From NCBI RefSeq assembly GCF_013407145.1, contig NZ_CP026993.1:744001-808000 (forward strand): a stretch of 64,000 nt of DNA, read 5' to 3'. Numbering within the stretch: position 1 is the stretch's first letter; the number at the start of each line of letters is the position of its first letter. The notes beneath the pieces are model-generated. The model was not told the origin of the DNA. It made no database searches and saw only the letters and a program-made list of their open reading frames with translations. Source of the stretch: Nitrosopumilus cobalaminigenes. GTDB taxonomy: Archaea; Thermoproteota; Nitrososphaeria; Nitrososphaerales; Nitrosopumilaceae. The translations under genes were made by a program, and so were the position numbers. Positions 1-64,000 of this stretch are shown here, piece after piece.

Positions 1-1
1 G

Positions 2-250
2 ATTGGACCTGTACCATCACATGTGTTTATGGTAAGTGCTGACATGTCAGAATCTACCAAAAATGCTCTTGTTGATGCACTAGTCGAACTCAATTATGAT
101 GAAAATAATCATATTTTGACTGATTTGTATGGTGCAGAAGCTTTAGTCCCAACAACAACCACTATGCATATTGGTGAATTTGGAGACTTTATTGATGCTT
201 TAACAGGACTTGATCAGTTAATTCTTGACAAATATAACAAGAGCAAATAA
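2..250 (+). CDS. phnD: Phosphonate/phosphate ABC transporter substrate-binding protein, C-terminal part
   Basis: The reading frame is open from the window edge, so only about the last 82 residues are visible and the true start lies upstream. The fragment begins with a GPVPSH stretch, which resembles the 'G-P-I/V-P' segment near the C-terminus of PhnD-type periplasmic-binding proteins. The assignment leans mainly on context: PhnC and PhnE genes follow within 18 bases on the same strand. In the family this lipoprotein captures phosphonate or phosphate outside the membrane and hands it to the permease. Substrate cannot be told from the fragment. Confidence 0.7.
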   Translation: MGPVPSHVFMVSADMSESTKNALVDALVELNYDENNHILTDLYGAEALVPTTTTMHIGEFGDFIDALTGLDQLILDKYNKSK

Positions 251-267
251 AACCCGGTATTCTGAAA

Positions 268-1098
268 ATGAAACAAATTCAGATGACCCAAAATCCTTCT
301 TTTTCATTAATTTCTACAAATAAAATTATTCAGATGAATGATGTATGGACATCTTATGACTCAAAGAGTTTTGCACTAGAGGGAATTAATCTATCCATTG
401 ATAGGGGAACCAACTATGCAATTGTTGGTCAGTCTGGTTCAGGAAAGTCAACTTTACTAAAACTCATGAATGGCATGATGATTCCAAGTAAAGGAACCAT
501 CAAAATTGATTATGTAACACCAAACATGAATGATAAAAAATTTAAAAAAATGATGCATAGTATAGGATACATTCCACAAAATCTGGGGCTGGTGAAAAAT
601 ATCCCAGTTATAGAAAATATTTTGATAGGTGCATTACCTCGATTAAATACAATTCAATCTTTACTCAAAAAATTCCCAGAACATGAAATCAAAGAAGCTC
701 AGAGAATCATATCTCTTGTTGGATTGACTGGAAAAGAAGATAGAAAAGTCTACATGTTAAGTGGAGGTGAAAAACGTAGAGTTGCTATTGCTAGAGCATT
801 AATGCAAAAACCTACTATTTTACTAGCAGATGAAATCGTATCTGAATTAGATCATGTAACTGCTCGTGAAATAATGAATTTGATTGCAGATGCTCAAAAA
901 AGAATGAACTTGACTGCAATAATGGTGCATCATGATATGCAATTGGCATTAGAATATGCAAATAGAGTCGCAGTGATCAAGGAAGGCCACAAAATACTGG
1001 AAATTGGAGTTGAAGGTGAAACTATAGTTGATTTTCAAACTGGTGATATGAACACTGAAGAAATTATGGAGATGTATAATGATGACTCCGAAAAATAA
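268..1098 (+). CDS. phnC: Phosphonate/phosphate ABC transporter ATP-binding protein (PhnC-like)
   Basis: This 276-residue protein has a complete ABC ATPase core: Walker A GQSGSGKST at residues 54-62, signature LSGGEKRR near 165, Walker B ILLADE and an H-loop in MVHHD. Length and motifs fit PhnC. It would energise import by the permease encoded next, whose start overlaps this gene by 20 bases, suggesting coupled translation. The first 20 residues precede the usual ABC start, so ATG at 283 or 334 could be the real start. Substrate (phosphonate, phosphate or phosphite) is inferred from the family only. Confidence 0.85.
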   Translation: MKQIQMTQNPSFSLISTNKIIQMNDVWTSYDSKSFALEGINLSIDRGTNYAIVGQSGSGKSTLLKLMNGMMIPSKGTIKIDYVTPNMNDKKFKKMMHSIGYIPQNLGLVKNIPVIENILIGALPRLNTIQSLLKKFPEHEIKEAQRIISLVGLTGKEDRKVYMLSGGEKRRVAIARALMQKPTILLADEIVSELDHVTAREIMNLIADAQKRMNLTAIMVHHDMQLALEYANRVAVIKEGHKILEIGVEGETIVDFQTGDMNTEEIMEMYNDDSEK

Positions 1099-1867
1099 CA
1101 TTGTTATTGGAATTATAGTTGCACTTGTAGTAGTTGCGTCATACAACGTAGATGCAAATCCTTTAGAATTTGTCGAGGGATTGCCTAATCTTGTTATTGT
1201 TGTTGAAGAAATGTTCCTTGTTGAACCAAAGTATATTCCAACTGCACTTTGGGCAATGTTTGAAACTATTCAAATGGCATTCATTGGAACTGTGGTTGGA
1301 ACTGCAATTGCTTTACCTCTTAGTATGTTGGCTGCAAGAAATCTAAACAGCAAATATGTTTATGCTCCAGTTAGAGCTTTGTTGGCTGCAATTCGTACAT
1401 TCCCTTCTATTCTTTGGGCAATTTTATTTGTAATAATGGTTGGATTGGGAACATTTGCAGGTGTTTTGGCAATTGTAATGTATACAGTTGGGTTCGTTGC
1501 AAAATTACAGTATGAGGCAATAGAGACAATTGATTCAGATCCAATGGATGCTGTTAGTTCTATTGGCGTATCAAAGTGGCAATTGATTCGTTATGTTGTA
1601 ATTCCTGAATCTGCTTCTCATTTGCTAAGTCAAATTTTATACATGTTTGATTACAATGTACGTCAAACCAGTATTTTGGGGTTGGTAGGTGCAGGTGGAA
1701 TTGGATTTTATATTATTAATTATATCAAATTCTTTGAATATGGAAAAGCAGCAATATTCATGTTAGTTGTATTGGTAACTGTATTGTTTATTGACTGGGC
1801 AAGTGTAAAAATTCGAGACAAATACATTATCAAATCCCAACACGGTATGGAAGTTACAACAAAATAG
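1079..1867 (+). CDS. phnE: Phosphonate/phosphate ABC transporter permease (PhnE-like)
   Basis: A 262-residue integral membrane protein with about six hydrophobic segments and a clear cytoplasmic EAA loop (EAIETIDSDPMDAVSSIGVSKW region, around residues 145-175) where the ATPase docks. The LRQTSILGLVGAGGIG-like segment near residue 205 is typical of PhnE permeases. It is the last gene of the phnDCE operon and ends five bases before the convergent purP stop. Function in import is well supported by the family, the exact substrate is not. Confidence 0.85.
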   Translation: MMTPKNNIVIGIIVALVVVASYNVDANPLEFVEGLPNLVIVVEEMFLVEPKYIPTALWAMFETIQMAFIGTVVGTAIALPLSMLAARNLNSKYVYAPVRALLAAIRTFPSILWAILFVIMVGLGTFAGVLAIVMYTVGFVAKLQYEAIETIDSDPMDAVSSIGVSKWQLIRYVVIPESASHLLSQILYMFDYNVRQTSILGLVGAGGIGFYIINYIKFFEYGKAAIFMLVVLVTVLFIDWASVKIRDKYIIKSQHGMEVTTK

Positions 1868-1872
1868 AATTT

Positions 1873-2898
1873 CTAAGTTGTAATTTTATCTAATTGATTA
1901 GATTCTGTGGCTGTTTTTACTTCTCTTGCAATTCTTTTACCCATACTCATTGTTTCATTAAACAATAATGAATAGTATGGTGAGCCATCCATGTAGATAT
2001 TGGAACCTGCAACAATTCTTGCTGAAAATTCAAAAGATGTGAATTTTGCATTCTCATCATAAACTCCTTCAATACAAAATGGACCATTCATTCCTGGTTT
2101 TACTACTCTTCTAGCAGCTTCAACAAAATTTTCTCCCATTTTATACACTTCATCTAATAGAGATTCTCGTAAAACTAGTGGACTATTACCAATAACGTTG
2201 AATGATGGAACTTTGTCTGATTTCATTTGTTGCTCTGCTGGAATTCTGCCCAATCCTTCAATGTCTGATTCATGTCTTTGATCAACTCCAAAGAACTCCA
2301 ACTCTTCTTTTAATGGAGAATAGAAAAATGTCAAATAAGCTAAAACCCCCGCGGCATATTCTTGAATGTACAGAGTTTCATCCTTTGAAATTGTTCCTTC
2401 TGAAATCAATTGATTTCTTTTAGCATTATAATCCCCTTCGTTTGCAGCCATAAAGTAACCTTTACCGCCAGCTGCTCCTTGTCTTTTTACAATTACTAGT
2501 TTTTCAATTTCACTTGGTTCTGTAACTGGTTTTGGCATTGGAAGTTTTGCTTCTCTCATGAGTTTTTCTTTCATTTCTCTATCTGACTCCCATCTGAGAA
2601 TCCACTTGTTGCCAAATACTGGAGTCTTGATTGATTCAATTTCTTCAGAACTCATTTGTGCAACTAGGGTACCATGAGGAATTAGGACTGCATTATTTTC
2701 TTCAAGAATTGATTGGCATTTTTGATCAAGTACTTCTTTGAATGAATCTACGATGATTAACTCATCAATAAATGGGAATCTTTTGTATAATTTTTCACGT
2801 TTTTTTTCACATACTAGAATTGTTTTCAAACCTTCATCTTTTGCTCCTTTTAGAACCTGTAAAGAGCAATGGGAGCCTAATGTTGCAATTGAAGTCAT
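1873..2898 (-). CDS. purP: 5-formaminoimidazole-4-carboxamide ribotide synthetase (PurP, ATP-grasp)
   Basis: The 341-residue product starts with IATLGSHCSLQVLKGAKDEG, the nucleotide-binding start characteristic of archaeal PurP, and continues with ATP-grasp features (VIVKRQGAAGGKGYF near residue 130, PFCIEGV and FEFSARIVAGSN near the end). PurP joins formate to AICAR using ATP in step nine of archaeal purine synthesis, replacing the folate-dependent PurH transformylase. It probably follows the small gene at 2925-3137. Length and motifs fit the family throughout. Confidence 0.92.
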   Translation of the reverse strand: MTSIATLGSHCSLQVLKGAKDEGLKTILVCEKKREKLYKRFPFIDELIIVDSFKEVLDQKCQSILEENNAVLIPHGTLVAQMSSEEIESIKTPVFGNKWILRWESDREMKEKLMREAKLPMPKPVTEPSEIEKLVIVKRQGAAGGKGYFMAANEGDYNAKRNQLISEGTISKDETLYIQEYAAGVLAYLTFFYSPLKEELEFFGVDQRHESDIEGLGRIPAEQQMKSDKVPSFNVIGNSPLVLRESLLDEVYKMGENFVEAARRVVKPGMNGPFCIEGVYDENAKFTSFEFSARIVAGSNIYMDGSPYYSLLFNETMSMGKRIAREVKTATESNQLDKITT

Positions 2899-2924
2899 TG
2901 ATATTTTGAGTATGTTATTGGACT

Positions 2925-3137
2925 TTATGAACTATTATGTGCTGATGTAACGTATTGAAATACTTCGTCAATTAACTCTACACTCAATTCTGACTTGATA
3001 TTTTCTGGGATTACCTTTAATACGAAATCGTACATTGTTGTGTTTTTTGGCAGTTCGTCTCTTTCCTGTAATAGTGAAAAAACTGCAATACCGTTTGAAA
3101 TCACTGCTACCATTTTTTCTTTATCTGAAAGTACCAT
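2925..3137 (-). CDS. Small conserved-looking protein of unknown function
   Basis: A 70-residue soluble, acidic protein starting at an ATG. It sits 26 bases upstream of purP on the same strand and is likely co-transcribed with it. No motif, signal peptide or membrane segment is visible. The middle is predicted helical and the C-terminus reads EVFQYVTSAHNSS. I do not recognise a family. Its codon use resembles neighbouring genes, which argues for a real gene. Confidence 0.55.
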   Translation of the reverse strand: MVLSDKEKMVAVISNGIAVFSLLQERDELPKNTTMYDFVLKVIPENIKSELSVELIDEVFQYVTSAHNSS

Positions 3138-3183
3138 GAATATATGATAATTTGCTATAATTTAATCTAAATCTGATATAATC

Positions 3184-3372
3184 TCACAGTATTGATTTCT
3201 TGAGTTCTGGATTTTGAAGAATTTGTACTAGCCCCATATCTTGATCAACTATCTCTAAATCCATATTGATTCTATGTGCGTCTCCTTCTTCTTCAACTTG
3301 CTGTGACGCATGATATCCAACATAAACTCCTACAATTACAAACATTGCAATTACTAGAGCCATCAATATCAT
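3184..3372 (-). CDS. Small single-span membrane protein
   Basis: A 62-residue protein with one hydrophobic helix at residues 1-22 (ALVIAMFVIVGVYVGYHAS) followed by an acidic hydrophilic tail rich in D, E and Q. It could be membrane-anchored with the tail on either side. No family recognised. It lies 46 bases upstream of the small gene preceding purP and is divergent from aspS. Confidence 0.5.
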   Translation of the reverse strand: MILMALVIAMFVIVGVYVGYHASQQVEEEGDAHRINMDLEIVDQDMGLVQILQNPELKKSIL

Positions 3373-3440
3373 CGTATTTTTTTTGGAATTTTAACTGGCT
3401 ATAAGCATTATGAAAATTAAGGTAAAGGTTCACTATTTTG

Positions 3441-3448
3441 TATAAAAA
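3441..3448 (+). promoter_or_regulatory. Probable TATA box of the aspS-gatCAB operon
   Basis: The sequence TATAAAAA lies 36-43 bases before the aspS ATG, the distance expected if transcription starts about 25 bases downstream and leaves a short leader. Archaeal box A elements look like this. No transcription data are available. Confidence 0.5.
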
Positions 3449-3483
3449 TTAATTACACCATGATATCAGGAATAAAGTAAATT

Positions 3484-4794
3484 ATGATTGAAACTGAACT
3501 AGGATCTTTACGCAGATCTCACTATTCAAATGAAATTAACTCCTCAATGGATGGCACACAGGTAACTATAATGGGTTGGGTTTTGACAATTCGAGGTCAT
3601 GGAAACATTAGTTTTGGTACAATTCGTGACAAAAATGGAGATCTTTCGATTGTGGCAAAAAAAGGAGATTGTCCTGATGAAATACGAGAAAAAATCTCAT
3701 CACTAAAAGCACATTCTTCTATTGCAGTAACTGGCAATGTTAAAGCATCTGAAAAAGCACCTAGTGGATTTGAAATAATTCCAACAGAATTAAGAATTTT
3801 CTCAGAGGTTGAAAAAATACCTCCTTTTGAGCCTACTGTTAAAACTGTAAAAAATATTGATACGAGATTAGAAGTAAGACCAATTGATCTAAGACGAGAT
3901 GTTCTTCAACATGTCTTCAAAACTCGAAGTTTAGTTTTAAAATCAATTAGAGAATACTTTGGAAATCAAAACTTTGTGGAAATTAATACTCCAAAAATGA
4001 TTGCAACAGCTACCGAAGGTGGAGCAGCACTATTTCCAATATTTTACTATAACAAAGAAGCATTCTTAGCTCAAAGCCCCCAATTATACAAAGAACAACT
4101 CACTATGAGTTTTGAAAAAGTTTTTGAGATTGCTCCTATTTTTAGAGCGGAACCCTCTAGAACAAATAGACATTTGGCTGAAGCAATATCTATCGATTTA
4201 GAAGAAGCATTCGTTGATTACAATGATGTAATGAACAGAATTGAAGAAATTGTCAAAGTTTCAATTCAAGCAGTCAATGAATATGTAAAAGACAACCCTT
4301 CATCTGAATTTCCTGCAATTGATGTTCCTGAACATATTCCAAGATACACATACGATGAATTGGTAGATAAGATGCAAAAAGCTGGTGCAAAGACTGAATG
4401 GGGTGATGACTTGTATCCATCAAATTTGAAAAAAATAGGTCTTGATGGTTTTTATTTTATTACTGATTGGCCTCTTGCACCAAAGCCTTTCTATGTAAAA
4501 GATAGTAAATCCAACCCAAAAGTTTCAGAATCATTTGATTTGATGTATGGTGATTTAGAATTATCTTCTGGCAGTACAAGAATTGAAAAACGAGATGAGT
4601 TAGCTGAAAGAATGAAAAATAAAGGGATGAAAACAGATGCATTTGAATACCATCTTGGAGCTTTTGATTATGGTGTTCCTCCACACGCTGGATGTGGTAT
4701 TGGGCTCGAGAGACTAATTATGGTCTTGACAGGCACTGAAAATATTCGTGATACTACATTCTATCCAAGAGATGTGGATAGGCTAACCCCATAG
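3484..4794 (+). CDS. aspS: Aspartyl-tRNA synthetase (archaeal type, probably non-discriminating)
   Basis: A 436-residue class IIb synthetase: an N-terminal OB-fold anticodon domain (residues about 15-110, with MGWVLTIRG), motif 2 around FEIAPIFRAEPSRTNRH, and motif 3 GCGIGLERLIMVL near the C-terminus. The length is that of archaeal AspRS, without the bacterial GAD insertion. Directly downstream lies gatCAB, so the enzyme probably also charges tRNA-Asn with aspartate for amidation. That non-discriminating role is inferred from context, because the specificity residues cannot be checked by eye with certainty. Confidence 0.94.
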   Translation: MIETELGSLRRSHYSNEINSSMDGTQVTIMGWVLTIRGHGNISFGTIRDKNGDLSIVAKKGDCPDEIREKISSLKAHSSIAVTGNVKASEKAPSGFEIIPTELRIFSEVEKIPPFEPTVKTVKNIDTRLEVRPIDLRRDVLQHVFKTRSLVLKSIREYFGNQNFVEINTPKMIATATEGGAALFPIFYYNKEAFLAQSPQLYKEQLTMSFEKVFEIAPIFRAEPSRTNRHLAEAISIDLEEAFVDYNDVMNRIEEIVKVSIQAVNEYVKDNPSSEFPAIDVPEHIPRYTYDELVDKMQKAGAKTEWGDDLYPSNLKKIGLDGFYFITDWPLAPKPFYVKDSKSNPKVSESFDLMYGDLELSSGSTRIEKRDELAERMKNKGMKTDAFEYHLGAFDYGVPPHAGCGIGLERLIMVLTGTENIRDTTFYPRDVDRLTP

Positions 4795-4803
4795 GTGTGA
4801 ATA

Positions 4804-5073
4804 ATGGTTTCAGAAGAAGAAATTGAACATGTTTCAAAATTGATGAAAATTGATATTGATGATCATAAAGAATATGTTGAAAAAGTCCATACTATGATAG
4901 ACTATTTTGATATTCTAGATTCTGCCGGAGTTGAATCTGAAGAAATCTCGATGCCTGAAATTTCTTTATCTAATCTTAGAGAAGATGAGTATGTTCCATT
5001 TGATGATAAATTAATTGAAAAACTAAACCATTACAAGGGGACATACGTTCGTGCACCAAAGATGTCTTCATGA
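4804..5073 (+). CDS. gatC: Asp/Glu-tRNA amidotransferase subunit C
   Basis: An 89-residue protein with the GatC pattern: helical EEIEHVSKLMKIDI at the start, then a helix ending in YFDILD and a C-terminal segment with LREDE and YVRAPKM. GatC wraps round and stabilises the GatA-GatB pair. The gene begins nine bases after aspS and its stop overlaps the gatA start in an ATGA. Confidence 0.88.
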   Translation: MVSEEEIEHVSKLMKIDIDDHKEYVEKVHTMIDYFDILDSAGVESEEISMPEISLSNLREDEYVPFDDKLIEKLNHYKGTYVRAPKMSS

Positions 5074-6515
5074 ATCTAAAAATTTCTGCCCTTGATTACA
5101 TTCAAGAAGTAAAAACAGGAAATATTTCTGTAGAAGATTTTGTTGCAGCAACAATTGAACGAATTCAAAATGTAGATGATAAATTACATGCTTTTCTGTC
5201 TGTAAATGATAAATCTATAGATCAAGCCAGAGAAATTGATAAAAAAATAAAATCAGGTCAACAAGTTGGTGATTGCTTTGGAATGCCTATCTCAATTAAA
5301 GATAACATGTGCATCAAAAATTCTAAAACTACATGTGCATCAAAAATGCTTGAAAATTTTGTAGCACCTTATGATGCTACAGTAATAACAAAATTAAAAC
5401 AACAAGATGCCATTTTCATTGGAAAAGTAAACATGGATGAATTTGCCATGGGGTTGACCACTGAATTTAGTGCATACGGTCCAAGTAAAAATCCGTGGAA
5501 CATTGATTGTGTTCCTGGAGGTTCTTCGGGAGGAAGTGCTGTATCTGTAAGTGCGTTTGAATGTATTGCATCCTTAGGCTCTGATACTGGAGGATCTGTT
5601 AGAAATCCTGCAAGCTTTTGTTCAACTGTTGGTTACAAACCAACATATGGATTGATTAGTAGATATGGGTTGATTTCATATGCAAACAGCATTGAGCAAA
5701 TTGGCCCTTTTACTAGAACTGTAAAAGATACTGCATTCATGTTGAATAAGATTACAGGACTTGATCCAAACGATAACACTACTGTAGATAACAAAAATGA
5801 AGACTATCTAGCAGGAATAGATGCTGGAATTGAGGGTAAAAAAATAGGCATAATCAAAGAAATGATGGGGGATGGAATTGCTCCTGAAGTTCTCAGTGCA
5901 ACTAAAGATGCAATTGCAAAGCTAGAAGGGTTAGGTGCGATTTGTGAGGAAATTTCTCTTGACATGGTAAAGTATTCTGTTGCTGCATATTATACAATCA
6001 CTGCAACAGAAGCTGGTAGTAATCTTGCAAGATATGATAATCTAAGATATGGTTATGATTTCCCATTAGAAGGATACGAATTCAACTCATACATATCGAA
6101 AGCTCGTAAAAAGTTTGGACCCGAAGTTACAAGAAGAATGATTATTGGCGGATTTGTTCCTTCTGCAGGACACGCTGGAAAATATTTCTTAAAAGCATTA
6201 AAAGTAAAAAGTAAACTTACTAAAGAAATCAATGAAGCATTTAAAAAATTTGATTTCCTAATTGCTCCTACTGTCCCTATTCTTCCATTTAAAATTGGAG
6301 AAAAAATAGATGATCCTATATCTTTATTTTTAGTTGATATCAATACCGTAACTGCAAATCTTACTGGAAAACCTGCAATATCTATTCCATATTCTATTTC
6401 AAATGGATTACCTATCGGAATACAATTGATAGCAGACTCAATGAATGATAAATTACTATTGCAAGCCGCATATGCATTAGAACAAACTGTTAGTTTACCG
6501 GAGGTTCCAATATGA
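5070..6515 (+). CDS. gatA: Asp/Glu-tRNA amidotransferase subunit A (amidase)
   Basis: A 481-residue amidase-signature enzyme. The Ser-Ser-Lys catalytic triad is visible in PISIKDNMC (Lys), PGGSSGGSA (cis-Ser region) and GSDTGGSVR (nucleophilic Ser). GatA releases ammonia from glutamine and passes it to GatB for conversion of Asp-tRNA-Asn or Glu-tRNA-Gln. It overlaps gatC and gatB by four bases each, indicating coupled translation of the complex. Confidence 0.95.
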   Translation: MNLKISALDYIQEVKTGNISVEDFVAATIERIQNVDDKLHAFLSVNDKSIDQAREIDKKIKSGQQVGDCFGMPISIKDNMCIKNSKTTCASKMLENFVAPYDATVITKLKQQDAIFIGKVNMDEFAMGLTTEFSAYGPSKNPWNIDCVPGGSSGGSAVSVSAFECIASLGSDTGGSVRNPASFCSTVGYKPTYGLISRYGLISYANSIEQIGPFTRTVKDTAFMLNKITGLDPNDNTTVDNKNEDYLAGIDAGIEGKKIGIIKEMMGDGIAPEVLSATKDAIAKLEGLGAICEEISLDMVKYSVAAYYTITATEAGSNLARYDNLRYGYDFPLEGYEFNSYISKARKKFGPEVTRRMIIGGFVPSAGHAGKYFLKALKVKSKLTKEINEAFKKFDFLIAPTVPILPFKIGEKIDDPISLFLVDINTVTANLTGKPAISIPYSISNGLPIGIQLIADSMNDKLLLQAAYALEQTVSLPEVPI

Positions 6516-7918
6516 CTATGATAGGTTTAGAAATTCACTGTCAGTTGACTAATTTGAATAGTAAATTATTTTGTTCTTGTAAGGCAAACTATAGAGAATT
6601 TGAAATCAATGAAAATATCTGCCCTATTTGTATGGGTTTGCCTGGGAGTTTGCCAAGATTAAATCAAGAAGCAGTTAAAAAAGCCACCATTATTGCAATG
6701 GCGCTAAATTGTTCAACTCCGGAAAAAATTGCATTTTTTAGAAAAAATTATTTTTATCCAGATTCTCCAAAAAATTTTCAAACTACTCAATTGAACATTT
6801 ACGGTGACACAAGCGTGGGTGGCACTGGTTCTATCATGGTTGGAGACAAAAAAATTAGAATCACTAGAATTCAACTAGAAGAAGATCCTGGACGTTTAAT
6901 TTACGAAGGAAGTTCATCTAAAAACCAAATTACGTTAGTAGATTACAATCGTGCAGGCACACCTTTAGTGGAAATTGTTACCGAACCTGATTTTGAAACT
7001 CCTAAAGAAGTAAGAGATTTTCTTAATATCCTATCTGATATTCTAACAAATCTTGGTGTTGCAGATCCTAGTTTAGAGGGGGCAATGAGGGCTGATGCCA
7101 ATATTTCAATTGAAGGTGGAAAAAAAGTTGAAATTAAAAATATTGGTTCATTTCATGATTTAGAAAAAGCAACTCATTTTGAAATTACAAGACAAGAAAG
7201 TTTGCATTCAAGAGATATAGAAATAATTCAAGAAACTCGTCATTGGGACGATAAAAGAAAAATTACAGTTTCATCTCGTTCCAAAGAGGAAGAACTTGAT
7301 TATCGTTATTTCTTAGAAGGAGATATTCCTTGGATAAAGATGGATCCTGAAATTCATAAAAAATTACAAACCCAAATGCCTGAAAGTATTAGATCTAAAA
7401 AAGAAAGGTACATTACAAAATATAACATACCTGCACAAGTTGCAGATGTCTTATCTTCAGACAAATATTATTCTGATTTATTTGAAGAATCTCACACAGA
7501 AACTAATGCAAAAGAAGTTGCAAATATTATTACTACTGATTTAATGGGATTAGTTGATACTCGAGAAAAACGTGAAGCATCCAAATTTACAGCAACTCAT
7601 TTGAAAGAACTTGCAGATTCAATTCAATCAGGTAAGGTATCTCGAAATTCTTCAAAGAATGCATTACATGAAATTTTAAAAACAGGTAAGGATTTAACTA
7701 CTGTGATTTCCGAATTAGATCTTGGTAATGTATCTGATGAATCTGAATTATCTGGAATAGTTTCACAGGTAATTAAGGAAGAATCACAAGCAGTTGAACA
7801 AGCAAAATCTAATCCTCAAACAATAAACTTCTTGGTGGGAAAAGTAATGCAAAAAACAAAGGGCAAGGCAGATCCTATATTGACATTGGAATTATTGAAA
7901 AAACAAATTGGAATCTAA
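6512..7918 (+). CDS. gatB: Asp/Glu-tRNA amidotransferase subunit B
   Basis: A 468-residue GatB with the N-terminal kinase/transamidase fold (MIGLEIHCQL) and the zinc-binding Cys pattern of CSCKAN and CPICMGLPGSLP. The C-terminal part is the helical YqeY-like tail that grips tRNA. GatB phosphorylates the misacylated aspartyl or glutamyl group with ATP and amidates it. It overlaps gatA by four bases and shares one base with the next gene (TAATG). Confidence 0.95.
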   Translation: MTMIGLEIHCQLTNLNSKLFCSCKANYREFEINENICPICMGLPGSLPRLNQEAVKKATIIAMALNCSTPEKIAFFRKNYFYPDSPKNFQTTQLNIYGDTSVGGTGSIMVGDKKIRITRIQLEEDPGRLIYEGSSSKNQITLVDYNRAGTPLVEIVTEPDFETPKEVRDFLNILSDILTNLGVADPSLEGAMRADANISIEGGKKVEIKNIGSFHDLEKATHFEITRQESLHSRDIEIIQETRHWDDKRKITVSSRSKEEELDYRYFLEGDIPWIKMDPEIHKKLQTQMPESIRSKKERYITKYNIPAQVADVLSSDKYYSDLFEESHTETNAKEVANIITTDLMGLVDTREKREASKFTATHLKELADSIQSGKVSRNSSKNALHEILKTGKDLTTVISELDLGNVSDESELSGIVSQVIKEESQAVEQAKSNPQTINFLVGKVMQKTKGKADPILTLELLKKQIGI

Positions 7919-8181
7919 TGGCTGATCTTTCGTTAGAAAATATTGAATTTATCAAAATATTAGCTACTTCTGATGCAACCATTCTTCAGGCAGGCATGAA
8001 TGATGCTACTAGACATAGATTAGATGATGAAATAGGCACGATTTTACGAGAATATTATCGAGAAAACACTATGGGAATACAAACTGGCTGGACTGAGAAA
8101 TTATCCAAAGTTGGAATTGATGAAGATGCTGGAAAGGCAGCAATTGCATGTGCTAGACGATTAGGAATTGATATTTCATAA
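7918..8181 (+). CDS. Small protein of unknown function, co-transcribed with gatB
   Basis: An 87-residue soluble protein whose ATG shares an A with the gatB stop. The visible sequence is mixed charged and probably mostly helical, ending in a segment KAAIACARRLGIDIS. No catalytic or metal motif is obvious. Tight coupling with gatCAB suggests it is made with the amidotransferase, but I know no function for it. Confidence 0.65.
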   Translation: MADLSLENIEFIKILATSDATILQAGMNDATRHRLDDEIGTILREYYRENTMGIQTGWTEKLSKVGIDEDAGKAAIACARRLGIDIS

Positions 8182-8202
8182 CAAAAAATCTTTTTACCTT
8201 CA

Positions 8203-10149
8203 TTGAATGGAAAAAATTATCCCTTGTCTGATTTTGAATTCATTCCAACAGAAAAACAAATTCAAGAATCAAATATTTTTAAATTCATGAAAAAACATAA
8301 CCTATCTTCATTAGAAGAATTGTCTCAAAAAGCAAAAAATGATTTAGAATGGTATTGGAAATCAGTTGATTCTGATATTGGAATCATTTGGGATAAACCT
8401 TACTCAAAAATTTTAGATGATTCAAAAGGAATTGCGTGGTCTAAATGGTTTGTTGATGGTAAAACAAATATTTACAAATCATCTGTTGAAAAATTTGCTA
8501 AATTAACACCTGATAAAACTGTATATTATTTTGAATCTGAGGATGGAGCAAAATCAAAAATTTCATATTCTGAACTTGATTACAAAGTATCTAAATTTGC
8601 AAATGGGTTAAAATCATTGGGTGTAAAGAAAGGAGATGTAATTGCAATTTACTTGCCCATGATTGAAGAGGCAATACTATCCATTCTTGCTGCTGCTAAA
8701 ATTGGAGCAATCCAAACTGTAATTTTTTCTGGATATAGTTCAGAATCATTACATATTAGACTACAAGATTGTAAAGCAAAAATTCTTTTAATTTCAGATG
8801 GTTTTCACAGAAAAGGTAAACCAGTATCCCAAAAAGAATCTGTTGAAACTGCATTAAAGGACACGTTTGTAGAAAAAACTATTGTTATCCCATACAAAGG
8901 AATTGACAAATATGAAAAATCTGAACAATTTGTTTTTTATGATGATCTTGTATCTTCTCAAAAGGAAATTTGTGATACAGAAATTTTAGATTCTGAAGAT
9001 AAATTATTTATCTTGTATACTTCGGGCACTACTGGTAAACCAAAAGGTGTGGTCCACACCCATGGCGGTTTTTCAGTATTTGCAGGTCATCAGGCAGCAT
9101 ATCTGATTGATACTCAGGCACAAGATACTCTATTTTGGCCTGCAGATATTGGTTGGATTACCGGATTAGTGTGGAATGTGTACGGTTTATTGATTTTGGG
9201 TGCTAGTGCAGTAATTTACGATGGTGGATTAGATTTTCCAAAAACTGATAGAATTTGGAAAATGCTTTCTGATTATCAAGCAACCATATTTGGGATTTCT
9301 CCAACTGCAGTACGATTGTTTAAAAAAAACAATGTTGAACCTTTAAAATTATTTTCATTAGATAAAATAAAAAATATTCCTACAACTGGTGAACCTCTTG
9401 ATGAGGATTCATGGTGGTGGTTATATGAAAAAGTTGGAAATAAAAAAATCCCAATAATGAATCTTTCTGGTGGCACTGAAATTGGGGGTGCAATGCTTTC
9501 TGTTTTACCTGGAATGAAACTAAAACCATCTACAGTTGGAATCCCAGTCCCTGGAATGAATTTAGATGTAATTGATGATGATAAAAAAAGTGTTAGAGAA
9601 AAAAATGGTTATTTGATAATTAAATCCCCTTGGCCTGCAATGACTCGTGGATTATTAAATGATGATGAACGATACATTGACACATACTGGTCCCGATTTG
9701 AAAATATTTGGTTTCATGGTGATTATGTGTATGTTGATAAGGATGATTTGTGGTATATGCGTGGAAGAACAGATGATGTAATCAATGTGTCTGGTCATAG
9801 AATGAGTACTGCTGAAATTGAACATACTGTAATTTCACATAATAAAATATCTGATGCTGCATCAATTGCAATACCTGATGAACTTACTGGTGAAGCGATT
9901 GTAGTATTTTTTGTTCCAGATGATAAAAATGAAATTGATTTAGAATCTGAAGTATCTGATTACATTAGTAAAAAAATTGGCAAGGTTGCAAAACCTAAAT
10001 TTGTTTTTCAATTAACTGATTTACCAAAGACTAGAACTGGAAAAATTATGAGGCGATTGCTGAAATCAAAACTGCTGGGAACTGATCTTGGAGATTTATC
10101 ATCTTTAGAAAACCCTCAAATTTTAGATGAAATTTTAAAAATTGGTTAA
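8203..10149 (+). CDS. AMP-forming acyl-CoA synthetase (acetyl/propionyl/3-hydroxypropionyl-CoA synthetase-like)
   Basis: A 648-residue ANL-superfamily enzyme. The phosphate loop LYTSGTTGKPKG (near residue 270), the A5-type GGTEIGG, the hinge region GRTDDVINVSGHR and the catalytic lysine in KTRTGKIMRR near 615 are intact. The N-terminal domain (WYWKSVDSDIGIIW) is that of acetyl-CoA synthetases. It activates a short-chain acid with ATP and CoA. The acid could be acetate, propionate or 3-hydroxypropionate; motifs alone do not decide. The start is TTG at 8203; TTG at 8224 is an alternative. Confidence 0.87.
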   Translation: MNGKNYPLSDFEFIPTEKQIQESNIFKFMKKHNLSSLEELSQKAKNDLEWYWKSVDSDIGIIWDKPYSKILDDSKGIAWSKWFVDGKTNIYKSSVEKFAKLTPDKTVYYFESEDGAKSKISYSELDYKVSKFANGLKSLGVKKGDVIAIYLPMIEEAILSILAAAKIGAIQTVIFSGYSSESLHIRLQDCKAKILLISDGFHRKGKPVSQKESVETALKDTFVEKTIVIPYKGIDKYEKSEQFVFYDDLVSSQKEICDTEILDSEDKLFILYTSGTTGKPKGVVHTHGGFSVFAGHQAAYLIDTQAQDTLFWPADIGWITGLVWNVYGLLILGASAVIYDGGLDFPKTDRIWKMLSDYQATIFGISPTAVRLFKKNNVEPLKLFSLDKIKNIPTTGEPLDEDSWWWLYEKVGNKKIPIMNLSGGTEIGGAMLSVLPGMKLKPSTVGIPVPGMNLDVIDDDKKSVREKNGYLIIKSPWPAMTRGLLNDDERYIDTYWSRFENIWFHGDYVYVDKDDLWYMRGRTDDVINVSGHRMSTAEIEHTVISHNKISDAASIAIPDELTGEAIVVFFVPDDKNEIDLESEVSDYISKKIGKVAKPKFVFQLTDLPKTRTGKIMRRLLKSKLLGTDLGDLSSLENPQILDEILKIG

Positions 10150-10184
10150 CATTTACTAACTTTTTGATTTTTTCTATTTCACGC

Positions 10185-10220
10185 TTTATGTAATAATCAA
10201 AATGCCTGATTACAGGCATT
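10185..10220 (+). promoter_or_regulatory. Promoter with a perfect 8-bp inverted repeat over the likely transcription start
   Basis: A TATA-like TTTATGTA lies at 10185-10192. AATGCCTG at 10201-10208 is mirrored by CAGGCATT at 10213-10220 with a four-base loop. The repeat covers the position expected for the transcription start and touches the TTG start codon of the following gene. This arrangement suits a repressor operator, although a hairpin acting at the RNA level is possible. Confidence 0.45.
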
Positions 10221-11577
10221 GAGATTTGTAGTTGATCAGCAAGTAGAAGACATTGAGATGCCTGAGAATCTAAAATTAAACACGTTTTTGCAGGAATTTC
10301 ACTCAGATTGCACTGATCCTGACTGTGGATTTGGCTTCTATGGGTTTGCCTTTGGGCAATCACCGTTCCCTGTGCCTAGACTCATACAGGAAGCATTGAT
10401 CAAAAATGTAAACAAAGGAGAATATGCTCCTGTACCTGGTATCCCAGAATTAAGAAATGCAATTTCAAAATACAATAAACATTATTTTCAAATGGATGTC
10501 TCTCCAGACAGAATCTATGTTGGTCCTGGAACAAAGGAATTAATTTTTAATCTTTTAGAGATATTACATGGAACTGTAATTTTACCAACTCCTGCATGGT
10601 TAGGGTATCTTCCACAAATTAGATTTTTAAAGAAAAATTATCATATGTTACCAACCAGAGCAAATAAAAAAATTGCACCAAATGATCTTCGACGTCTTGC
10701 CTTAAGATTACAAGATAGACAAAAGATCTTAATCTTGAATAATCCTCATAATCCAACTGGCTTACTATACAATCGTTTAGAATTAGAAGAAATTGCAGAT
10801 GTTTGTAGAGAACTAAACATTACTGTGATTTCTGATGAAATCTATGCTCAAACTACCTATGATTTTTCAAAATTTGTCAGTATGGGAAAAATTTACCCTG
10901 AGGGAACATTTGTAACAAATGGATTATCAAAATCTCATGCAGCTGGTGGATACAGATTAGGATATGTAATCTTTCCACAACATGCAACTGATCTAAAATC
11001 TCAATTCAAAAAAATTCTTGCAACTGAATATACTGCGGTATCTACACCAATTCAACATGCTGCAATCCCCGGTTTTGAAATAAGTCATGAAATGGATGAA
11101 TATTTTGAAACTACTAGAAATATTCACAAGATTATGGGTGAATATACTTACAATACCTTAATTGCAATTAATGGAATCAAAGCAACAAAACCTGAATCTA
11201 CATTTTATTTACTCGCTGATTTTAATGCATATGCCCCAGAATTACAAAAAGCAAAAATTACAACATCTCAAAAATTATCTGAAGCATTCATTGTTCATCC
11301 TTATCATACTGCACTAGTAGGTGGTGATAGTTTGGTATTGGAGAGAACTGATTTTAGTGCAAGAATTGCATATGTAGATTATAATGGTGCCAAAGTCTAT
11401 GAAAGTTATCAGAAAGAAAAACCAAAAACACATTCTGAAAGAACTGAATTTGTTAAAAATAATGCTCCCAAAGTGGTAGCAGGTCTTGGGATGATTGAAA
11501 AATTCTTTGAAGCATTGAAAAAAAACGCAGTGGATGAATTATTACTTCTGAAAAACAGCGTTAAAATCCCTAATTAG
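10219..11577 (+). CDS. Class I/II aminotransferase (PLP-dependent)
   Basis: A 452-residue fold-type I aminotransferase. Visible features are NNPHNPTG, the aspartate in VISDEIYAQTTYD that pairs with the cofactor, and the PLP-binding lysine in TNGLSKSHAAGGYRLGY. It is longer than typical AspC (about 400) because of an insertion and C-terminal tail around FVKNNAPKVV. The amino acid substrate cannot be inferred. The start is TTG 10219 (nearly leaderless) or ATG 10258. Confidence 0.85.
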   Translation: MRFVVDQQVEDIEMPENLKLNTFLQEFHSDCTDPDCGFGFYGFAFGQSPFPVPRLIQEALIKNVNKGEYAPVPGIPELRNAISKYNKHYFQMDVSPDRIYVGPGTKELIFNLLEILHGTVILPTPAWLGYLPQIRFLKKNYHMLPTRANKKIAPNDLRRLALRLQDRQKILILNNPHNPTGLLYNRLELEEIADVCRELNITVISDEIYAQTTYDFSKFVSMGKIYPEGTFVTNGLSKSHAAGGYRLGYVIFPQHATDLKSQFKKILATEYTAVSTPIQHAAIPGFEISHEMDEYFETTRNIHKIMGEYTYNTLIAINGIKATKPESTFYLLADFNAYAPELQKAKITTSQKLSEAFIVHPYHTALVGGDSLVLERTDFSARIAYVDYNGAKVYESYQKEKPKTHSERTEFVKNNAPKVVAGLGMIEKFFEALKKNAVDELLLLKNSVKIPN

Positions 11578-11580
11578 GTT

Positions 11581-12549
11581 TCATTTTAGTTTTTTTTCCA
11601 AGATTTCAAATTCTTCTAATGTGATTTCCCCTTTTACTAGTCTTGTTTGGAGAATTTCTTTGGGATTTGAGCCTCTAATTGGATGAATTATTTTCTGCAT
11701 AATGATATCTTTGTTGAGTGAAATTTGTCTTGAATTGCTGTCAACCTGTCTTTTTACTCCGTATACTGCACCAAACAATATTGCCAACCCTGCTATGGCT
11801 AATGAAATCTGTGCAATGTCTGAATTGTCCGTGACATTTTGTCTTGTATCGACAATTGATGATGCTTGAGCCTCGGGAATAATTTCGTTATCTATAATTT
11901 CTTGAACTGATGATTTAATTTCAACTATTGTATCCGTATATCCTACTGCTTCTTCTATTGTCAAATCTGGATAATTTTTATCAAACCAACTTTTGTAAGT
12001 AGGTTCTGAATAATATCTTTCAATGTAATGAGATGGTTCTTTACTTGAATCAACAAAATCTGCATAATTTGTTTTAGTATCCTTTTGTATTGGTTCTTGA
12101 ATTTCTATGGGTATTTTTTTAATTATTTGGTCTTTTACTTCCAATTCTTCTTCATAATTTACTTCAACATTATTTATTGGAATTCCATCTAATGAAACAG
12201 AAAATTCTGTTGAGATTCCTTTTGTCATATTGAGAATAAATCCATTTGCAGAATAAATCCCATGTTCTGTAAATCTATCCTTGATAATTAGACTTTTTTC
12301 AAAAGTATTATCATGATTTATTATTGCTTGAGTAAGTAAAACAAATTTGTCATTAAGATCTCGAATTACTATTGTTACCAATCCTGATGAATCTTTTTCA
12401 ACAGTACCTGAAAATATTATTTGATCATTTTTTAAAAATGAGTCCTTATTCACTTCTAAACTTGAAAGTTCAGCATATGCTGGGTTTAAGAATAATCCTA
12501 ACAATACCATTATGCCTAATGAATAAGACCCAAACCTAATCTTGCTCAA
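11581..12549 (-). CDS. Secreted or membrane-anchored protein with C-terminal SHOCT-like tail
   Basis: A 322-residue protein with a clear signal peptide (residues 1-27, ending AYA), an extracellular beta-rich region, and a hydrophobic segment near residue 245 (ISLAIAGLAILFGAVYGV). After that a short C-terminal tail, roughly residues 290-322, resembles the short oligomerisation motif called SHOCT (RLVKGEITLEEFEILEKKLK). So the bulk faces outside and the tail inside. It converges with the aminotransferase gene with only three bases between the stops. Function unknown. Confidence 0.65.
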   Translation of the reverse strand: MSKIRFGSYSLGIMVLLGLFLNPAYAELSSLEVNKDSFLKNDQIIFSGTVEKDSSGLVTIVIRDLNDKFVLLTQAIINHDNTFEKSLIIKDRFTEHGIYSANGFILNMTKGISTEFSVSLDGIPINNVEVNYEEELEVKDQIIKKIPIEIQEPIQKDTKTNYADFVDSSKEPSHYIERYYSEPTYKSWFDKNYPDLTIEEAVGYTDTIVEIKSSVQEIIDNEIIPEAQASSIVDTRQNVTDNSDIAQISLAIAGLAILFGAVYGVKRQVDSNSRQISLNKDIIMQKIIHPIRGSNPKEILQTRLVKGEITLEEFEILEKKLK

Positions 12550-12637
12550 TGGTTTTAATCAAATTATTTTTAATTTAAGAGAAACGTAGTATTCATCTGA
12601 GTTAATTATACGAAATAGTTAAATTCAATTTTATCTT

Positions 12638-13735
12638 TTAAGAAGAATCATCTTTTACAGATATTTTGATAGGTTTTTTTGGAATTTTAAAAAAGAATGT
12701 TGTTTTAACATTTTTTTCACTTTCAACCCAAATTTCCCCTCCTAATCCTTCTGTAATTCCTTTACAAATTGCCAACCCTAGTCCACTTCCTCCTTTTTTT
12801 CTCTTTGATGATGTGTCTACTTGGTAGAATTTCTTGAAAAGATCTTTTTTATTATCCTCTGAAATTCCAACTCCGTTATCTTGGACAAAAAATTCTACAT
12901 CGTTTAAATTATTTTTCATTCCTATGGTCACACATCCTGTGCCTGGAGAAACATAATCTATTGCATTTTTTATCAAATTGGAAAATACCTGGTTAATTCT
13001 ATCTCTGTCACTGAAAATTTGAACATCTTCATTAAAATTTGCAGTTATTTCAATTTCTTTCTCAATTGCTATTGGATCAAATTCTTTTATTAATCCATGT
13101 AGTAATTCTGAAATATTGATATTTTCATGATTAAAAACTAATTTACCCAAATCTAGTTTTTGCGTAGTCAAAATATCTCCGATTAATTTTTCTAGTTTAA
13201 TCGTTGAAGTGTAAATTTCATCTACTGCATCTTTTTGACCTTCATTTAATTTTCCTAACAATTCTTCTTTTTGTAACATTTGTACATATCCTAAGATGGG
13301 AACTAGTGGTGTTTTTAATTCATGTGATACCATTGATGAAAATTCTACTTTTTTTCTATCCATATCTTTTAATTTCTGCACATATTCATTTTGTACTTTG
13401 ATTGTTTTTTCAACTTTTTCACCCATGCTTACAAAATTTTCATTTAATTCAAAAATTTCTTTTACATTTGTTTTAATTTGGTTTTCATTTGATAATTTGT
13501 TTGATTTTGAAAAATCTGACATGTTTTTTGCTAATTTTTGAATTGGTTTTGTAATGCTTGTTGAAATATGAACCGTTCCCAATAAAGTACCAGTTGCAAC
13601 AAAAACTGAAAATATTAGTAATATCATTCCTGTTGATTCCTCTACAGATGTTAGAAAGTTCACAATTCCCATATAGAAAATAATGAAACTAGAAACTCCT
13701 GATACTATAAACAATGTATTTTTTATTGGAAGCAT
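12638..13735 (-). CDS. Membrane histidine kinase (HAMP-HisKA-HATPase)
   Basis: A 365-residue kinase with two membrane helices (about 8-28 and 35-58), a HAMP-like linker (KPIQKLAKNM), a HisKA domain with the phosphorylated His138 in VSHELKTPL, and a HATPase core with NLIKNAIDYV, DNGVGI and GGSGLGLAI. There is almost no extracellular loop between the helices, so it may sense the membrane or partner proteins. It follows the response regulator by 18 bases in a TrmB-RR-kinase operon next to the pilus locus. Confidence 0.9.
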   Translation of the reverse strand: MLPIKNTLFIVSGVSSFIIFYMGIVNFLTSVEESTGMILLIFSVFVATGTLLGTVHISTSITKPIQKLAKNMSDFSKSNKLSNENQIKTNVKEIFELNENFVSMGEKVEKTIKVQNEYVQKLKDMDRKKVEFSSMVSHELKTPLVPILGYVQMLQKEELLGKLNEGQKDAVDEIYTSTIKLEKLIGDILTTQKLDLGKLVFNHENINISELLHGLIKEFDPIAIEKEIEITANFNEDVQIFSDRDRINQVFSNLIKNAIDYVSPGTGCVTIGMKNNLNDVEFFVQDNGVGISEDNKKDLFKKFYQVDTSSKRKKGGSGLGLAICKGITEGLGGEIWVESEKNVKTTFFFKIPKKPIKISVKDDSS

Positions 13736-13753
13736 ATGTTATACTCCTAAATG

Positions 13754-14158
13754 TTACAAGTTAGCAGTTTCAATAAGTTTTGAATGTAAAATATCGATGT
13801 CTATTGGTTTTAGAATATATGATGTAACTCCTCTTGTAACCAATTCATCTAATTCATCTTGTGTTATGGTAGATGCAGTAAACACAATAATTTTGTGATC
13901 TTTTAATGCATTATTGTCCTCCAAATCTTTAATCACCGAATATCCATCAAATTCAGGCATGGCTAAATCCAATAACACTACATCGTGTCTATTTTCTTTT
14001 ATAATGGATAGTCCTTCTTTCCCATCATTTGCAATGGTGCATTTGTGATCTTTTAATTCTAAAAATGTAGTTAACATTTTTGTAATTTGTTCATTATCAT
14101 CAATTATTAAAATATCTAAATTCTTTATCTCTTCTTTTTGTTTCCCTGTCTTACTCAA
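13754..14158 (-). CDS. Single-domain response regulator (REC only)
   Basis: A 134-residue receiver domain with the acidic pair Asp20-Asp21, phosphoacceptor Asp64 in VVLLDLAMPEFDG, the switch Thr in VFTAST and the conserved Lys in LKPIDID. There is no output domain, so it probably works by protein contact, perhaps with the TrmB protein encoded immediately upstream (four-base ATGA overlap) or with the partner kinase downstream. Confidence 0.92.
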   Translation of the reverse strand: MSKTGKQKEEIKNLDILIIDDNEQITKMLTTFLELKDHKCTIANDGKEGLSIIKENRHDVVLLDLAMPEFDGYSVIKDLEDNNALKDHKIIVFTASTITQDELDELVTRGVTSYILKPIDIDILHSKLIETANL

Positions 14159-15141
14159 TTTTTACCTCTCCCTGTATCTAATATTTTGAAATTCTCTTGC
14201 AGATAACTTAGAATCATTTTTTCTTGTTCAATTTCTCTTAATCTATGTTCATAAGTAATTTCTGAACCTAATAGCGACTCTGCATCTGTTTCGTCAATAT
14301 GGTGTGATTTTTTCCACATTAAACTAAATAATGATCTTAATGTAGTTACAAATGCTTGAGAATCTGTCCAAACAGCAAGCATATCTTTTACTTTGTTATT
14401 ACTAATAAAGAAAATAACTTCACTATCATCTTTTATGATGAAACAAAAATCTTCTCTATTCTTATCTTCAATTTTTTTAACTTTTTTTGGTGATACACTT
14501 TCAAAAATATGTGGTGTGTCTGGTGTATGGTCTGTTAAAATTCTAAGTTCTGATTTTGTTTTGTTTAATAATTCAGTAAATTCTGTAAAGTAAAATCTTT
14601 TAAAATCTGCCTCAGTGCCTAATACCAGAATATTTTCTTTAGATTCTTTAATCATTTGTTCTAGTTTTACTAGAATAGAATTTCTTCCTTGCAGTGATTG
14701 GAATTTATTATCCTGTACTTCATCATCTGTTTCCCCATATTTTGGGATAATGTTCCAAAGTTTGATAAGTGATTCTTTGCCTGCATCTAGTTCATTAATT
14801 CTGTTTTTTTCGTTATTTAGCAAAATTTCTAATGATTCTTCCAACCCCACTGCATTGAATTTTGTAGGTTTTCCAAATACTGAAAAAATTACTCCTTTTT
14901 GTTGTAATGTCGATAACAGGTGATATGTTTCGGTTCTTGGGATTTTTAGTGCTTTTGATATTTCTGAAGCTGTTTTGACACCTATTTTACTCAAAAATAG
15001 ATACACTTTGGCTTGATTTGGAGTAAGATCATACCTGACAAGCATTCTGTTTAGTTCATGAATGGGATTTTCAGTTTGAAATAATCCCTCTTCTACTGTC
15101 TCTGTAACTGTCATTGAATTTGTTATATTCATTTGTGACAT
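14155..15141 (-). CDS. TrmB-family transcriptional regulator
   Basis: A 328-residue protein with a winged helix-turn-helix at about residues 34-100 (LTPNQAKVYLFLSK, RTETYHLLSTLQQKG) and a C-terminal sensor region of PLD-like TrmB type. It heads the operon with the response regulator and histidine kinase and lies next to the prepilin peptidase. It is paralogous to the protein at 31243-32094 at the far end of the pilus locus. TrmB proteins usually respond to sugars; no ligand can be read here. Confidence 0.87.
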   Translation of the reverse strand: MSQMNITNSMTVTETVEEGLFQTENPIHELNRMLVRYDLTPNQAKVYLFLSKIGVKTASEISKALKIPRTETYHLLSTLQQKGVIFSVFGKPTKFNAVGLEESLEILLNNEKNRINELDAGKESLIKLWNIIPKYGETDDEVQDNKFQSLQGRNSILVKLEQMIKESKENILVLGTEADFKRFYFTEFTELLNKTKSELRILTDHTPDTPHIFESVSPKKVKKIEDKNREDFCFIIKDDSEVIFFISNNKVKDMLAVWTDSQAFVTTLRSLFSLMWKKSHHIDETDAESLLGSEITYEHRLREIEQEKMILSYLQENFKILDTGRGKN

Positions 15142-15190
15142 AAGGGGGTGTGTGTTATTGCATATTACAGATCATCTGTCTAATCAAAAA

Positions 15191-15886
15191 TCACATGCCT
15201 AGGAATTTGCTCAAAATTATGTCTCCGTAGAATAATTGTATGATAAATCCTCCTGTAATTAGTAGCAAATAGGGAATTCCAGGTGTTATCCATGTATTGG
15301 GGGTGGTACAAAATTCTTGATTTTCAGCATGGTGAATGGTAAGATCTAATCTCTTTTTCCCATTTTCTTTTTTTTCTATTGCAAAACAAAACTTTGGATT
15401 TTTTGCTTTATATCCCATTAATGAGGCAACAATTTTTTTGAATTTACTTTCATCAAACCCGTCAAAAATATTTTCACCTCTTGTTTGTGCAATAATGTTT
15501 CTTGAGATATTAATTATAAATGGAATTACAAATAATATTGCTGCATTAGATAATGTAGTAAATGGAGATACTGGAGATTCACTAAGTGTAGCCATTGGTG
15601 CAATTACTGCTAATGCAATTAGTGCAAAAGCATCTGCACCACCAAACAGTCCTATTCTCCACACTAAAATTACAAATGGTGCTACAATTAACGCAAATCC
15701 CATTTTCAGTAAATCTGAATAAATGTCTTGACTCATAAATACAAGTAATAACCCTGTTACTCCAAATCCAACCCAATAATAATCATGGATTTCTCTTTTC
15801 CATATATCAATTATTGAACCCGCAATCAACATTATAGTTGCCAATACAATTCCTAATGTGCTATAATCCAGTAACTCTTCAATCAT
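15191..15886 (-). CDS. Archaeal prepilin/preflagellin peptidase (A24 family)
   Basis: A 231-residue membrane aspartic protease. The two catalytic aspartates are visible: Asp27 in SIIDIWKREI and Asp85 in the GGAD motif (FGGADAFAL). Multiple hydrophobic helices surround them and there is a large cytoplasmic loop of about 80 residues near 130-200. It would cut class III signal peptides of the prepilins encoded at 21.7-29.8 kb. It is the last gene of the minus-strand pilus cluster. Whether it equals PibD or FlaK cannot be told. Confidence 0.87.
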   Translation of the reverse strand: MIEELLDYSTLGIVLATIMLIAGSIIDIWKREIHDYYWVGFGVTGLLLVFMSQDIYSDLLKMGFALIVAPFVILVWRIGLFGGADAFALIALAVIAPMATLSESPVSPFTTLSNAAILFVIPFIINISRNIIAQTRGENIFDGFDESKFKKIVASLMGYKAKNPKFCFAIEKKENGKKRLDLTIHHAENQEFCTTPNTWITPGIPYLLLITGGFIIQLFYGDIILSKFLGM

Positions 15887-15968
15887 TTACATCATATCTG
15901 ATTTAATTACATTACAAATATTTTAAGAAATAATATATCATATTTTGAAATTTTTTTCATATTGTTGA

Positions 15969-18554
15969 TCATCGATTCCTAATATCTGAAACTCTTTCTT
16001 TAATCTCTTCAATTTTCTCTCCAAATGAAATTCTATCTGTTATTATGTCTAGTTTATCCATTTTCTTTAACATTACCAATGAACCTCCAACGGCAATTGG
16101 GATTATGATCATGATGATGGTATTCATGTCTATGGGTAATCCAAATCCTTGCTCTTCTGGTACGTTTTCTACAACTTCATCTATTGGAATGTTTTGAATT
16201 TGCGCTGTTTTTGACAATGTAGATGAACTTAGTCCATTTCCTGAAACAATTGCTGAAATTGTGATTGTTTCTTGATCATTAGCCATGACATTCATGATTG
16301 CAACCCCGTTAGAATCTGTAGTTTCATCAAATTGTAGTACTTCTCCTCCTTGAACTTCCCATTCCACATTAAACCCATCTAGTGCTGTTTCAATTTCAGG
16401 TATGCTGACGGATAATTTTCCTTCAAGTCTTTCATTCCAATTCATCCCCCCAAGAAGATCCAATGCTAGAACTGGAGTGATATCTATTACTTCGATATCG
16501 TATTTTGTTAAAGCCATATCTTCGGAAAGTATTGCCAGCTCAATTTCCCCTTCATCAAATGAATTAATATCAAACATGGCAAAATATTCTCCACTTTTAA
16601 TTGTCAATTCTTGTGGAATTTGAATAATGTTTTCATTATTTGATACCAATTTAATTATTACATCATTTTTTGCGTATACTGGATTTTTGGCTGAATCTAA
16701 TAGTTGAATGGTTGCTAATGTGTTCGAATTTGCTAAAATTATTTTTGGAAATGACAAATGTATGTCTGATGGATCAGTAGTATGACTTATGATATTGGTT
16801 GTACCTGAAAATCCCCCTAACTGGTATGGCAATGAAGTTGTTCCAACTTTATTTGACAGCATGTTCAAAATTGCATAATCTTGATTCTTCTTAATTGTGA
16901 CATGATCTGTCTCGATAAAATCATTTGCTGAAAATGTTAAAACTGAATCCTCAATAAACGGTGTCACTCCAAGTCGTGGATCTGCTTCTGCATCTTCATC
17001 CTCCCCAGTAATAACAACGCCATCTTCACTATTTTCGCTTTCTAGCATATATGCAATAACTGGAAACTCTTTTTCTGCTAAAATCATTGGCAACAATGGT
17101 TCAACAGTCAACCCTAGGTCTTCTTCAATGGGTCCTATGGGGTTTCCTGTCACCGTCTTTATTCCTTCATTATCTGTGATTGAAAAAATTGTGTCTCCTT
17201 CTGACATCAATGGTCCTGTTTCACCAAATACTAGTACTACGTTATCTGATTTTTTCATAATTGGGTTAATTGGATTTACAACATCTATTTCAGATGAGGA
17301 AAATGTAATACTGTGATTTTCTTTTGCTGTTACTGGAACAGTCACAGTAATCAACTCTCTACTTTGTGAACCTCCAATATTTCCACCCACTTGTCTGGCT
17401 ACTTCAATATCTGTTTCATAATATGTAACAGCTATTATCTCATTTTTACCTGTTGTCAAAAATGGCAATACTTTGGTAATTGATGGTCCATCTCCTTCTA
17501 AAGATCCAATTTGATCATGTGCTATGGTAATTGAATTTTCACTAGTCAAATAATTCTCAACTGAAACAAATATGTTAAAAGTCTGTACTAGTTCTTCCGT
17601 TGAATCTCCTAAATTTAGTCTTGGAGTAAATTCTGTAAATGCAGAATAACTCCCTTTTTCAATAACTAATTCTTTCTGTGCAAAATTTATTTCTTCAAAA
17701 TCATGACTTGTATTGATAGAAACATCTGGGTTTTCTACAGTTAAACTAAAATGAATATCTTCTTCAGATAGAACAGGAATACCTTCACCATCTACTAATT
17801 GAACTATTGCAAATCCTTTTGTTCCACTGTAACTATTATAATTCTCCGGAAAAGTATATAGCTTAAGCGTAAGAGGTTTTTCGGCTTCAAGAATATTTAC
17901 TACACTACTAATTTTTTTCATATTTTCTGTTTCTGCAAATATGATGGCATCTCCCGTACCAATTATTTCAAATTCTGTAATTGCATAGTATTCTCCTTCA
18001 GATATAACTAGTTCAGAATCTTTTATTTTTATAATTTCATTGTGAGGTGTATCTAATTGAACTACAATGTCTTCAGATGTAACCGTTGGAATTCCTCCTG
18101 TTGTTGCAATTTCTATTACAATATGTCCATATTTTGGTCCATCGATTGGAAATACGTTGGGTGTAATCTTCATTAACATTTGAGTAGGATAATTATTATT
18201 GTTAAACACTTCTAGACTAATTTCTTTTGATGAAAAACCTTCAGCTGCTAATGCTATGCTAGTTATCCCCGGATTATTTGCTTTTAATAAAATATTTTTT
18301 GTATATTTATCACTCCCATCTTTGATTTCCAAAATCTCTATGATTGAATTATCTGAACTAATTGCCTTAAGATTTGTAATCTGTTTTGGCACCATCATTT
18401 CATTTGATGTTACAAAAACTTGTAGTGTCCCCTCTGTATTTTCTAGTAATTTTTCAGGATGAAGTTGATATCCAAATTCTGAAGTTGTTTGAGCTTGAAC
18501 TGGAATTATGAACATGCCTAAAATTAGTCCTAGGATGAGTAGTATTCCCTTCAT
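15969..18554 (-). CDS. Large secreted Ig-like surface protein, C-terminally anchored
   Basis: An 861-residue protein with a signal peptide (residues 1-21, ending VQAQ), a long beta-rich extracellular part made of roughly eight repeating segments with patterns like 'P-V-L-S-E-E-D-I-…-L' and 'E-G-…-Y-A-…-F', and one membrane helix near the C-terminus (IIMIIIPIAVGGSLVMLKK) followed by a charged tail. The segments look like bacterial Ig/invasin-type domains. It lies 82 bases before the prepilin peptidase and 63 bases after FlaJ, so it is probably a membrane-bound partner or scaffold of the pilus. Confidence 0.68.
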   Translation of the reverse strand: MKGILLILGLILGMFIIPVQAQTTSEFGYQLHPEKLLENTEGTLQVFVTSNEMMVPKQITNLKAISSDNSIIEILEIKDGSDKYTKNILLKANNPGITSIALAAEGFSSKEISLEVFNNNNYPTQMLMKITPNVFPIDGPKYGHIVIEIATTGGIPTVTSEDIVVQLDTPHNEIIKIKDSELVISEGEYYAITEFEIIGTGDAIIFAETENMKKISSVVNILEAEKPLTLKLYTFPENYNSYSGTKGFAIVQLVDGEGIPVLSEEDIHFSLTVENPDVSINTSHDFEEINFAQKELVIEKGSYSAFTEFTPRLNLGDSTEELVQTFNIFVSVENYLTSENSITIAHDQIGSLEGDGPSITKVLPFLTTGKNEIIAVTYYETDIEVARQVGGNIGGSQSRELITVTVPVTAKENHSITFSSSEIDVVNPINPIMKKSDNVVLVFGETGPLMSEGDTIFSITDNEGIKTVTGNPIGPIEEDLGLTVEPLLPMILAEKEFPVIAYMLESENSEDGVVITGEDEDAEADPRLGVTPFIEDSVLTFSANDFIETDHVTIKKNQDYAILNMLSNKVGTTSLPYQLGGFSGTTNIISHTTDPSDIHLSFPKIILANSNTLATIQLLDSAKNPVYAKNDVIIKLVSNNENIIQIPQELTIKSGEYFAMFDINSFDEGEIELAILSEDMALTKYDIEVIDITPVLALDLLGGMNWNERLEGKLSVSIPEIETALDGFNVEWEVQGGEVLQFDETTDSNGVAIMNVMANDQETITISAIVSGNGLSSSTLSKTAQIQNIPIDEVVENVPEEQGFGLPIDMNTIIMIIIPIAVGGSLVMLKKMDKLDIITDRISFGEKIEEIKERVSDIRNR

Positions 18555-18617
18555 AATATGATAAAGTTGCTAAATTTTTGATATATTGAATAGTGTGAAA
18601 TATTACAATACATACAG

Positions 18618-20063
18618 TTATCCAAAAATAGCGGAAACACTGAATATTTTCATTTGAATAATCACTATTGCCCCTATGGATATGCCTACTAAAAATATTG
18701 AATACATAAAACCACCCGAATACGAACCTGTGGTAATTTTACCTAAAAATAATCCTGATATCCATGATTGGACTAAAATTGCGATTCCTAATAATTCAAA
18801 TCTTGATTTTGATTCTAATTCTAACGCTGCTCTTTTTACTTCATTTTCTTCTAATTGAGATCCTAAACTTGTTATTGATTCAATTACTAACAAGGTGGTA
18901 AATCCCGTAATTGCAATAAGCATGAAACCTACCATTACATATGGTTTTAATTTTTCTCGTTTCTCTTTTTCAATATTATGCATTTTTTCTGCAACTCCTG
19001 CAAGTGTATTCAAGGTATTTACATTTCCTCCTCCTGCTGAAATTATTTCAAATAAAACTCTAAAGTTAATTAATATCTGGAAATCATTAACTTCTTTTTT
19101 AATAAATCCAAAAATATCTTCCAAAGTCATCCCCCATTCTAATTTATTTGCAACTCCGTTTGCTACTGGATTAAATAATCCGTAATCTTTTCTTTTGGTG
19201 GATCGAATTACACATTTTTCTGGACCTAATCCTGCTTTTCTTGCTTCAGCTACATCTCTCATAATTTGAGTTGCTCCTGATTGTGCATCTAGTGAAAATT
19301 GATATTTATTTTTAAATTTTAACGCTGGCCAAATTGCTGACACAATTAAAGCTGCTCCTAGAATATACAAATTATAATCCGGCAACAAGCTCATTGGATT
19401 TAATGCAGCAGCAACAATAATTCCTGGAATTCCAAACATTAGAATTTTTTTCCAATCTAATTCACTAACTTTTGATTTGTTTAGCTTGTGAGCTATTACT
19501 AAAAATAATGCAGATACAGCTGGGGGCATTATGATAACCAGATACAATGGATCAATGTCATTAGGACCTGGAGTAGAACCTACTCCATCAGTGGATGTTG
19601 CTGTTATGATGATGTAAACTGCCAACACCACAACTTGCATTGTCATATATGTCTCAATTACAGTTTCAACTTTTTTTGCCAATTCTGATTGTTGTGATTC
19701 ATAGAGCTCAAAAGCTGAATTCATTTTTGTCGTAAGATAATTTACCACATCTCCCCCACTTTGAATTGCGGATACCCATCCATTCAAAAAATCTCCAAAA
19801 TTAGATCCTCTTTCATTTGTTTCAGTCATGACTATGAGGGGATCTTTTCCTAACAAATCAATTCTTTTTAAAATCCTCATTGATTCTAATCTCACATTGG
19901 GTAAAAGTTCCATATCTTTAATTTTTAAAAATATGGTATATGGACCAAATCCACTTGTAGCTAACAGGGTTACAATTGTGATGAAAAAAGGCAATTCTGC
20001 CTGAATTTTCTTATTTTGCTTTTTCTTCTTGTCTGCCTCTTCGTGTTTTTTTATGAAAGACAT
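18618..20063 (-). CDS. Type IV pilus/archaellum platform protein (FlaJ/T2SSF family)
   Basis: A 481-residue membrane protein with two T2SSF modules, seen as two related stretches containing LPFFITIVTLLATSGF near residue 25 and a second module beginning near GATQIMRDVAEARKAGLGPE around 265. Six or more membrane helices are visible. It would be the inner-membrane platform of the pilus or archaellum motor. It abuts the ATPase gene (two bases apart), which in all such systems supplies its energy. Confidence 0.9.
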   Translation of the reverse strand: MSFIKKHEEADKKKKQNKKIQAELPFFITIVTLLATSGFGPYTIFLKIKDMELLPNVRLESMRILKRIDLLGKDPLIVMTETNERGSNFGDFLNGWVSAIQSGGDVVNYLTTKMNSAFELYESQQSELAKKVETVIETYMTMQVVVLAVYIIITATSTDGVGSTPGPNDIDPLYLVIIMPPAVSALFLVIAHKLNKSKVSELDWKKILMFGIPGIIVAAALNPMSLLPDYNLYILGAALIVSAIWPALKFKNKYQFSLDAQSGATQIMRDVAEARKAGLGPEKCVIRSTKRKDYGLFNPVANGVANKLEWGMTLEDIFGFIKKEVNDFQILINFRVLFEIISAGGGNVNTLNTLAGVAEKMHNIEKEKREKLKPYVMVGFMLIAITGFTTLLVIESITSLGSQLEENEVKRAALELESKSRFELLGIAILVQSWISGLFLGKITTGSYSGGFMYSIFLVGISIGAIVIIQMKIFSVSAIFG

Positions 20064-20065
20064 GA

Positions 20066-21601
20066 TTATACACCGTACTCTATTTTTTTCATCACTTTTT
20101 CTGGATCTCTATAATATTTTCCAATAAATTCTGCAACTTTATCATATGCTCTAACTCCCGTTTGAACTAAATATTTTAAAATAATTTTTCTTTTTTCATA
20201 TTCTTCTAAAATTTCATCCATGCTTTTTCCAGTTTGAGTTGAAATTCTTTCCAACATTTCACTATTTTCTAGTTGTGGAAGGAAATAATCTGTTTTTGGA
20301 TCCCATTTGAAAGCATTATGATATGAATCTGATGTTTTAATTTCTTGAACTGAAATTGCTCTTCTGGTACTCTTTCCATCTTGCCCTTTTACTCTTCTAA
20401 TCACTATGGCACAGTTCATCAATGCCATATATGCAGGAGGTATGTCCATTGGTTTTTGTTGCAATCTTTTACTTGCTGATTCTAGACTGTCTGCGTGCAT
20501 CGTACATAATCCTCCGTGTCCTGTAGCCATTGCTTGAAACATTACATATGCTTCAGATCCTCTAATTTCTCCTACTACGATATAATCTGGTCTATGTCTA
20601 ACTCCTGATTTAATCAAATCATATAACCCAATTTCTCCTTCCCCACTATTTCCAAATCCTACCCTTGATACAAGACTAAACCAGTTTTGATGTTTGATGT
20701 TGATTTCAGCAACATCTTCCACCGAAAATATTTTGTAATCTGGATTAACTAAACCTGTGATTGCATTAAGAATTGTTGTTTTTCCACTTCCTGTAGAACC
20801 AATCACCATGATGGACATCTTGGATTCCATTAACATCCAAAGATATGCTGCAATTTCTACACTAATTGTATCAAATGAAATTAAATCAATTACTGAATAT
20901 GGATCTTTCTTAAACTTTCTAATTGTAAAACTAGTTCCTTTTGGTGTGATTTCTTTTTGATAAAGAACTGATATTCTGTGATTTCCTTGCAATGCTAAAT
21001 CTGAAATTGGATGTGCAGAACTGATATGTTTTCCTGCTCTAAAGACAATTCTGGATACAAATGAATTTAATTTTTCATCTTCAAATGTAATATTACAAGG
21101 AATACTATCATATTTTCTATGCCATACATAAATTGGTGTTAATATTCCACTACAACTCACATCTTCTATGTTGGGATCATTCATTACAGGATCAATATTT
21201 CCAAATCCATCGATATCTCTTTCAAGATAATACTTTACTTTTTCAATACTAGCAAGGGGTTGCTCTTGAAATAATTTCTCATTTTCTTTAAGAATTTTAT
21301 TAACAAAGGACATAAATCCAAAATCCTTTTCAATGTTTTCTGGAGAATCTAGATTTTCCTCAATTAGTCTGTATAACTGATTATACACAATCTCTTCAGA
21401 TGGGTTTAGTTTTGTTTCGTCAACTTGGTAGGATATACTTCCTGTATCTAGGTCTTGAATAATGTTGGCATAACTAAATGGAGCTTTTAAGGGATATTTT
21501 TCTAGTACTTTAGAACCTTTGGGAGTTTCATTGTTTAATTCACTTAAGAATTCACTTTTTAGGAATGTCTCCAATCCTTGTTCTTCTTTCTTTTTACCCA
21601 T
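20066..21601 (-). CDS. Type IV pilus/archaellum secretion ATPase (FlaI/T2SSE family)
   Basis: About 511 residues from the ATG at 21601 (a second start lies nine bases upstream). The ATPase core has Walker A GSTGSGKTT (about residue 268), an Asp box around IFSVEDVAEINIKHQNW, and the Walker B region DYIVVGEIRGSEA followed by a His box TGHGGLCTMHADS. The N-terminal domain is the T2SSE-type. It drives pilus assembly or rotation with the platform encoded downstream. Confidence 0.92.
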   Translation of the reverse strand: MGKKKEEQGLETFLKSEFLSELNNETPKGSKVLEKYPLKAPFSYANIIQDLDTGSISYQVDETKLNPSEEIVYNQLYRLIEENLDSPENIEKDFGFMSFVNKILKENEKLFQEQPLASIEKVKYYLERDIDGFGNIDPVMNDPNIEDVSCSGILTPIYVWHRKYDSIPCNITFEDEKLNSFVSRIVFRAGKHISSAHPISDLALQGNHRISVLYQKEITPKGTSFTIRKFKKDPYSVIDLISFDTISVEIAAYLWMLMESKMSIMVIGSTGSGKTTILNAITGLVNPDYKIFSVEDVAEINIKHQNWFSLVSRVGFGNSGEGEIGLYDLIKSGVRHRPDYIVVGEIRGSEAYVMFQAMATGHGGLCTMHADSLESASKRLQQKPMDIPPAYMALMNCAIVIRRVKGQDGKSTRRAISVQEIKTSDSYHNAFKWDPKTDYFLPQLENSEMLERISTQTGKSMDEILEEYEKRKIILKYLVQTGVRAYDKVAEFIGKYYRDPEKVMKKIEYGV

Positions 21602-21723
21602 AATGATCAATTGTTATGGATGATTTTTTGTTATATTGAACAGTATGAAATATTCTAATACATACAAAGTAGTCTAGAATAAAATTAAAAATAGTTACAG
21701 GATAATTAAATAAAAAAATTCTA

Positions 21724-22359
21724 TTATCCTGTATTTGTTACACCTGATACGGTTACACTTTGTGGTGCGCCTGCTTTGCCTGCAAATATGTTAACTGTAG
21801 TTTGTGCACCAGAGTCTAATGATGTAAGTGTACCATTAGTTAACTTGAAGTATATTACTCCTGATTCTCCAGGTGACAATCCAATAGGTCCTGTTGCGGC
21901 ATTAGCACAGATTGATGATGCATCTGTTTTTTCAGAACTCAAGCCAATTTCTACTGTACTTGATGTTGTACATGTTGTATCATCTACAAGGTTACCTGCA
22001 GTACCAGACCATCCAGTGAAGTTTAATGCAAGTTGGAATGTGGTTGCATTAATTGAAGTATCTGCATACCATTGTGAAAATGGTACATCTGATCCTCTAA
22101 CTGAGATCTTGTCTACTGACAAAACTTTGTCTCCTGTGTTTCTTATTTTTGCTGCGCCCCAAGCTAAACCGTCTGATGCAGTACCATGTACCCACATTTT
22201 TACACCTGATACGGAAATTGCTTCTGATTGCGTACCGCCTTGGAAAAGACTGGTACCATACAAAACAACACCTGAACCAAGTACAACTGATGACACCAAG
22301 ATGATGACAGTTGTGAGCACTGTACTGATTGCACGTTTTTTGCTTAGTTTGGTTTTCAT
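21724..22359 (-). CDS. Major prepilin/archaellin-like protein, copy 2
   Basis: A 211-residue protein with a class III signal peptide: basic LSKKR, then a hydrophobic core AISTVLTTVIILVSSVV expected to become the N-terminus of the mature subunit, then a beta-rich head domain. Two Cys residues (in TTCTT and SICAN) could form a disulfide. It differs from copy 1 (22522-23157) at only about 11 of 211 positions, mostly within residues 88-110 and near 190. The peptidase, ATPase and platform genes follow on the same strand. Whether it forms an archaellum or an adhesion pilus is open. Confidence 0.87.
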   Translation of the reverse strand: MKTKLSKKRAISTVLTTVIILVSSVVLGSGVVLYGTSLFQGGTQSEAISVSGVKMWVHGTASDGLAWGAAKIRNTGDKVLSVDKISVRGSDVPFSQWYADTSINATTFQLALNFTGWSGTAGNLVDDTTCTTSSTVEIGLSSEKTDASSICANAATGPIGLSPGESGVIYFKLTNGTLTSLDSGAQTTVNIFAGKAGAPQSVTVSGVTNTG

Positions 22360-22521
22360 TTTATTATTTCCATTTTTGGTTAATAGGATATCTAGTCGCG
22401 TATGTAATTTTTTTGAATTACAGAGTAAAAACTATCACACATGATAGGCTCAATATTCAAATCCTATGGCATGTTTTCATTAAATTTTGTATTTTTATCC
22501 GTTATTTGGCGATGAATTCTA

Positions 22522-23157
22522 TTATCCTGTATTTGTTACACCTGATACGGTTACACTTTGTGGTGCGCCTGCTTTGCCTGCAAATATGTTGATGGTTATG
22601 TTTGAACCTGAATCTAATGATGTGATTGTACCATTAGTTAACTTGAAGTATATTACTCCTGATTCTCCAGGTGACAATCCAATAGGTCCTGTTGCGGCAT
22701 TAGCACAGATTGATGATGCATCTGTTTTTTCAGAACTCAAGCCAATTTCTACTGTACTTGATGTTGTACATGTTGTATCATCTACAAGGTTACCTGCAGT
22801 ACCAGACCATCCAGTGAAGTTTAATGCAAGTTGGAATGTGGTTGCATTAACTGAAGTATCTGCATACCATTGTGAAAATGGTATTTCTGATCCTCTGACA
22901 TCTATTTTGTCTATTGACAAAACTTTGTCTCCTGTGTTTCTTATTTTTGCTGCGCCCCAAGCTAAACCGTCTGATGCAGTACCATGTACCCACATTTTTA
23001 CACCTGATACGGAAATTGCTTCTGTTTGCGTACCGCCTTGGAAAAGACTGGTACCATACAAAACAACACCTGAACCAAGTACAACTGATGACACCAAGAT
23101 GATGACAGTTGTGAGCACTGTACTGATTGCACGTTTTTTGCTTAGTTTGGTTTTCAT
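22522..23157 (-). CDS. Major prepilin/archaellin-like protein, copy 1
   Basis: A 211-residue prepilin nearly identical to the downstream copy, including identical ends (SKKRAIST at the start, APQSVTVSGVTNTG at the end). It has its own promoter (TATA near 23187) and probably leads the transcript. The conservation of most synonymous sites with copy 2 points to gene conversion or recent duplication. Hydrophobic helix at about residues 11-32 would build the filament core. Confidence 0.87.
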   Translation of the reverse strand: MKTKLSKKRAISTVLTTVIILVSSVVLGSGVVLYGTSLFQGGTQTEAISVSGVKMWVHGTASDGLAWGAAKIRNTGDKVLSIDKIDVRGSEIPFSQWYADTSVNATTFQLALNFTGWSGTAGNLVDDTTCTTSSTVEIGLSSEKTDASSICANAATGPIGLSPGESGVIYFKLTNGTITSLDSGSNITINIFAGKAGAPQSVTVSGVTNTG

Positions 23158-23184
23158 TTTATTATCTTATTACTTTCGTGTAAT

Positions 23185-23218
23185 GTTATAAACTAGAACC
23201 TAACTTCCCAATATTGGG
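23185..23218 (-). promoter_or_regulatory. Promoter and 12-bp palindrome upstream of the first prepilin
   Basis: On the minus strand AGTTTATAAC (23185-23194) is a good archaeal TATA box about 30 bases before the prepilin ATG. Upstream lies the perfect palindrome CCCAATATTGGG at 23207-23218, a position where archaeal activators or TFB-recruiting factors bind. The second prepilin copy lacks the palindrome. Binding factor unknown; one of the two TrmB proteins is an obvious candidate. Confidence 0.5.
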
Positions 23219-23268
23219 GAATTGTAAGCTTTGTAAGCTTTTTTTATAACATTTTTTATTATTGAATA

Positions 23269-24840
23269 TCACAGATCATCTCCTGCAAGCATTGTATATG
23301 CGCCCAGGAATCTTGCAACTGTTTTTCTTAATCCCTCATAAGGCATACACATTGAAAAAATCTTTGTTACTCCTGTAGGCATTCCGATTGCCACCACACT
23401 GATTCCTTTTTTCCTAGCTGCTTCTACTGCCTCTTCCATTTTTTTATCTGCTTCATACGTTCCTAATGCTTGACCATCTGTAATCAAAAAGATGTATCTT
23501 CTCTCAATGTTTTCTCTTTCTAAAATTCTAGAACAAAGCTTTACTGCATCTGCAATAAATGAGAATCCTTTGATTTCAATTCCTCCGATTCGAGACTTTG
23601 AATTTGCATCAAAATTCTCATAGTGATCTTTTACAATTGTAAAATTATTGTTAAAGGTAAAAAATCCCCATTTTCCGTTCTTTGAATTAACTTCATTTGC
23701 AGCTTCTCCTAAACAAATGGCAAATTTTTTCATTTCATCAAATTTTAGCCTCATACTACTGCTTGTATCTACCACAATTGCCCATTCTTCCTCAATCCTT
23801 CTATAATCGTCTTGTTCAAAAATCTGAATACTGTTGTTTTGAGCCGCAACTGCTTGAATGGCAGCTTGCATTTGTAATAATCCCATATCCTCAGGCATTC
23901 CTTCATCCATAACATTTGGAGTCATTTTCATTTGTGATGACATTTTCTTCAAAAACAAGTGGGTTGCATTTTTCAGTCTAAGGTACTCTCCAATATTCTC
24001 TGGAGCAAAATCTATTTTATCAAATTCTAAATCATCTGTAATTCCACCGTATTTTTTTCTGACTTTGGCTCGGCGTTTTAGTTGTTCAAACCAAACATCA
24101 TTGAATCTTTCAACGATACTCAGAAACTTTCCCTCTGTTGACAAATTGATATTTTCAATCCATTTCTCAATTCTTTTTGGATGACTATAGTGATCAGTAA
24201 ATGGCAATCTAAAATCCGATATTATGTTTGATGATTCATAAACCTCATCTGCAATTTTAATAAACTCTTCATCCTCTTCAGAATTTAGATTCAAAATCTT
24301 TTCTTGCAATTGCTCTCTTTTGATTTTAATGTCTGAAACAAATCTATTTGAAAATACTTTTTTTGAATTTTTTTTGACATTTTCTAAATTTTTTTTTTCA
24401 TAAATATTTGTAAAATATTCTTGAATTTTATTAATTTCTGTATGATACTCTGAGAATTCTTTTTTCAAAAATTCATTGACTCGTATATCTTCAATAAATT
24501 CAAATGTTTCATATGCACGTTTTTTGTTTTTATTTACCATCCATTTTTTATATTTTTTAAAATCCGTGACTTTGGCATGACCTGCTGCATGACACACTGA
24601 TGATAAAAATAATGAAAAAATTGTAGATTGATAAGTTTCTAAATTTGAAAAGGCACACCCTTGTATAGTTTCTAATCCTTGAATTGCCCTTGGCATTGGA
24701 AAAAATACAGTCATTCTTGGTTCATAATCAATTTTTGGGAAATACTGTTGTTCTAAAAAAAACATGTCTATATCAATTGGTTTTTTTCCACAAATCTCAA
24801 AGAATAATTCATGTGCAATCTGTTGCACTGTTTCTTTCAT
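23269..24840 (-). CDS. VWA-domain protein paired with a MoxR ATPase (CbbO/NorD-like)
   Basis: A 523-residue soluble protein with a long helical, charged N-terminal half and a C-terminal von Willebrand A domain whose MIDAS motif is VDTSSSMRLKF near residue 362, followed by LITDGQALG. Such proteins work with a MoxR/CbbQ-type ATPase as metal-dependent chaperones or activators of a target complex. The partner ATPase gene abuts it directly (one shared border at 24840/24841). The target is unknown; the pilus genes alongside are a possible but unproven client. Confidence 0.83.
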   Translation of the reverse strand: MKETVQQIAHELFFEICGKKPIDIDMFFLEQQYFPKIDYEPRMTVFFPMPRAIQGLETIQGCAFSNLETYQSTIFSLFLSSVCHAAGHAKVTDFKKYKKWMVNKNKKRAYETFEFIEDIRVNEFLKKEFSEYHTEINKIQEYFTNIYEKKNLENVKKNSKKVFSNRFVSDIKIKREQLQEKILNLNSEEDEEFIKIADEVYESSNIISDFRLPFTDHYSHPKRIEKWIENINLSTEGKFLSIVERFNDVWFEQLKRRAKVRKKYGGITDDLEFDKIDFAPENIGEYLRLKNATHLFLKKMSSQMKMTPNVMDEGMPEDMGLLQMQAAIQAVAAQNNSIQIFEQDDYRRIEEEWAIVVDTSSSMRLKFDEMKKFAICLGEAANEVNSKNGKWGFFTFNNNFTIVKDHYENFDANSKSRIGGIEIKGFSFIADAVKLCSRILERENIERRYIFLITDGQALGTYEADKKMEEAVEAARKKGISVVAIGMPTGVTKIFSMCMPYEGLRKTVARFLGAYTMLAGDDL

Positions 24841-25869
24841 CTAGTTTACACCTTTTTTTTTAGCAGCAGCTTGACTTTCAAGAACTTTTTTTACGATGTG
24901 CCTTACTTCATCTTGCACTTCTGGATCATCACTGGTCATTGGAATTAGTGTTTCATTTCCACCATCCATTATGGACATACCATCAGAACAAATCTTTGCC
25001 CAGTTAACCAAATCCCCTACAGATGGACCATAAGGTAAATCCCCCATCTTGTATTCTTGTCTTAGTTTGGCCCCTACTTTTACAATACTTTCTGCATCAA
25101 CCATTGGGATGCCTCCTTTCTTTGAAACCATGCTGATTTCTTTTTCATCAATATTGTCCCCAACACTCATGTAGTCAAAGTTTAACCATACACTCATTCT
25201 TCTCCTCATTGCTGCATTGATTGGTTTAGTACCTGCGAATTCTGATGAAACAGGGTTCATACTAATTATCATGTAAGCGTGTTTATGTCTATGAATAATC
25301 TCACTATCTTTTTCAGTTAATACCATATGACCTCTTTGATCCAGCAATGGGTTGAGTTTTGTAGCAACATCTTGCTTCATCATGTTTGCTTCGTCCAGAT
25401 ATAGAATTCCTCCTTTTCTACACCATCCTGTAATCAAACCATCAATCCAATTTTCTTTTCCCAATCCAACATAACGTCCAAACAAATCAAAAACAGATGT
25501 TGCCAAACCACAGTTAATTTCCCACATTGGCAACCCTGCTAGTTCTGCTACAAGGTACACGATGTGAGTTTTTCCAGTTCCACTGGGACCAATTAATGCA
25601 CATTGTTTGAAAAATTTTAGAGCCCTCCCAATTCTTTCAACATAATGCTCACCATTGTCCAAATAGGGTGGTGTGTCTTTTGGAATCATCTCATCCATTT
25701 CTTCAGGGAAATTCATGTCAGATGAATCCATGTATTTTTTAAAATCATACATTTTTGATAATTCATGGGTATTTTTTTTGATTTTTGAGATTGAAACTGA
25801 AAGGTTTACTTTATCTGAATTAATTCTTGAGCGATTTGTTGATGAAATAAGTTGTTTATTGGTTTCCAA
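24841..25869 (-). CDS. MoxR/CbbQ-type AAA+ ATPase
   Basis: A 342-residue AAA+ ATPase with Walker A GPSGTGKTH near residue 95, Walker B ILYLDEANMM near 155, sensor 1 in MIISMNP and arginine finger region AAMRRRMSV. These are MoxR/CbbQ features. It starts with TTG at 25869 and is probably co-transcribed with the VWA gene, whose start follows its stop without a gap. It would remodel a protein complex chosen by the VWA partner. Confidence 0.88.
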   Translation of the reverse strand: METNKQLISSTNRSRINSDKVNLSVSISKIKKNTHELSKMYDFKKYMDSSDMNFPEEMDEMIPKDTPPYLDNGEHYVERIGRALKFFKQCALIGPSGTGKTHIVYLVAELAGLPMWEINCGLATSVFDLFGRYVGLGKENWIDGLITGWCRKGGILYLDEANMMKQDVATKLNPLLDQRGHMVLTEKDSEIIHRHKHAYMIISMNPVSSEFAGTKPINAAMRRRMSVWLNFDYMSVGDNIDEKEISMVSKKGGIPMVDAESIVKVGAKLRQEYKMGDLPYGPSVGDLVNWAKICSDGMSIMDGGNETLIPMTSDDPEVQDEVRHIVKKVLESQAAAKKKGVN

Positions 25870-25968
25870 CGGTGCTAATTTTACATTCAGATATAGTTAA
25901 TGCTGTTATGTGTGTGTAGATGTTACATACACCTTCTAATAGATAGATTTACTACTATTTTCTTTAAG

Positions 25969-26496
25969 ATGAATGCACAAGTTGAGTTAACTTCTATAGC
26001 TATGAGTAAAAATGATCCTAAAATTACAAAATTGGACAAATATGATGTAGAGGCCAATATTGAAGAAGTTGATAACAGTGAGGACCAATCTGTTTTCAAA
26101 TATGGATTTACTGCGTTATCTAATCCAAAAAATGTGCGTTTAGCAATTGAAGGTATTGCTAGAATTACAGGAGATTCTGTTGAACGAAATGAAATTTTAG
26201 AAAAAGACGAAAATAACGTTCCAAAAATTCTCACTATGATATATCATGAACTTTTTCCTACATTCTTTGTACTTTCAAAAAATTTGAATGTCTCATCTCC
26301 TCCACATACAATTGGCGAGATGGGTGATTCACCTGTTGAAACTGATGATGTTTTAGAAACAGAATCATCTGAAACACAATCTGCTGATAATTTACCTGAA
26401 GAACTTTTGGAATCTAATTCTGAAGCATCTTCTGAAGTAACTGAATCTCCTACTGATTCTATAGAGAATCCAGACATTGCCCAGCCTGGTGTGTAA
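25969..26496 (+). CDS. Acidic soluble protein of unknown function beside the pilus genes
   Basis: About 175 residues from the ATG at 25969; the open frame runs on upstream to 25900 but the earlier part has unlikely, Cys-rich composition. The first 90 residues look folded and helical (YGFTALSNPKNVRLAIEGIAR region), the last 70 are a low-complexity acidic Ser/Glu/Asp tail. No signal peptide. It is divergent from the MoxR gene and 47 bases before a prepilin-like gene. I do not recognise it. Confidence 0.6.
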   Translation: MNAQVELTSIAMSKNDPKITKLDKYDVEANIEEVDNSEDQSVFKYGFTALSNPKNVRLAIEGIARITGDSVERNEILEKDENNVPKILTMIYHELFPTFFVLSKNLNVSSPPHTIGEMGDSPVETDDVLETESSETQSADNLPEELLESNSEASSEVTESPTDSIENPDIAQPGV

Positions 26497-26543
26497 GTTC
26501 ATTTTCTTACATACTAGTAATAATACCATAATTTTGACTGATT

Positions 26544-27044
26544 ATGACATTGCAATATAGAACAAATAGACATCCCCATTTTCGAAATCGTAGAGGTATT
26601 GCACAAGTTGTAACTAGTGCAATAATTTTATCTTCAGTTAGTATTATGGGTGTGATGATGTTGGGGTGGTCTCAGACCAATATTGCTACACAACAACAAG
26701 AAATGGATGATGTGTTTAACACTCAAATGAATAAAATTAATGAAGATTTGATTTTTGAAAATATTTGGTTTGCAACCCCTGCAGGTGAAATGACTGAAAA
26801 CCATCTTAATGTGACAGTTGCAAATATTGGAGTTTTAGGATTAAACATTACATCTATTCAGGTCACAAATACTACTGGAACAAATACTACTGCATTTGGA
26901 TATACATACACTGATGCTGGAGTTGTTACGGGCGATTCTATTTCTCTAAACACTACATATCCTTGGCAATCATCTGATGAACTTGATGTGAGAATATTTA
27001 CAAATCGAGGAAACCAATTCCTTTCTCAGGTGGTTGCCCCATGA
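26544..27044 (+). CDS. Small prepilin-like protein (archaellar/pilus accessory)
   Basis: A 166-residue protein with a class III-type signal: basic NRRG, then hydrophobic IAQVVTSAIILSSVSIMGVMML, which would become the mature N-terminus. The rest is a beta-rich extracellular domain. The pattern resembles FlaF/FlaG or minor pilin proteins rather than a major subunit. It overlaps the next gene by four bases (ATGA), so both are made together. Confidence 0.75.
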   Translation: MTLQYRTNRHPHFRNRRGIAQVVTSAIILSSVSIMGVMMLGWSQTNIATQQQEMDDVFNTQMNKINEDLIFENIWFATPAGEMTENHLNVTVANIGVLGLNITSIQVTNTTGTNTTAFGYTYTDAGVVTGDSISLNTTYPWQSSDELDVRIFTNRGNQFLSQVVAP

Positions 27045-29788
27045 GTTCTCACCGAGGTTTAAGTGCTGTAGTTGGTACTGTATTTTTAGTCGCAGTGGTA
27101 ATTGGAGCACTATCTTATGTTTCGTATAGTTTGGATGTGATGGGAAATTTCTCTGAATCATTAATTGTTGAAGAATCAAGACAAAGGGACAAACAAGCAG
27201 AATCTTTTACAATAGAATCTATTGATGTTACTGATGCATCTAAACTAGGTGGAGTCATAAAAAATACTGGTGAAATCCCATTAGAATTAACAACTCTTTG
27301 GATTGATGAACAAGGAGTAAATGATGTTGTCCAAAAATTTACTTTAAATGAAGAAATAGCTCCTGGAGGTACAGTTGACATTTCTAGTTTGGTTGACTAT
27401 ACAATGGATTCTGCCAAAGGCTATAACATGAAAGTTGTATCATCTCGAGGTGAAGTAAATTCCTTCACAGTAAATTCTTTAGCAGACGAAAATGTGTACA
27501 TGAGTTTGACTGCTACTCCATCAGTTATCCCAAGTACGTTTACTTCTACACTTATCTATACTGTCGTAAATAATATGTCCAATGGAAATTATTTGTACAA
27601 TTTAACACCCGTAATGAACGATACAAAACAAACTCTTGATGTAAGCTCTTCTGGACTTACTTATGATATGCTTAATGGTGGTAAACCTACTCCAGAATCC
27701 TATGAATCATTAGGTCCGGGTGAAGTTGCTATTTTTACCTATGAAATTCAACTTACTGGTGAGACAGATGGGGATCTACAATTATTTAATGTAACTTTGG
27801 CAAATGCAAATGAAGGGAATGAAGCATTAGCTAGTGTAGGGATTAGCACAGTTCCATTAGCAACTGATGCTGGTTCTGCACTGACATCTTTGGGACTCAC
27901 TGAATCTGATTCAGACTTGACTGATGTTTTGTATTTTCATGAAGACACAACATTATCGCCAAATGGTGAATATACTATGGATGGTTCATCTCCAAATGCT
28001 GATGGCGAAACAGCATCTCCTAATGGAAATACCATGTCATTTATTTCAGCCCCTATGACTGCTGAAACAAATGTTCCAATTGGAGGATATAATGTAACTA
28101 TGACTTATTATTCTAGTATTGTTCCACTCGGTTTTCCTGAACCCTCATTTGCATTTATGATGGATTGTTTTGAGTGTGGAGATACTGGTGATAATGAAAT
28201 TGCAGACAGTATGGGTGCCTTTGGCAATCAAGGAATGGACTCTGGTGGCGGACATCCTGAATTTTTTGACACTGGAGGACCTGATGGGGATGGGTATTAT
28301 CATTTTGATGATGATGATGATGATTACTTTTGGGATGAGTGGGGGTTTGGAGGTTCAGCAGCCGATGTTGGTAACTATCCAGATGCTACTGCAATTTGGG
28401 TGAGAGTAGAAAGTGGTTCAGAGGATGATGTTTCGATTGTAGAGATGGGTGAATGGGATAATGAAATAGAACATTTAGAATATTATGGACTTTACCTTGC
28501 TGATGGATATGAGTTTAATTTTGGTATGGCATCTAGACACGGCCATCAGGGGTTAGAGAATCACGTCGAGTGTCAAACTCCAAATGAATCAGGAACTGAT
28601 ATTACATACAATGATGATCAATGGCATCACGTAGTTTTGGTAAGAGATGGTGTGCTCAGTTGCAAATTATATGTTGATGGTGTTCTAATGGATAGTGCTG
28701 TTGAATCAGGCTATGAGGATGATGACATAGAGTCTGATTTTATGTCATTTGGATACACACTGAGATATTGTAATGATGGAGATGAATATCCAGAAGATGA
28801 TGACTGTTATCCCGCAGGCGCTGATTTTGATGGAGATATTGCATCTGTAATACATTGGAATGGAGTAGATGGTGATCTTGATAGTATTCCATTTGCAGAA
28901 GCAGAGGGTGCTGCTGAAGTAGAGGATCTATTCTATACAAATTATGGAAATAATGCTACTAGGTTACACTATAAGATAGAGGTAATTGATACTGATGGAA
29001 CTCCTGTTGAACCTGAAATAATCCCATTAACAAAAATAGAACTACCTTTCAAAGACGTTGTACTGGGCAATTTTGATGATCAGGGAATCTGGATTGATGT
29101 TGATACAACTAATGGCACTGATCAAAAATATCATGGAGATGCTGATGATGACGATATAGTTTTCTTCTCTGCCAATCTGACTGCACATTCTACTAGTATT
29201 GCCAATTTACAAATAGGTGAGAGATTAAAAGTAACATTGGATTGGAATGGATTTGATGAACAAAATCTACCCATCAACATAATGTTTGATGATACAACTT
29301 TTATCGATGGAACTGGGTGGACTTTTCCTGATGGACCAACATTCCTACAAACTCCAGAACCTGATCCTAGATGGCCTACTTTTCTTAGCTTTGGTTCTCA
29401 AGACCCAGTAACATATCGTGCATTCAATGAAGGTCCTGAAGGAGTCTGGTTCACTTACGGTGGTACTAGGCTAGTTTTGACATCTTTAGATGGTTTAACG
29501 TCCTATGGGGCTACTCCACGCTATGTAAATGGCTCAGATGCGAGTGCAGAAATTGATGCATCACGAGATAGTCTGTATATTCCAGATCAATATTATGCTG
29601 AAATTACATTTTGGCCTATTCAAGCTCCTCCTGATGACAATGATTCAATTAATCCTTGTTCAGCTACATGTGAAGTTCCAAATGGTGACTATGATGCAGC
29701 ACTGTATTTACAAGGGTATGATGAGGCAGGAGAGACTTTCAAGAAAACAGTAAATCTGGGCTTGGTGCACATTTATGGTAATCCCTAA
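27041..29788 (+). CDS. Giant prepilin-like protein with LamG-like domain, candidate pilus tip adhesin
   Basis: A 915-residue protein. The N-terminus SSHRG followed by LSAVVGTVFLVAVVIGALSYVSY has the class III prepilin pattern. After a beta-rich region (50-330) there is a concanavalin/LamG-like domain at about 370-620, recognised by AIWVRVES, YNDDQWHHVVLVRDG and KLYVDGVLMDS. A Cys- and Asp/Glu-rich segment and a further beta domain complete the protein. LamG folds bind sugars or proteins. So the protein may sit at the fibre tip and bind surfaces or other cells. Confidence 0.72.
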   Translation: MSSHRGLSAVVGTVFLVAVVIGALSYVSYSLDVMGNFSESLIVEESRQRDKQAESFTIESIDVTDASKLGGVIKNTGEIPLELTTLWIDEQGVNDVVQKFTLNEEIAPGGTVDISSLVDYTMDSAKGYNMKVVSSRGEVNSFTVNSLADENVYMSLTATPSVIPSTFTSTLIYTVVNNMSNGNYLYNLTPVMNDTKQTLDVSSSGLTYDMLNGGKPTPESYESLGPGEVAIFTYEIQLTGETDGDLQLFNVTLANANEGNEALASVGISTVPLATDAGSALTSLGLTESDSDLTDVLYFHEDTTLSPNGEYTMDGSSPNADGETASPNGNTMSFISAPMTAETNVPIGGYNVTMTYYSSIVPLGFPEPSFAFMMDCFECGDTGDNEIADSMGAFGNQGMDSGGGHPEFFDTGGPDGDGYYHFDDDDDDYFWDEWGFGGSAADVGNYPDATAIWVRVESGSEDDVSIVEMGEWDNEIEHLEYYGLYLADGYEFNFGMASRHGHQGLENHVECQTPNESGTDITYNDDQWHHVVLVRDGVLSCKLYVDGVLMDSAVESGYEDDDIESDFMSFGYTLRYCNDGDEYPEDDDCYPAGADFDGDIASVIHWNGVDGDLDSIPFAEAEGAAEVEDLFYTNYGNNATRLHYKIEVIDTDGTPVEPEIIPLTKIELPFKDVVLGNFDDQGIWIDVDTTNGTDQKYHGDADDDDIVFFSANLTAHSTSIANLQIGERLKVTLDWNGFDEQNLPINIMFDDTTFIDGTGWTFPDGPTFLQTPEPDPRWPTFLSFGSQDPVTYRAFNEGPEGVWFTYGGTRLVLTSLDGLTSYGATPRYVNGSDASAEIDASRDSLYIPDQYYAEITFWPIQAPPDDNDSINPCSATCEVPNGDYDAALYLQGYDEAGETFKKTVNLGLVHIYGNP

Positions 29789-29812
29789 TCTGAGCCTATT
29801 ATTAGATCTGTA

Positions 29813-29840
29813 ACATTAAGGTACATACAACTTTTAATGT
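29813..29840. promoter_or_regulatory. 7-bp inverted repeat between the adhesin gene and the next gene
   Basis: ACATTAA at 29813-29819 and TTAATGT at 29834-29840 are perfect inverted repeats 14 bases apart, located in a 75-base gap. It could be a weak terminator for the adhesin gene or an operator for the following TTG-start gene. Evidence is short arms only. Confidence 0.25.
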
Positions 29841-29863
29841 GATCTTTTGGCATTTGAAAGACA

Positions 29864-30409
29864 TTGCAATCTGCAGAATCTACTGATAATGCCGCAGCTC
29901 CAGAACAACAAGCAGCTCCAGAACAACAAGCAGCTCCAGAACAAGTCTCAGTGGATCCTAATGATGTCAATGCAAAAACTTTGACTCAGCTAAACACTCT
30001 GATGGAAGAATCTTTACAAATTTATGAACTTGAAGATCAAAAAACAAACGTAATTGATGATTTACATAATGCGTTACAAGTAATCACCCAATTTTTGTCA
30101 TTTTCCACCGATGTCAACCCTGTAATTTTCAACCTTCCTCAAGATGCAACTGTTACAATGTTGCCAAATTTGAAATTAGTAATTAAATTAGTAAATGGTA
30201 AAACAGAGACAAAAAAATTCACGGATTATCCTCCTGAGGTTATCACCGCAATTGTAGAATATGTTACTCCTCAATTATTAGAGTTGATTCAGAAACAAAA
30301 ATCATACTTGACTGAGAAAATTACTTTCTTACGAACTGCTACTAAACAACTTAGTACATTGTCTCAACTCAAAGAAAATTTGCCATCTATTGTCCCTATG
30401 GATGAATAA
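29864..30409 (+). CDS. Soluble charged protein with N-terminal AAPEQQ repeats
   Basis: A 181-residue protein from a TTG start, without signal peptide or membrane helix. Residues 9-30 contain three AAPEQ(Q) copies encoded by 18-base repeats. The rest is mostly helical with hydrophobic heptads (LTQLNTLMEESLQIYELED; LLELIQKQKSYLTEKITFLR), suggesting coiled-coil packing. Three bases separate it from the next gene. Unknown function; likely cytoplasmic partner of the surface system. Confidence 0.65.
   Translation: MQSAESTDNAAAPEQQAAPEQQAAPEQVSVDPNDVNAKTLTQLNTLMEESLQIYELEDQKTNVIDDLHNALQVITQFLSFSTDVNPVIFNLPQDATVTMLPNLKLVIKLVNGKTETKKFTDYPPEVITAIVEYVTPQLLELIQKQKSYLTEKITFLRTATKQLSTLSQLKENLPSIVPMDE
29894..29946 (+). 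repeat. Three 18-bp in-frame tandem repeats
   Basis: Units GCAGCTCCAGAACAACAA at 29894 and 29912, with a third partial copy at 29930-29946, encode AAPEQQ. The length divides by three, so copy-number changes keep the frame. Confidence 0.8.
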
Positions 30410-30411
30410 TC

Positions 30412-31113
30412 TTGAAAAGCCTAATAGAGCGATTTAACTCAGTTAATTCACTCAAAGTTAATTTAGAAAAAGAAATTGAAGATACTGAATTCCAAATTCA
30501 AGAATATTCTAATTTACTGGGTGAAAAAATAAGAATCAATGAAGAAATGTCTTCTGATGATCCTGATTTTCTTGCGTTAAAAGCAAAATTTGATGGAGAT
30601 GTGCCTGGTAAGAAATCTGATGATAAGAAAGCTGATGATAAGAAAGCTGATGATAAGAAAGCTGATGATAAGAAAGCTGATGATAAGAAAGCTGATGATA
30701 AGAAAGCTGATGATAAGAAAGCTGATGATAAGAAAGCTGATGATAAGAAAGCTAAAGCAAAATTTGAAAAAAAGAAGAAAGGAAAGAAAGGTGTTAGCGA
30801 TAAATGGTATAATCTAAATGAAATCCTAATTTATAATGGAATTGGTTTGAAAGGTGAAATGGAATTGTACTTTAAAGCCGTAGATGAATTAAAATCTAAA
30901 CTTGAAAATCTTCAAAGAACACTATCGACACTAACTACAGTAATGGAAAAAGGGCTAAAGGAAGATATGGGATGTGTGGCTTTTAGAGGATCCGATGGGA
31001 CCTTGGAAATCTCTTTCTTAAAATCAACAGGTGTTAGAGAAAATTTTACATTAAAATCGATCTATTCTGGAAAGGCAATTTCAGTACAAAATATGATAAA
31101 AATAGGTGCATAG
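30412..31113 (+). CDS. Coiled-coil protein with variable Lys/Asp repeat linker
   Basis: A 233-residue protein from a TTG start. Residues 1-60 form an amphipathic helix region, then a KSDDK/KADDK linker of nine five-residue units, a basic KFEKKKKGKKG patch, and a second helical part with heptads (ELYFKAVDELKSKLENLQR). The C-terminus looks globular. No secretion signal. The perfect tandem repeats probably change number between strains. It is coupled to the preceding charged protein and likely acts with it. Confidence 0.65.
   Translation: MKSLIERFNSVNSLKVNLEKEIEDTEFQIQEYSNLLGEKIRINEEMSSDDPDFLALKAKFDGDVPGKKSDDKKADDKKADDKKADDKKADDKKADDKKADDKKADDKKADDKKAKAKFEKKKKGKKGVSDKWYNLNEILIYNGIGLKGEMELYFKAVDELKSKLENLQRTLSTLTTVMEKGLKEDMGCVAFRGSDGTLEISFLKSTGVRENFTLKSIYSGKAISVQNMIKIGA
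30616..30750 (+). repeat. Nine 15-bp in-frame tandem repeats, eight identical
   Basis: The unit GCTGATGATAAGAAA occurs eight times without a single mismatch, preceded by one copy that begins TCT. It encodes KADDK repeats in the linker of the gene at 30412-31113. Perfect identity suggests recent expansion by slippage. Confidence 0.95.
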
Positions 31114-31242
31114 CATAAAATCATGCCTAATTCTTCATCTATGAAATGTCAAAATATTGACAAAAACGATCAACTCGATCTAACAAATTTAGCTATACAT
31201 CAATTTAGCCTAGTCCATTCTAACGGAGGATCCTGAAAAAAC

Positions 31243-32094
31243 ATGGCAAAAGAAACAACTCAATCATCAGTATTTGACTCAACACCCGACTCACAAATGT
31301 ACGAGTACAAGCTTTCTGTTGAAAAAGTACAATCAGAATTATTACAATATGGATTAACATCAAACCAGAGTAAGGTATTCATTTATCTTGGAAAGTATGG
31401 TTCAAAAACTGCTCCTGAAGTATGCAAAGCACTCAAACTCCCTAGAACTGAAACATATCATTTGTTATCTGCATTACAAAATAAAGGCGTTGTATCTGCA
31501 ACATTCCAACATCCAATCCAATTTACAGCATTACCATTAGATAAGGCAATTTGGATTTTAGTCAATTCAGAAAAAGAACGAGTAAAATCATTAGAACAAA
31601 TGGAAAAAGGATTATCTGAATTATGGGAAAACATTCCTGCTTTTGATTCAATGCATGAAGAGGTTGAAGAAAAATTCCAAATGCTTCAAGGCTCAAACCA
31701 AATTCATTCAAAAATCACTGAAATGACTGATAGTTACAATGATGAATTTTTAATTCTTGGTTCAGAAAAAGATTATCTCAAACTATATCACGGTGATTTC
31801 TTAGAATCATTTGTAAAATCTAAACAACAATTCAGATTACTAAGTGCATGTTCTGATAAAACATCATACATCTTTGATGATTTGGAAAGAAAGAATATCA
31901 AAAAGTTAAGCAAAGACATTGAAAATCATCTGTGCTTTATTCTCAAAGATAATGGTGAAATGTTGTTCTTTACAAAGAATGCAAATTCTACTGAAGAATT
32001 ATTCGCTATGTGGACAAATTCAAAATCCATGGTGTATTCAATGAAATTACTATTTGAATCTCTATGGACTAGTTCCAAGAATATTCATTTGTAA
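31243..32094 (+). CDS. TrmB-family transcriptional regulator, paralogue of the one at 14155
   Basis: A 283-residue protein. The winged helix-turn-helix (about residues 34-100) reads LTSNQSKVFIYLGKYGSKTA and RTETYHLLSALQNKG, nearly the same as in the regulator at 14155-15141. The C-terminal half follows the same TrmB sensor plan. A GGAGGA lies 12 bases before the ATG. It precedes the KaiC-like gene and may control the genes around 26-31 kb or itself. Confidence 0.85.
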   Translation: MAKETTQSSVFDSTPDSQMYEYKLSVEKVQSELLQYGLTSNQSKVFIYLGKYGSKTAPEVCKALKLPRTETYHLLSALQNKGVVSATFQHPIQFTALPLDKAIWILVNSEKERVKSLEQMEKGLSELWENIPAFDSMHEEVEEKFQMLQGSNQIHSKITEMTDSYNDEFLILGSEKDYLKLYHGDFLESFVKSKQQFRLLSACSDKTSYIFDDLERKNIKKLSKDIENHLCFILKDNGEMLFFTKNANSTEELFAMWTNSKSMVYSMKLLFESLWTSSKNIHL

Positions 32095-32140
32095 TAATTT
32101 CATACAAGAATATTTGTTAGAATCAAACTCGTCTCCGTCT

Positions 32141-32148
32141 TTATATAC
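32141..32148 (+). promoter_or_regulatory. Probable TATA box of the KaiC-like gene
   Basis: TTATATAC lies 28-35 bases before the ATG at 32176, giving a nearly leaderless transcript, as is common in these archaea. Confidence 0.5.
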
Positions 32149-32175
32149 AAAATTTACCCTAGTTTTTCTATAGAA

Positions 32176-32913
32176 ATGGATTCTACATATTCTAAAGTGA
32201 AAACGGGAATACCTGGATTAGACTCTGTAATTTCTGGAGGACTAAAACCTGGAAGATCTGTGACTGTTTCAGGTCCTCCTGGAAGTGGGAAGACTACTTT
32301 GGGATTACAATATCTTCATTCTGGTGCTAAAGACTTTGATGAACCTGGTATCTATGTTACAATGTCTCAAAATATTGAAGAAGTAAAAAATGATTGTAAA
32401 TCATATGGTTGGGATTTTGATGATTTAATCTCACAAGATAAAATTTTGATGATTGATGCTAGACCATTTAAAATTCAAGATGAATTGATTGGGAAAGATG
32501 ATTCATTATACCGAGGAGAACAATTACCTTTTGAGCATTTGACTAAATTATTACTTAGTAGCATTAAACGCATTGAAGCAAAACGTGTTGTAATTGATTC
32601 AGTTACGATATTGGCTATGCAGTATTCGGACAAGTTTTACATGAGACAGGGATTGCAAGGAATGGTTCAGGCTCTAGAAAATTTTGGAGTAACAAGTATT
32701 GTTCTGTCAGAGTATTCTGAAAATGATAAAATTCCATTAGAGTGGTTTGTCACTTCAGGCATTATTCAACTTCGCCATACTAGAATAGAAGATACTATGG
32801 AGAGAACTATTCAAGTTACTAAAATGCGTGGAATAAAACACAGTGAACAAATTCACCCAATTGATCTAAATTCAGATGGGTTACAGTTGCTCCATCCTAG
32901 ATTGATGCCGTGA
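32176..32913 (+). CDS. KaiC/RecA-like ATPase, possibly pilus-related
   Basis: A 245-residue single-domain KaiC-family ATPase: GIPGLDSVISGGL, Walker A GPPGSGKTT at 33-41, Walker B VVIDSVTIL near 140. FlaH of archaella is also a KaiC relative, but the sequence is closer to general KaiC-like signalling proteins, so I do not call it FlaH. Position next to the second TrmB and the pilus locus makes a regulatory or motor role plausible. Confidence 0.8.
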   Translation: MDSTYSKVKTGIPGLDSVISGGLKPGRSVTVSGPPGSGKTTLGLQYLHSGAKDFDEPGIYVTMSQNIEEVKNDCKSYGWDFDDLISQDKILMIDARPFKIQDELIGKDDSLYRGEQLPFEHLTKLLLSSIKRIEAKRVVIDSVTILAMQYSDKFYMRQGLQGMVQALENFGVTSIVLSEYSENDKIPLEWFVTSGIIQLRHTRIEDTMERTIQVTKMRGIKHSEQIHPIDLNSDGLQLLHPRLMP

Positions 32914-34137
32914 TTATTTCTTTCTTCTAATTTGTTGTGCAACCATTGGTAAAAATGCACCAACATCAGATACAATTCCTAATGCTTGCCATGTGCCTCT
33001 ATCCATGAGTTTGGTGACCGTTGGTTGACTAATGTCTACTACGATAACTTTGACATTGGCAGGTAACATGTTCCCAGTAGCTATAGAATGAAGCATTGTA
33101 GAAATCATAATCACCATGCTGGCATCTTTTAGTACTTTTTTGTACTCTCTTTGGGCTTGAGCAACATCTGTAATTACATCTGGTAATGGTCCGTCATCTC
33201 TGATTGAACCTGCCAAAACAAATGGAACTTTGTTCTTTACACATTCATACATTATTCCTTTAGTTAGTTTCTTTGATTTTACCATATTGGCAATTGAACC
33301 TGCTTTGAATACTGCATTGATTGTATCCATGTGGTTTCTATGACCATGATATGCTAGTGTTGCATCATGAACATTCATTCCAAGTGAAGTACCTAGCGTA
33401 GCATACTCTATATCATGAACTGCTAATGCATTTCCTGCTAAAACCCCGTCGATATATCCTGATCTAATTAACTCTGATACTGAATCATCCGCCCCCGTAT
33501 GTACAATTGCAGGCCCTCCGACAATGACAATTTTCCCGCCATTCTTTTTAGTATTGTAAATATCATCTGCAACTTTTTTAGCAATGTGTTGAGTTGGTCT
33601 CTCACTAGAGCTTGAACTTCCCATGAATTCAAAGACATTAACTCCTTCTCTTGGACGTTCAGGGGGTGTGATTTTGATACCTTTTTCTCCTACAATAATT
33701 TGATCATTTTTTTTCACATCCCTTACTGGAACACAAAATGCTCTATTTCCTTTAACAACTATACATTTGTCCATCATCATATTTTCTACTGGAATCCATT
33801 TTCCTTTATGAAATACATTGGTGTGATTGTTAGTTGTGCTGTAAAAATTATCTGGCATTACATAATTTTTTGGTGCTTTTTTTAGTGTAATTTGTTGTTG
33901 AATTTTTGATACTGCTCCTAATCGATAAACTGTTTCTAAAATCTCATCAAGATGCTTTTGATTTTTACCTGTAATTAATAATCTGGCAAAAGATTCGTCT
34001 CCTTTCTTTTTACCAATATTAATTTCATCAACTTCGAATTCTCCATGCAAATCCATGATTTTATCAAAGATCTTAGTCAAAATTGAAGAGTCAATTAGAT
34101 GTCCTCCTACCTCAATTTCTTGAGAAAATTTGCTCAT
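32914..34137 (-). CDS. LOR/SDH-type ornithine cyclodeaminase (TIGR00300 family)
   Basis: About 407 residues from the ATG at 34137 (a TTG twelve bases upstream is possible). It has the N-terminal LOR/SDH region and a Rossmann-like C-terminal half with VIVGGPAIVHTGADD and DGVLAGNALAVHDIE. Members characterised in archaea convert ornithine to proline using NAD; the same fold forms the C-terminal part of cyanobacterial ArgZ. It probably supplies proline here. It abuts the KaiC-like gene end to end. Confidence 0.8.
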   Translation of the reverse strand: MSKFSQEIEVGGHLIDSSILTKIFDKIMDLHGEFEVDEINIGKKKGDESFARLLITGKNQKHLDEILETVYRLGAVSKIQQQITLKKAPKNYVMPDNFYSTTNNHTNVFHKGKWIPVENMMMDKCIVVKGNRAFCVPVRDVKKNDQIIVGEKGIKITPPERPREGVNVFEFMGSSSSSERPTQHIAKKVADDIYNTKKNGGKIVIVGGPAIVHTGADDSVSELIRSGYIDGVLAGNALAVHDIEYATLGTSLGMNVHDATLAYHGHRNHMDTINAVFKAGSIANMVKSKKLTKGIMYECVKNKVPFVLAGSIRDDGPLPDVITDVAQAQREYKKVLKDASMVIMISTMLHSIATGNMLPANVKVIVVDISQPTVTKLMDRGTWQALGIVSDVGAFLPMVAQQIRRKK

Positions 34138-34188
34138 TTTATTTATCAATATTATATCATAACTAAAGCTTACGTTTTTTTCTTGATA

Positions 34189-34536
34189 CTAAACAGGTAA
34201 GATTACTTTACCTTCGAATTTTGGAATATTGTCCTTTTCAAAGGATTTTTCTAATATCTCTTTTTGTTGTTTAGTGACTCCTTGTACAATGGTTTTTGAG
34301 GAGCCTGTTTTGTCAACTAGTGCCAGAATATATCCACTATTATCTGTCAATACAAAGCCTGCTGATTCATCCACAAAAGCATACAAGTTTTCCTCTCCTA
34401 CTGGCGCCCAATTACTAGATGAATTACTTGCAAGGGCTAATGCCGGCATTGCCTTTCCATTAGTTAGGGTGTTAAGATATTCTCTTGCTTCTGCAACTCT
34501 TTTTTGTCCTAATTTTAGAGCCTGAAAATATTGCAT
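34189..34536 (-). CDS. Small protein of unknown function
   Basis: A 115-residue soluble protein starting at ATG. It has a helical first part (AREYLNTLTNG) then a beta-rich segment with YAFVDESAGFVLTDNSGYILALVD. No metal or catalytic motif. It is transcribed divergently from 34612 across a perfect inverted repeat, and follows the ornithine cyclodeaminase gene upstream on the same strand. Confidence 0.6.
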   Translation of the reverse strand: MQYFQALKLGQKRVAEAREYLNTLTNGKAMPALALASNSSSNWAPVGEENLYAFVDESAGFVLTDNSGYILALVDKTGSSKTIVQGVTKQQKEILEKSFEKDNIPKFEGKVILPV

Positions 34537-34557
34537 ATTTCACATGAAATACAATTG

Positions 34558-34590
34558 CTATAACAATTTTTGCTCTAAAGATTGTTATAG
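34558..34590. promoter_or_regulatory. Divergent promoter with perfect 10-bp inverted repeat
   Basis: CTATAACAAT at 34558-34567 and ATTGTTATAG at 34581-34590 are perfect inverted repeats with a 13-base spacer, between the starts of the genes at 34536 (minus) and 34612 (plus). Each arm contains a TATA-like core in the right orientation for one of the two genes. So it may be a symmetric double promoter or an operator controlling both. Confidence 0.5.
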
Positions 34591-34611
34591 AATATTATAG
34601 TTAGCAAAAAT

Positions 34612-34911
34612 ATGCCTTTGACTAATTCTGTCATAATAAAACTAAATGAAATTACTACCATGGTTGAGGATAAATCAAAACTTTCAGAAACTGAAATTGA
34701 CGAAATTAAATTAATCTTCAAAAGTTTAGTAGAACAAAATGAGCGATATGACCTAAATGAGATAGAGTTTTGGTTTGAAAATGAGGGTCATTGGACAACA
34801 AAAGAACCTAGAGTACGAATTGTTAATTTAGCAAATTATGTTCAAGACAAATACATGCAAACTGCACATCTGAGAATAATCTCTGATGATGATTGCGGTT
34901 GTGGAAATTAA
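34612..34911 (+). CDS. Small protein of unknown function with Cys-rich tail
   Basis: A 99-residue, acidic, probably helical protein, ending in DDDCGCGN. The centre includes WFENEGHWTTKEPRVRIVNL. The last two Cys could bind a metal or pair with another protein. Its stop overlaps the stop of the convergent gene at 34908 by four bases. Family not recognised. Confidence 0.55.
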   Translation: MPLTNSVIIKLNEITTMVEDKSKLSETEIDEIKLIFKSLVEQNERYDLNEIEFWFENEGHWTTKEPRVRIVNLANYVQDKYMQTAHLRIISDDDCGCGN

Positions 34912-35132
34912 ATTTCTAATTGTTCTAGTAATCTACCAACAATCTTTGCATTTTCTGTTCTTTCCTTTTGAATCTCAGTGATGCGGTTTTCATTTTTTGC
35001 ACCATTTGATAAAATTTGAAAATACTCTTCATCCAAGTCATTATTTTCTTGTAATCTTTTGATAACCTCAAACAAGATTCCAATTACTTGTTTTTGAGCC
35101 TCAATTAATTGGTCTTTTTCATTCTCATCCAT
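34908..35132 (-). CDS. Small coiled-coil protein
   Basis: A 74-residue, highly charged helical protein (QKQVIGILFEVIKRLQENNDL, ENRITEIQKERTENAKIV), likely a coiled coil. It starts two bases after the HD hydrolase stop, so the two are one operon. No known family. Confidence 0.5.
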   Translation of the reverse strand: MDENEKDQLIEAQKQVIGILFEVIKRLQENNDLDEEYFQILSNGAKNENRITEIQKERTENAKIVGRLLEQLEI

Positions 35133-35134
35133 GT

Positions 35135-35665
35135 CTATTTTTCATCTATGATGTTTCTAAATAATTCTTTTAATTTTGGATGGATAATTTCCTTTTTTGC
35201 TGATTCAAAAAAAGTACTCAGTTTTTCTTTAGAATGGCCTTCATTTTGATATATTTTGGCTTGAAAGGCCATCTCTAATCTGTCAAGTTGATGAACAATT
35301 TTTGCTTCTGATGATTCCTTTTTCTGATAATCATTCCATAGTGTCTCATACTCTGTTTTTACGTTATCTGGTAATGTCTTGATGATTTTAGAAAATGCAT
35401 TATTTTCCAGTTTATTTTTCTCTTCTATGGGAATTTCTCCAGGGATAAAATCTCCAATTTCTGATTCTGCCAAATCATGAAGTAATATCATTTTGAGAAT
35501 TTTTTCACTATTGTAATTTTCAGTATCTGAAATAATCATACCCATCATGGCCATAGAATACGAATGATCAGCAACTGATTCAGGATTTTCTATGGATAGT
35601 TTATCTATCCATCCCTGCCTTTGAATTTTTTTTAAATTTGCAGCTGCATTGAAAAATTCCTTCAC
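35135..35665 (-). CDS. HD-domain hydrolase (YfbR/HDDC2-like nucleotidase)
   Basis: A 176-residue HD-fold protein. Metal ligands are seen as His33 (ADHSY), the HD pair in ILLHDLAE and the Asp in HQLDRLEM. The spacing fits 5'-deoxynucleotidases of the YfbR/HDDC2 type, which hydrolyse deoxynucleoside monophosphates. Substrate not determined by sequence. It starts divergently from the cobalamin adenosyltransferase gene, 52 bases apart. Confidence 0.78.
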   Translation of the reverse strand: MKEFFNAAANLKKIQRQGWIDKLSIENPESVADHSYSMAMMGMIISDTENYNSEKILKMILLHDLAESEIGDFIPGEIPIEEKNKLENNAFSKIIKTLPDNVKTEYETLWNDYQKKESSEAKIVHQLDRLEMAFQAKIYQNEGHSKEKLSTFFESAKKEIIHPKLKELFRNIIDEK

Positions 35666-35717
35666 AATATTATGCCATTACGAATCACATATTACTTATT
35701 TCAAAAGTAGTAGATTA

Positions 35718-36254
35718 TTGAAAATATATACAAAAACTGGTGATGATGGCAGTACAGGATTACAAGGAAATTATAGGATTGACAAATCCCACCCTCGAAT
35801 CATCTCGTATGGAACTGTAGATGAGGCAAATGCTACACTTGGAATTGTTTTAACACATTCTTTGGATGAAGATGTTAAATCACTATTAACGCAAATTCAA
35901 AATGATTTGTTTCTAGTAGGTGCAGACCTCTCAAATCCCAATCTTAATGATACTAAAAATAGGGTGTCATTAGAAATGATTGAAAATTTAGAGACTCATA
36001 TTGATAAATTTGAAACTGAATTGCCCCCCTTAACTAACTTTATTTTACCGGGAGGTGATGAATCTGCTGCTCAACTGCATTATGTTCGAACTGTCGTTAG
36101 AAGAGCAGAATCTCAAACTGTACTATTAAGTGAAAAAGATGAAATCAATTCAAATTGTATTAAATATCTGAATCGACTATCTGACTTGTTTTTTGTTATG
36201 GGACGTTTGATCAATAAACGAAAAAATATACCGGATGTTCCTTGGAAAATTTAA
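35718..36254 (+). CDS. Cob(I)alamin adenosyltransferase (PduO type)
   Basis: About 178 residues from the TTG at 35718 (an upstream open frame to 35649 overlaps the neighbouring gene and lacks homology). Diagnostic parts are KIYTKTGDDGSTGL at the start, YGTVDEANATLG and VVRRAESQTV. PduO enzymes attach the 5'-deoxyadenosyl group of ATP to Co(I) cobalamin, making the cofactor used for example by methylmalonyl-CoA or 4-hydroxybutyrate-cycle mutases. The latter link is established for thaumarchaeal carbon fixation in general. Confidence 0.87.
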   Translation: MKIYTKTGDDGSTGLQGNYRIDKSHPRIISYGTVDEANATLGIVLTHSLDEDVKSLLTQIQNDLFLVGADLSNPNLNDTKNRVSLEMIENLETHIDKFETELPPLTNFILPGGDESAAQLHYVRTVVRRAESQTVLLSEKDEINSNCIKYLNRLSDLFFVMGRLINKRKNIPDVPWKI

Positions 36255-36299
36255 CAGACTGACCTTAAAGATACATGAATTCTCTATTGGTGAATCTAT

Positions 36300-36674
36300 A
36301 TGATTAATTGGTTTATGGTTATTGCGATTGTTTTAATTCTACTTTTTGTAATAGTTGGCATATCCATTGCTTTGCCTCCATTGCTCAAATATGCTGATGA
36401 TGAAGCTAGACAAGCAGCATACAACAATGTACCTGAAAAATATAGAATGATGTGCAATACACCCTCAGAACTTGAGATAATATTTGATAGAATGGATACA
36501 ATATCATCAGATAATTTGGATACTCAGGCAAAAGGAATCTATCAATCAATTCTTTGGGGTAATGATATTGAAAGCTGTGATGTACTGTATTTGTATAATC
36601 AGTTAGATGACAATCAGAAAGAAAAACTTCTCTGGTTAGAGATATCTTGTACTGTAAGTCATTGTATTCCATAG
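36300..36674 (+). CDS. Small membrane-anchored protein of unknown function
   Basis: A 124-residue protein with one N-terminal hydrophobic helix at residues 4-30 (WFMVIAIVLILLFVIVGISIALPP) and a hydrophilic domain with four Cys (MMCNTP, SCDVL, SCTV, HCIP). The cysteines could form disulfides outside the membrane. It follows the adenosyltransferase by 45 bases. No family recognised. Confidence 0.6.
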   Translation: MINWFMVIAIVLILLFVIVGISIALPPLLKYADDEARQAAYNNVPEKYRMMCNTPSELEIIFDRMDTISSDNLDTQAKGIYQSILWGNDIESCDVLYLYNQLDDNQKEKLLWLEISCTVSHCIP

Positions 36675-36769
36675 ATTTCAAAGATCGCGATCCCAACTTT
36701 AGAAAAAAGTAATCATATGCCATAAAATGACAAACTTTAATTCCTCAACACAATCCTTTTTTTCTAAGT

Positions 36770-36843
36770 GCCGTGGTAGCTCAGCCTGGGAGAGCACTCG
36801 GCTGAAGACCGGGCTGTCGCGCGTTCAAATCCCGCCCGCGGCA
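36770..36843 (+). tRNA. tRNA-Phe (GAA anticodon)
   Basis: A 74-nucleotide cloverleaf: acceptor GCCGTGG/CCGCGGC, D arm GCTC/GAGC, anticodon arm CTCGG-CTGAAGA-CCGGG with GAA, variable CTGTC, T arm GCGCG-TTCAAAT-CCCGC, discriminator A. CCA is not encoded. No intron. The T stem has one C-C mismatch (fourth pair), otherwise all stems pair. Confidence 0.95.
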
Positions 36844-36851
36844 CTGTTTTA

Positions 36852-37298
36852 CTAACATCCAAACTTCTTAGCCCAGGATTCTTCCTTGAATTCACTGTCA
36901 AAACAATGAATTGTTTTAATCTCTCCGTGCCCTTTTTCTAAAATTTCCTCATTAAGTAAAACTCCTTGGCAGTACACTTTGGCTATTACCCCGCCATAAC
37001 TTCCTTCAATTTGCCCATCATCTTCATCAATTAATACCTCTGAATTAATTGGACATTTTTCTTCAACGAAAATCTTTGATTCTATACCTCCTAAATCATT
37101 TAATTCTGGAGTGGATGTGAGTGCTAATCTCACTCTGGTTTCTCCCACATCAATTGTATCTCCATCAACAACATTCGTGATTTTTCCCTTTAGACATAGG
37201 GCATTCCCTGTACAATCTAGAGCTGTTTGGGGTGTTAGTATTATGAACATTAATGGAATGCTGCACAATAAGACCACAATTGAAATTTTAGAAATCAT
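36852..37298 (-). CDS. Secreted SNase/thermonuclease-fold protein with altered active site
   Basis: A 148-residue protein with an N-terminal signal/anchor (residues 4-23) and an SNase-like domain: VVDGDTIDV, RVRL, TPE. Compared with staphylococcal nuclease, the metal ligand Asp40 position reads Ser (LALTSTPE) and the Arg87 position reads Gly (SYGGVIAKVY). Four or more Cys suggest disulfides, which fits a secreted protein. It may be inactive as a nuclease or use other residues. Confidence 0.75.
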   Translation of the reverse strand: MISKISIVVLLCSIPLMFIILTPQTALDCTGNALCLKGKITNVVDGDTIDVGETRVRLALTSTPELNDLGGIESKIFVEEKCPINSEVLIDEDDGQIEGSYGGVIAKVYCQGVLLNEEILEKGHGEIKTIHCFDSEFKEESWAKKFGC

Positions 37299-37439
37299 AC
37301 ATTTTACTACTTTGTATGGGATTTAAGATATTATGAACAAAATATGTCGTCATTTTTTAAAATTACAATAGAGTTAAGTAGATTTTTGATGTAGCATATT
37401 TGGTTTTCATTTTATTCCCTTTTCTTAAACAAAATAAAG

Positions 37440-37458
37440 AAAAGGTGGAAAACCTTTT
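37440..37458 (-). terminator. Hairpin with T-rich flanks after the gene at 37479
   Basis: AAAAGGT (37440-37446) pairs with ACCTTTT (37452-37458) around a five-base loop. Read on the minus strand it lies about 20 bases after the stop of the gene at 37479 and is followed by a T-rich run. It is a plausible terminator. Confidence 0.45.
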
Positions 37459-37478
37459 TTTCTCAAATTTTTCTAAAA

Positions 37479-37814
37479 TTATGCATCTACAAGATTAAAG
37501 AAATTCTTTCCTGATGCTGATTTTTCAGAGATGCATTTGACGGGTCCTAATGGAATTTGTTTTACGTTAACATCTTCTCGTAATTTTTCATTCTTGAATC
37601 TGTTAACTATTGCCACTCTAGTAGTATGAAATTTGTTGATGTGATTTCCATCCACTTCAAACATTTCTTTTGTTGTGATTTTCACTCCTTTTGTGACTGT
37701 TTCACCCTGTGTATAGTCAGAATCCTCTACAAATGTAATTGTAAATGATTGCTCCCCTATTTTTGCCAATGATGCACTATCTCCGATTATTTGGTAATCT
37801 GCTAATGTTGCTAT
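37479..37814 (-). CDS. Thaumarchaeal small protein, apparently started by AUA
   Basis: Read from TTG at 37769 the protein has 96 residues, but the frame continues upstream for 15 more sense codons to an ATA at 37814-37812 that follows GGAGGTGA with a six-base spacer. An in-frame TGA precedes that ATA. With the AUA start the protein (111 residues) begins ATLADYQIIGDSASLAKIG. It is small, soluble and beta-rich, ending FFNLVDA. The long, well-placed SD suggests strong expression. No family recognised with certainty. Confidence 0.6.
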   Translation of the reverse strand: MATLADYQIIGDSASLAKIGEQSFTITFVEDSDYTQGETVTKGVKITTKEMFEVDGNHINKFHTTRVAIVNRFKNEKLREDVNVKQIPLGPVKCISEKSASGKNFFNLVDA

Positions 37815-37828
37815 GTCCTTTCACCTCC
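37812..37828 (-). promoter_or_regulatory. Perfect Shine-Dalgarno sequence before an ATA codon
   Basis: GGAGGTGA on the minus strand (37821-37828) is complementary to the 16S rRNA tail and lies six bases before ATA at 37814-37812. No ATG, GTG or TTG lies in that window in the frame of the gene; the first is TTG 45 bases further on. This decides the start in favour of AUA unless there is a sequence error. Confidence 0.6.
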
Positions 37829-37983
37829 AATAATGTGGATATAGATCATTAAATGATAAAGTCAATTATGCGTCAAAACTTGACTCAGGTGGCCTCTTTG
37901 ATCGATGATGTGTTGAGAAATTGTTCTAAATTCCATTCTGCATAATCTTTAAAAACCACCCCACCTCTTGATTTTCGAGATTC

Positions 37984-38220
37984 ATGGCTGAAAAAAAAGC
38001 AGTAAAGAAAACTACAAAAAAAACACCTGCAAAGAAAACAACCACAAAAGCTAAAACCACAAAAGCTAAAGGTACTAAAACTAAAAAACCAAAAAATGAA
38101 CCTCCAATCGATATGGGTATTGTAATAGTAGATGATGATATTAAGATTGATCAAGAACAAATCAATGAAGAACGACGAGCATATCTTGAAGAGGCTCGCT
38201 CTCAAGAAGCATCTGACTAG
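37984..38220 (+). CDS. Lys-rich small protein with acidic C-terminus
   Basis: A 78-residue protein. The first 40 residues are nearly all Lys, Thr and Ala in histone H1-like repeats, followed by an acidic helical tail (QEQINEERRAYLEEARSQE). It could bind nucleic acid through the basic tail. A TATA-like CTTTAAAAA lies about 30 bases before the ATG. Function unknown; similar tails occur on chromatin and RNA polymerase-associated proteins. Confidence 0.6.
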   Translation: MAEKKAVKKTTKKTPAKKTTTKAKTTKAKGTKTKKPKNEPPIDMGIVIVDDDIKIDQEQINEERRAYLEEARSQEASD

Positions 38221-38254
38221 GAATCTTTATCAGATTCGGTAACATACACTATTC

Positions 38255-38494
38255 ATGCGTGCATTATGTTTAATCACTGTTAAACCTGGTAAGGTTGATT
38301 CTGTTGTTGCAATTTTAAAGAAAAAACGAAAAATTGTAAAACAGATTATGGTTGTTGCAGGAAGAGCTGATATCAGTGTTCTATTACAGGGAAATATTGA
38401 TGAAATAAACAGTATTGTAATTGATTTTAAAAAAATTAAAGACATTGTAACAACTGAGACATTGATAGAAGTGGAGGTTGATTTGGGATGGTAA
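38255..38494 (+). CDS. Standalone Lrp/AsnC-type ligand-binding (RAM) domain
   Basis: A 79-residue protein consisting of one AsnC-type RAM domain (LCLITVKPGKVDSVVAIL, then AGRADISVLLQG, and EVEVDLGW). There is no DNA-binding helix-turn-helix. RAM domains bind amino acids and oligomerise. It overlaps the next RAM gene by seven bases, so the two are translated together and could form mixed oligomers. Confidence 0.8.
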   Translation: MRALCLITVKPGKVDSVVAILKKKRKIVKQIMVVAGRADISVLLQGNIDEINSIVIDFKKIKDIVTTETLIEVEVDLGW

Positions 38495-38706
38495 GGGCAA
38501 TCATTTTAGTTAAATCTCCTAAAAAACTAATAGCAGCTAGATTAAAAAAAATTACATCTGTCACGGATTCATTCCCAACTAGTGGTCAATTTGATGCAGT
38601 TGCAATAATTGATGTTGCAGAATTAGTAGAGATTAAAGAAGTTGCAAATCAGATTCAAAAAATCAGTGGGGTTGATAGAACTGAAACCATGGTTGAAGTG
38701 CAATGA
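38488..38706 (+). CDS. Second standalone RAM domain
   Basis: A 72-residue RAM-domain protein (AIILVKSPKKLIAARL, GQFDAVAIIDV, ETMVEVQ). It is divergent in sequence from its neighbour but has the same fold pattern. Both lack a DNA-binding domain and may modulate Lrp-family regulators or sense amino acids. Confidence 0.78.
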   Translation: MVRAIILVKSPKKLIAARLKKITSVTDSFPTSGQFDAVAIIDVAELVEIKEVANQIQKISGVDRTETMVEVQ

Positions 38707-38742
38707 GCAATGGATTTAAAGAACTTCTGACTAAGTATATCT

Positions 38743-39156
38743 GTGAACATCAAAAAAGTAGGCAATGTAATTTTAGCAGTAAAAGACATTGACAAATCCC
38801 TACAATTTTACCATGAAATCATAGGTCTTCCAATTAAGAATCAAAGAAGATCCTGGATTGATTTGGGTACAACTGGTGCTTTATTGAGTTTACATCCCGC
38901 ATCGTTAACAGCTCAACATGTTGGTGATTCTATTGATAGTGGAATTACTTTGGGATTTCTTGTTGGCGATGTTCAGTCTGCAGTTGACGAATTAAAAGAA
39001 AAAGGTGTCACAATACATCGTGATATTATTGAAAAAGATGCAGGAAAAAATGCGATCATTTTAGATCCTGACGGCTATCTTATTTCTTTATTCGAACCTA
39101 TCTTTGATGATAAAGATCAACAAACAGGCGGATATCAAGGATTTACACCAGCTTAG
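38743..39156 (+). CDS. Glyoxalase/bleomycin-resistance (VOC) superfamily protein
   Basis: A 137-residue VOC domain from GTG 38743: VGNVILAVKDIDKSLQFYHE at the start, then GALLSLHP, and the second half IILDPDGYLISLFEP. The paired beta-alpha-beta-beta-beta modules are of the glyoxalase fold. Metal ligands cannot be assigned with certainty. It is downstream of the RAM genes, possibly in one operon. Substrate unknown. Confidence 0.82.
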   Translation: MNIKKVGNVILAVKDIDKSLQFYHEIIGLPIKNQRRSWIDLGTTGALLSLHPASLTAQHVGDSIDSGITLGFLVGDVQSAVDELKEKGVTIHRDIIEKDAGKNAIILDPDGYLISLFEPIFDDKDQQTGGYQGFTPA

Positions 39157-39539
39157 ATTGCTTTCTTAATTGAAGAAACAATATTCTCTAAGTCTTTTTC
39201 TTTTCTATTAAGTGACACATAATATGTCACATTATTTTTCTGTAAAATTAATATTGTAATTTTTTGATGTTGTAAAATCACATGTTCTAATTTTCCAACA
39301 GAACTGACTGAGTCTTTTCTTAATGAGATTAGTGTGGATATTACAAATAATTCATTTTTGAAATCTTCTGATTGTAATAATGGTTTAAGGTTGGGCTTTA
39401 TCATTCCAGTTAAAGTTCTACCATATGCGTTTACAACTCCAGCATATCTTACACTGTTTGATACTTGAAGAATTTTTTGACATTGTTTTCTATATTTGAT
39501 AACAGTGTCTTTCCATTTATCTGCAGGAGTTTTAACCAT
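39153..39539 (-). CDS. Roadblock-like thaumarchaeal protein (perhaps DUF6659)
   Basis: About 128 residues from the ATG at 39539. The alternating pattern (VSNSVRYAGVVNAYGRTL, VILQHQKITILILQKNNVTYYVS) fits a Roadblock/LC7-type fold often seen in thaumarchaea. Such domains act as regulatory scaffolds of small GTPases or kinases. Family name is from memory and not checked. Its stop overlaps the VOC stop by four bases. Confidence 0.6.
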   Translation of the reverse strand: MVKTPADKWKDTVIKYRKQCQKILQVSNSVRYAGVVNAYGRTLTGMIKPNLKPLLQSEDFKNELFVISTLISLRKDSVSSVGKLEHVILQHQKITILILQKNNVTYYVSLNRKEKDLENIVSSIKKAI

Positions 39540-39603
39540 GATCAAACTAATATTCGAAATTAATAAGGATGTTGTCTAATTGCAATTTTTAGAACTAGAT
39601 ATT

Positions 39604-39969
39604 TTATTTTGTTTCTTTTTGTAATTTTTTCTTCAATTCCATGTTTTCTTTTATCAGTTTGTCATTTTCTGTTTGGAGTGTTTCTATGGAATTTTGTCTT
39701 GTATATGCTGGATGTCCTGGTGGAATTACTGTTGAATTCATTGTAAGTAGTCCTGCTGCATATTGTTGATACATGTGTTGGAATCCTTGAAGTTTTTGAG
39801 CCATATTCTCAGCATTTTGTAAAAATTGTTTTTTCATTGGATTTTCATGGTTTTTGAACATTGGATTTGCTAACCCTGGTGGAAGTCTTGGGAATTGAAA
39901 TGCTACATGTGGGATATTTGGATTTAATCCATACAAGTCACGTAGGTGATTTGTTACCATATTATCCAT
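39604..39969 (-). CDS. Soluble protein of unknown function with C-terminal coiled coil
   Basis: A 121-residue protein, or shorter by one codon step from ATG at 39960. The N-terminal half is Pro- and Asn-rich (FPRLPPGLANP), the C-terminal 40 residues form a coiled coil (IETLQTENDKLIKENMELKKKL). Possibly dimeric. No family recognised. Confidence 0.55.
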   Translation of the reverse strand: MDNMVTNHLRDLYGLNPNIPHVAFQFPRLPPGLANPMFKNHENPMKKQFLQNAENMAQKLQGFQHMYQQYAAGLLTMNSTVIPPGHPAYTRQNSIETLQTENDKLIKENMELKKKLQKETK

Positions 39970-40050
39970 GAATATCCTCGATATTTGCTATATTTGTGGC
40001 TTGCTTTAGTCATTTGATAAACAATGAAGCTAAATGTCAGTCGTTTTAGC

Positions 40051-40080
40051 TCAACTTGAGTTGATCGCAGATCCTTATAG
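40051..40080 (+). promoter_or_regulatory. Palindrome and TATA box upstream of a zinc microprotein gene
   Basis: TCAACTTGAGTTGA at 40051-40064 is a near-perfect 14-base palindrome (six-base arms). A TATA-like CTTATAG is at 40074-40080, about 27-33 bases before the ATG at 40107. Operator upstream of a core promoter would explain the layout. Confidence 0.35.
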
Positions 40081-40106
40081 ATTCCCACTTTGGATCGCTG
40101 ATACAC

Positions 40107-40253
40107 ATGGACGCATCAAAAAAAGCATGTCTAAAATGCAAAAAGGATATTGGAGAAAAAGATCTTCATAAAATTGTAATTTATGTTGTTCAAGAAAAAT
40201 TCACTGAGCATCATTATGAACATGTAGAATGTCCCGATAATTTTACAGTTTAA
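40107..40253 (+). CDS. 48-residue zinc-binding microprotein
   Basis: A short frame starting MDASKKACLKCKKDIGE. Cys8 and Cys11 form a CxxC; Cys42 and several His (HHYEH) further on could complete a zinc site. A promoter lies at the expected distance. Independent family membership not recognised. Confidence 0.55.
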   Translation: MDASKKACLKCKKDIGEKDLHKIVIYVVQEKFTEHHYEHVECPDNFTV

Positions 40254-40262
40254 TTTTTAAAT

Positions 40263-41057
40263 TTATCCTTTGAATTCATATACATTGTAGGTTTCGCCCG
40301 TAGTTCTTGAACGATACTTCCATTCTTCTTTTGTCCAAACAACTTGAATGAAGTCTTTTTGATAACTGGGATGCAATCTTTGGTACACATCACTGCCAAT
40401 CAAAATTTGATTTGGTTTTGCCATGTTTTGAATTTTTGCTGCAATATTCATAGCAGGACCCATTAAATCCACATGAGAGTTATCAACATCTGCCCCATAT
40501 CTTACAACAATATTTTGACCAAAATCAACTCCAATCTTTACCATCAAATCAGGATAATCATATTGATTTAGAATTGGGTTAATTCCTTTTTGAATAATTG
40601 AAATCATTGACTTTGCACAATTTACAGCATTGTCTCCTGTTTGCATTTTATCACCTACGAAATAACCAATAACAGCATCGCCTACAAATTTTAAAACATA
40701 ACCATGATGTTGTCTGATAACAGCTGCCATTTCTTGAGAGAATGAACTTATGATAATTGCAATTTTTTCTGGAGGCATTTCTAATGTCATTGTGGTGGAG
40801 CCCACCAAATCCACATAGAGCACAACCATATCCAATTTAGAAAAAACATTTTTTCTTAGAAATTGGTCTGACTCGTCAATCAGTCCCGAATATTCGTAAC
40901 CTTTTTTGAGGGCAGCCCAAACTCGCTTTTGAGTTTCTAAAATCATAGTTTCAGAATCTAGTGTCTGCTGTTGATTCTTGCTAAGTAGCATATCCACTAC
41001 GCTGTTACTTTTTGTTTCTTCAGTTTCAGGATTGCTCTCAATTTTTTCTTCAGTCAT
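40263..41057 (-). CDS. Class III nucleotidyl cyclase
   Basis: A 264-residue protein with a CHD cyclase domain at about residues 75-245. Metal-binding aspartates are in YVDLVGST and VGDAVIGYF; the transition-state region GPAMNIAAKIQNMA is present. The N-terminal 70 residues look soluble and helical, with no membrane segment. It would make cAMP or possibly another cyclic nucleotide. A zinc microprotein gene sits just upstream. Confidence 0.83.
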   Translation of the reverse strand: MTEEKIESNPETEETKSNSVVDMLLSKNQQQTLDSETMILETQKRVWAALKKGYEYSGLIDESDQFLRKNVFSKLDMVVLYVDLVGSTTMTLEMPPEKIAIIISSFSQEMAAVIRQHHGYVLKFVGDAVIGYFVGDKMQTGDNAVNCAKSMISIIQKGINPILNQYDYPDLMVKIGVDFGQNIVVRYGADVDNSHVDLMGPAMNIAAKIQNMAKPNQILIGSDVYQRLHPSYQKDFIQVVWTKEEWKYRSRTTGETYNVYEFKG

Positions 41058-41065
41058 ATTTTACC

Positions 41066-41188
41066 TCATTCTAAGGGGAAATCTACTCCACATTTGGGGC
41101 ATTTACCTCTTTTTCCCTTGTATCCATCATGATAATACTCTGTAATATTTTCATTACAGTTATCACAAGTATTTTTTAATTGCCCCAT
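41066..41188 (-). CDS. 40-residue zinc-ribbon microprotein upstream of the cyclase
   Basis: The product begins MGQLKNTCDNCNENI and has CxxC at residues 8-11 and CPKC later on, a zinc ribbon. It ends nine bases before the cyclase start on the same strand, so it is co-transcribed. It may modulate the cyclase, or be unrelated. Confidence 0.6.
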   Translation of the reverse strand: MGQLKNTCDNCNENITEYYHDGYKGKRGKCPKCGVDFPLE

Positions 41189-41261
41189 GCCTATAATTGC
41201 CATCCAATCTATTTAGATTTGATCATGAAGGTTTAAGGAGAGCAGTTTCTCGATATTTCAT

Positions 41262-42104
41262 GTGAGATTAGGTTCAAGATCATCTAATGAATTCATTCAA
41301 TTACTTAATGAAAAAAATGAATTAATCCAAAAATCATATCTGCCAAAAATGATTGATTTGACAAAAATGATTGATGTCAAAGTAATGATGGGAGATTCTA
41401 CAATTACTGATCAAAAAACATTTGATCCAAAATTAATATCAGACTATTTTCAAAAAATTAATGATTCATTAAAAGATTGGTCACTACAAGATGTTTCAAT
41501 TACAAACAATCAAGATGTAAGAAGAATTTTTACAAAATTTGAAATCAGAGAAGGAAATTATTTGATTTCAGGGCATTTATCATTACAGTTTCATGTTTTG
41601 TTATATTACAAACCCGATCAACGAGTTATTGATTGTCAAAAAGAGCTTTCGGAGATTGTTGATTTAACAAAAAATGAGCAAGAGCAACTTTCAGATAATA
41701 GTGATCAAATTGTATTAAACAAACTCAAAGAAATGGGATACAAGGATTTTGATCATCAGAAATTATTTGAAGTATTTTATGAAAATGATGAATTTAGAGA
41801 AAAAGTTTTTTCAGAAATTCAAAAAGATGCTGGAGTTGATTTTCAAGAATTGTCTGAAAAAAAGTCTAAACTCTTTTCTGAACTTGATTCATTATTGGTA
41901 GAAACATATCAAACATCTCCTGTACTAATAGATGATCCTAAATTAGTTGGAGGTGAAGAGGGTTGTTTGTTATCAATAGATTTAGAATTTATTAAAAACG
42001 ATACTCGTGAAGGAGTATTTGATCCTAGAAAAATGTCTGATTCCACCAAAGAACATATTCTAAATAGATTAGTAGAACTTGAAACAGTAATTCAATCTTC
42101 ATAA
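41262..42104 (+). CDS. Soluble acidic protein of unknown function
   Basis: A 280-residue protein starting GTG. It is rich in Asp, Glu, Ser and Lys, mostly helical, with no membrane span or signal. The stretch ISGHLSLQFHVLLYYKP around residue 105 looks like a beta core. I do not recognise the fold. It is followed directly by the GC-rich candidate RNA element. Confidence 0.6.
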   Translation: MRLGSRSSNEFIQLLNEKNELIQKSYLPKMIDLTKMIDVKVMMGDSTITDQKTFDPKLISDYFQKINDSLKDWSLQDVSITNNQDVRRIFTKFEIREGNYLISGHLSLQFHVLLYYKPDQRVIDCQKELSEIVDLTKNEQEQLSDNSDQIVLNKLKEMGYKDFDHQKLFEVFYENDEFREKVFSEIQKDAGVDFQELSEKKSKLFSELDSLLVETYQTSPVLIDDPKLVGGEEGCLLSIDLEFIKNDTREGVFDPRKMSDSTKEHILNRLVELETVIQSS

Positions 42105-42108
42105 AACC

Positions 42109-42158
42109 CAGGAAACCGGAAAATGAGATATTCTCTCAAAGGGGAGATCCGGCTCCTG
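42109..42158. ncRNA. Candidate structured RNA: GC-rich nested stem-loop
   Basis: In an AT-rich gap CAGGA (42109-42113) pairs with TCCTG (42154-42158), CCGGA (42116-42120) with TCCGG (42148-42152), and TGAGA (42124-42128) with TCTCA (42134-42138) round a five-base loop. The local GC content exceeds that of surrounding sequence, as for RNA genes in such genomes. The strand is undecided. It could be a small RNA, or a leader/terminator element 126 bases before threonine dehydratase. Confidence 0.45.
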
Positions 42159-42284
42159 TGTATAATTTCAACGACAATTTCAAAGTATTTAGGCATTCCT
42201 GAAATTTTACACATAAAATTTGACTAATGATGCAACTTTTCCGTAGAAGAAGTAAAATACACCAAACCGATAGCATCATTTCCA

Positions 42285-43493
42285 ATGAACCCCACATATG
42301 ATGACATACTAGCTGCAAATGCATTACGAGGTAATGAAATTAAAAAAACACCTCTGATACATACTCCTACATTTAGTGAGATTACTGGTTCAGATGTATA
42401 TCTAAAAGCAGAGTTTCGGCAAAAGACCGGTTCGTTTAAAATTCGTGGAGCTTATTTTAAAATAAAATCATTAACGGATGAAGAAAAAAAACATGGTGTT
42501 GTTGCAGCGTCAGCAGGTAACCATGCACAAGGAGTTGCCTTTGCATCCTCATTAGAAAAAATACCTTGTACTATAGTAATGCCAAAAAATGCATCTCCTG
42601 CAAAAGTTGCTGCTACTAGAGGTTATGGTGCTAATGTAATCTTAGAGGGAGTAAATTATGATGAATCATCATCAAAAGCAAAAGAGATAGCCAAAGAGAC
42701 TGGGGCTACAATGATACATGCATTTGATGATCCACAAATAATTGCAGCACAAGGAGTTATCGGATTAGAGATACTAGAAGATCTACCGGATGTAGATGAA
42801 ATCTATTTGCCCATAGGTGGTGGCGGATTGGCTGCAGGAACATTGATTGCAATAAAAGAAAAAAATCCAAATATCAAAGTTATAGGAGTACAGTCAAAAT
42901 CATTCCCATCAATGCATGACTCTGTAAAACAAGGTTCAATCACTTCAAGTGGTGGCGATAGAACTATAGCTGATGGCATTTCAGTTAAAGTGCCAGGACA
43001 ATTAACATTTACAGTGATCAAAGAACTCATCGATGAAATAGTTCTAGTGGATGATATTGAAATCACAAAGGCAATGTTCCTCTTAATGGAAAGAATGAAG
43101 TTTGTTGTAGAGCCAGCTGGTGCCTCAAGTTTAGCATATCTAATTTCAAAAAAACCGGCTGTTGGAAAAAAGGTCGTAGCAGTTTTGGCGGGAGGAAATG
43201 TAGACATGTATCTTTTGGGTCAAATTGTAGACAAAGGATTAGCTGCAATGGGCAGATTACTCAAAATCTCTGTTTTACTGCCTGATAGACCTGGTGCTTT
43301 CAAGGAAATAATTGATGAGATATCTCTAGCCAATGCAAATATCATAGAAGTTGTACATGACAGACTAAGTTCGAATATTAATGCAGGATCAGCTGGAGTT
43401 ACCTTAAGTTTAGAAACACAAGGAAAAGAGCAAGCTCAATTATTAATTGATTCATTAAAGAAGAAGAATATTCAATTCACTTTATTGACTTGA
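42285..43493 (+). CDS. ilvA: Threonine ammonia-lyase (threonine dehydratase) with ACT domain
   Basis: A 402-residue PLP fold-type II enzyme. The cofactor lysine is in KTGSFKIRGA near residue 51 and the phosphate-binding GGGGLAAG near 175. A C-terminal ACT domain begins near LLKISVLLPDRPGAF around residue 325 and would give feedback control. It converts threonine to 2-oxobutyrate for isoleucine synthesis. The ATG at 42285 is the first start after an in-frame stop at 42228. A biosynthetic role versus catabolism is not settled. Confidence 0.9.
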   Translation: MNPTYDDILAANALRGNEIKKTPLIHTPTFSEITGSDVYLKAEFRQKTGSFKIRGAYFKIKSLTDEEKKHGVVAASAGNHAQGVAFASSLEKIPCTIVMPKNASPAKVAATRGYGANVILEGVNYDESSSKAKEIAKETGATMIHAFDDPQIIAAQGVIGLEILEDLPDVDEIYLPIGGGGLAAGTLIAIKEKNPNIKVIGVQSKSFPSMHDSVKQGSITSSGGDRTIADGISVKVPGQLTFTVIKELIDEIVLVDDIEITKAMFLLMERMKFVVEPAGASSLAYLISKKPAVGKKVVAVLAGGNVDMYLLGQIVDKGLAAMGRLLKISVLLPDRPGAFKEIIDEISLANANIIEVVHDRLSSNINAGSAGVTLSLETQGKEQAQLLIDSLKKKNIQFTLLT

Positions 43494-44069
43494 TTAATTG
43501 AATTTCTTTTTAGCAAATTTTGAAAGGCCTTGTTTTTGTAACTGATCTGATTCTTTCATAACTGAATTATGTTGATTTGATTTATGTAATTTTAATTTCT
43601 TTTTTAAATCTGGAAATTCATTTGCAAGAATTTTCATGGCGTAAATTCCAGCATTACCTGCTTTGTTTACTCCAACTGCAACGACTGGAGAACCAGAAGG
43701 CATTTCAGTTATAGACAATAATGAATCCAGCCCCCCAAATGCAGAAAATTTCTCAGTATCTGTTTTTTTATGATGTTTGTCATTGTATACCAAGATTGGT
43801 ACGCCAATTACAGGAATGGTTGTGTGTGATGCTATCATTCCAGGTAAATGTGCAGCTCCTCCGGCACCAGCTATGATAATTTTAAATCCCATTTTTTCAG
43901 CATGTTTTGCATATTCTGCTAATCTTGCAGGAGTTCTATGTGCAGATACGATTTGATCCTCATGTTTAATTTTATGCTCATCTAAAATTTCTGCTGCTCC
44001 CTGCATAATTCTACTATCAGAACTAGATCCCATAATGATTCCAACAAGTGGTTTTTTAGAATAGGCCAT
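43494..44069 (-). CDS. purE: N5-carboxyaminoimidazole ribonucleotide mutase (PurE)
   Basis: About 191 residues from the ATG at 44069 (upstream codons in the frame add a 24-residue, unlikely N-terminal extension). The PurE core reads GIIMGSSSDSRIM, VSAHRTPARL, GAGGAAHLPGM. It shifts the carboxylate on the N5-CAIR made by PurK. The C-terminal 30 residues form a basic tail absent from most homologues. Its start faces purK, which begins about 105 bases away. Confidence 0.9.
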   Translation of the reverse strand: MAYSKKPLVGIIMGSSSDSRIMQGAAEILDEHKIKHEDQIVSAHRTPARLAEYAKHAEKMGFKIIIAGAGGAAHLPGMIASHTTIPVIGVPILVYNDKHHKKTDTEKFSAFGGLDSLLSITEMPSGSPVVAVGVNKAGNAGIYAMKILANEFPDLKKKLKLHKSNQHNSVMKESDQLQKQGLSKFAKKKFN

Positions 44070-44175
44070 GATATTAGGAAAAACTAGAGAGTAATTAACA
44101 ATTCTATTACAAAAAATTAGATATATTTTGTATATCGACATTAGATTTTTTTAATCGAAAAATACACATTTGGCT

Positions 44176-45318
44176 ATGGGGAAAATTCTTGGCATTATTG
44201 GTGGAGGTCAATTAGGAATGATGATTGCAGAAGCTGCGAAAAAAATGCCTAATGAGATATCTGAAATTATCGTATTGGATCCTACTGAAAATTGTCCTGC
44301 AGCTCAAGTTGGTGCCACACAAATTATTGCAGATTTTAAAGATAAAGACGCAATAGTTGAACTCTCTGAAAAATCAGATATCATCACATATGAAATAGAG
44401 TCTGGAGATAGTGATATTTTAAAATCAGTTGAAAAAAATGCAGAAATTAACCCGTCCCCCGAAACATTAAGAATTATTCAAGACAAATATTTACAAAAAA
44501 CTTTTTTGAAGGAAAATAATATTCCCGTCCCAGATTTTGTTAAAATTGAAAATATTGAGGATGTCAAAAATACATTAAAAGAATATGGATATCCTGCACT
44601 ACTAAAAGCTAGAAGAGACGCATATGATGGTCGTGGGAACTACAAGATTGATTCTGAAGAGATGATTCAAGAGGCTTATGATTATTTTAAGGGACAAAAA
44701 TTATTGTTGGAGAAATTTGTTCCATTCAAAATGGAAGTCTCTGTAATAGCATCAAGAAATACAAAAGGTCAAATCAAAACATATCCACTAGTTGAAAATA
44801 TTCATGAAGAAAACATATTGCGTGAAACTATAGCTCCTGCAAGAGTTTCAGAAGAAATTACCAAAAAAGCAGAACTTATTGCAGAAAAGACCATGGCCGT
44901 ACTAAAAGGTGCAGGAATATTTGGAATTGAGATGTTTGTAACCCAAGATGATTCTATAGTGATTAATGAAATTGCCCCACGTGTTCACAACTCTGGTCAT
45001 CATTCACTACAATCAAGTGAAACATCACAATTTGAGCAACATCTCAGAGCAATTTTGGGTTTAGAATTAGGCAGTACCAAATTAATTCACAATACAATAA
45101 TGTACAATATACTTGGCTCAAAAGAATTTCAAGGGGAGTACAAACCACTAGAAATTTCTGATGAGGGTGTATTTTTGAAAATGTATGGAAAAAAAGTTTC
45201 AAAACCTCTAAGAAAATTAGGCCATTTCAACCTAGTAGGAAGTAAGGGTGAATCAATTGCGCAGTTGATTGAAAAACTAAACACCCTCAAAGATAGGGCA
45301 GCAGTACAATCAATCTGA
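44176..45318 (+). CDS. purK: 5-(carboxyamino)imidazole ribonucleotide synthase (PurK)
   Basis: About 380 residues from the ATG at 44176 (a TTG six bases upstream is possible). ATP-grasp features include GIIGGGQLGMM, KARRDAYDGRGN and EIAPRVHNSGHHS. PurK carboxylates aminoimidazole ribotide using ATP and bicarbonate; PurE uses its product. The two genes are divergent, sharing a short promoter region. Confidence 0.92.
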   Translation: MGKILGIIGGGQLGMMIAEAAKKMPNEISEIIVLDPTENCPAAQVGATQIIADFKDKDAIVELSEKSDIITYEIESGDSDILKSVEKNAEINPSPETLRIIQDKYLQKTFLKENNIPVPDFVKIENIEDVKNTLKEYGYPALLKARRDAYDGRGNYKIDSEEMIQEAYDYFKGQKLLLEKFVPFKMEVSVIASRNTKGQIKTYPLVENIHEENILRETIAPARVSEEITKKAELIAEKTMAVLKGAGIFGIEMFVTQDDSIVINEIAPRVHNSGHHSLQSSETSQFEQHLRAILGLELGSTKLIHNTIMYNILGSKEFQGEYKPLEISDEGVFLKMYGKKVSKPLRKLGHFNLVGSKGESIAQLIEKLNTLKDRAAVQSI

Positions 45319-45352
45319 TTAAGTTTATTAATTGTGAAAAATTCATTTTGGT

Positions 45353-45742
45353 ATGGCATTAACTGTTTCATTAATTCTTGCTGGAATAGCAATTGGATTG
45401 CTTTCACTTTATGCTGCAGATGTAGCAGTTGCAATGTCTTCAGATAGTGATCATGGATTTTTGCCTCTTGATCATATGCAAAGAGGTATGGGTCTTGGTG
45501 GACCTGCATTGATATTACCAATAATTGCATTTTTCATATCTAGAAAAGAACCTTCAAAGGGATTGGGAATTATGATAATCATTTCAGGGATTTTGATCAT
45601 TCTAGGTGGAGTTGTAGTTTTAGCAAATCCTGCTCCTGCTGCAGAAACTTCAGATAGAGATCCAATGGCCTCAATGGCAATGATGTTTGTTCCAGCTGCA
45701 ATCCAATTAGCATTAGGCGGCATCAAAATTTCAAAATCATAA
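45353..45742 (+). CDS. Small four-helix membrane protein
   Basis: A 129-residue hydrophobic protein with four predicted membrane helices (about 4-30, 48-62, 70-92, 105-125), including LILAGIAIGLLSLYAADV and IMIIISGILIILGGVVVL. A short loop with MSSDSDHGFLPLDH carries charge. No catalytic motif visible. It follows purK by 34 bases. Function unknown. Confidence 0.6.
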   Translation: MALTVSLILAGIAIGLLSLYAADVAVAMSSDSDHGFLPLDHMQRGMGLGGPALILPIIAFFISRKEPSKGLGIMIIISGILIILGGVVVLANPAPAAETSDRDPMASMAMMFVPAAIQLALGGIKISKS

Positions 45743-45753
45743 ATAAAAATACC

Positions 45754-45888
45754 ATGCCTATTTGTGCAAAATGTGAAAATGATGTGAATAAAGTATATGA
45801 TTGTGATCATACAGATTATTTAGATTACTGTAAAGAATGCTATACAGAGTTACATTACAATATAACAGAAGAAGGTAAAACATCATGA
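45754..45888 (+). CDS. 44-residue zinc microprotein, first of a tandem pair
   Basis: Starts MPICAKCENDV; contains CAKC and later CKECYTELHYN. The Cys pairs (CxxC, CxxC) fit a zinc knuckle. It is 11 bases after the membrane gene and its stop overlaps the next start (ATGA). Its C-terminal half strongly resembles the following gene's product. Confidence 0.65.
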   Translation: MPICAKCENDVNKVYDCDHTDYLDYCKECYTELHYNITEEGKTS

Positions 45889-45974
45889 AAAAACTAACTT
45901 TAGATTTCCCATATTGTCCTGAATGTTATACTGAATTACATTACTACGTTAGCGATACAACTGAGAATGAATGA
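45885..45974 (+). CDS. 29-residue microprotein, paralogue of the preceding one
   Basis: Product MKKLTLDFPYCPECYTELHY... shares C-x-E-C-Y-T-E-L-H-Y with the preceding protein. Overlaps of four bases on both sides make it almost certain that it is translated. Two Cys are too few for a zinc site alone, so it may dimerise. Confidence 0.6.
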   Translation: MKKLTLDFPYCPECYTELHYYVSDTTENE

Positions 45975-46225
45975 TCATGTTAACTGAGAAAGAAATTGCC
46001 ATTTACGCTTTAGGAAAAACAGAAGGAGTTCACTCTATAGCTGAAACCCTTGGAAAAGGACTAGATGATGAAAAATATATTGAATCTTGGAATAAAACAA
46101 TGAAATTACTTGGTATTGAGATGCCATTAAAAGATCTTGAAAAAATCTATAACGAGTTTGCAAAAAAGATGGAAGATCTAGTAGATTATGAAAACATAAA
46201 ACCTGAAAAATCTACCACAAAATAG
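45971..46225 (+). CDS. Small helical protein in the microprotein operon
   Basis: An 84-residue, charged and helical protein (ALGKTEGVHSIAETLGKG; LEKIYNEFAKKMEDLVD). The start overlaps the previous gene's stop. The nucleotidyltransferase gene starts one base after its stop. Co-transcribed with both. Function unknown. Confidence 0.6.
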   Translation: MIMLTEKEIAIYALGKTEGVHSIAETLGKGLDDEKYIESWNKTMKLLGIEMPLKDLEKIYNEFAKKMEDLVDYENIKPEKSTTK

Positions 46226-46894
46226 ATGAAAGCAATAATTTTAGCTGGTGGTAGGGGTAAAAGACTAAGACCCATTACAGATTATGTTCCAAAACCCCTT
46301 GTCCCAATTAAAAATATACCAATAATTGAATGGCAGTTAAGATATCTTAAAAAATATGGAATCAACGAAGTAATAATTTGTACTGGATACAAACAAGAAA
46401 TGATTGAAAATTATCTAGATACAAAAAAAATTGGAATAAAAATTAATTATTCAATTGAAAAAACACCACTAGGTACTGGTGGTGCAATCAAGAAAGCTGC
46501 AAAAATGATCAAAGACAAGACATTTTTTGTAATTAATGGAGATACAATAACAAATATTGATTTGAAGAAATTATCTAAAACAGACAATGCTATAGCTGCA
46601 GTGGAATTACGAACTAAATTTGGAATTTTAGAAACAGATGAGGATAAAATTACAAAATTCAAAGAAAAAAAAGAAATTTCGGATTTGTGGATGAATGCAG
46701 GAATTTATCATCTAGAATCAAAAATTATCAAAGATTTGCCGATAAAAGGAGATATTGAAAAAACAGTCTTTCCAGATTATGCAAATAAGGGAAAACTTCA
46801 TCTTGTAAAATTCAAAAATGTGAAATGGTATTCAGTTGATTCATTCAAAGATATGGAAGAATGCTCTTTAGAAGTAGAGAAAATAATAAAATAG
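46226..46894 (+). CDS. Sugar-1-phosphate nucleotidyltransferase
   Basis: A 222-residue nucleotidyltransferase with the GGRGKRLRP signature at residues 8-17 (LAGGRGKRLRPIT), the substrate region PKPLVPI and the catalytic aspartate in NGDTIT. It makes a nucleotide sugar (GDP-mannose, UDP- or dTDP-glucose type) for glycosylation or surface polysaccharide. It is shorter than those with a C-terminal beta-helix. The specific sugar cannot be read. Confidence 0.85.
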   Translation: MKAIILAGGRGKRLRPITDYVPKPLVPIKNIPIIEWQLRYLKKYGINEVIICTGYKQEMIENYLDTKKIGIKINYSIEKTPLGTGGAIKKAAKMIKDKTFFVINGDTITNIDLKKLSKTDNAIAAVELRTKFGILETDEDKITKFKEKKEISDLWMNAGIYHLESKIIKDLPIKGDIEKTVFPDYANKGKLHLVKFKNVKWYSVDSFKDMEECSLEVEKIIK

Positions 46895-46905
46895 ATTTTT
46901 AAAAT

Positions 46906-47052
46906 TTATGCGCCTGTACGGTGCAAAGTCACCATACAATATGCTATTTCTTCAACAAATGATTCGTCTTTGCTAACTGATGCATACTTTGTGGCATCAT
47001 CCCAAAATGATGGTTTTTCCGCATGTTTTTCTGAGAATAATTGTAAACTCAT
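46906..47052 (-). CDS. 48-residue protein of unknown function
   Basis: Starts MSLQLFSEKHAEKPSFWDD and ends MVTLHRTGA. Acidic, helical; one Cys. The clean start with nothing else coding in the 260-base gap suggests a real gene, but support is weak. It opposes the LLM gene. Confidence 0.4.
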   Translation of the reverse strand: MSLQLFSEKHAEKPSFWDDATKYASVSKDESFVEEIAYCMVTLHRTGA

Positions 47053-47152
47053 GATTGTATTTGTGATCTGATCTGATAATCTTCAGCCTCAATCAAAATT
47101 AACCTATTACTAAAACAGATACACTAGAATATCCAAAAGTCATACTAAATTC

Positions 47153-48118
47153 ATGCGTGTTGCCTGTAGTTTAGGATCATTACTCACGATTGATGAGGTG
47201 ATACAATGCTCTGAAATCATATCAAACACAAAAATAGACACTATCTGGGTGCCTGAAACATGGGGTATGGAGAACTTTTCTATGCTTGGGGCAGTTTCTG
47301 CAAAAACCCGTACTCAAAAAATAGGCTCATCCATAATCAACATCTATTCTAGAAGTCCATCAACTATTGCCATGGGGGCAGCCACAATTGACACATTATC
47401 AAATGGACGATTGATTTTAGGATTAGGCACAAGTAGTATTCCAATTGTAGAATCATTTCACGGAAACAAATTTGAAAAACCAGTACAAAGAATGAAAGAG
47501 TATGTGGAAATAATCCGCCTAGCATTATCAGGTAAACAAATCAAATATGATGGAGAGATTTTCAAACTAAATAATTTCACATTATTGATAAAACCAAAAA
47601 GAAATGAAATTCCAATCTATGTTGCAGCAATAAACAAAAAAATGGTAGATTTAGCTTGGAGTATTGGAGATGGAGTAATTTTCTATCTACGACCTCTTAA
47701 AGAAATGAAAGAAACAATATCTAAAATGCAATCAAAGAAAAAGATAGACGTTACATGTCAGTTGATAACGTGTGTTTCAGAAAATCCAGATGATGCAATT
47801 CAACGAGCTAAAAAGACAATAGCATTCTATGTTTCAGTTGGTGAAATATATCGTAAATTTTTGGCAAATAATGGATATTCGTCTGAAACAGAAAATATTT
47901 TTGAAGAATTTAAAAAATCTGGATTTAAATCAAATCATGAACTAGTTACAGATTCTATGCTACAATCCCTATCCATTTGTGGCACACCAAATGAATGTAA
48001 ACAACAACTTGACAATTTTATAAACGCCGGAATTGATCAACCAATTTTACAATTTAACCCAATTGGAAAAACATCAGATTCTTTTCAATTATTTAAAAAA
48101 ACATTTTTGGATGAATGA
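47153..48118 (+). CDS. LLM-class F420-dependent oxidoreductase
   Basis: A 321-residue TIM-barrel protein of the luciferase-like family (IDTIWVPETWGMENFSMLG, GRLILGLGTSSIPIVESF). This family in archaea typically uses F420, as in methylenetetrahydromethanopterin reductase. It ends overlapping the thiolase start, so they form an operon with the DUF35 gene. Substrate unknown. Confidence 0.82.
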   Translation: MRVACSLGSLLTIDEVIQCSEIISNTKIDTIWVPETWGMENFSMLGAVSAKTRTQKIGSSIINIYSRSPSTIAMGAATIDTLSNGRLILGLGTSSIPIVESFHGNKFEKPVQRMKEYVEIIRLALSGKQIKYDGEIFKLNNFTLLIKPKRNEIPIYVAAINKKMVDLAWSIGDGVIFYLRPLKEMKETISKMQSKKKIDVTCQLITCVSENPDDAIQRAKKTIAFYVSVGEIYRKFLANNGYSSETENIFEEFKKSGFKSNHELVTDSMLQSLSICGTPNECKQQLDNFINAGIDQPILQFNPIGKTSDSFQLFKKTFLDE

Positions 48119-48119
48119 C

Positions 48120-49229
48120 ATGAACAAAGTAGGAATAATTGGTTATGGGATTACGCCGTTTTCCAAAGATGATCAAAAAATTGAAACAGTTATGCTCAAT
48201 TCAACAAAAGAACTTTTCAAGACTAATCCTCAAATTGATAGGAAAGATATTGACGCAGTTTTAGTATCTACTAATAATAATTCAAAATATCTCTCCCCTG
48301 TTTTGTCTGAGATGGCAGGAATTCAACCAAACATCTCCCACACCATAGAAAGTCTATGTAATTCAGGCACAAATTCTATTGTTTCAGCCTATTCCTACAT
48401 AGCATCAGGATTGGCAGATATTGTGCTGATTTCAGGAGCTGAAAGATATGATAGCCCAGGACAAATTTTAGAATGGGACAACTCCAGAGGAGAATACAAA
48501 CACCCCATATTTTGGGCATCCATATTTGCAAAATCATACAAACGAGAATATTCAATTTCTGACGAAGAGTTAGCAGTAGTATCTGTCAAAAACCACAAAC
48601 ATGCAAAAGAAAATCCCAACGCCATGTCAAATAAAACATATTCAATAGAGGAGGTATTAAATTCTAAAAAATTAACAGATGATCTAAAATTACTAGATTG
48701 TTCAAGACCTTGTACTGGAAGTGCATCCATAATACTTGGTTCAGAAGATAAAGTAAAGCAACTATCTGAAAACCCAGTTTGGATTGCAGGGATTGGTCAA
48801 AAAACAATTTCAGCAGGATTTACAAAAAATATTTCATTTAGTTCTATGGAGTCTACAAAACTTGCAGGTCAATCAGCATTAAAAATGGCTGATAAAAAAA
48901 TTGAAAATATTGATGTTGCTGAAGTTCATGATGCATTTTCTGTTTGTGAACCTATGGCACTAGAATCTTTAGGATTTGCAATGGATGGTAAAGGAACTAA
49001 CATGGTTAAAGAATTACACGAGACAAATAATTTTAAAATAAATCCTAGAGGAGGGTTAATTGGTTCAGGACACCCTTTAGGAGCTACAGGAATTGCACAA
49101 ACTATTGAAATAACTCAACAACTTCAAACAAAAGCAGGTAATAGGCAAATAGAAAATCCACAAGTTGGATTGATTCACAACATGTCAGCTGCTGCAACTT
49201 CTTCAACCGTGTTGGTATTAGAAAAATGA
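48120..49229 (+). CDS. Thiolase-superfamily acyltransferase (acetoacetyl-CoA thiolase-like)
   Basis: About 369 residues from ATG 48120 (or 372 from ATG 48111). The active-site Cys is in ESLCNSGTNS near residue 80 and the HxxF/GHPLGATG pattern is seen as RGGLIGSGHPLGATGIAQ. Archaeal thiolases of this type form a complex with a DUF35 protein, which is encoded next. It could make acetoacetyl-CoA for the mevalonate route or act in the hydroxybutyrate cycle; not decided by sequence. Confidence 0.83.
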   Translation: MNKVGIIGYGITPFSKDDQKIETVMLNSTKELFKTNPQIDRKDIDAVLVSTNNNSKYLSPVLSEMAGIQPNISHTIESLCNSGTNSIVSAYSYIASGLADIVLISGAERYDSPGQILEWDNSRGEYKHPIFWASIFAKSYKREYSISDEELAVVSVKNHKHAKENPNAMSNKTYSIEEVLNSKKLTDDLKLLDCSRPCTGSASIILGSEDKVKQLSENPVWIAGIGQKTISAGFTKNISFSSMESTKLAGQSALKMADKKIENIDVAEVHDAFSVCEPMALESLGFAMDGKGTNMVKELHETNNFKINPRGGLIGSGHPLGATGIAQTIEITQQLQTKAGNRQIENPQVGLIHNMSAAATSSTVLVLEK

Positions 49230-49534
49230 GTTTTGAATCTAAATTAAATGAAGGCAAATTTTGCATTCCAGAATGTGTTGAATGTAAAAAAATCGTGTGG
49301 CCTCCATCAGATACTTGTAATCATTGTTTTGGTAATGTTCATCTAAAAGAAGGGGATTTTGAAGGTAAAATAATGGAATTTTCAAGGCAAAATGAACAAT
49401 ATTTCTGTATGGTTGAATTTGAAAATACTATCAGAATAATGGCCAATATTTTAGAACCTCCTGAAATTGGAAAAAGAGTAAAAATTTCAAAATGTGGAAT
49501 TGTTAATGGAAATTATTCTTTTCAGGTTATTTGA
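49226..49534 (+). CDS. DUF35 zinc-ribbon/OB-fold partner of the thiolase
   Basis: A 102-residue protein. A zinc ribbon (CVECKKIVWPPSDTCNHC) precedes an OB-like part (EGKIMEFSRQNEQYF). In archaeal thiolase complexes this partner binds the acyl-CoA near the active site. It overlaps the thiolase gene by four bases and converges with the methyltransferase gene with an eight-base overlap. Confidence 0.85.
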   Translation: MSFESKLNEGKFCIPECVECKKIVWPPSDTCNHCFGNVHLKEGDFEGKIMEFSRQNEQYFCMVEFENTIRIMANILEPPEIGKRVKISKCGIVNGNYSFQVI

Positions 49535-50354
49535 ATTCTGTAAAAATGTAAGGAGTTTCAACATTCTGATCAAAAGTCCAAATTGTAGGTAATGAAACAG
49601 TATCAATTACTTTTAGATTATGTTTTTCAATTAATGTACTCCATCCTCCGTTTTCCAAATTACCTGATAGTTGACGTTTGGTGTTAGTTCCTGCAAAAAC
49701 TATTGCAGTGTCATTTCTCAAATTTTCAATAGAATTTATCCTATCGATAATACTAGTAGCTAATACATCTCCCCCCATTTGAGCTAGACCACCAATAAAA
49801 AATACAGGTTTTTTTAGATTTAATGTAGAATAATCAAATTCCAATGCATCATGACAAATGGGATTAAAATTTTGATCAGTGGATGAACTAATTATTTTTT
49901 GTAAATCAACTAAAACATCATCAATTTCAATACTATGGGAATTCATACCAATGGCACTTCCACAAAATGCAATGCGTCCATCACCAGAACCAATATCTAC
50001 TAATTCTAAATATCCTATTTTTTTTGCAATACTTGCCATTAAAAATGCAGACATAATCCATGTAGGATAAAATGGTTGGCAGCTTGAACCGTGTTTGATA
50101 CTGTTTAACCAGTATTCGTTAATATCCCCCTCATAGACAGTACATAAAATACCGTCTATCTCTTCTTCAAAATGATTAAAGTAGATGGGATTTTTTAGCG
50201 CAAAATCATGAAGAGAAACTAAATCTATTGTGTCTATAGGGAATTTGTCGGATGTAGATGTTGGAATTACCTCCTGAATGTGAGCATTTCCAGAGTAATT
50301 TTTTGCAAAAATTTGTTTCGTTGAGACTAAATTTTTTACAAGATCATCAAACAT
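49527..50354 (-). CDS. Class I SAM-dependent methyltransferase-like protein
   Basis: A 275-residue protein. Motif I LVDIGSGDGRIAF near residue 120, an acidic residue (HSIEIDD) after it and a motif IV-like DALEF near 165 fit a Rossmann methyltransferase. The N-terminal 90 residues have no clear domain. Substrate unknown. It ends eight bases inside the DUF35 gene. Confidence 0.7.
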   Translation of the reverse strand: MFDDLVKNLVSTKQIFAKNYSGNAHIQEVIPTSTSDKFPIDTIDLVSLHDFALKNPIYFNHFEEEIDGILCTVYEGDINEYWLNSIKHGSSCQPFYPTWIMSAFLMASIAKKIGYLELVDIGSGDGRIAFCGSAIGMNSHSIEIDDVLVDLQKIISSSTDQNFNPICHDALEFDYSTLNLKKPVFFIGGLAQMGGDVLATSIIDRINSIENLRNDTAIVFAGTNTKRQLSGNLENGGWSTLIEKHNLKVIDTVSLPTIWTFDQNVETPYIFTEFK

Positions 50355-50395
50355 AATTTTGGTACATTTTCAGGGTTTGATAAACTCATTGTATT

Positions 50396-50599
50396 CTAAG
50401 ATTTTTTAGCAGTCAAAAATGCTATTTCTTGTTCTATTTTTTTTAATTCTTCAATGGTGTTTTTTTGCAACTCTTGAATTTTTTCAATTTCTTTTTCTGT
50501 AGGATCCATCAATAATTCAAAATCAAGATTCTTTAACATACTAAGATTCATGTCTCTTTGTTCAAAGAGCTTTTCAATAATAATATCCTCAGATGACAT
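50396..50599 (-). CDS. Small coiled-coil protein
   Basis: A 67-residue charged helical protein (FEQRDMNLSMLKNLDFELL, EIEKIQELQKNTIEELKKIEQE), probably a coiled-coil hairpin. Transcribed 42 bases upstream of the methyltransferase gene. No family recognised. Confidence 0.5.
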   Translation of the reverse strand: MSSEDIIIEKLFEQRDMNLSMLKNLDFELLMDPTEKEIEKIQELQKNTIEELKKIEQEIAFLTAKKS

Positions 50600-50716
50600 A
50601 ATTGATATTTGATATTAACAGTTTAAAAGATTCAGAAAATCAATATGACTCACATCTAAGATTTCTTTGAGTTATTATGTAATTACCTCCTCTACTATAC
50701 TAAATAGAAGTAAAAC

Positions 50717-51289
50717 ATGGTATTGAGACATAAACGCCCATCATTTACAATTACAAAACAAAAGACTGGTGAAAAATCCATACTGAATAATCAAAAAGCT
50801 GCTAGAACTCGAAGACAGAGAGGATATCAATGGGAAGATACCATAGTTAAGAGATTCAAAAGTACTTCAGATTGGAAAGCTTTCAGATTAGGATCACCAA
50901 GTATTGCATTACCTGATGTTTTAGCTGTTAATACCACCAACAGCACGATATTCACAATTGAAGCAAAATCAGGCACAAGTACATCTTTACCAGTACCTGC
51001 AGATCAAATTGAACGATGCTTGGATTGGATTAAAACATTTGATATTTACAAAAAAAGAAATGTCTTGTTGGCATTCAAATTCCTTTCAAAGAAAAGAATA
51101 GGGGTTGGAGAGTATGAAAGTCGAGAATTACGAGAATATTTCAAAATTTGGGATGAATCTCTAGAAATTACTGACTGTGTATGTACCTATGAGGGTAAAT
51201 TTTTTGCAAAAATAGATGGAACTAGAAAAGAGCTTTTTCTAAAAGAATGTAAAATGCCATTTAAAACAAAACAAAGAACTAGTGCCTAA
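50717..51289 (+). CDS. PD-(D/E)XK nuclease, Holliday-junction resolvase (Hjc)-like
   Basis: A 190-residue protein. Active-site residues are visible as Glu40 (RGYQWEDTIV), Asp67 (ALPDVLAV), Glu82 and Lys84 (TIEAKSG), with spacings close to those of archaeal Hjc. The first 35 residues are basic and flexible. Hjc resolves four-way junctions by symmetric nicking. The family also includes restriction-like enzymes, so the substrate is inferred. Confidence 0.72.
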   Translation: MVLRHKRPSFTITKQKTGEKSILNNQKAARTRRQRGYQWEDTIVKRFKSTSDWKAFRLGSPSIALPDVLAVNTTNSTIFTIEAKSGTSTSLPVPADQIERCLDWIKTFDIYKKRNVLLAFKFLSKKRIGVGEYESRELREYFKIWDESLEITDCVCTYEGKFFAKIDGTRKELFLKECKMPFKTKQRTSA

Positions 51290-51324
51290 CATGAAAATAT
51301 CTTCAAATCGTTTTTAAGGATAAG

Positions 51325-51789
51325 ATGTCAAGTAAGTATATGTCTGAAGATAACATCAATACAGAATCATCTGACAAGATTACTGAATCCTTACTTGAAA
51401 CAGTATCAGATGCAGAAGTAAATTCAAGAATTAGTTTTGAGGAATTTACTGATGAAAGAGCACTAATCAGTCATGATGCATTTGGTAAAAAACAGATGAA
51501 GATCAAAGTGTTAGAGGTTTCAGATGAAAACCCAGTATTGAAATGGAAATTTGGAGATCGTGTGAAAGTTACAAAAATCATGGTTACAATCAAACATCTT
51601 ACTACTCAACAAGTTGAAGAGGCAGAATTTGATATTGAAGCAATTGAACGAGAATTAGCTGAAAAAAGACACTACTCATCCACAAACCGATGGATACCTG
51701 CTGAAGATATTAAAAATGGCTATGTTGTAGGTTCAAAACACACTAGATTGATCAGTGATGCCTCAGCATTAGACTACATAATGTTTTGA
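51325..51789 (+). CDS. Protein of unknown function with beta-rich core
   Basis: A 154-residue protein starting with an acidic disordered region of about 35 residues, then a beta-rich domain (MKIKVLEVSDENPVLKWKF, VKVTKIMVTIKH). The C-terminus is GYVVGSKHTRLISDASALDYIM. No signal or membrane span. It follows the nuclease by 35 bases. Confidence 0.55.
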   Translation: MSSKYMSEDNINTESSDKITESLLETVSDAEVNSRISFEEFTDERALISHDAFGKKQMKIKVLEVSDENPVLKWKFGDRVKVTKIMVTIKHLTTQQVEEAEFDIEAIERELAEKRHYSSTNRWIPAEDIKNGYVVGSKHTRLISDASALDYIMF

Positions 51790-51859
51790 GCATTACAACA
51801 TACAATATAATTAATTTTTAGCTGAAAACATTATAAACTAAAGATTTTGAAAAAGCATT

Positions 51860-52171
51860 ATGAGTTCAAAAGAATTTGACGTAAATGGAACCGATTACAA
51901 AATAGTAATCACAGAGCAAGTAATTGGCCATGTAAATAACCTCAAAAATCTTTACAATGCAGCATATGAAGATCCTGAAAGTTTTGAAGATGTTAGTTCT
52001 GAAATTTCCAATACTATCAATGAAATTGCTAGTACCGTTGAACCGGAAGCTGAAGATAGTGATTTAGATGGATTAATTCAAGAGATAATCAAAGCAGTAG
52101 ACAGTAAAGCAGAAGAAATCAAAAAAGAGCTTGAAGGCAAACCTGCAAAAAAGACAAAATCTAAAAAATAA
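51860..52171 (+). CDS. Acidic soluble protein of unknown function
   Basis: A 103-residue protein that is acidic and predicted helical, ending in a basic KPAKKTKSKK tail. The segment VIGHVNNLKNLYNAAY stands out. No family recognised. Its stop is 70 bases before a Cys-rich microprotein gene on the same strand. Confidence 0.55.
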   Translation: MSSKEFDVNGTDYKIVITEQVIGHVNNLKNLYNAAYEDPESFEDVSSEISNTINEIASTVEPEAEDSDLDGLIQEIIKAVDSKAEEIKKELEGKPAKKTKSKK

Positions 52172-52240
52172 TCCTATTTTGACCTTAAACTCATAAAAAA
52201 TTAGTGCATAAATTATATTCGAAATGTATCAATCATTATC

Positions 52241-52357
52241 ATGTCAAGTAGCTGTGAATGCGGTATTTGTGGTCATCATAATGAATCAGAATGTTTGCAA
52301 AAAGAATGTAAATGTTGTTTAAATTTTCATGAAAGATCTGGGCCAAAACGAAAATAA
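52241..52357 (+). CDS. 38-residue Cys-rich microprotein
   Basis: Product MSSSCECGICGHHNESECLQ..., then ECKCCLNF. Seven Cys and several His in 38 residues imply zinc or another metal. Its 3' end faces a similar Cys-rich gene on the other strand at 52368-52469. Confidence 0.6.
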   Translation: MSSSCECGICGHHNESECLQKECKCCLNFHERSGPKRK

Positions 52358-52367
52358 GTATTTCAAA

Positions 52368-52469
52368 TTAATTCTTAAAACAACTACATTTTTTTGACAT
52401 GTGTCTATTACATCCAAAAATTTTGTGATCACGGCATCCACACAGAATACATTTTTTTTCTTCAGTCAT
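52368..52469 (-). CDS. 33-residue Cys-rich microprotein coupled to the upstream gene
   Basis: Product MTEEKKCILCGCRDHKIFGC..., then KKCSCFKN; six Cys. Its ATG overlaps the TGA of the gene at 52466-52840 (ATGA), which supports translation. It resembles the convergent 38-residue protein in Cys and His order. Confidence 0.6.
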   Translation of the reverse strand: MTEEKKCILCGCRDHKIFGCNRHMSKKCSCFKN

Positions 52470-52840
52470 AACTTTTCTATCAAATCCTCTATACTTTCAA
52501 TCATTTTCCTATCATCTAAGGCTTCAATGATTTTTAATCTCATGTTTTTCATTCGGTGAGAATCATTAGAGTATAATGGAGCCATGGTGTCAATTTCTTT
52601 TTCAAAGAAATAATTTTCTAAATAATGATTAAATTTAGATTTTAAATTTTTAAAATCAGACACAGTAATTTTGTATTCATCAATATTATTTGTGGATACT
52701 TTGAGAAATCCATTGATTTTCAGCATTTCCCTTTTGATAACTTCTAGATCTCCTGGTTTGTCTTGAATTTCTTTAAGAATTGCATAAGAATCAAGAGTTT
52801 GAGAAAGAATTTTTTTTAGATGATCATTATATGAAACCAT
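52466..52840 (-). CDS. Helical protein of unknown function
   Basis: A 124-residue, highly helical charged protein (IKREMLKINGFLKVS, FNHYLENYFFEKEIDTMAP). It ends in an ATGA shared with the Cys-rich microprotein. The pair may work together. No family recognised. Confidence 0.55.
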   Translation of the reverse strand: MVSYNDHLKKILSQTLDSYAILKEIQDKPGDLEVIKREMLKINGFLKVSTNNIDEYKITVSDFKNLKSKFNHYLENYFFEKEIDTMAPLYSNDSHRMKNMRLKIIEALDDRKMIESIEDLIEKL

Positions 52841-52945
52841 ATTTTGATTTATGATGCATCCAATCTATAGTTTATCAAATATAGCTAAACTCAAACAAAA
52901 TTTACAGGATTTCCTTTAAATTATCACTGATTATCTGTAATTACG

Positions 52946-54283
52946 ATGCAAGGTGACGCCTATCTCAAATGTATTGATCCTCAATGTGGATTAGAATATC
53001 CAATTGAACATACACAAGTTCAATGTGAGAAAGGACATCTATTAGATGTAAAATACAAAAATAAACCCCCTACATCGCTAAAAGAAGTTTTTTACAAAAG
53101 ACGAAATTCAGAAGGCAGTATTTTTAATGAAAGTGGAGTTTGGAGATTTAGAGATTTACTAAATTTTTGTCAAATTGATACAGAAAATATGGATGAGTGT
53201 GCAAAGTATCTTGTATCATTAGACGGTGCTGAAGGCAGACAATCAAAACCATATCAAATGTCAAAAGCTGCAGAATTTATCGGGATTTCAAGTAATAATT
53301 TATGGTTACAACCTGAGGGATACAATCCAAGTGGTTCATTCAAAGATAATGGTATGGCTACTGCTGTAACTCATGCAAAGATGGTAGGTGCAAAAAAAAT
53401 TGTTTGTGCATCTACTGGAAATACATCTGCATCAGCTGGAATGTTTGCCGCAAATGAGGGAATAAACTGTGATGTGTATATTCCTGCAGGACAAATAGCT
53501 CCCGGAAAACTCAGTCAAGCATATCAATTTGGAGCACAGATTGTAGAAATTGATGGGAATTTTGATGATGCATTAAAACAATCATTGGACGATGCACAAA
53601 ATCATGACGGATATACAGTAAATTCAGTTAATCCATTTAGAATTGAAGGTCAAAAAACAATTCCGTTTAGAGCATTAGAATATTTGAACTGGGAAGTACC
53701 TGATTGGATAGTATATCCTGGTGGAGCATTAGGAAACACATCAAGTTGTGGTAAAGCATTAATGGAATTATATGAATGGGGATGGATTAAGAAAATTCCA
53801 AGAATTGCTGTGATCAATTCTGAAGGAGCAGGTACATTATCTGATTTGTATAATGGTAAATTTGAAGGTGAAGAACTTAGATGGAATAAAGGAAAACCAA
53901 ATACGGAACTTATTTCAAGATATTATGATCACTTGGATAAAGAAGGCTTAAGACCTAAAACAAAAGCTACAGCAATACAAATTGGAAGACCTGCAAATAT
54001 TTTGAAAGGCTTACGTGCATTAGATTTTACTGATGGTGTTGCCACTACTGTAACTGATTCAGAAATGTTAGACGGTATGTCAGTAGTAGGCCTAAACGGG
54101 TTTGATTGTGAAATGGCATCCGGTGCATCCGTAGTTGGGATTAAAAAATTAATGAATGAAGGAATAATCAAAAAAGATGATGTGGTAGTAGGTATACTAA
54201 CTGGAAGACAAAAAGATGCAATGATACCTGTGGATTATCATAGAAATCCAGAAAATAAATTTGCAAAACCTCCAAAAAATTAG
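52946..54283 (+). CDS. thrC: Threonine synthase
   Basis: A 445-residue PLP fold-type II enzyme. The N-terminus has a zinc-ribbon-like CIDPQCGLEYP plus a later Cys, the PLP lysine is in NPSGSFKDNGMA, and the phosphate loop is near YPGGALGNTSS. It forms threonine from O-phosphohomoserine, supplying the substrate of the threonine ammonia-lyase at 42.3 kb. Length is at the archaeal norm. Confidence 0.92.
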   Translation: MQGDAYLKCIDPQCGLEYPIEHTQVQCEKGHLLDVKYKNKPPTSLKEVFYKRRNSEGSIFNESGVWRFRDLLNFCQIDTENMDECAKYLVSLDGAEGRQSKPYQMSKAAEFIGISSNNLWLQPEGYNPSGSFKDNGMATAVTHAKMVGAKKIVCASTGNTSASAGMFAANEGINCDVYIPAGQIAPGKLSQAYQFGAQIVEIDGNFDDALKQSLDDAQNHDGYTVNSVNPFRIEGQKTIPFRALEYLNWEVPDWIVYPGGALGNTSSCGKALMELYEWGWIKKIPRIAVINSEGAGTLSDLYNGKFEGEELRWNKGKPNTELISRYYDHLDKEGLRPKTKATAIQIGRPANILKGLRALDFTDGVATTVTDSEMLDGMSVVGLNGFDCEMASGASVVGIKKLMNEGIIKKDDVVVGILTGRQKDAMIPVDYHRNPENKFAKPPKN

Positions 54284-54425
54284 CCTTGATTTTAGGCACG
54301 TTAAATTATGAACATCTCAAGCCTTAAATTCCAGTTTTACAAAACAAGTACAACCAAAAGATGGTGCAAAAAAACTAAATGAGTAATTGTTACAATTGTT
54401 CTAAGAAATTTTCTAGGAGAATAAT

Positions 54426-55679
54426 ATGGTAGATTTATGGATTGAAATATCAGCACTAGCTGTACTTATTGGATTATCCGGATTCTTCAGTGGATTAGAA
54501 GTAGCCCTGGTAGGAGTAAGAAAGTCCAAAGTAGTTCAGTTGTTTAACGAAGGGAAAAAAGGCGCCAAAGCACTTCACAAATTAAAAATGAATCCAAGTT
54601 GGATGATGTCAAGTGTAAATCTTGGAAATAATTTGGTAAATGTGGGAGCTTCTGCATTAGCTACAAGTTTAGCAATCAGATTGTTTGGAGATGATGGGCT
54701 AGGAATTGCTGTAGGAGTAATGACATTTTTGATACTTGTATTTGGTGAAATCACTCCAAAAACATACTGTAATGCAAACTCTACAAAAATTGCACTAAGA
54801 TATGCACCAGTATTACTAGCATTTAGTTATGCATTTTATCCAATTGTGAAATTCTTTGAAATTATCACTAGAGGGGTTGTTAAAATTACCGGCAGTAGTC
54901 ATACCCCACCACCAATTACCGAGGAAGAAATCAAAGGTGTTATTGATCAAGGGTTAGAAGAAAAAGCTTTGGAAAAAGACGAAATGGAATTGGTTCATGG
55001 CGCTTTAAAATTTGATGATACGGTAATTCGTTCAGTTATGACTCCTAGAACAAAGATGTTTTCATTAAATTCTAAAATGTTATTGTTTGAAGCATTACCA
55101 CAAATTAATCAAAGTGGACATTCAAGAATTCCAATTTTTGGAGATACTAGTGATGACATTGTAGGATTTATTCACGTAAGGGATGTTCTAAAAGAGTTAG
55201 AAAAAGACAATAAAATGACTAGTCTTGAAAAAATAGCAAGAAAACCTGTATTTGCATCGCAGGAAAAAATGGTCAGTGCATTGTTGAAAGAAATGAAGGG
55301 AAGAAAAACACACATGGCCATTGTAGTTGATGAACATGGTGGCGTAGAAGGTCTTGTAACTTTAGAGGATCTGCTTGAAGAAATTGTAGGTGAAATTGAA
55401 GATGAAACTGATTTAACTAGACAGGCAGGATATGAAAAAATTGATCAAGACACTATTGTAACAAATGGAGATATTGACATTGACACAATAAACGAAATTT
55501 TCAAAACAAGAGTTCCTGAGGGGGATGACTATGCATCACTAAATGGATTGTTACATGAAAGATTGCAAGATATACCACAAGAAGGAGATAAGGTAGAGGT
55601 AGATGAATTGCGAATCATTGTTGAAAAAGTTTCAAAAAATATTCCTAAAAAAATTAGAATTGAAAAAATTAGAACCTAG
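54426..55679 (+). CDS. CNNM/CorC-type membrane protein (DUF21-CBS-CorC_HlyC)
   Basis: A 417-residue protein: four membrane helices (about 5-150, DUF21), two CBS domains (about 200-320, with RSVMTPRTKMFSL and MAIVVDEHGGVEGLV) and a C-terminal CorC_HlyC domain. Such proteins act in magnesium or cobalt transport or its control, with nucleotides sensed at the CBS pair. Its TAG stop overlaps the convergent GAPDH stop. Confidence 0.88.
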   Translation: MVDLWIEISALAVLIGLSGFFSGLEVALVGVRKSKVVQLFNEGKKGAKALHKLKMNPSWMMSSVNLGNNLVNVGASALATSLAIRLFGDDGLGIAVGVMTFLILVFGEITPKTYCNANSTKIALRYAPVLLAFSYAFYPIVKFFEIITRGVVKITGSSHTPPPITEEEIKGVIDQGLEEKALEKDEMELVHGALKFDDTVIRSVMTPRTKMFSLNSKMLLFEALPQINQSGHSRIPIFGDTSDDIVGFIHVRDVLKELEKDNKMTSLEKIARKPVFASQEKMVSALLKEMKGRKTHMAIVVDEHGGVEGLVTLEDLLEEIVGEIEDETDLTRQAGYEKIDQDTIVTNGDIDIDTINEIFKTRVPEGDDYASLNGLLHERLQDIPQEGDKVEVDELRIIVEKVSKNIPKKIRIEKIRT

Positions 55680-56728
55680 TTATTTTTAGCAAAATGTTCT
55701 TGTAACTTTTTTTTCTTTTCTTTCATATGAAATATTGATTCAGTATGTGCAAATGCATCTTGATATGATTTATCAAATAACATTGCCTGCATTAACATGT
55801 GATTTTCAGGAATTACAATCCCAGTTTGATCATCCGAATACATCATTTGAACCGTATCACCTATGGAAGTAGTCATGTTTGCATGAATGTGAATCATGTT
55901 TGTATCTATAAAGTTAAATCCCATATTTTGCGCATAATCTCTTACATCTTTGGTACCTTTTGCAGTCCATAATGTAGCCACACCAAACTCATTAGTAAAT
56001 ACATCATGGATTTCTGAAGGTTTAGGTGCATTATTTTTGAATCTAATATCCATTATGTGTAAGTGCATTTGTCTTGTTGGGACTTTGATTGCACGAACAT
56101 ATAGAGGGGCATCTTTTCCAAAGTATAGTTTAACATCATCCCCGTGATGAGGTTTTTCAGTCATCTCAATTGTGTCAGATAGTTTTTTTTCAGTTTGTTC
56201 AATATCTGCCCATCTTCTTACAAGAGTCACATCAAATCTAACTAATTGATCCCCAAATTTATCACGTAATGGTTCTAAAATTCTTCCCATACCAGTAACA
56301 TTGCAACTGCCTTGCATTACATGGTATTTTCCAAGTGCTTGATCATAATTTGCTCGAGAATTAAATAATAAATCAGAAACTGCTTCAGAGCCAATTGTAG
56401 ATTCACCACCCTGATAAATGGCAGGAATATTTTTTGGTTCGTAAAGATTTTTTTTATTTTTGTAACCATGTCCGCCAGGAGCTGCATCAATAACTAAATC
56501 TGATTTATCTAATGCAGATTCTATAGAACCTGAAATCTTATAATTTGAAAAGGATTCCATTTTTGATTCTGGAACATAAACATCTAATCCTTTAGAAATC
56601 GCCTCTTGAACTTTTTCATCAGGAGAATATTTCCCAATTCCAACTACTGAAATTTCTGGATCATCTTTAAGAAATGAAACTATTCTACTTCCAATAGAGC
56701 CATACCCATTAACGAAAATGTTCTTCAT
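55676..56728 (-). CDS. gap: Archaeal type II glyceraldehyde-3-phosphate dehydrogenase
   Basis: About 350 residues from ATG 56728. The NAD(P)-binding start NIFVNGYGSIGSRI and the catalytic cysteine in QGSCNVTGMGRIL (CN, archaeal type) are present. In archaea it mainly serves gluconeogenesis. A second ATG lies six bases further upstream. It converges with the CNNM gene with a four-base overlap. Confidence 0.9.
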   Translation of the reverse strand: MKNIFVNGYGSIGSRIVSFLKDDPEISVVGIGKYSPDEKVQEAISKGLDVYVPESKMESFSNYKISGSIESALDKSDLVIDAAPGGHGYKNKKNLYEPKNIPAIYQGGESTIGSEAVSDLLFNSRANYDQALGKYHVMQGSCNVTGMGRILEPLRDKFGDQLVRFDVTLVRRWADIEQTEKKLSDTIEMTEKPHHGDDVKLYFGKDAPLYVRAIKVPTRQMHLHIMDIRFKNNAPKPSEIHDVFTNEFGVATLWTAKGTKDVRDYAQNMGFNFIDTNMIHIHANMTTSIGDTVQMMYSDDQTGIVIPENHMLMQAMLFDKSYQDAFAHTESIFHMKEKKKKLQEHFAKNN

Positions 56729-56807
56729 AAACAAGATTTGTTTAGCCCATTTATTTAGATTAGTTTAAAGGAAAACACGCATAAGTTGATCAAAACCCCG
56801 CAAAACC

Positions 56808-56996
56808 ATGAATTGTATGATATGTTCTAAAAGAAAAGAAGATTTTGAAGTATGGCATAATAAAGTAGTAGTTGCAGCAACATATGATTCAGAATTTCAA
56901 AATCATGAACAAATTCGTAAAATGGATGATAAATCCATAATTTGTCATGATTGTATACTATCAATAAAAGAAGAAGTGGAAAAAAATAGAAAATAA
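56808..56996 (+). CDS. 62-residue zinc-binding protein
   Basis: Two Cys pairs, CMIC at residues 3-6 and CHDC near 47-50, plus His residues, suggest a zinc site of treble-clef or ribbon type. Charged helical tail EEVEKNRK. Divergent from GAPDH. No family recognised. Confidence 0.6.
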   Translation: MNCMICSKRKEDFEVWHNKVVVAATYDSEFQNHEQIRKMDDKSIICHDCILSIKEEVEKNRK

Positions 56997-57046
56997 ATAG
57001 AATTTCATATCAATACCCTTAAGTTGATTATCTGAAAAGTATACTT

Positions 57047-57355
57047 ATGGTGAAATCACTAGGGGATTATAATAAAGAAAAATCATCATCATCGGATTTA
57101 AAAAATATCGTATGGAGTAAGAAAGATTTACAGAATTTGGATAAACCTAAAACTAAAAATAAAAAAAAGATTTCACCTACAAATAATCTACCTACAAAAA
57201 ACAAAAAAACAAAAGAATCAATTGAAAAAGTTTTCAAAATAGAATCAAATACAAATGAAGAAAAAGCTAAAAGTACGATAGATGGCAAAAAATTTAGAGA
57301 ATCATCAGCTACTAATTGTAAAATAGAGCGAGGATACAAAAGACCTGCAAGATAA
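57047..57355 (+). CDS. Basic, low-complexity protein of unknown function
   Basis: A 102-residue, Lys-, Asn-, Ser- and Thr-rich, probably disordered protein (KTKNKKKISPTNNLPTKNKK). It ends GYKRPAR. The composition suggests nucleic-acid or membrane contact. Real gene status rests on a plausible start and clean spacing. Confidence 0.45.
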   Translation: MVKSLGDYNKEKSSSSDLKNIVWSKKDLQNLDKPKTKNKKKISPTNNLPTKNKKTKESIEKVFKIESNTNEEKAKSTIDGKKFRESSATNCKIERGYKRPAR

Positions 57356-57416
57356 ACTGTAAAAATAATTTATGATTTAACCAAAGGCTTAAGTTCATTA
57401 TTTGTGTAAAGAAATC

Positions 57417-57542
57417 ATGGAAGAGGAGAATTTCTATACTTGTAAGAATTGTGGTACAGAGTTCCCTTCAAAAGAAATAAGACTGTATTGTAAAGTTTGT
57501 AAATCAAATTTAGATAAAACAGGAAATTTGCCTAAGCTATAA
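57417..57542 (+). CDS. 41-residue zinc-ribbon microprotein
   Basis: Product starts MEEENFYTCKNCGTEF with CKNC at 9-12 and CKVC at about 25-28. This is a classic two-pair zinc ribbon. Its ATG is 61 bases after the preceding stop. Could bind nucleic acid or a protein partner. Confidence 0.65.
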   Translation: MEEENFYTCKNCGTEFPSKEIRLYCKVCKSNLDKTGNLPKL

Positions 57543-57582
57543 TTCATCAAAGATTATTATCTAAACAAAGTTATTTCACAAT

Positions 57583-57654
57583 ATGTCGTCATTCATGAAA
57601 ATATCCATAGCCATAGTTACAGTTGCTTTTATCATTGTGTTTGTAACGCTTTAA
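57583..57654 (+). CDS. 23-residue single-span microprotein
   Basis: Product MSSFMKISIAIVTVAFIIVF... is almost entirely one hydrophobic helix. Too short for firm support, but the open frame ends cleanly and it lies in an intergenic gap between two small genes. Confidence 0.35.
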   Translation: MSSFMKISIAIVTVAFIIVFVTL

Positions 57655-57678
57655 TCATAGATTTTTGATATCTACAAT

Positions 57679-57978
57679 ATGGGTTTTTTATCAAATTTGA
57701 AAAAAGATCTTCAATCAACTAAAAGAGAAAAAGCTGCGAAAATGAACGGTAAACAATTAAAGGGATTATTAAAAAAATTCAAAGAAGAACGAGACAGAGT
57801 TGAAAAAGAGACCGGAATTAGACCTCAAATTGATCAAAGCACACAAATGTTTATGCAAAAAATTCTAAATGTGTGGATTGATGAGGGTCGCAATATAGAT
57901 GAGGAGAAATTTTGGCATGAAGTTGATCATTATAGACAATTTACCCACTCTGTAGAATTTTATGAATTATCCAAATAG
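57679..57978 (+). CDS. Charged soluble protein of unknown function
   Basis: A 99-residue helical protein: KREKAAKMNGKQLKGLLKKF at the start and DEEKFWHEVDHYRQFTHSVEFY near the end. His/Asp/Glu residues in the last part might bind a metal. It precedes the glycosyltransferase by 115 bases. Family not recognised. Confidence 0.55.
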   Translation: MGFLSNLKKDLQSTKREKAAKMNGKQLKGLLKKFKEERDRVEKETGIRPQIDQSTQMFMQKILNVWIDEGRNIDEEKFWHEVDHYRQFTHSVEFYELSK

Positions 57979-58056
57979 ATCACAATTTAAAAAATAACAT
58001 TTTCATAATTTTGCATAAAAAAATAGACTGAAAGGAAAACTTTCATGACGAACTCA

Positions 58057-58064
58057 CATATAAT
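58057..58064 (+). promoter_or_regulatory. Probable TATA box of the glycosyltransferase operon
   Basis: CATATAAT lies 30-37 bases before the TTG start at 58094, which supports that start because an ATG at 58072 is followed by an in-frame stop. Confidence 0.45.
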
Positions 58065-58093
58065 CACAAATTATGCTTTAACAATTACAAAAA

Positions 58094-59920
58094 TTGGATA
58101 AAAATCTCATCATCTCAAAGCTAGCAGATGCTATGGAACAATCAATAGGAGATAATGGAAGAAATCAATACCTCATAAAGAGACTAAATCAAAACAGAGA
58201 GATCATTAATTCTGATAGATTGTATTTAGAGAGAATTCTAGGGCTAGAGATTAGGGATATAGAATCTAAAAAAGATAAAACTGTTCAACATACTACAAGA
58301 AAAGATAAATCCGTTTTTTTAAATCCAAAAATGATAAAATGTTCTGAATGTAAAATTGAAATCAAGCTTGATGAGAAATCATCTAGGTACAAGAATAATT
58401 GGTATCATGAAATTTGTGTTAAGCCACTTTTAGAAAAAAACAAGATAATTCCTCCTAAAATTCAAGAAATTGACAAAAAGAAACCAGATCCAATTCAAAT
58501 TGGATTGACTGTGGCAATTGTTGGGTTTCTAGTAACTAGTGTGTATTTCATTTTAGGTCCATTAAGCATGATTGCGATGGGCATGGGTGGAGTTATCACA
58601 TTGTATCAAGTCTTAGGATCAACTGGAAAATTATATTCAAAAAATGAAACAGGTAGACGTGCACCTTCAATATTTTTAATATTTCTTTTAGGATCACCGT
58701 TCATCATAGGTACTATGATTGCGTATGAGGGATATACACTACTTGAATCACCTGTAAGAATAATTTTGTTATGGGCATTAACCATATCCTTTTGGTCAGT
58801 TATGTTGTTTGTTCCAATGGCAGTTGTTAGTAAGTATAGAGAAGATGCACAAGCAGATGTTAAAACATTTCCAAAAATTTCAGTTGTTATCCCTGCATAC
58901 AATGAAGAAAAAGTTATTGCAAATACAATTGAAGGTCTGTTAGAAACAAAATATCCTAACAAGGAAATAATATTTGTAGATGATGGCAGTAAAGATGCGA
59001 CATTGTCTATTGCATCAAGGTATAAGGATCAAATCCGTGTTCTTCATAAAGAAAATGGAGGAAAAGCTACTGCATTAAACTATGGTATGGTGTATGCTAA
59101 AGGGGAGATAATAGTAATTGTAGATGCAGACACTATCATTGGACGAAATGCCTTAAAAGAAATTGTGAAAGGTTTTGAAATAAATGAACATGTTGCAGCT
59201 GTTGCAGGAAATATCAAAGTAAGAAATAGAATGAATTGGATTACAAAATGTCAAGCATTGGAGTACATTACCGGAATCCAAATTATACGAAGAGCATTCG
59301 ATGTATTTGGTTCAATCACTATAGTTCCTGGTGCATTAGGTGCATTTAGAAAATCATTTTTGACTGAAGCCGGCGCATATGGTAAAGATACTATCGTGGA
59401 AGATTTTGATCAAACAATAAAACTTCTCAAAGCAGGATTAATCACTCAGGGAAGTAGCAAGGCTACAGCATATACTGAAGCGCCAAACACCCTGAAAGAT
59501 TTTGTTGCTCAAAGAAAGCGATGGTACAGAGGCAACATTCAAGTTTTAAAGCGTCATTCGGATGCACTCACAAATCCCAGATTCGGTTATTTGCAGCGAT
59601 TGTCATTACCATATCTTTTCTTAGGCATGGTTGTGACTCCAATAATTGGATTTATTGCCACAGCTAATGCCATTTTAGGAATTATCATGGGAGATGGATT
59701 GTATATTCTTCAAATTTCATTAATTTTCATAGTAGTACATTATTTGATGACTGCATTAGCACTAAGAATAGATGATGAAGATCCAAAATTGCTTTGGCAT
59801 ACAATCTTTTTGGTTTTTGGATTTAAACAGATTGTAGATTTCTTACTACTAAAAGCAATTATAGAACAATTGAGAAACAAGAAAGCTACTTGGACAAGTG
59901 CAAAAAGAATAGGTGTATAA
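58094..59920 (+). CDS. Membrane GT2 glycosyltransferase with N-terminal zinc ribbon
   Basis: A 608-residue protein. Residues 1-80 form a charged helical part, 82-115 a zinc-ribbon-like CSECKIEIK...WYHEIC. Membrane helices lie at about 135-175, 190-215 and 222-246. The GT-A domain at about 258-480 has VVIPAYNEEKVI, FVDDGSKD, IVDADT, VEDFD and QRKRWYRGN, the processive GT2 pattern. C-terminal helices (500-600) could form the extrusion path. It starts an operon with the deacetylase-like gene. The polysaccharide made is unknown. Confidence 0.85.
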   Translation: MDKNLIISKLADAMEQSIGDNGRNQYLIKRLNQNREIINSDRLYLERILGLEIRDIESKKDKTVQHTTRKDKSVFLNPKMIKCSECKIEIKLDEKSSRYKNNWYHEICVKPLLEKNKIIPPKIQEIDKKKPDPIQIGLTVAIVGFLVTSVYFILGPLSMIAMGMGGVITLYQVLGSTGKLYSKNETGRRAPSIFLIFLLGSPFIIGTMIAYEGYTLLESPVRIILLWALTISFWSVMLFVPMAVVSKYREDAQADVKTFPKISVVIPAYNEEKVIANTIEGLLETKYPNKEIIFVDDGSKDATLSIASRYKDQIRVLHKENGGKATALNYGMVYAKGEIIVIVDADTIIGRNALKEIVKGFEINEHVAAVAGNIKVRNRMNWITKCQALEYITGIQIIRRAFDVFGSITIVPGALGAFRKSFLTEAGAYGKDTIVEDFDQTIKLLKAGLITQGSSKATAYTEAPNTLKDFVAQRKRWYRGNIQVLKRHSDALTNPRFGYLQRLSLPYLFLGMVVTPIIGFIATANAILGIIMGDGLYILQISLIFIVVHYLMTALALRIDDEDPKLLWHTIFLVFGFKQIVDFLLLKAIIEQLRNKKATWTSAKRIGV

Positions 59921-62597
59921 ATTGAATGTTATTTTTTTAGTATCCCTAATCGCATTGTTTCTAAGTTTTTCAATATCTGTACAGAATTCATATGCAGAGG
60001 AAAATGAAACAATTGAAGTAGAAGTCAAATATACCAATGGAGACATTGCAGATTTCAATTCAATGAAAATTTTAGTTTATCAAGATTTTGAAAAAGAAGT
60101 ATTTTTAGAAAAGAAATTAACAAGTAACCCTGATTTTATTTCTGTTCCAGAAAATCATAGATATAAAATTGAAGTGTATGCAGACGGAGTTTATGGAGAT
60201 GTGGAATATATCCAATTAGAAGACAAATCTGAAAAAATTAACATAGATATTCCGTTATCTGGAGGTTTACAGTTTAATGTTTTTTATAAAAATGGAGAAA
60301 CTCCAATTGAAGGTGCAACTGTAATTCTAAAATCACATGATAATTCAGAATTAAGACGAGGGTTGACAAATGATGAAGGAAATACAATGCGTTATTGGAT
60401 TCAATCTACACATTTACAAAATGATCATTATATTGCTGATGTATATTTAGAAGACTTGTTTCTAACATCTTATTTTCCAATTAAGCTACTTCCAGGGATA
60501 GCTACTGATCAAAAAATTGTTACAGATATTCCAGAGATAATTGAAGAACTAGTTACAATTAACTTGTTTTCAGGCACAAAAAAGATTACCAGTAATGATG
60601 GAGATTATAAGATAATTTTAACAAATTTGAATGGAAATCATGTTGTTTCATCAGATGTGAATTTTAGAGGGGATGCACAATTTGGAAATTTGAAATCTGG
60701 AACATATGTTGTAAAAATAAAGTCTCAGAGTAATTTTGAGAATCTACTTTGGCCAAAAACAATAATTCATGTTACAGGAGACATAGATAATTTTAACATT
60801 TTCAAAAATCAAAATAACTTTAATTTAAAAGAAAATCCATTATTATCCTGTAATTGTATATCATTTCGATTAGATGACATACAGGATCATTGGTTGGCAG
60901 ATACACAGATAAGAATTATTAAATTATTTGCAGAAAAAAACATCCCATTGACAGTTGGAATTGTTGGTGAATTAATAGGAACAGATGAGAAATTAGTTTC
61001 AACAATTAAAGATCATGTTGAAAAAAATAATATTGAAATTGCAAATCATAGTTGGGATAATGATGCACTAGTTAATTTAAATGAGAATGTGCAAAAAGAG
61101 AAAATTCTAAATACAAATCAAAAGATCATAGAAATTTTTGAAACTACACCAACAATATTTGTACCGCCTCAAAATTTATACGATTCTGCTACAATTGACA
61201 TTTTAAAGGAAAATAATTTCTCATATTTAATTTCTCATGTAGATGATAATGATTCAATATTCATAGATGATGATTTATTTTATAATGTTCCTGCAACTAC
61301 TGAAACTGGAATACTGATTGATTCAACTCAATGGAAACTACATGACAAAGAATATGTCAAAAGTAAAATAATTGAAAATTTGGACACCAAGGGATATTCA
61401 ATAGTAATGATTCACCCACAAGAATTTTCATTAAATGATCAAGGGGAATACGACATACCGAATGAAGAATCTCTCGAAATGCTAAGTCAACTATTAGATG
61501 AAGTTGTATTACTGGACTCTAATATTGTCAATATTAGTAAAATTGAGCCTACAGAAGCGATTATTGAACAAGATGTTATTGAAGAAGAGGTAATTGATAC
61601 ATGCAATTGTGTGGCATTTAGGTTGGATGGAGTGCAAGATTATTGGCTAAATGATGTTCAAATGGAAATAATGAGTGCATTTGCAGAAAAAAATACACCA
61701 TTAACTATAGGAATAATAGCAAATGCTTTTGGAAATGATCCAAAAATTACTGAATTTGTGAATAGCCAATTAGAAAATAGAAATTCGGAATTAGAGATTG
61801 CAACTAAAGGAATAGGGTTAACGCCATTTACAAATTATAATAAAGAAGAACAAAATCAAAATCTAAAAGATTCTATTGATATGATCAATCTTAACATAGG
61901 AGTTAAACCCAAAATATTCATTCCGCCAGATAACAAATTTAATTCTGATACATTAGAAATCCTACAAGAAAACAACATCACACACATTAGTGTAAGTTTA
62001 GTTAATGGGGATTCACCACCATTTCAGTTTACAGGTGAAGAAATATACAGATATCCTCAAACAACTGCTACTGGAAAATATGTTTCATCAAAAAATATTT
62101 TTGAAGGAGTAGAAAACCAACAAATAGTTTCTGAAACAACTCAGAGCATTAAGAATTATGGGTTTTCAGTAATTTCTATTCAGCCTCAAGAATTTTCAAA
62201 TGTAGAAAATTCCACATATGTTAATTCATTTAATGAAAAACAAATTGATGAATTAAAAAAATTAATTGATGAATTAAACTCTATGGAATATAGAATTGTT
62301 CCAATTGGAAAAATAAACTCCAATCTAGTTGTGTCAGTTCCCGAATGGATTAAAAACAATGCAGGGTGGTGGGCAGATGGGTCTATCGATGATAAAACAT
62401 TTGTTCAAGGAATAGAGTATTTGGTAAAAGAAGAAATCATCAATGTAACTGAACAATCAGAAATATCTAATTCAGAACAAAATGTTCCCGAATGGATTAA
62501 AAACAATGCAGGGTGGTGGGCAGATGGGTCTATCGATGATAAAACATTTGTTCAAGGAATAGAGTATTTGGTAAAAGTTGGAATTATTTCGTATTAA
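59913..62597 (+). CDS. Secreted protein with two NodB-like domains, second degenerate, plus surface repeats
   Basis: An 894-residue protein with a signal peptide at 1-28 (from GTG 59913; TTG 59922 also possible). Beta-rich region 30-300, first polysaccharide-deacetylase-like domain at about 312-550 (FRLDDIQ, ANHSWD, FVPPQ), and a second at about 563-790 (FRLDGVQ; the HxxxH region reads ATKGIGL). Two WIKNNAGWWADG repeats end the protein. The first domain keeps the Asp-Asp and His for metal; the second lost both. It overlaps the glycosyltransferase gene by eight bases. Confidence 0.78.
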   Translation: MYKLNVIFLVSLIALFLSFSISVQNSYAEENETIEVEVKYTNGDIADFNSMKILVYQDFEKEVFLEKKLTSNPDFISVPENHRYKIEVYADGVYGDVEYIQLEDKSEKINIDIPLSGGLQFNVFYKNGETPIEGATVILKSHDNSELRRGLTNDEGNTMRYWIQSTHLQNDHYIADVYLEDLFLTSYFPIKLLPGIATDQKIVTDIPEIIEELVTINLFSGTKKITSNDGDYKIILTNLNGNHVVSSDVNFRGDAQFGNLKSGTYVVKIKSQSNFENLLWPKTIIHVTGDIDNFNIFKNQNNFNLKENPLLSCNCISFRLDDIQDHWLADTQIRIIKLFAEKNIPLTVGIVGELIGTDEKLVSTIKDHVEKNNIEIANHSWDNDALVNLNENVQKEKILNTNQKIIEIFETTPTIFVPPQNLYDSATIDILKENNFSYLISHVDDNDSIFIDDDLFYNVPATTETGILIDSTQWKLHDKEYVKSKIIENLDTKGYSIVMIHPQEFSLNDQGEYDIPNEESLEMLSQLLDEVVLLDSNIVNISKIEPTEAIIEQDVIEEEVIDTCNCVAFRLDGVQDYWLNDVQMEIMSAFAEKNTPLTIGIIANAFGNDPKITEFVNSQLENRNSELEIATKGIGLTPFTNYNKEEQNQNLKDSIDMINLNIGVKPKIFIPPDNKFNSDTLEILQENNITHISVSLVNGDSPPFQFTGEEIYRYPQTTATGKYVSSKNIFEGVENQQIVSETTQSIKNYGFSVISIQPQEFSNVENSTYVNSFNEKQIDELKKLIDELNSMEYRIVPIGKINSNLVVSVPEWIKNNAGWWADGSIDDKTFVQGIEYLVKEEIINVTEQSEISNSEQNVPEWIKNNAGWWADGSIDDKTFVQGIEYLVKVGIISY
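62337..62577 (+). repeat. Two exact 94-bp direct repeats encoding the WIKNNAGWWADG module
   Basis: 62337-62430 and 62484-62577 are identical over 94 bases, offset by 147. They encode about 31 residues each, a module I also associate with other secreted thaumarchaeal proteins. Perfect DNA identity shows a recent duplication or conversion. Confidence 0.95.
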
Positions 62598-63540
62598 CTA
62601 CTTTGTAATTCATGCTTGATTTCCAACGAGCATCTTCTAATTTGAATTTGTTTTCACATTTCAAACAAATGTAACTAGTAGATATTTCAGGGAAAAATTC
62701 ATTACAATCATTACAAGTGTAATGATTTTGCATGACTCTATAATCAACACCTAATGCTTTAATCTCTTTTTTACAGTTAGGGCATGCATCATTTTGATAT
62801 GTGTTTTCTTCAGAGATATTTCCACAGTCATAGTGTTCAATTAGTTTGCCCAATTTGAAATTTGATCCTTTACAATTTGGGCAATAAAATACTTGAGAAG
62901 TACGAATAGAATCACATTGATTGCATGCAATTTCTTTTTTGTTATCTAATTGAACTATTTTCCCTTCATTTTCTAATTTTTTTAAATATGTTTCAATGAA
63001 ATCATTTGAGAATCCTAAAATTTGTATGATTTTATTTAGACTAATTTGATGTGTTGTTTTTAAAATAAAATTAATATGTTCAACAATTTTTTCTTCATCA
63101 ATATCATCATCTTTTGGTAATTCTGGTTGTTTTGATTTTTTTTCAAGATAAGATTCTTCTTCTTCTAAAATGGTGATAATTTTTTCAACTTCATTAAAGT
63201 GAATTGGTTTTTGTAAATAGTGATATGCACCTAAACCAATTACTTCTTTGATACTATCTTCTTCTTTACCATTTGCAGTTTCAATTATGATTTTTGTAAA
63301 TGGTTTAATCGGTAAAATTTGCGACATGATAGAATTTGCAGTGCTATCAGGAAGATTGTAGTCAAGGAAGATCAAAGGCGTGATGTCTTTTTGAACCATT
63401 TCTTTGAATAGAGAAATACCTGCATGGCCAGATTCAGCAGTTTTGATGTCTTCATAGCCTAACTTTCTCATAAATTCAGCCAATAGCATTCCTACAGCAG
63501 GGCTATCCTCAATTATCAATACTGAACCTTTGGAACCCAA
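62584..63540 (-). CDS. Response regulator with zinc-ribbon (TackOD1-like) output region
   Basis: A 318-residue protein. Receiver domain 1-125 with acidic pair Glu11-Asp12, phosphoacceptor Asp60 in IFLDYNLPD and Lys in LQKPIHF. A linker helix follows, then a small winged-helix-like part (150-205), and a C-terminal region with several Cys pairs (CNQC, CPNC, CPNC, CNDC, CLKC). These fit the thaumarchaeal output domain 1 described for such regulators. It starts with TTG and may control the polysaccharide genes it faces. Convergent overlap of 14 bases with the deacetylase-like gene. Confidence 0.8.
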   Translation of the reverse strand: MGSKGSVLIIEDSPAVGMLLAEFMRKLGYEDIKTAESGHAGISLFKEMVQKDITPLIFLDYNLPDSTANSIMSQILPIKPFTKIIIETANGKEEDSIKEVIGLGAYHYLQKPIHFNEVEKIITILEEEESYLEKKSKQPELPKDDDIDEEKIVEHINFILKTTHQISLNKIIQILGFSNDFIETYLKKLENEGKIVQLDNKKEIACNQCDSIRTSQVFYCPNCKGSNFKLGKLIEHYDCGNISEENTYQNDACPNCKKEIKALGVDYRVMQNHYTCNDCNEFFPEISTSYICLKCENKFKLEDARWKSSMNYKVVNTK

Positions 63541-63575
63541 TATTCATTCACCAGTTTAAACTAAAATAAAAATTG

Positions 63576-63583
63576 TTTATAAA
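63576..63583 (+). promoter_or_regulatory. Probable TATA box of the secreted protein at 63613
   Basis: TTTATAAA lies 30-37 bases before the ATG at 63613. Being symmetric, it could also serve the divergent response regulator, although its distance from that start (about 36 bases) is less typical. Confidence 0.5.
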
Positions 63584-63612
63584 ATGAAACATGTATTCTT
63601 TAGACATACAAG

Positions 63613-64000
63613 ATGAATTTTTTCAGTATTTGTGGAATATTTCTATTATTCGCAGTTGGTCTTGGAATAAATTCAACATATGCGCAAATTGATCCTAATT
63701 CAGACATTGAATTTTTTCAAACTGGAGAAATACAAACAGTAGAAAATCAATTTCTAATCAGTAATGAATTTGAAATTAGAGAATTTTTTAATGGAAATAT
63801 CTTACGTGTTTCAGGTCAAACCATAGAAGGATTTCCATACATCATATATTCAAAAGTTAATGATGATAAATTAGACGTATTTGGGAAAATTTTCATAAGT
63901 GGGAAATTTGTCAAATTGGTTTTTAACGAAATTAATAATAATCAAGAATCAGTACCAGAACAAAAACAAGACAATCTATCAATAATAGTGAAATATTCTC
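63613..64000 (+). CDS. Secreted protein of unknown function, N-terminal part
   Basis: Open frame from ATG 63613 to the window end, about 129 codons. Signal peptide at residues 1-24 (FSICGIFLLFAVGLGINSTYAQ). The mature part is beta-rich with EFEIREFFNGNILRVSG and YIIYSKVNDD. Truncated by the window. Divergent from the response regulator. Confidence 0.6.
   Translation, partial: MNFFSICGIFLLFAVGLGINSTYAQIDPNSDIEFFQTGEIQTVENQFLISNEFEIREFFNGNILRVSGQTIEGFPYIIYSKVNDDKLDVFGKIFISGKFVKLVFNEINNNQESVPEQKQDNLSIIVKYS

Follow-up and report, generated by a model that had tools for sequence, protein, structure and literature searches.

P915, a 915-residue protein encoded in the window (the whole 64,000-nucleotide stretch of Nitrosopumilus cobalaminigenes DNA analysed here), is probably an archaeal modular type IV pilin. 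It would belong to the pilus of its own locus, work with a dedicated small partner pilin, and bind a surface ligand at the pilus tip through a LamG head. Few cells in the sea are as abundant as those of ammonia-oxidising archaea, and their attachment to particles, hosts and each other is poorly known; P915 and its partner represent a concrete candidate adhesin for these organisms. The host genome is a single contig of 1.56 Mb, 99% complete, and the named relatives in the genome scan belong to Nitrosopumilus, Nitrosarchaeum and related MAGs. Coordinates are given in Table 1.

Table 1. Features of the P915 locus and domains of P915 (positions in the window)
Feature	Position	Strand	Basis
Prepilin peptidase	15191-15886	-	Peptidase_A24 and Arc_PepC_II, both over cut-off
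Ig-like surface protein, 861 aa, C-terminal membrane anchor (anchor by eye)	15969-18554	-	Domain search
Pilus platform protein (T2SSF; ArlJ/UpsF-like)	18618-20063	-	Domain search
Pilus assembly ATPase (ArlI/PilB family)	20066-21610	-	Domain search
Type IV pilin, tandem copy 1, candidate major pilin	21724-22359	-	Class III motif
Type IV pilin, tandem copy 2	22522-23157	-	Class III motif
Putative VWA-type protein, from the VWA/MoxR pair linked to thaumarchaeal T4P	23269-24840	-	Sequence and neighbourhood
Putative MoxR/GvpN-type ATPase	24841-25869	-	Sequence and neighbourhood
Syntenic locus protein	25900-26496	+	Synteny
Partner minor prepilin, 166 aa	26544-27044	+	4-nt overlap with P915; motif, fold, pairing
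P915, modular prepilin, 915 aa	27041-29788	+	ORF list, domain searches, AF2
P915 residues 1-6: class III leader, predicted cleavage between G6 and L7	27041-27058	+	Motif and conservation
P915 residues 7-145: pilin module, long N-terminal helix (6-53) and beta-sandwich head	27059-27475	+	AF2, profile
P915 residues 146-270: second beta-sandwich, within conserved chassis	27476-27850	+	AF2, relatives
P915 residues 271-361: low-confidence linker and few strands, from chassis to LamG	27851-28123	+	AF2, alignment
P915 residues ~362-641: concanavalin-A-like/LamG domain	28124-28963	+	Pfam, profile, fold
P915 residues ~642-915: C-terminal beta region, common to LamG-bearing members	28964-29785	+	Alignment, AF2
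Syntenic locus protein without signal, probably cytoplasmic	29864-30409	+	Synteny
Syntenic locus protein, KADDK-type repeat, probably cytoplasmic	30412-31113	+	Synteny
KaiC-family ATPase	32176-32913	+	Domain search

Domain architecture of P915

The P915 reading frame opens with an ATG that shares four nucleotides (ATGA) with the stop of the preceding ORF, and this start position is supported by the alignment, in which relatives begin at the same residue. At the N-terminus R5 and G6 precede L7 and an uncharged hydrophobic stretch of 20 residues. The 72 ORFs of at least 100 aa in the window were scanned for this arrangement (K or R, then G or A, the cut, a hydrophobic residue and an uncharged hydrophobic stretch of 20 residues), and four contained it: P915, its upstream partner and the two tandem pilins. 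Within the family alignment R5, G6, L7, S8, G12 and F15 are conserved. The class III signal-like N-terminus proposed in the first-pass annotation is thus supported by motif and conservation, and the check for an ordinary Sec signal peptide came out as pilin, by motif and profile alone. On these grounds P915 is a pilin rather than a protein secreted by the ordinary Sec route, with cleavage predicted. In the predicted mature form, position 5 is occupied by Val, where bacterial pilins have a conserved Glu (Glu5).

A family profile built on the first 270 residues matches the type IV pilus subunit of Pyrobaculum calidifontis (8FK7) over profile positions 3–140 (E 6.4e-9). The UpsA model was touched by 19 of the 20 family members; in P915 the match extends over residues 5–143 and scores 29 bits, far under the cut-off of 130. 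In the AF2 model of P915 a single helix leads into a beta-sandwich. The assignment of the pilin module rests on the profiles and on the predicted fold of the partner (see below). P915 thus combines a predicted class III signal and uncharged hydrophobic helix with a pilin module homologous to assembled pilins and, C-terminal to that module, an extra domain that is not pilus-specific, as in a modular type IV pilin.

This extra domain matches PF13385 (Laminin_G_3) with 36.2 bits (E 8e-9), above the curated cut-off of 27.6, as a member of the Laminin_G_3/ConA-like superfamily, and the same Pfam model is matched by 14 of the 20 family members. The family profile retrieves a neurexin LamG domain (E 2e-15); a PDB search with the single P915 sequence gave chance matches only. 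In the AF2 model, residues ~362–641 are predicted to fold as a concanavalin-like jelly roll, for which the fold search returned many ConA-like domains at Z 16–17, for example that of 5HP6 (Z 16.5, rmsd 2.8 Å, 183 residues). Confidence of the P915 model is moderate (pLDDT 65.5, pTM 0.48), and the relative arrangement of the domains is therefore not fixed by it. The LamG-like stretch YNDDQWHHVVLVRDG is located at residues 523–537. C511 and C541 are invariant among the ten members aligned over the LamG region. Both ends of the earlier description, a 915-residue prepilin-like protein and a LamG-like region in its large beta-rich body, are therefore borne out by motif, Pfam, profile and fold, and the concanavalin-like fold put forward as a check was found in the predicted structure.

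Receptor-binding domains of clostridial neurotoxins are among the top matches of the LamG part in the fold search. A toxin reading was rejected: what is shared is the ConA-like fold, occurring also in an arabinanase and in neurexin, the identities are 8–17%, and no toxin sign was seen. The LamG region is extremely acidic, with a net charge of −62 over 280 residues (362–641) and an FDDDDDDYF run, the chassis being far less so. Besides P915, Laminin_G_3 was found in just one protein of the genome (L116:604-2760, at ~53.1–55.3 kb; 70.8 bits), which looks secreted and has no pilin start. Relatives of P915 were not found in the viral collection searched.

The pilus locus and the partner pilin

The type IV pilus locus that encodes P915 is complete and not of the archaellum kind; it has a peptidase, a platform protein, an ATPase and two pilins (Table 1). 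The tandem pilins are 95% identical in amino acids and 96% in nucleotides over the coding part and, judged by these values, are a recent duplication or the result of gene conversion. The true start of the syntenic protein upstream of the partner is probably at 25969, its homologues beginning at residue 24, MNAQVELTSIAMS. The protein at 30412-31113 contains about ten KADDK-type repeats in its middle; its flanks align across species and the repeat part varies in length. The KaiC-family ATPase is not ArlH (25.7 bits, cut-off 215).

Across the genus, an ArlI-family ATPase was detected in 20 of the 22 genomes positive for the P915 family as against 8 of the 68 negative ones (Fisher 1e-11, phylogeny ignored), two family-positive genomes having no detectable ATPase. 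All nine genus genomes with the ATPase type of the window (at least 81% identity) also contain the module, and in seven of these the protein belongs to the LamG-region type. The genome that harbours P915 has a second T4P locus (L051, 665000-684999) with an ATPase ~40% identical to that of the window, two short genes of platform-protein type and, at 594 aa, a P915 relative that gives no LamG match.

The model of the partner shows a pilin fold, with 8FK7 as the best PDB match (Z 12.2, rmsd 2.5 Å, 132 residues), ahead of FlaF and FlaG (Z 9.8–10.0). A small-pilin homologue of ~150 aa is found directly upstream of nearly all long P915 homologues with visible upstream room, within ~50 nt and often with a 4-nt overlap. 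Motif, pilin fold, gene overlap and this pairing in relatives together uphold the first-pass suggestion of a small, co-translated prepilin-like partner. The same pairing exists in other families of the phylum, where the large proteins have 394–1239 aa; P915 had been called unusual in size for a pilin, a view that does not hold, large size being normal here. Exceptions are the second pilus locus of the genome and its counterparts, in which the small pilin is ~690–780 nt away, leaving room for one gene, and L030 and L031, whose short proteins of a single domain are without a small pilin. Orphan pairs located away from any ATPase also exist and must therefore use pilus machinery encoded elsewhere. 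In one relative (G063; L038/L067) an orphan copy of the large pilin is broken by stop codons.

Divergence of the pair between related genomes

At the same locus in the relative G035, ArlI, MoxR, TrmB and KaiC are 89%, 93%, 97% and 95% identical to the proteins of the window, whereas identity is merely 28% for the P915 pilin module and 46% for the partner. In G077 and G069 (L045, L049) the pair is inverted relative to its neighbours, as compared with the window and G011, and the large proteins have 551–553 aa and no LamG match. Some members contain ~200 residues inserted within the LamG region, and these inserts are not all alike. Against its counterparts in the closest relatives, P915 shows 84% and 80% identity in the pilin module and 40% and 36% in the LamG domain; orphan LamG copies are without such an imbalance, with 65–79% throughout in two pairs.

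From these discordant identities we read the pair as behaving like a cassette, replaced by divergent alleles and changing fast in its distal part; related species appear to exchange the adhesive part. More speculative, and on balance doubtful, is the idea that the pair serves marine ammonia-oxidising archaea as an exchangeable recognition cassette: with the chassis and the remaining pilus locus kept, lectin heads would be replaced in place from one lineage to another and would set which cells or surfaces are recognised (kin or partner recognition, compare Ups pili). In-place replacement makes specificity testable through species comparison.

Proposed mode of action and relation to known systems

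The P915 leader would be cut by the peptidase of the locus, and its helix and head would be packed into a pilus that the ATPase and the platform protein encoded there assemble, with the co-translated small pilin as dedicated partner of P915. Owing to its bulk, the C-terminal part with the LamG domain should sterically favour the tip, where the LamG head may bind a ligand on a surface; a glycan of another cell, of a particle or of the S-layer is the most likely candidate. A role as tip adhesin best fits the anatomy of P915 and its closest characterised analogue, PilA/PilC of Streptococcus sanguinis; this pair being the closest worked example, the presumed mode of working is fairly clear.

The resemblance of the partner to FlaF and FlaG raises another explanation, in which the pair is a stator or S-layer anchor of archaellum type (ArlF/ArlG-like) at the filament base and LamG ties the machine to the cell's own surface. 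The ArlF model was indeed touched by 4 of the 20 P915 relatives (best E 1.7e-4), but 8FK7 outscores both proteins as a match for the partner. Furthermore, the 99%-complete genome has no clear ArlH (best 37 bits) and a search for CheW in it found none, whereas elsewhere in the genus ArlH is present at 169–182 bits beside a different ATPase, and G033 carries both systems. The locus is therefore that of a pilus; its membership in the archaellum was rejected, and a stator function of the pair is very improbable.

Many LamG and ConA-like domains are structural and do not bind sugars. The head of P915, very acidic as it is, might accordingly be a structural or self-association module of a pilus subunit that serves cell-cell bundling. 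We consider this unlikely, since LamG changes fast relative to the chassis, which is more typical of a ligand-facing part. Comparably slim are the chances that P915 is a membrane-held surface lectin (a pseudopilus or base component) never built into a filament; the orphan pairs away from pilus operons would agree with this, as would the fact that assembly of so large a subunit is deduced, but P915 is closely tied to a pilus locus and its ATPase, and known modular pilins with bulky heads have been modelled at the tip (PMC8179133, PMC9934059). A ligand-binding modular pilin thus remains the preferred reading of P915.

In S. sanguinis, PilC consists of pilin, Ig and ConA lectin modules and, with its small partner PilA, makes up a glycan-binding pair modelled at the tip; its lectin module binds glycans and PilA stabilises PilC (PMC9934059). 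P915 is similar in having a small pilin partner and in being a large modular pilin with Ig-like and ConA-like lectin modules. It differs in being archaeal, with a pilin head of the UpsA/8FK7 type, where PilC is bacterial and has Glu5, and in its body, which is larger and has an additional beta region at the C-terminus; a lectin function is suggested for it by likeness. Because its mature residue 5 is Val, P915 is an analogue and not an orthologue of PilC, and a 'modular pilin' in the general sense (PMC8179133).

A strong link between a VWA/GvpN-MoxR pair and the subclade 4A type of T4P locus in thaumarchaea has been reported, and an unnamed 'S-layer protein or adhesin' has been predicted in thaumarchaeal loci (Makarova 2016, PMC4858521). 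The present locus, with its putative VWA/MoxR pair, is of the same kind. The main text of that study makes no mention of LamG or concanavalin, and the two-gene cassette and its variation described here go beyond it. The Ups pilins of Sulfolobales carry species-specific recognition regions (PMC7064770); P915 is akin to UpsA/UpsB in its UpsA-model match, although UpsA is a short pilin without LamG.

In the literature searched, mostly outside subscription journals, we found no archaeal LamG-bearing pilin, nor one that combines this domain with a dedicated partner and a variable, replaceable head. Already known are bacterial modular pilins with PF13385, from a survey based on the IPR012902 motif and presented as bacterial (PMC8179133). 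P915 has this domain likewise grafted C-terminal of the pilin, which suggests that the design of grafting a lectin onto a pilin has been reached by both bacteria and archaea.

Follow-up and report, generated by a model that had tools for sequence, protein, structure and literature searches.

In bacteria, the PgaC/PgaD pair of the PNAG system is controlled by c-di-GMP. The deacetylases of PNAG systems are described as having a permuted NodB2 order, in which motif MT5 comes first, and another arginine substitutes for the MT3 arginine in NodB2 enzymes (PMC10967932). CtCE4, which has one metal histidine, is active on acetylxylan and reported inactive on chito-oligosaccharides (PMC6282417), and BA0330 and BA0331 bind peptidoglycan and showed no deacetylase activity (PMC4505593). 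The function of TackOD1, an output domain of archaeal response regulators, was called obscure in a 2018 census (PMC5847659).

Ammonia-oxidizing archaea (AOA) drive much of marine nitrification; to our knowledge, their surface structures besides the S-layer, and their attachment decisions, are largely open. Kerou et al. 2016 is reportedly the work cited for the EPS genes of N. viennensis. In this species, genes for glycosyltransferases (GTs) and exported polysaccharide deacetylases, often clustered, were upregulated on air-exposed filters, so both kinds of gene have already been noted together in a soil AOA; the same source says that Nitrosopumilales produce little EPS (PMC11561398). In an AOA biofilm study, biofilm candidate genes, CAZymes included, were not differentially expressed apart from adhesion genes, and the word deacetylase does not occur in its main text (PMC12448741). 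AOA S-layer proteins are N-glycosylated (PMC12153357). Neither a link between TackOD1 and a synthase nor degenerate NodB domains of AOA were found in the available parts of the literature searched, a scope that leaves Kerou et al. 2016 outside.

The window analyzed here is a 64,000-nucleotide stretch of the Nitrosopumilus cobalaminigenes genome, which is a single contig of 1,563,356 bases. We consider it probable (roughly 60%) that the window carries a three-gene, regulated, synthase-dependent exopolysaccharide module consisting of a synthase, a one-histidine deacetylase with a dead guiding domain, and TackOD1 control.

The synthase and its gene neighborhood

The first gene (58094 to 59920, + strand) encodes a 608-aa GT2 membrane synthase with a TTG start, assigned by Pfam, NCBIfam, and motifs. 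It is followed on the same strand by the gene for a secreted protein with two NodB domains (59922 to 62597; probable start TTG 59922, the longest ORF, of 894 aa, running from GTG 59913). The third gene, for a response regulator (62584 to 63540, − strand), is convergent with the NodB gene and overlaps it by 14 nt; it falls outside the interval from 58094 to 62597 to which the earlier, sequence-only reading was confined. That reading had proposed a GT/deacetylase pair with overlapping genes. Both ORFs are present, but whether they overlap depends on which start codon is used. A TTG at 59922, in frame, lies 1 nt past the GT stop, and an ATG with identical spacing is found in 3 of the 9 relatives inspected (L112, L122, and L127); therefore, the two genes probably abut. 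Overlap as a sign of coupling was dropped, the 1-nt spacing being at least as likely.

In two GT-less relatives, G046 and G059, a homologue of the gene at 63613 sits 151 and 127 bp, respectively, from GAPDH, compared to an interval of 6.9 kb in the window. Because GAPDH nearly adjoins this homologue, the GT, NodB, and regulator genes are missing there as a unit. The genus mates G092, G114, G119, and G143 did not show a clean pattern of cassette absence. In G092, a GAPDH-like gene (C1:745423-746468) is broken into two pieces, with one TAA.

The synthase matches PF00535 (3.2e-35) and PF13641 (2.4e-32) and has the full processive-type D, DxD, ED, QxxRW set in the form of DDGS, DADT, VEDFD, and QRKRW. 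Among 68 GT ORF rows, some of them truncated or split, strict motif misses numbered 5 for DDGS, 3 for DAD, 2 for ED, and 3 for QxxRW. The GT2 domain (aa 258 to 480) is preceded by three or four hydrophobic segments and followed by about three more (stretches at approximately 132 to 171, 190 to 212, 220 to 247, 503 to 560, and 571 to 590 in a simple hydropathy scan). Its PDB sequence matches include chondroitin, cellulose, and hyaluronan synthases and other GT2 enzymes (best E 3.1e-15). The best NCBIfam model is PgaC_IcaA (TIGR03937) at 206.7 bits, about half of its cut-off of 422.3, followed by TIGR03111 (126.3 bits) and NodC (87.1 bits; cut-off 550), all below their cut-offs. AlphaFold models built from two-row alignments (window plus L011) were unusable, with a pLDDT of 34.7 (GT) and 40.6 (NodB protein).

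The QRKRW motif, the synthase-like layout, and PgaC_IcaA as the best named family bear out the earlier call of a processive-type GT2 membrane enzyme. A non-processive enzyme making a lipid-linked or S-layer glycan, which the NodB protein would then trim, agrees with the N-glycosylation of AOA S-layer proteins (PMC12153357), and dolichol-type models do match the GT weakly. However, these matches reach only 43.1 bits for AglG and 38 bits for AglJ (NCBIfam), and the QRKRW motif, the membrane layout, and the PDB matches point to a synthase, which makes the non-processive alternative unlikely. The sequence-only reading had itself named a best match to dolichol-type or non-processive families, together with relatives lacking a deacetylase, as grounds for giving it up. 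Neither was found when this was examined, since a NodB partner accompanies 58 of 63 synthases.

These counts come from a survey of 151 genomes of the Nitrosopumilaceae, of which 91 had PF01522 (E up to 0.001) and 75 had a match to the GT (E up to 1e-20), the GT matches being spread over 12 of the 22 genera of the family. The strong GT set comprises 67 genes at BLAST E <1e-100, with a split gene counted once; it includes the named MAG locus L011 and excludes the window. Nitrosopumilus sp. ECS24A2 was a relative found in the contig search. A codirectional NodB gene lies no more than 1 kb downstream in 58 of the 63 GTs that have at least 1.3 kb of downstream DNA, and in 36 of these 58 the gap is at most 30 nt or the ORFs overlap; all counts in this analysis are raised by the relatedness of the genomes and by shared synteny. 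The search for the pair in other archaea that had been suggested thus returned a deacetylase gene behind most Nitrosopumilaceae synthases. The five GTs without one are L072, L110, L102, L107, and the second GT of L094; at L107, a NodB gene lies upstream of the GT and is divergent. More distant GTs (26 to 30% identity) at L141, L142, L145, and L146 also adjoin a NodB gene. At six loci of one genus (L085, L096, L097, L099, L100, and L101), a gene for a protein of ∼260 to 295 aa (ICGDKLCSE...) stands between the GT and NodB genes. It was rejected as a part of the system, being on the opposite strand to the GT in 6 of 6 cases.

The first 130 residues of the synthase form a regulatory-looking module (58094 to 58483, + strand) that combines a helical GDxGR..YLE motif with a C-x2-C-x18-H-x2-C metal site at aa 83 to 108. 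All 37 orthologue ORFs of at least 590 aa have this finger exactly, as do 3 of 30 shorter ones. It had been described as an N-terminal zinc ribbon, a label that was not upheld, as the spacing is not the classical one and resembles that of one half of a LIM domain. A full double LIM has eight ligands, compared to four in the GT finger, and no LIM family was among the Pfam matches (E up to 1) of this protein. A homologue of the module (E 9.6e-17, 39% identity, query 3 to 117) occurs on a KaiC-like ATPase of the same genome (L153; G000 C1:868998-869324), and a coiled-coil protein (L154), also of this genome, matches the helical motif more weakly (E 1.4e-6). Because it recurs on these proteins, the N-terminal motif and finger together look like a signaling module.

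State of the two NodB domains

The secreted protein matches PF01522 (3.8e-21) over two stretches, and both matches to this family in the whole 1.56-Mb genome (E up to 1) lie within it. Its sole hydrophobic stretch in a simple hydropathy scan, aa 1 to 26, is in signal-peptide position. Domain 1 (60846 to 61505, + strand; aa 312 to 531 counted from GTG 59913) is the candidate catalytic domain. Its motifs FRLDDIQD, NHSWDN, FVPPQ, and MIHPQ retain the Asp-Asp of MT1, the first His of MT2, and the His of MT5 (D, D, H, H), whereas the second metal His of MT2 is replaced by Asn and the Arg of MT3 by Val. Domain 2 (61599 to 62273, + strand; aa 563 to 787) is degenerate: FRLDG and IQPQ are left as remnants, the MT2 His is gone, and at the six tested CE4 positions it reads D-G, K, L, and Q apart from MT3, which falls short of the catalytic set. 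Despite this loss in the window copy, domain 2 is under purifying selection. In pairwise comparisons with four relatives (NG86), dN/dS was 0.15 to 0.30 for domain 2 and 0.12 to 0.28 for domain 1, rough figures because dS is often >1. Two C-terminal repeats (VPEWIKNNAGWWADGSIDDKTFVQGIEYLV..; 62325 to 62594, + strand) complete the protein. The repeat is ∼38 aa long (PEWIKNNAGWWADGSI..FVQGIEYLV), has no Pfam match, and has 25 other matches across the genome; it may be a surface-anchoring tail.

The order of motifs bears on the likeness to bacterial PNAG systems that the sequence-only reading had drawn. In domain 1, MT5 comes after MT1 to MT3, and the remnants in domain 2 follow the same order, so neither is permuted. 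The likeness holds insofar as the GT has the GT2 motifs, has PgaC_IcaA as its closest named family, and has a deacetylase partner; it breaks down at the missed TIGR03937 cut-off, the unpermuted NodB order, and the loss of catalytic residues from domain 2. A true PNAG system (PgaC/IcaA with PgaB/IcaB), acquired from bacteria, would explain why TIGR03937 is the top NCBIfam match. It was rejected as very unlikely, on the half-cut-off score and on the NodB order compared to that reported for PNAG deacetylases (PMC10967932). Moreover, no PgaD/IcaD-like partner was seen among the window ORFs, which were inspected by eye and not with a PgaD model, and the presence of the GT in 12 of 22 genera argues for old descent.

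Scoring the 59 GT-linked NodB proteins, the window included, revealed several trends (4 were split or cut and were left unscored; a domain was called degenerate when at least one of Asp, Asp, the first MT2 His, and the MT5 His was lost). First, the first domains of two-domain proteins keep Asp, Asp, His, and the MT5 His in 26 of 26 cases; the second metal His is retained in 6, and the other 20, including the window protein, have Asn there. Second, the second domains are degenerate in all 26. Third, the 29 one-domain proteins comprise 22 degenerate ones, 6 with a single metal His, and 1 complete one. Finally, the MT3 Arg is absent from 106 of 106 NodB domains in a FastTree tree. In this tree, which was midpoint-rooted and whose supports were not inspected, the first domains cluster together, and the second domains and one-domain proteins fall into several other groups. 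Six of the degenerate one-domain loci (L073, L076, and L089 to L092) have, in addition to the degenerate downstream protein, a separate, divergent, complete NodB gene across the GT. At L106, the separate NodB gene beside the GT is truncated, and the stretches fetched for the other degenerate one-domain loci held no full-length complete NodB gene. Because a full-length complete NodB gene accompanies only 6 of the 22 degenerate proteins in the one-domain set of 29, deacetylation cannot be universal at GT loci.

Domain 1 itself may be inactive, given the missing MT3 Arg (106 of 106) and the missing second metal His (20 of 26). This raises the question of whether the NodB protein is an enzyme at all: beside the same synthase module, both domains might be pseudo-deacetylases that bind or organize the polymer or the cell wall, in the manner of BA0330/BA0331, for which peptidoglycan binding but no deacetylase activity was observed (PMC4505593). 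The degenerate one-domain proteins agree with such a role. On the other side stand the conservation of Asp, Asp, His, and the MT5 His in every first domain, the full metal triad in 6 of 26, the separate complete NodB gene at six degenerate loci, and the activity of the one-histidine CtCE4 (PMC6282417), to which the NodB protein has its best sequence match in the PDB (2c71, E 1.6e-5). Taken together, we regard a purely non-enzymatic NodB protein as a real but rather doubtful alternative to the one-histidine deacetylase.

Linkage of TackOD1 and the synthase

The response regulator has a receiver domain (REC, aa 7 to 122; 57.7 bits, cut-off 30.2), a winged-helix match that is FeoC-like and barely over its cut-off, and a TackOD1 domain (PF18551, aa 169 to 314; 84.9 bits, cut-off 32). 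A BLAST search placed a regulator homologue no more than 5 kb from the GT at 40 of 66 loci. With the Pfam model, TackOD1 was found within 6 kb of 42 of the 67 strong GT matches, compared to 1.03 expected if the 115 TackOD1 copies of the 64 GT genomes were scattered over 1.6 Mb each. Of the 64 GT genomes, 63 encode TackOD1, compared to 16 of the remaining 87 genomes (Fisher p 6e-26, a descriptive value because the genomes are related), and it was absent from 14 of 14 control genomes. For the other 25 of the 67 matches, no TackOD1 was found within 6 kb, some of these lying on short contigs; the distance is ∼20 kb in G008, G044, and G091 and 199 to 242 kb in G017, G050, G062, and G076. The long TackOD1 copy of the host genome adjoins a gene for a T2SSE-type secretion ATPase (L175), which agrees with the known pilus association.

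The flanking GAPDH-CNNM-THRS genes are also conserved in the genus of the window, and many adjacent TackOD1-GT cases are therefore not independent. The regulator could thus be a passive neighbor retained by synteny, but several observations make this very unlikely. First, at least four gene orders link the regulator and the GT. The window, L011, and L112 to L131 have GT-NodB plus a convergent regulator (except L119 and L121, with none in their stretch); L080, L081, L087, and L088 have GT-NodB-regulator in one direction; L109, L111, and L132 to L137 have regulator-GT-NodB; L072, L110, L102, L107, and L094 have a GT plus convergent regulator with no NodB gene between; and L074, at a contig edge, is divergent. 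Second, proximity depends on ORF length: 44 of 78 TackOD1 ORFs of 290 to 350 aa are near a GT, versus 1 of 49 ORFs longer than 350 aa (the remaining 6 are shorter). Third, the cassette is missing as a unit in two relatives. Finally, regulator and GT are also found linked in other families of the class.

Two side observations concern long open frames. At L140 (G119), a protein of 1959 aa that joins NHL/SMP-30-like beta-propeller repeats to a GT2 domain at its C terminus is encoded next to a TackOD1 regulator, and TackOD1 is also found beside the GT matches of G041 and G143, which sit in similarly long frames.

In a class survey of 200 genomes, 12 genomes outside the family had a GT match of 1e-40 or better. 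All of these GTs except that of G195 have a TackOD1 at a distance of at most 1.3 kb (11 of 12). In 10 of the 11 cases, the TackOD1 gene immediately precedes the GT gene and is codirectional with it; G171 has it in opposite orientation, separated from the GT by a small-GTPase gene. A Ras-like small-GTPase gene also stands beside the TackOD1-GT2 pair at L164 (5610-6146; Pfam for this locus only) and L167 (1713-2294). Starting from TackOD1, one locus was inspected in each of 20 further class genomes, so that loci were examined in all but 10 of the 41 out-of-family genomes with TackOD1. A more diverged GT2 adjoins in 6 of the 20 (L179, L181 to L184, and L195; three checked by Pfam), and at L179 the GT2 is followed by a NodB protein. 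TackOD1 adjoins a T2SSE-type ATPase at L176 and L177 and a weak pilin match at L185, and no clear partner was seen at the remaining loci of the 20. The pilus-type ATPase next to TackOD1 at L176 (7830-11213, G160) contains an intein. Among the out-of-family loci, NodB genes were found only at L158 and L179 (the latter within a 3.5-kb stretch around TackOD1), suggesting that the pairing of regulator and synthase predates the NodB partner or is independent of it. A receiver domain was detected in 2 of 9 distant TackOD1 proteins scanned. Outside the class, the best-scoring 29 loci (L196 to L225 without L217; 1.5-kb flanks) showed a GT2 in 5 and a pilus ATPase in 1, and the linkage is thus weaker at the phylum level.

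Proposed working of the module and comparison with known systems

In the three-gene module that we favor, the GT2 enzyme would polymerize an activated sugar in the cytosol, most likely an N-acetylhexosamine, and thread the chain outward through the membrane portion of the enzyme itself. The NodB protein would be positioned at the polymer exit, where domain 1 may strip acetyl groups using a one-histidine, CtCE4-like metal site and domain 2 would serve as a catalytically dead polymer-binding or guiding module, the C-terminal repeats perhaps tethering the protein to the cell surface. The response regulator would control the module, either at the transcriptional level or through the N-terminal finger module of the GT. 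The filter response of N. viennensis favors this reading (PMC11561398); the unchanged expression of most biofilm candidate genes (PMC12448741) and the little EPS attributed to Nitrosopumilales (PMC11561398) speak against it. A bolder and more tentative proposal is that TackOD1 is the archaeal control element of processive polysaccharide synthases. Its zinc-rich output domain, under a receiver or other input, might switch GT2 enzymes as c-di-GMP does in bacteria and talk to the LIM-half-like finger where one is present, with the dead NodB domain guiding the polymer at the exit. The cassette offers a compact, testable candidate for surface building or attachment in AOA, the linkage offers TackOD1 a functional context other than pili, and degenerate deacetylase domains are seen to be in conserved use next to polymer synthases.

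Like PgaC/IcaA with PgaB/IcaB, the locus places a GT2 membrane synthase beside a secreted NodB protein. Unlike them, it has a sub-cut-off GT, an unpermuted NodB order, a degenerate second NodB domain, a LIM-half-like finger, and a TackOD1 neighbor. With NodC/NodB and the chitin, hyaluronan, and cellulose synthases it shares the GT2 motifs and synthase layout, NodB being the named deacetylase family; it differs in that the GT stays far below the NodC cut-off. Domain 1 resembles CtCE4 (Clostridium thermocellum) in its Asp and single metal His, whereas CtCE4 has Tyr at the Asn position, retains the MT3 Arg, and is an acetylxylan esterase. BA0330/BA0331 of Bacillus anthracis are likewise NodB proteins without detected deacetylase activity, but BA0330 keeps an Asp-His-His zinc site, whereas domain 2 has lost both His residues. 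The regulator has the REC-wHTH-TackOD1 architecture (PF18551, arCOG06883) of the 2018 census (PMC5847659); unlike the TackOD1 proteins reported from type IV pilus loci (PMC4858521, PMC5847659), it is tied to a GT2 synthase. The REC-BcsA-like fusion MTH_548 of Methanobacteriaceae also joins a receiver domain to a cellulose-synthase-like GT2, but as one polypeptide, for which the census passage mentions no TackOD1 (PMC5847659). We read the locus as a probable variant of synthase-dependent exopolysaccharide systems and not as a PNAG operon.
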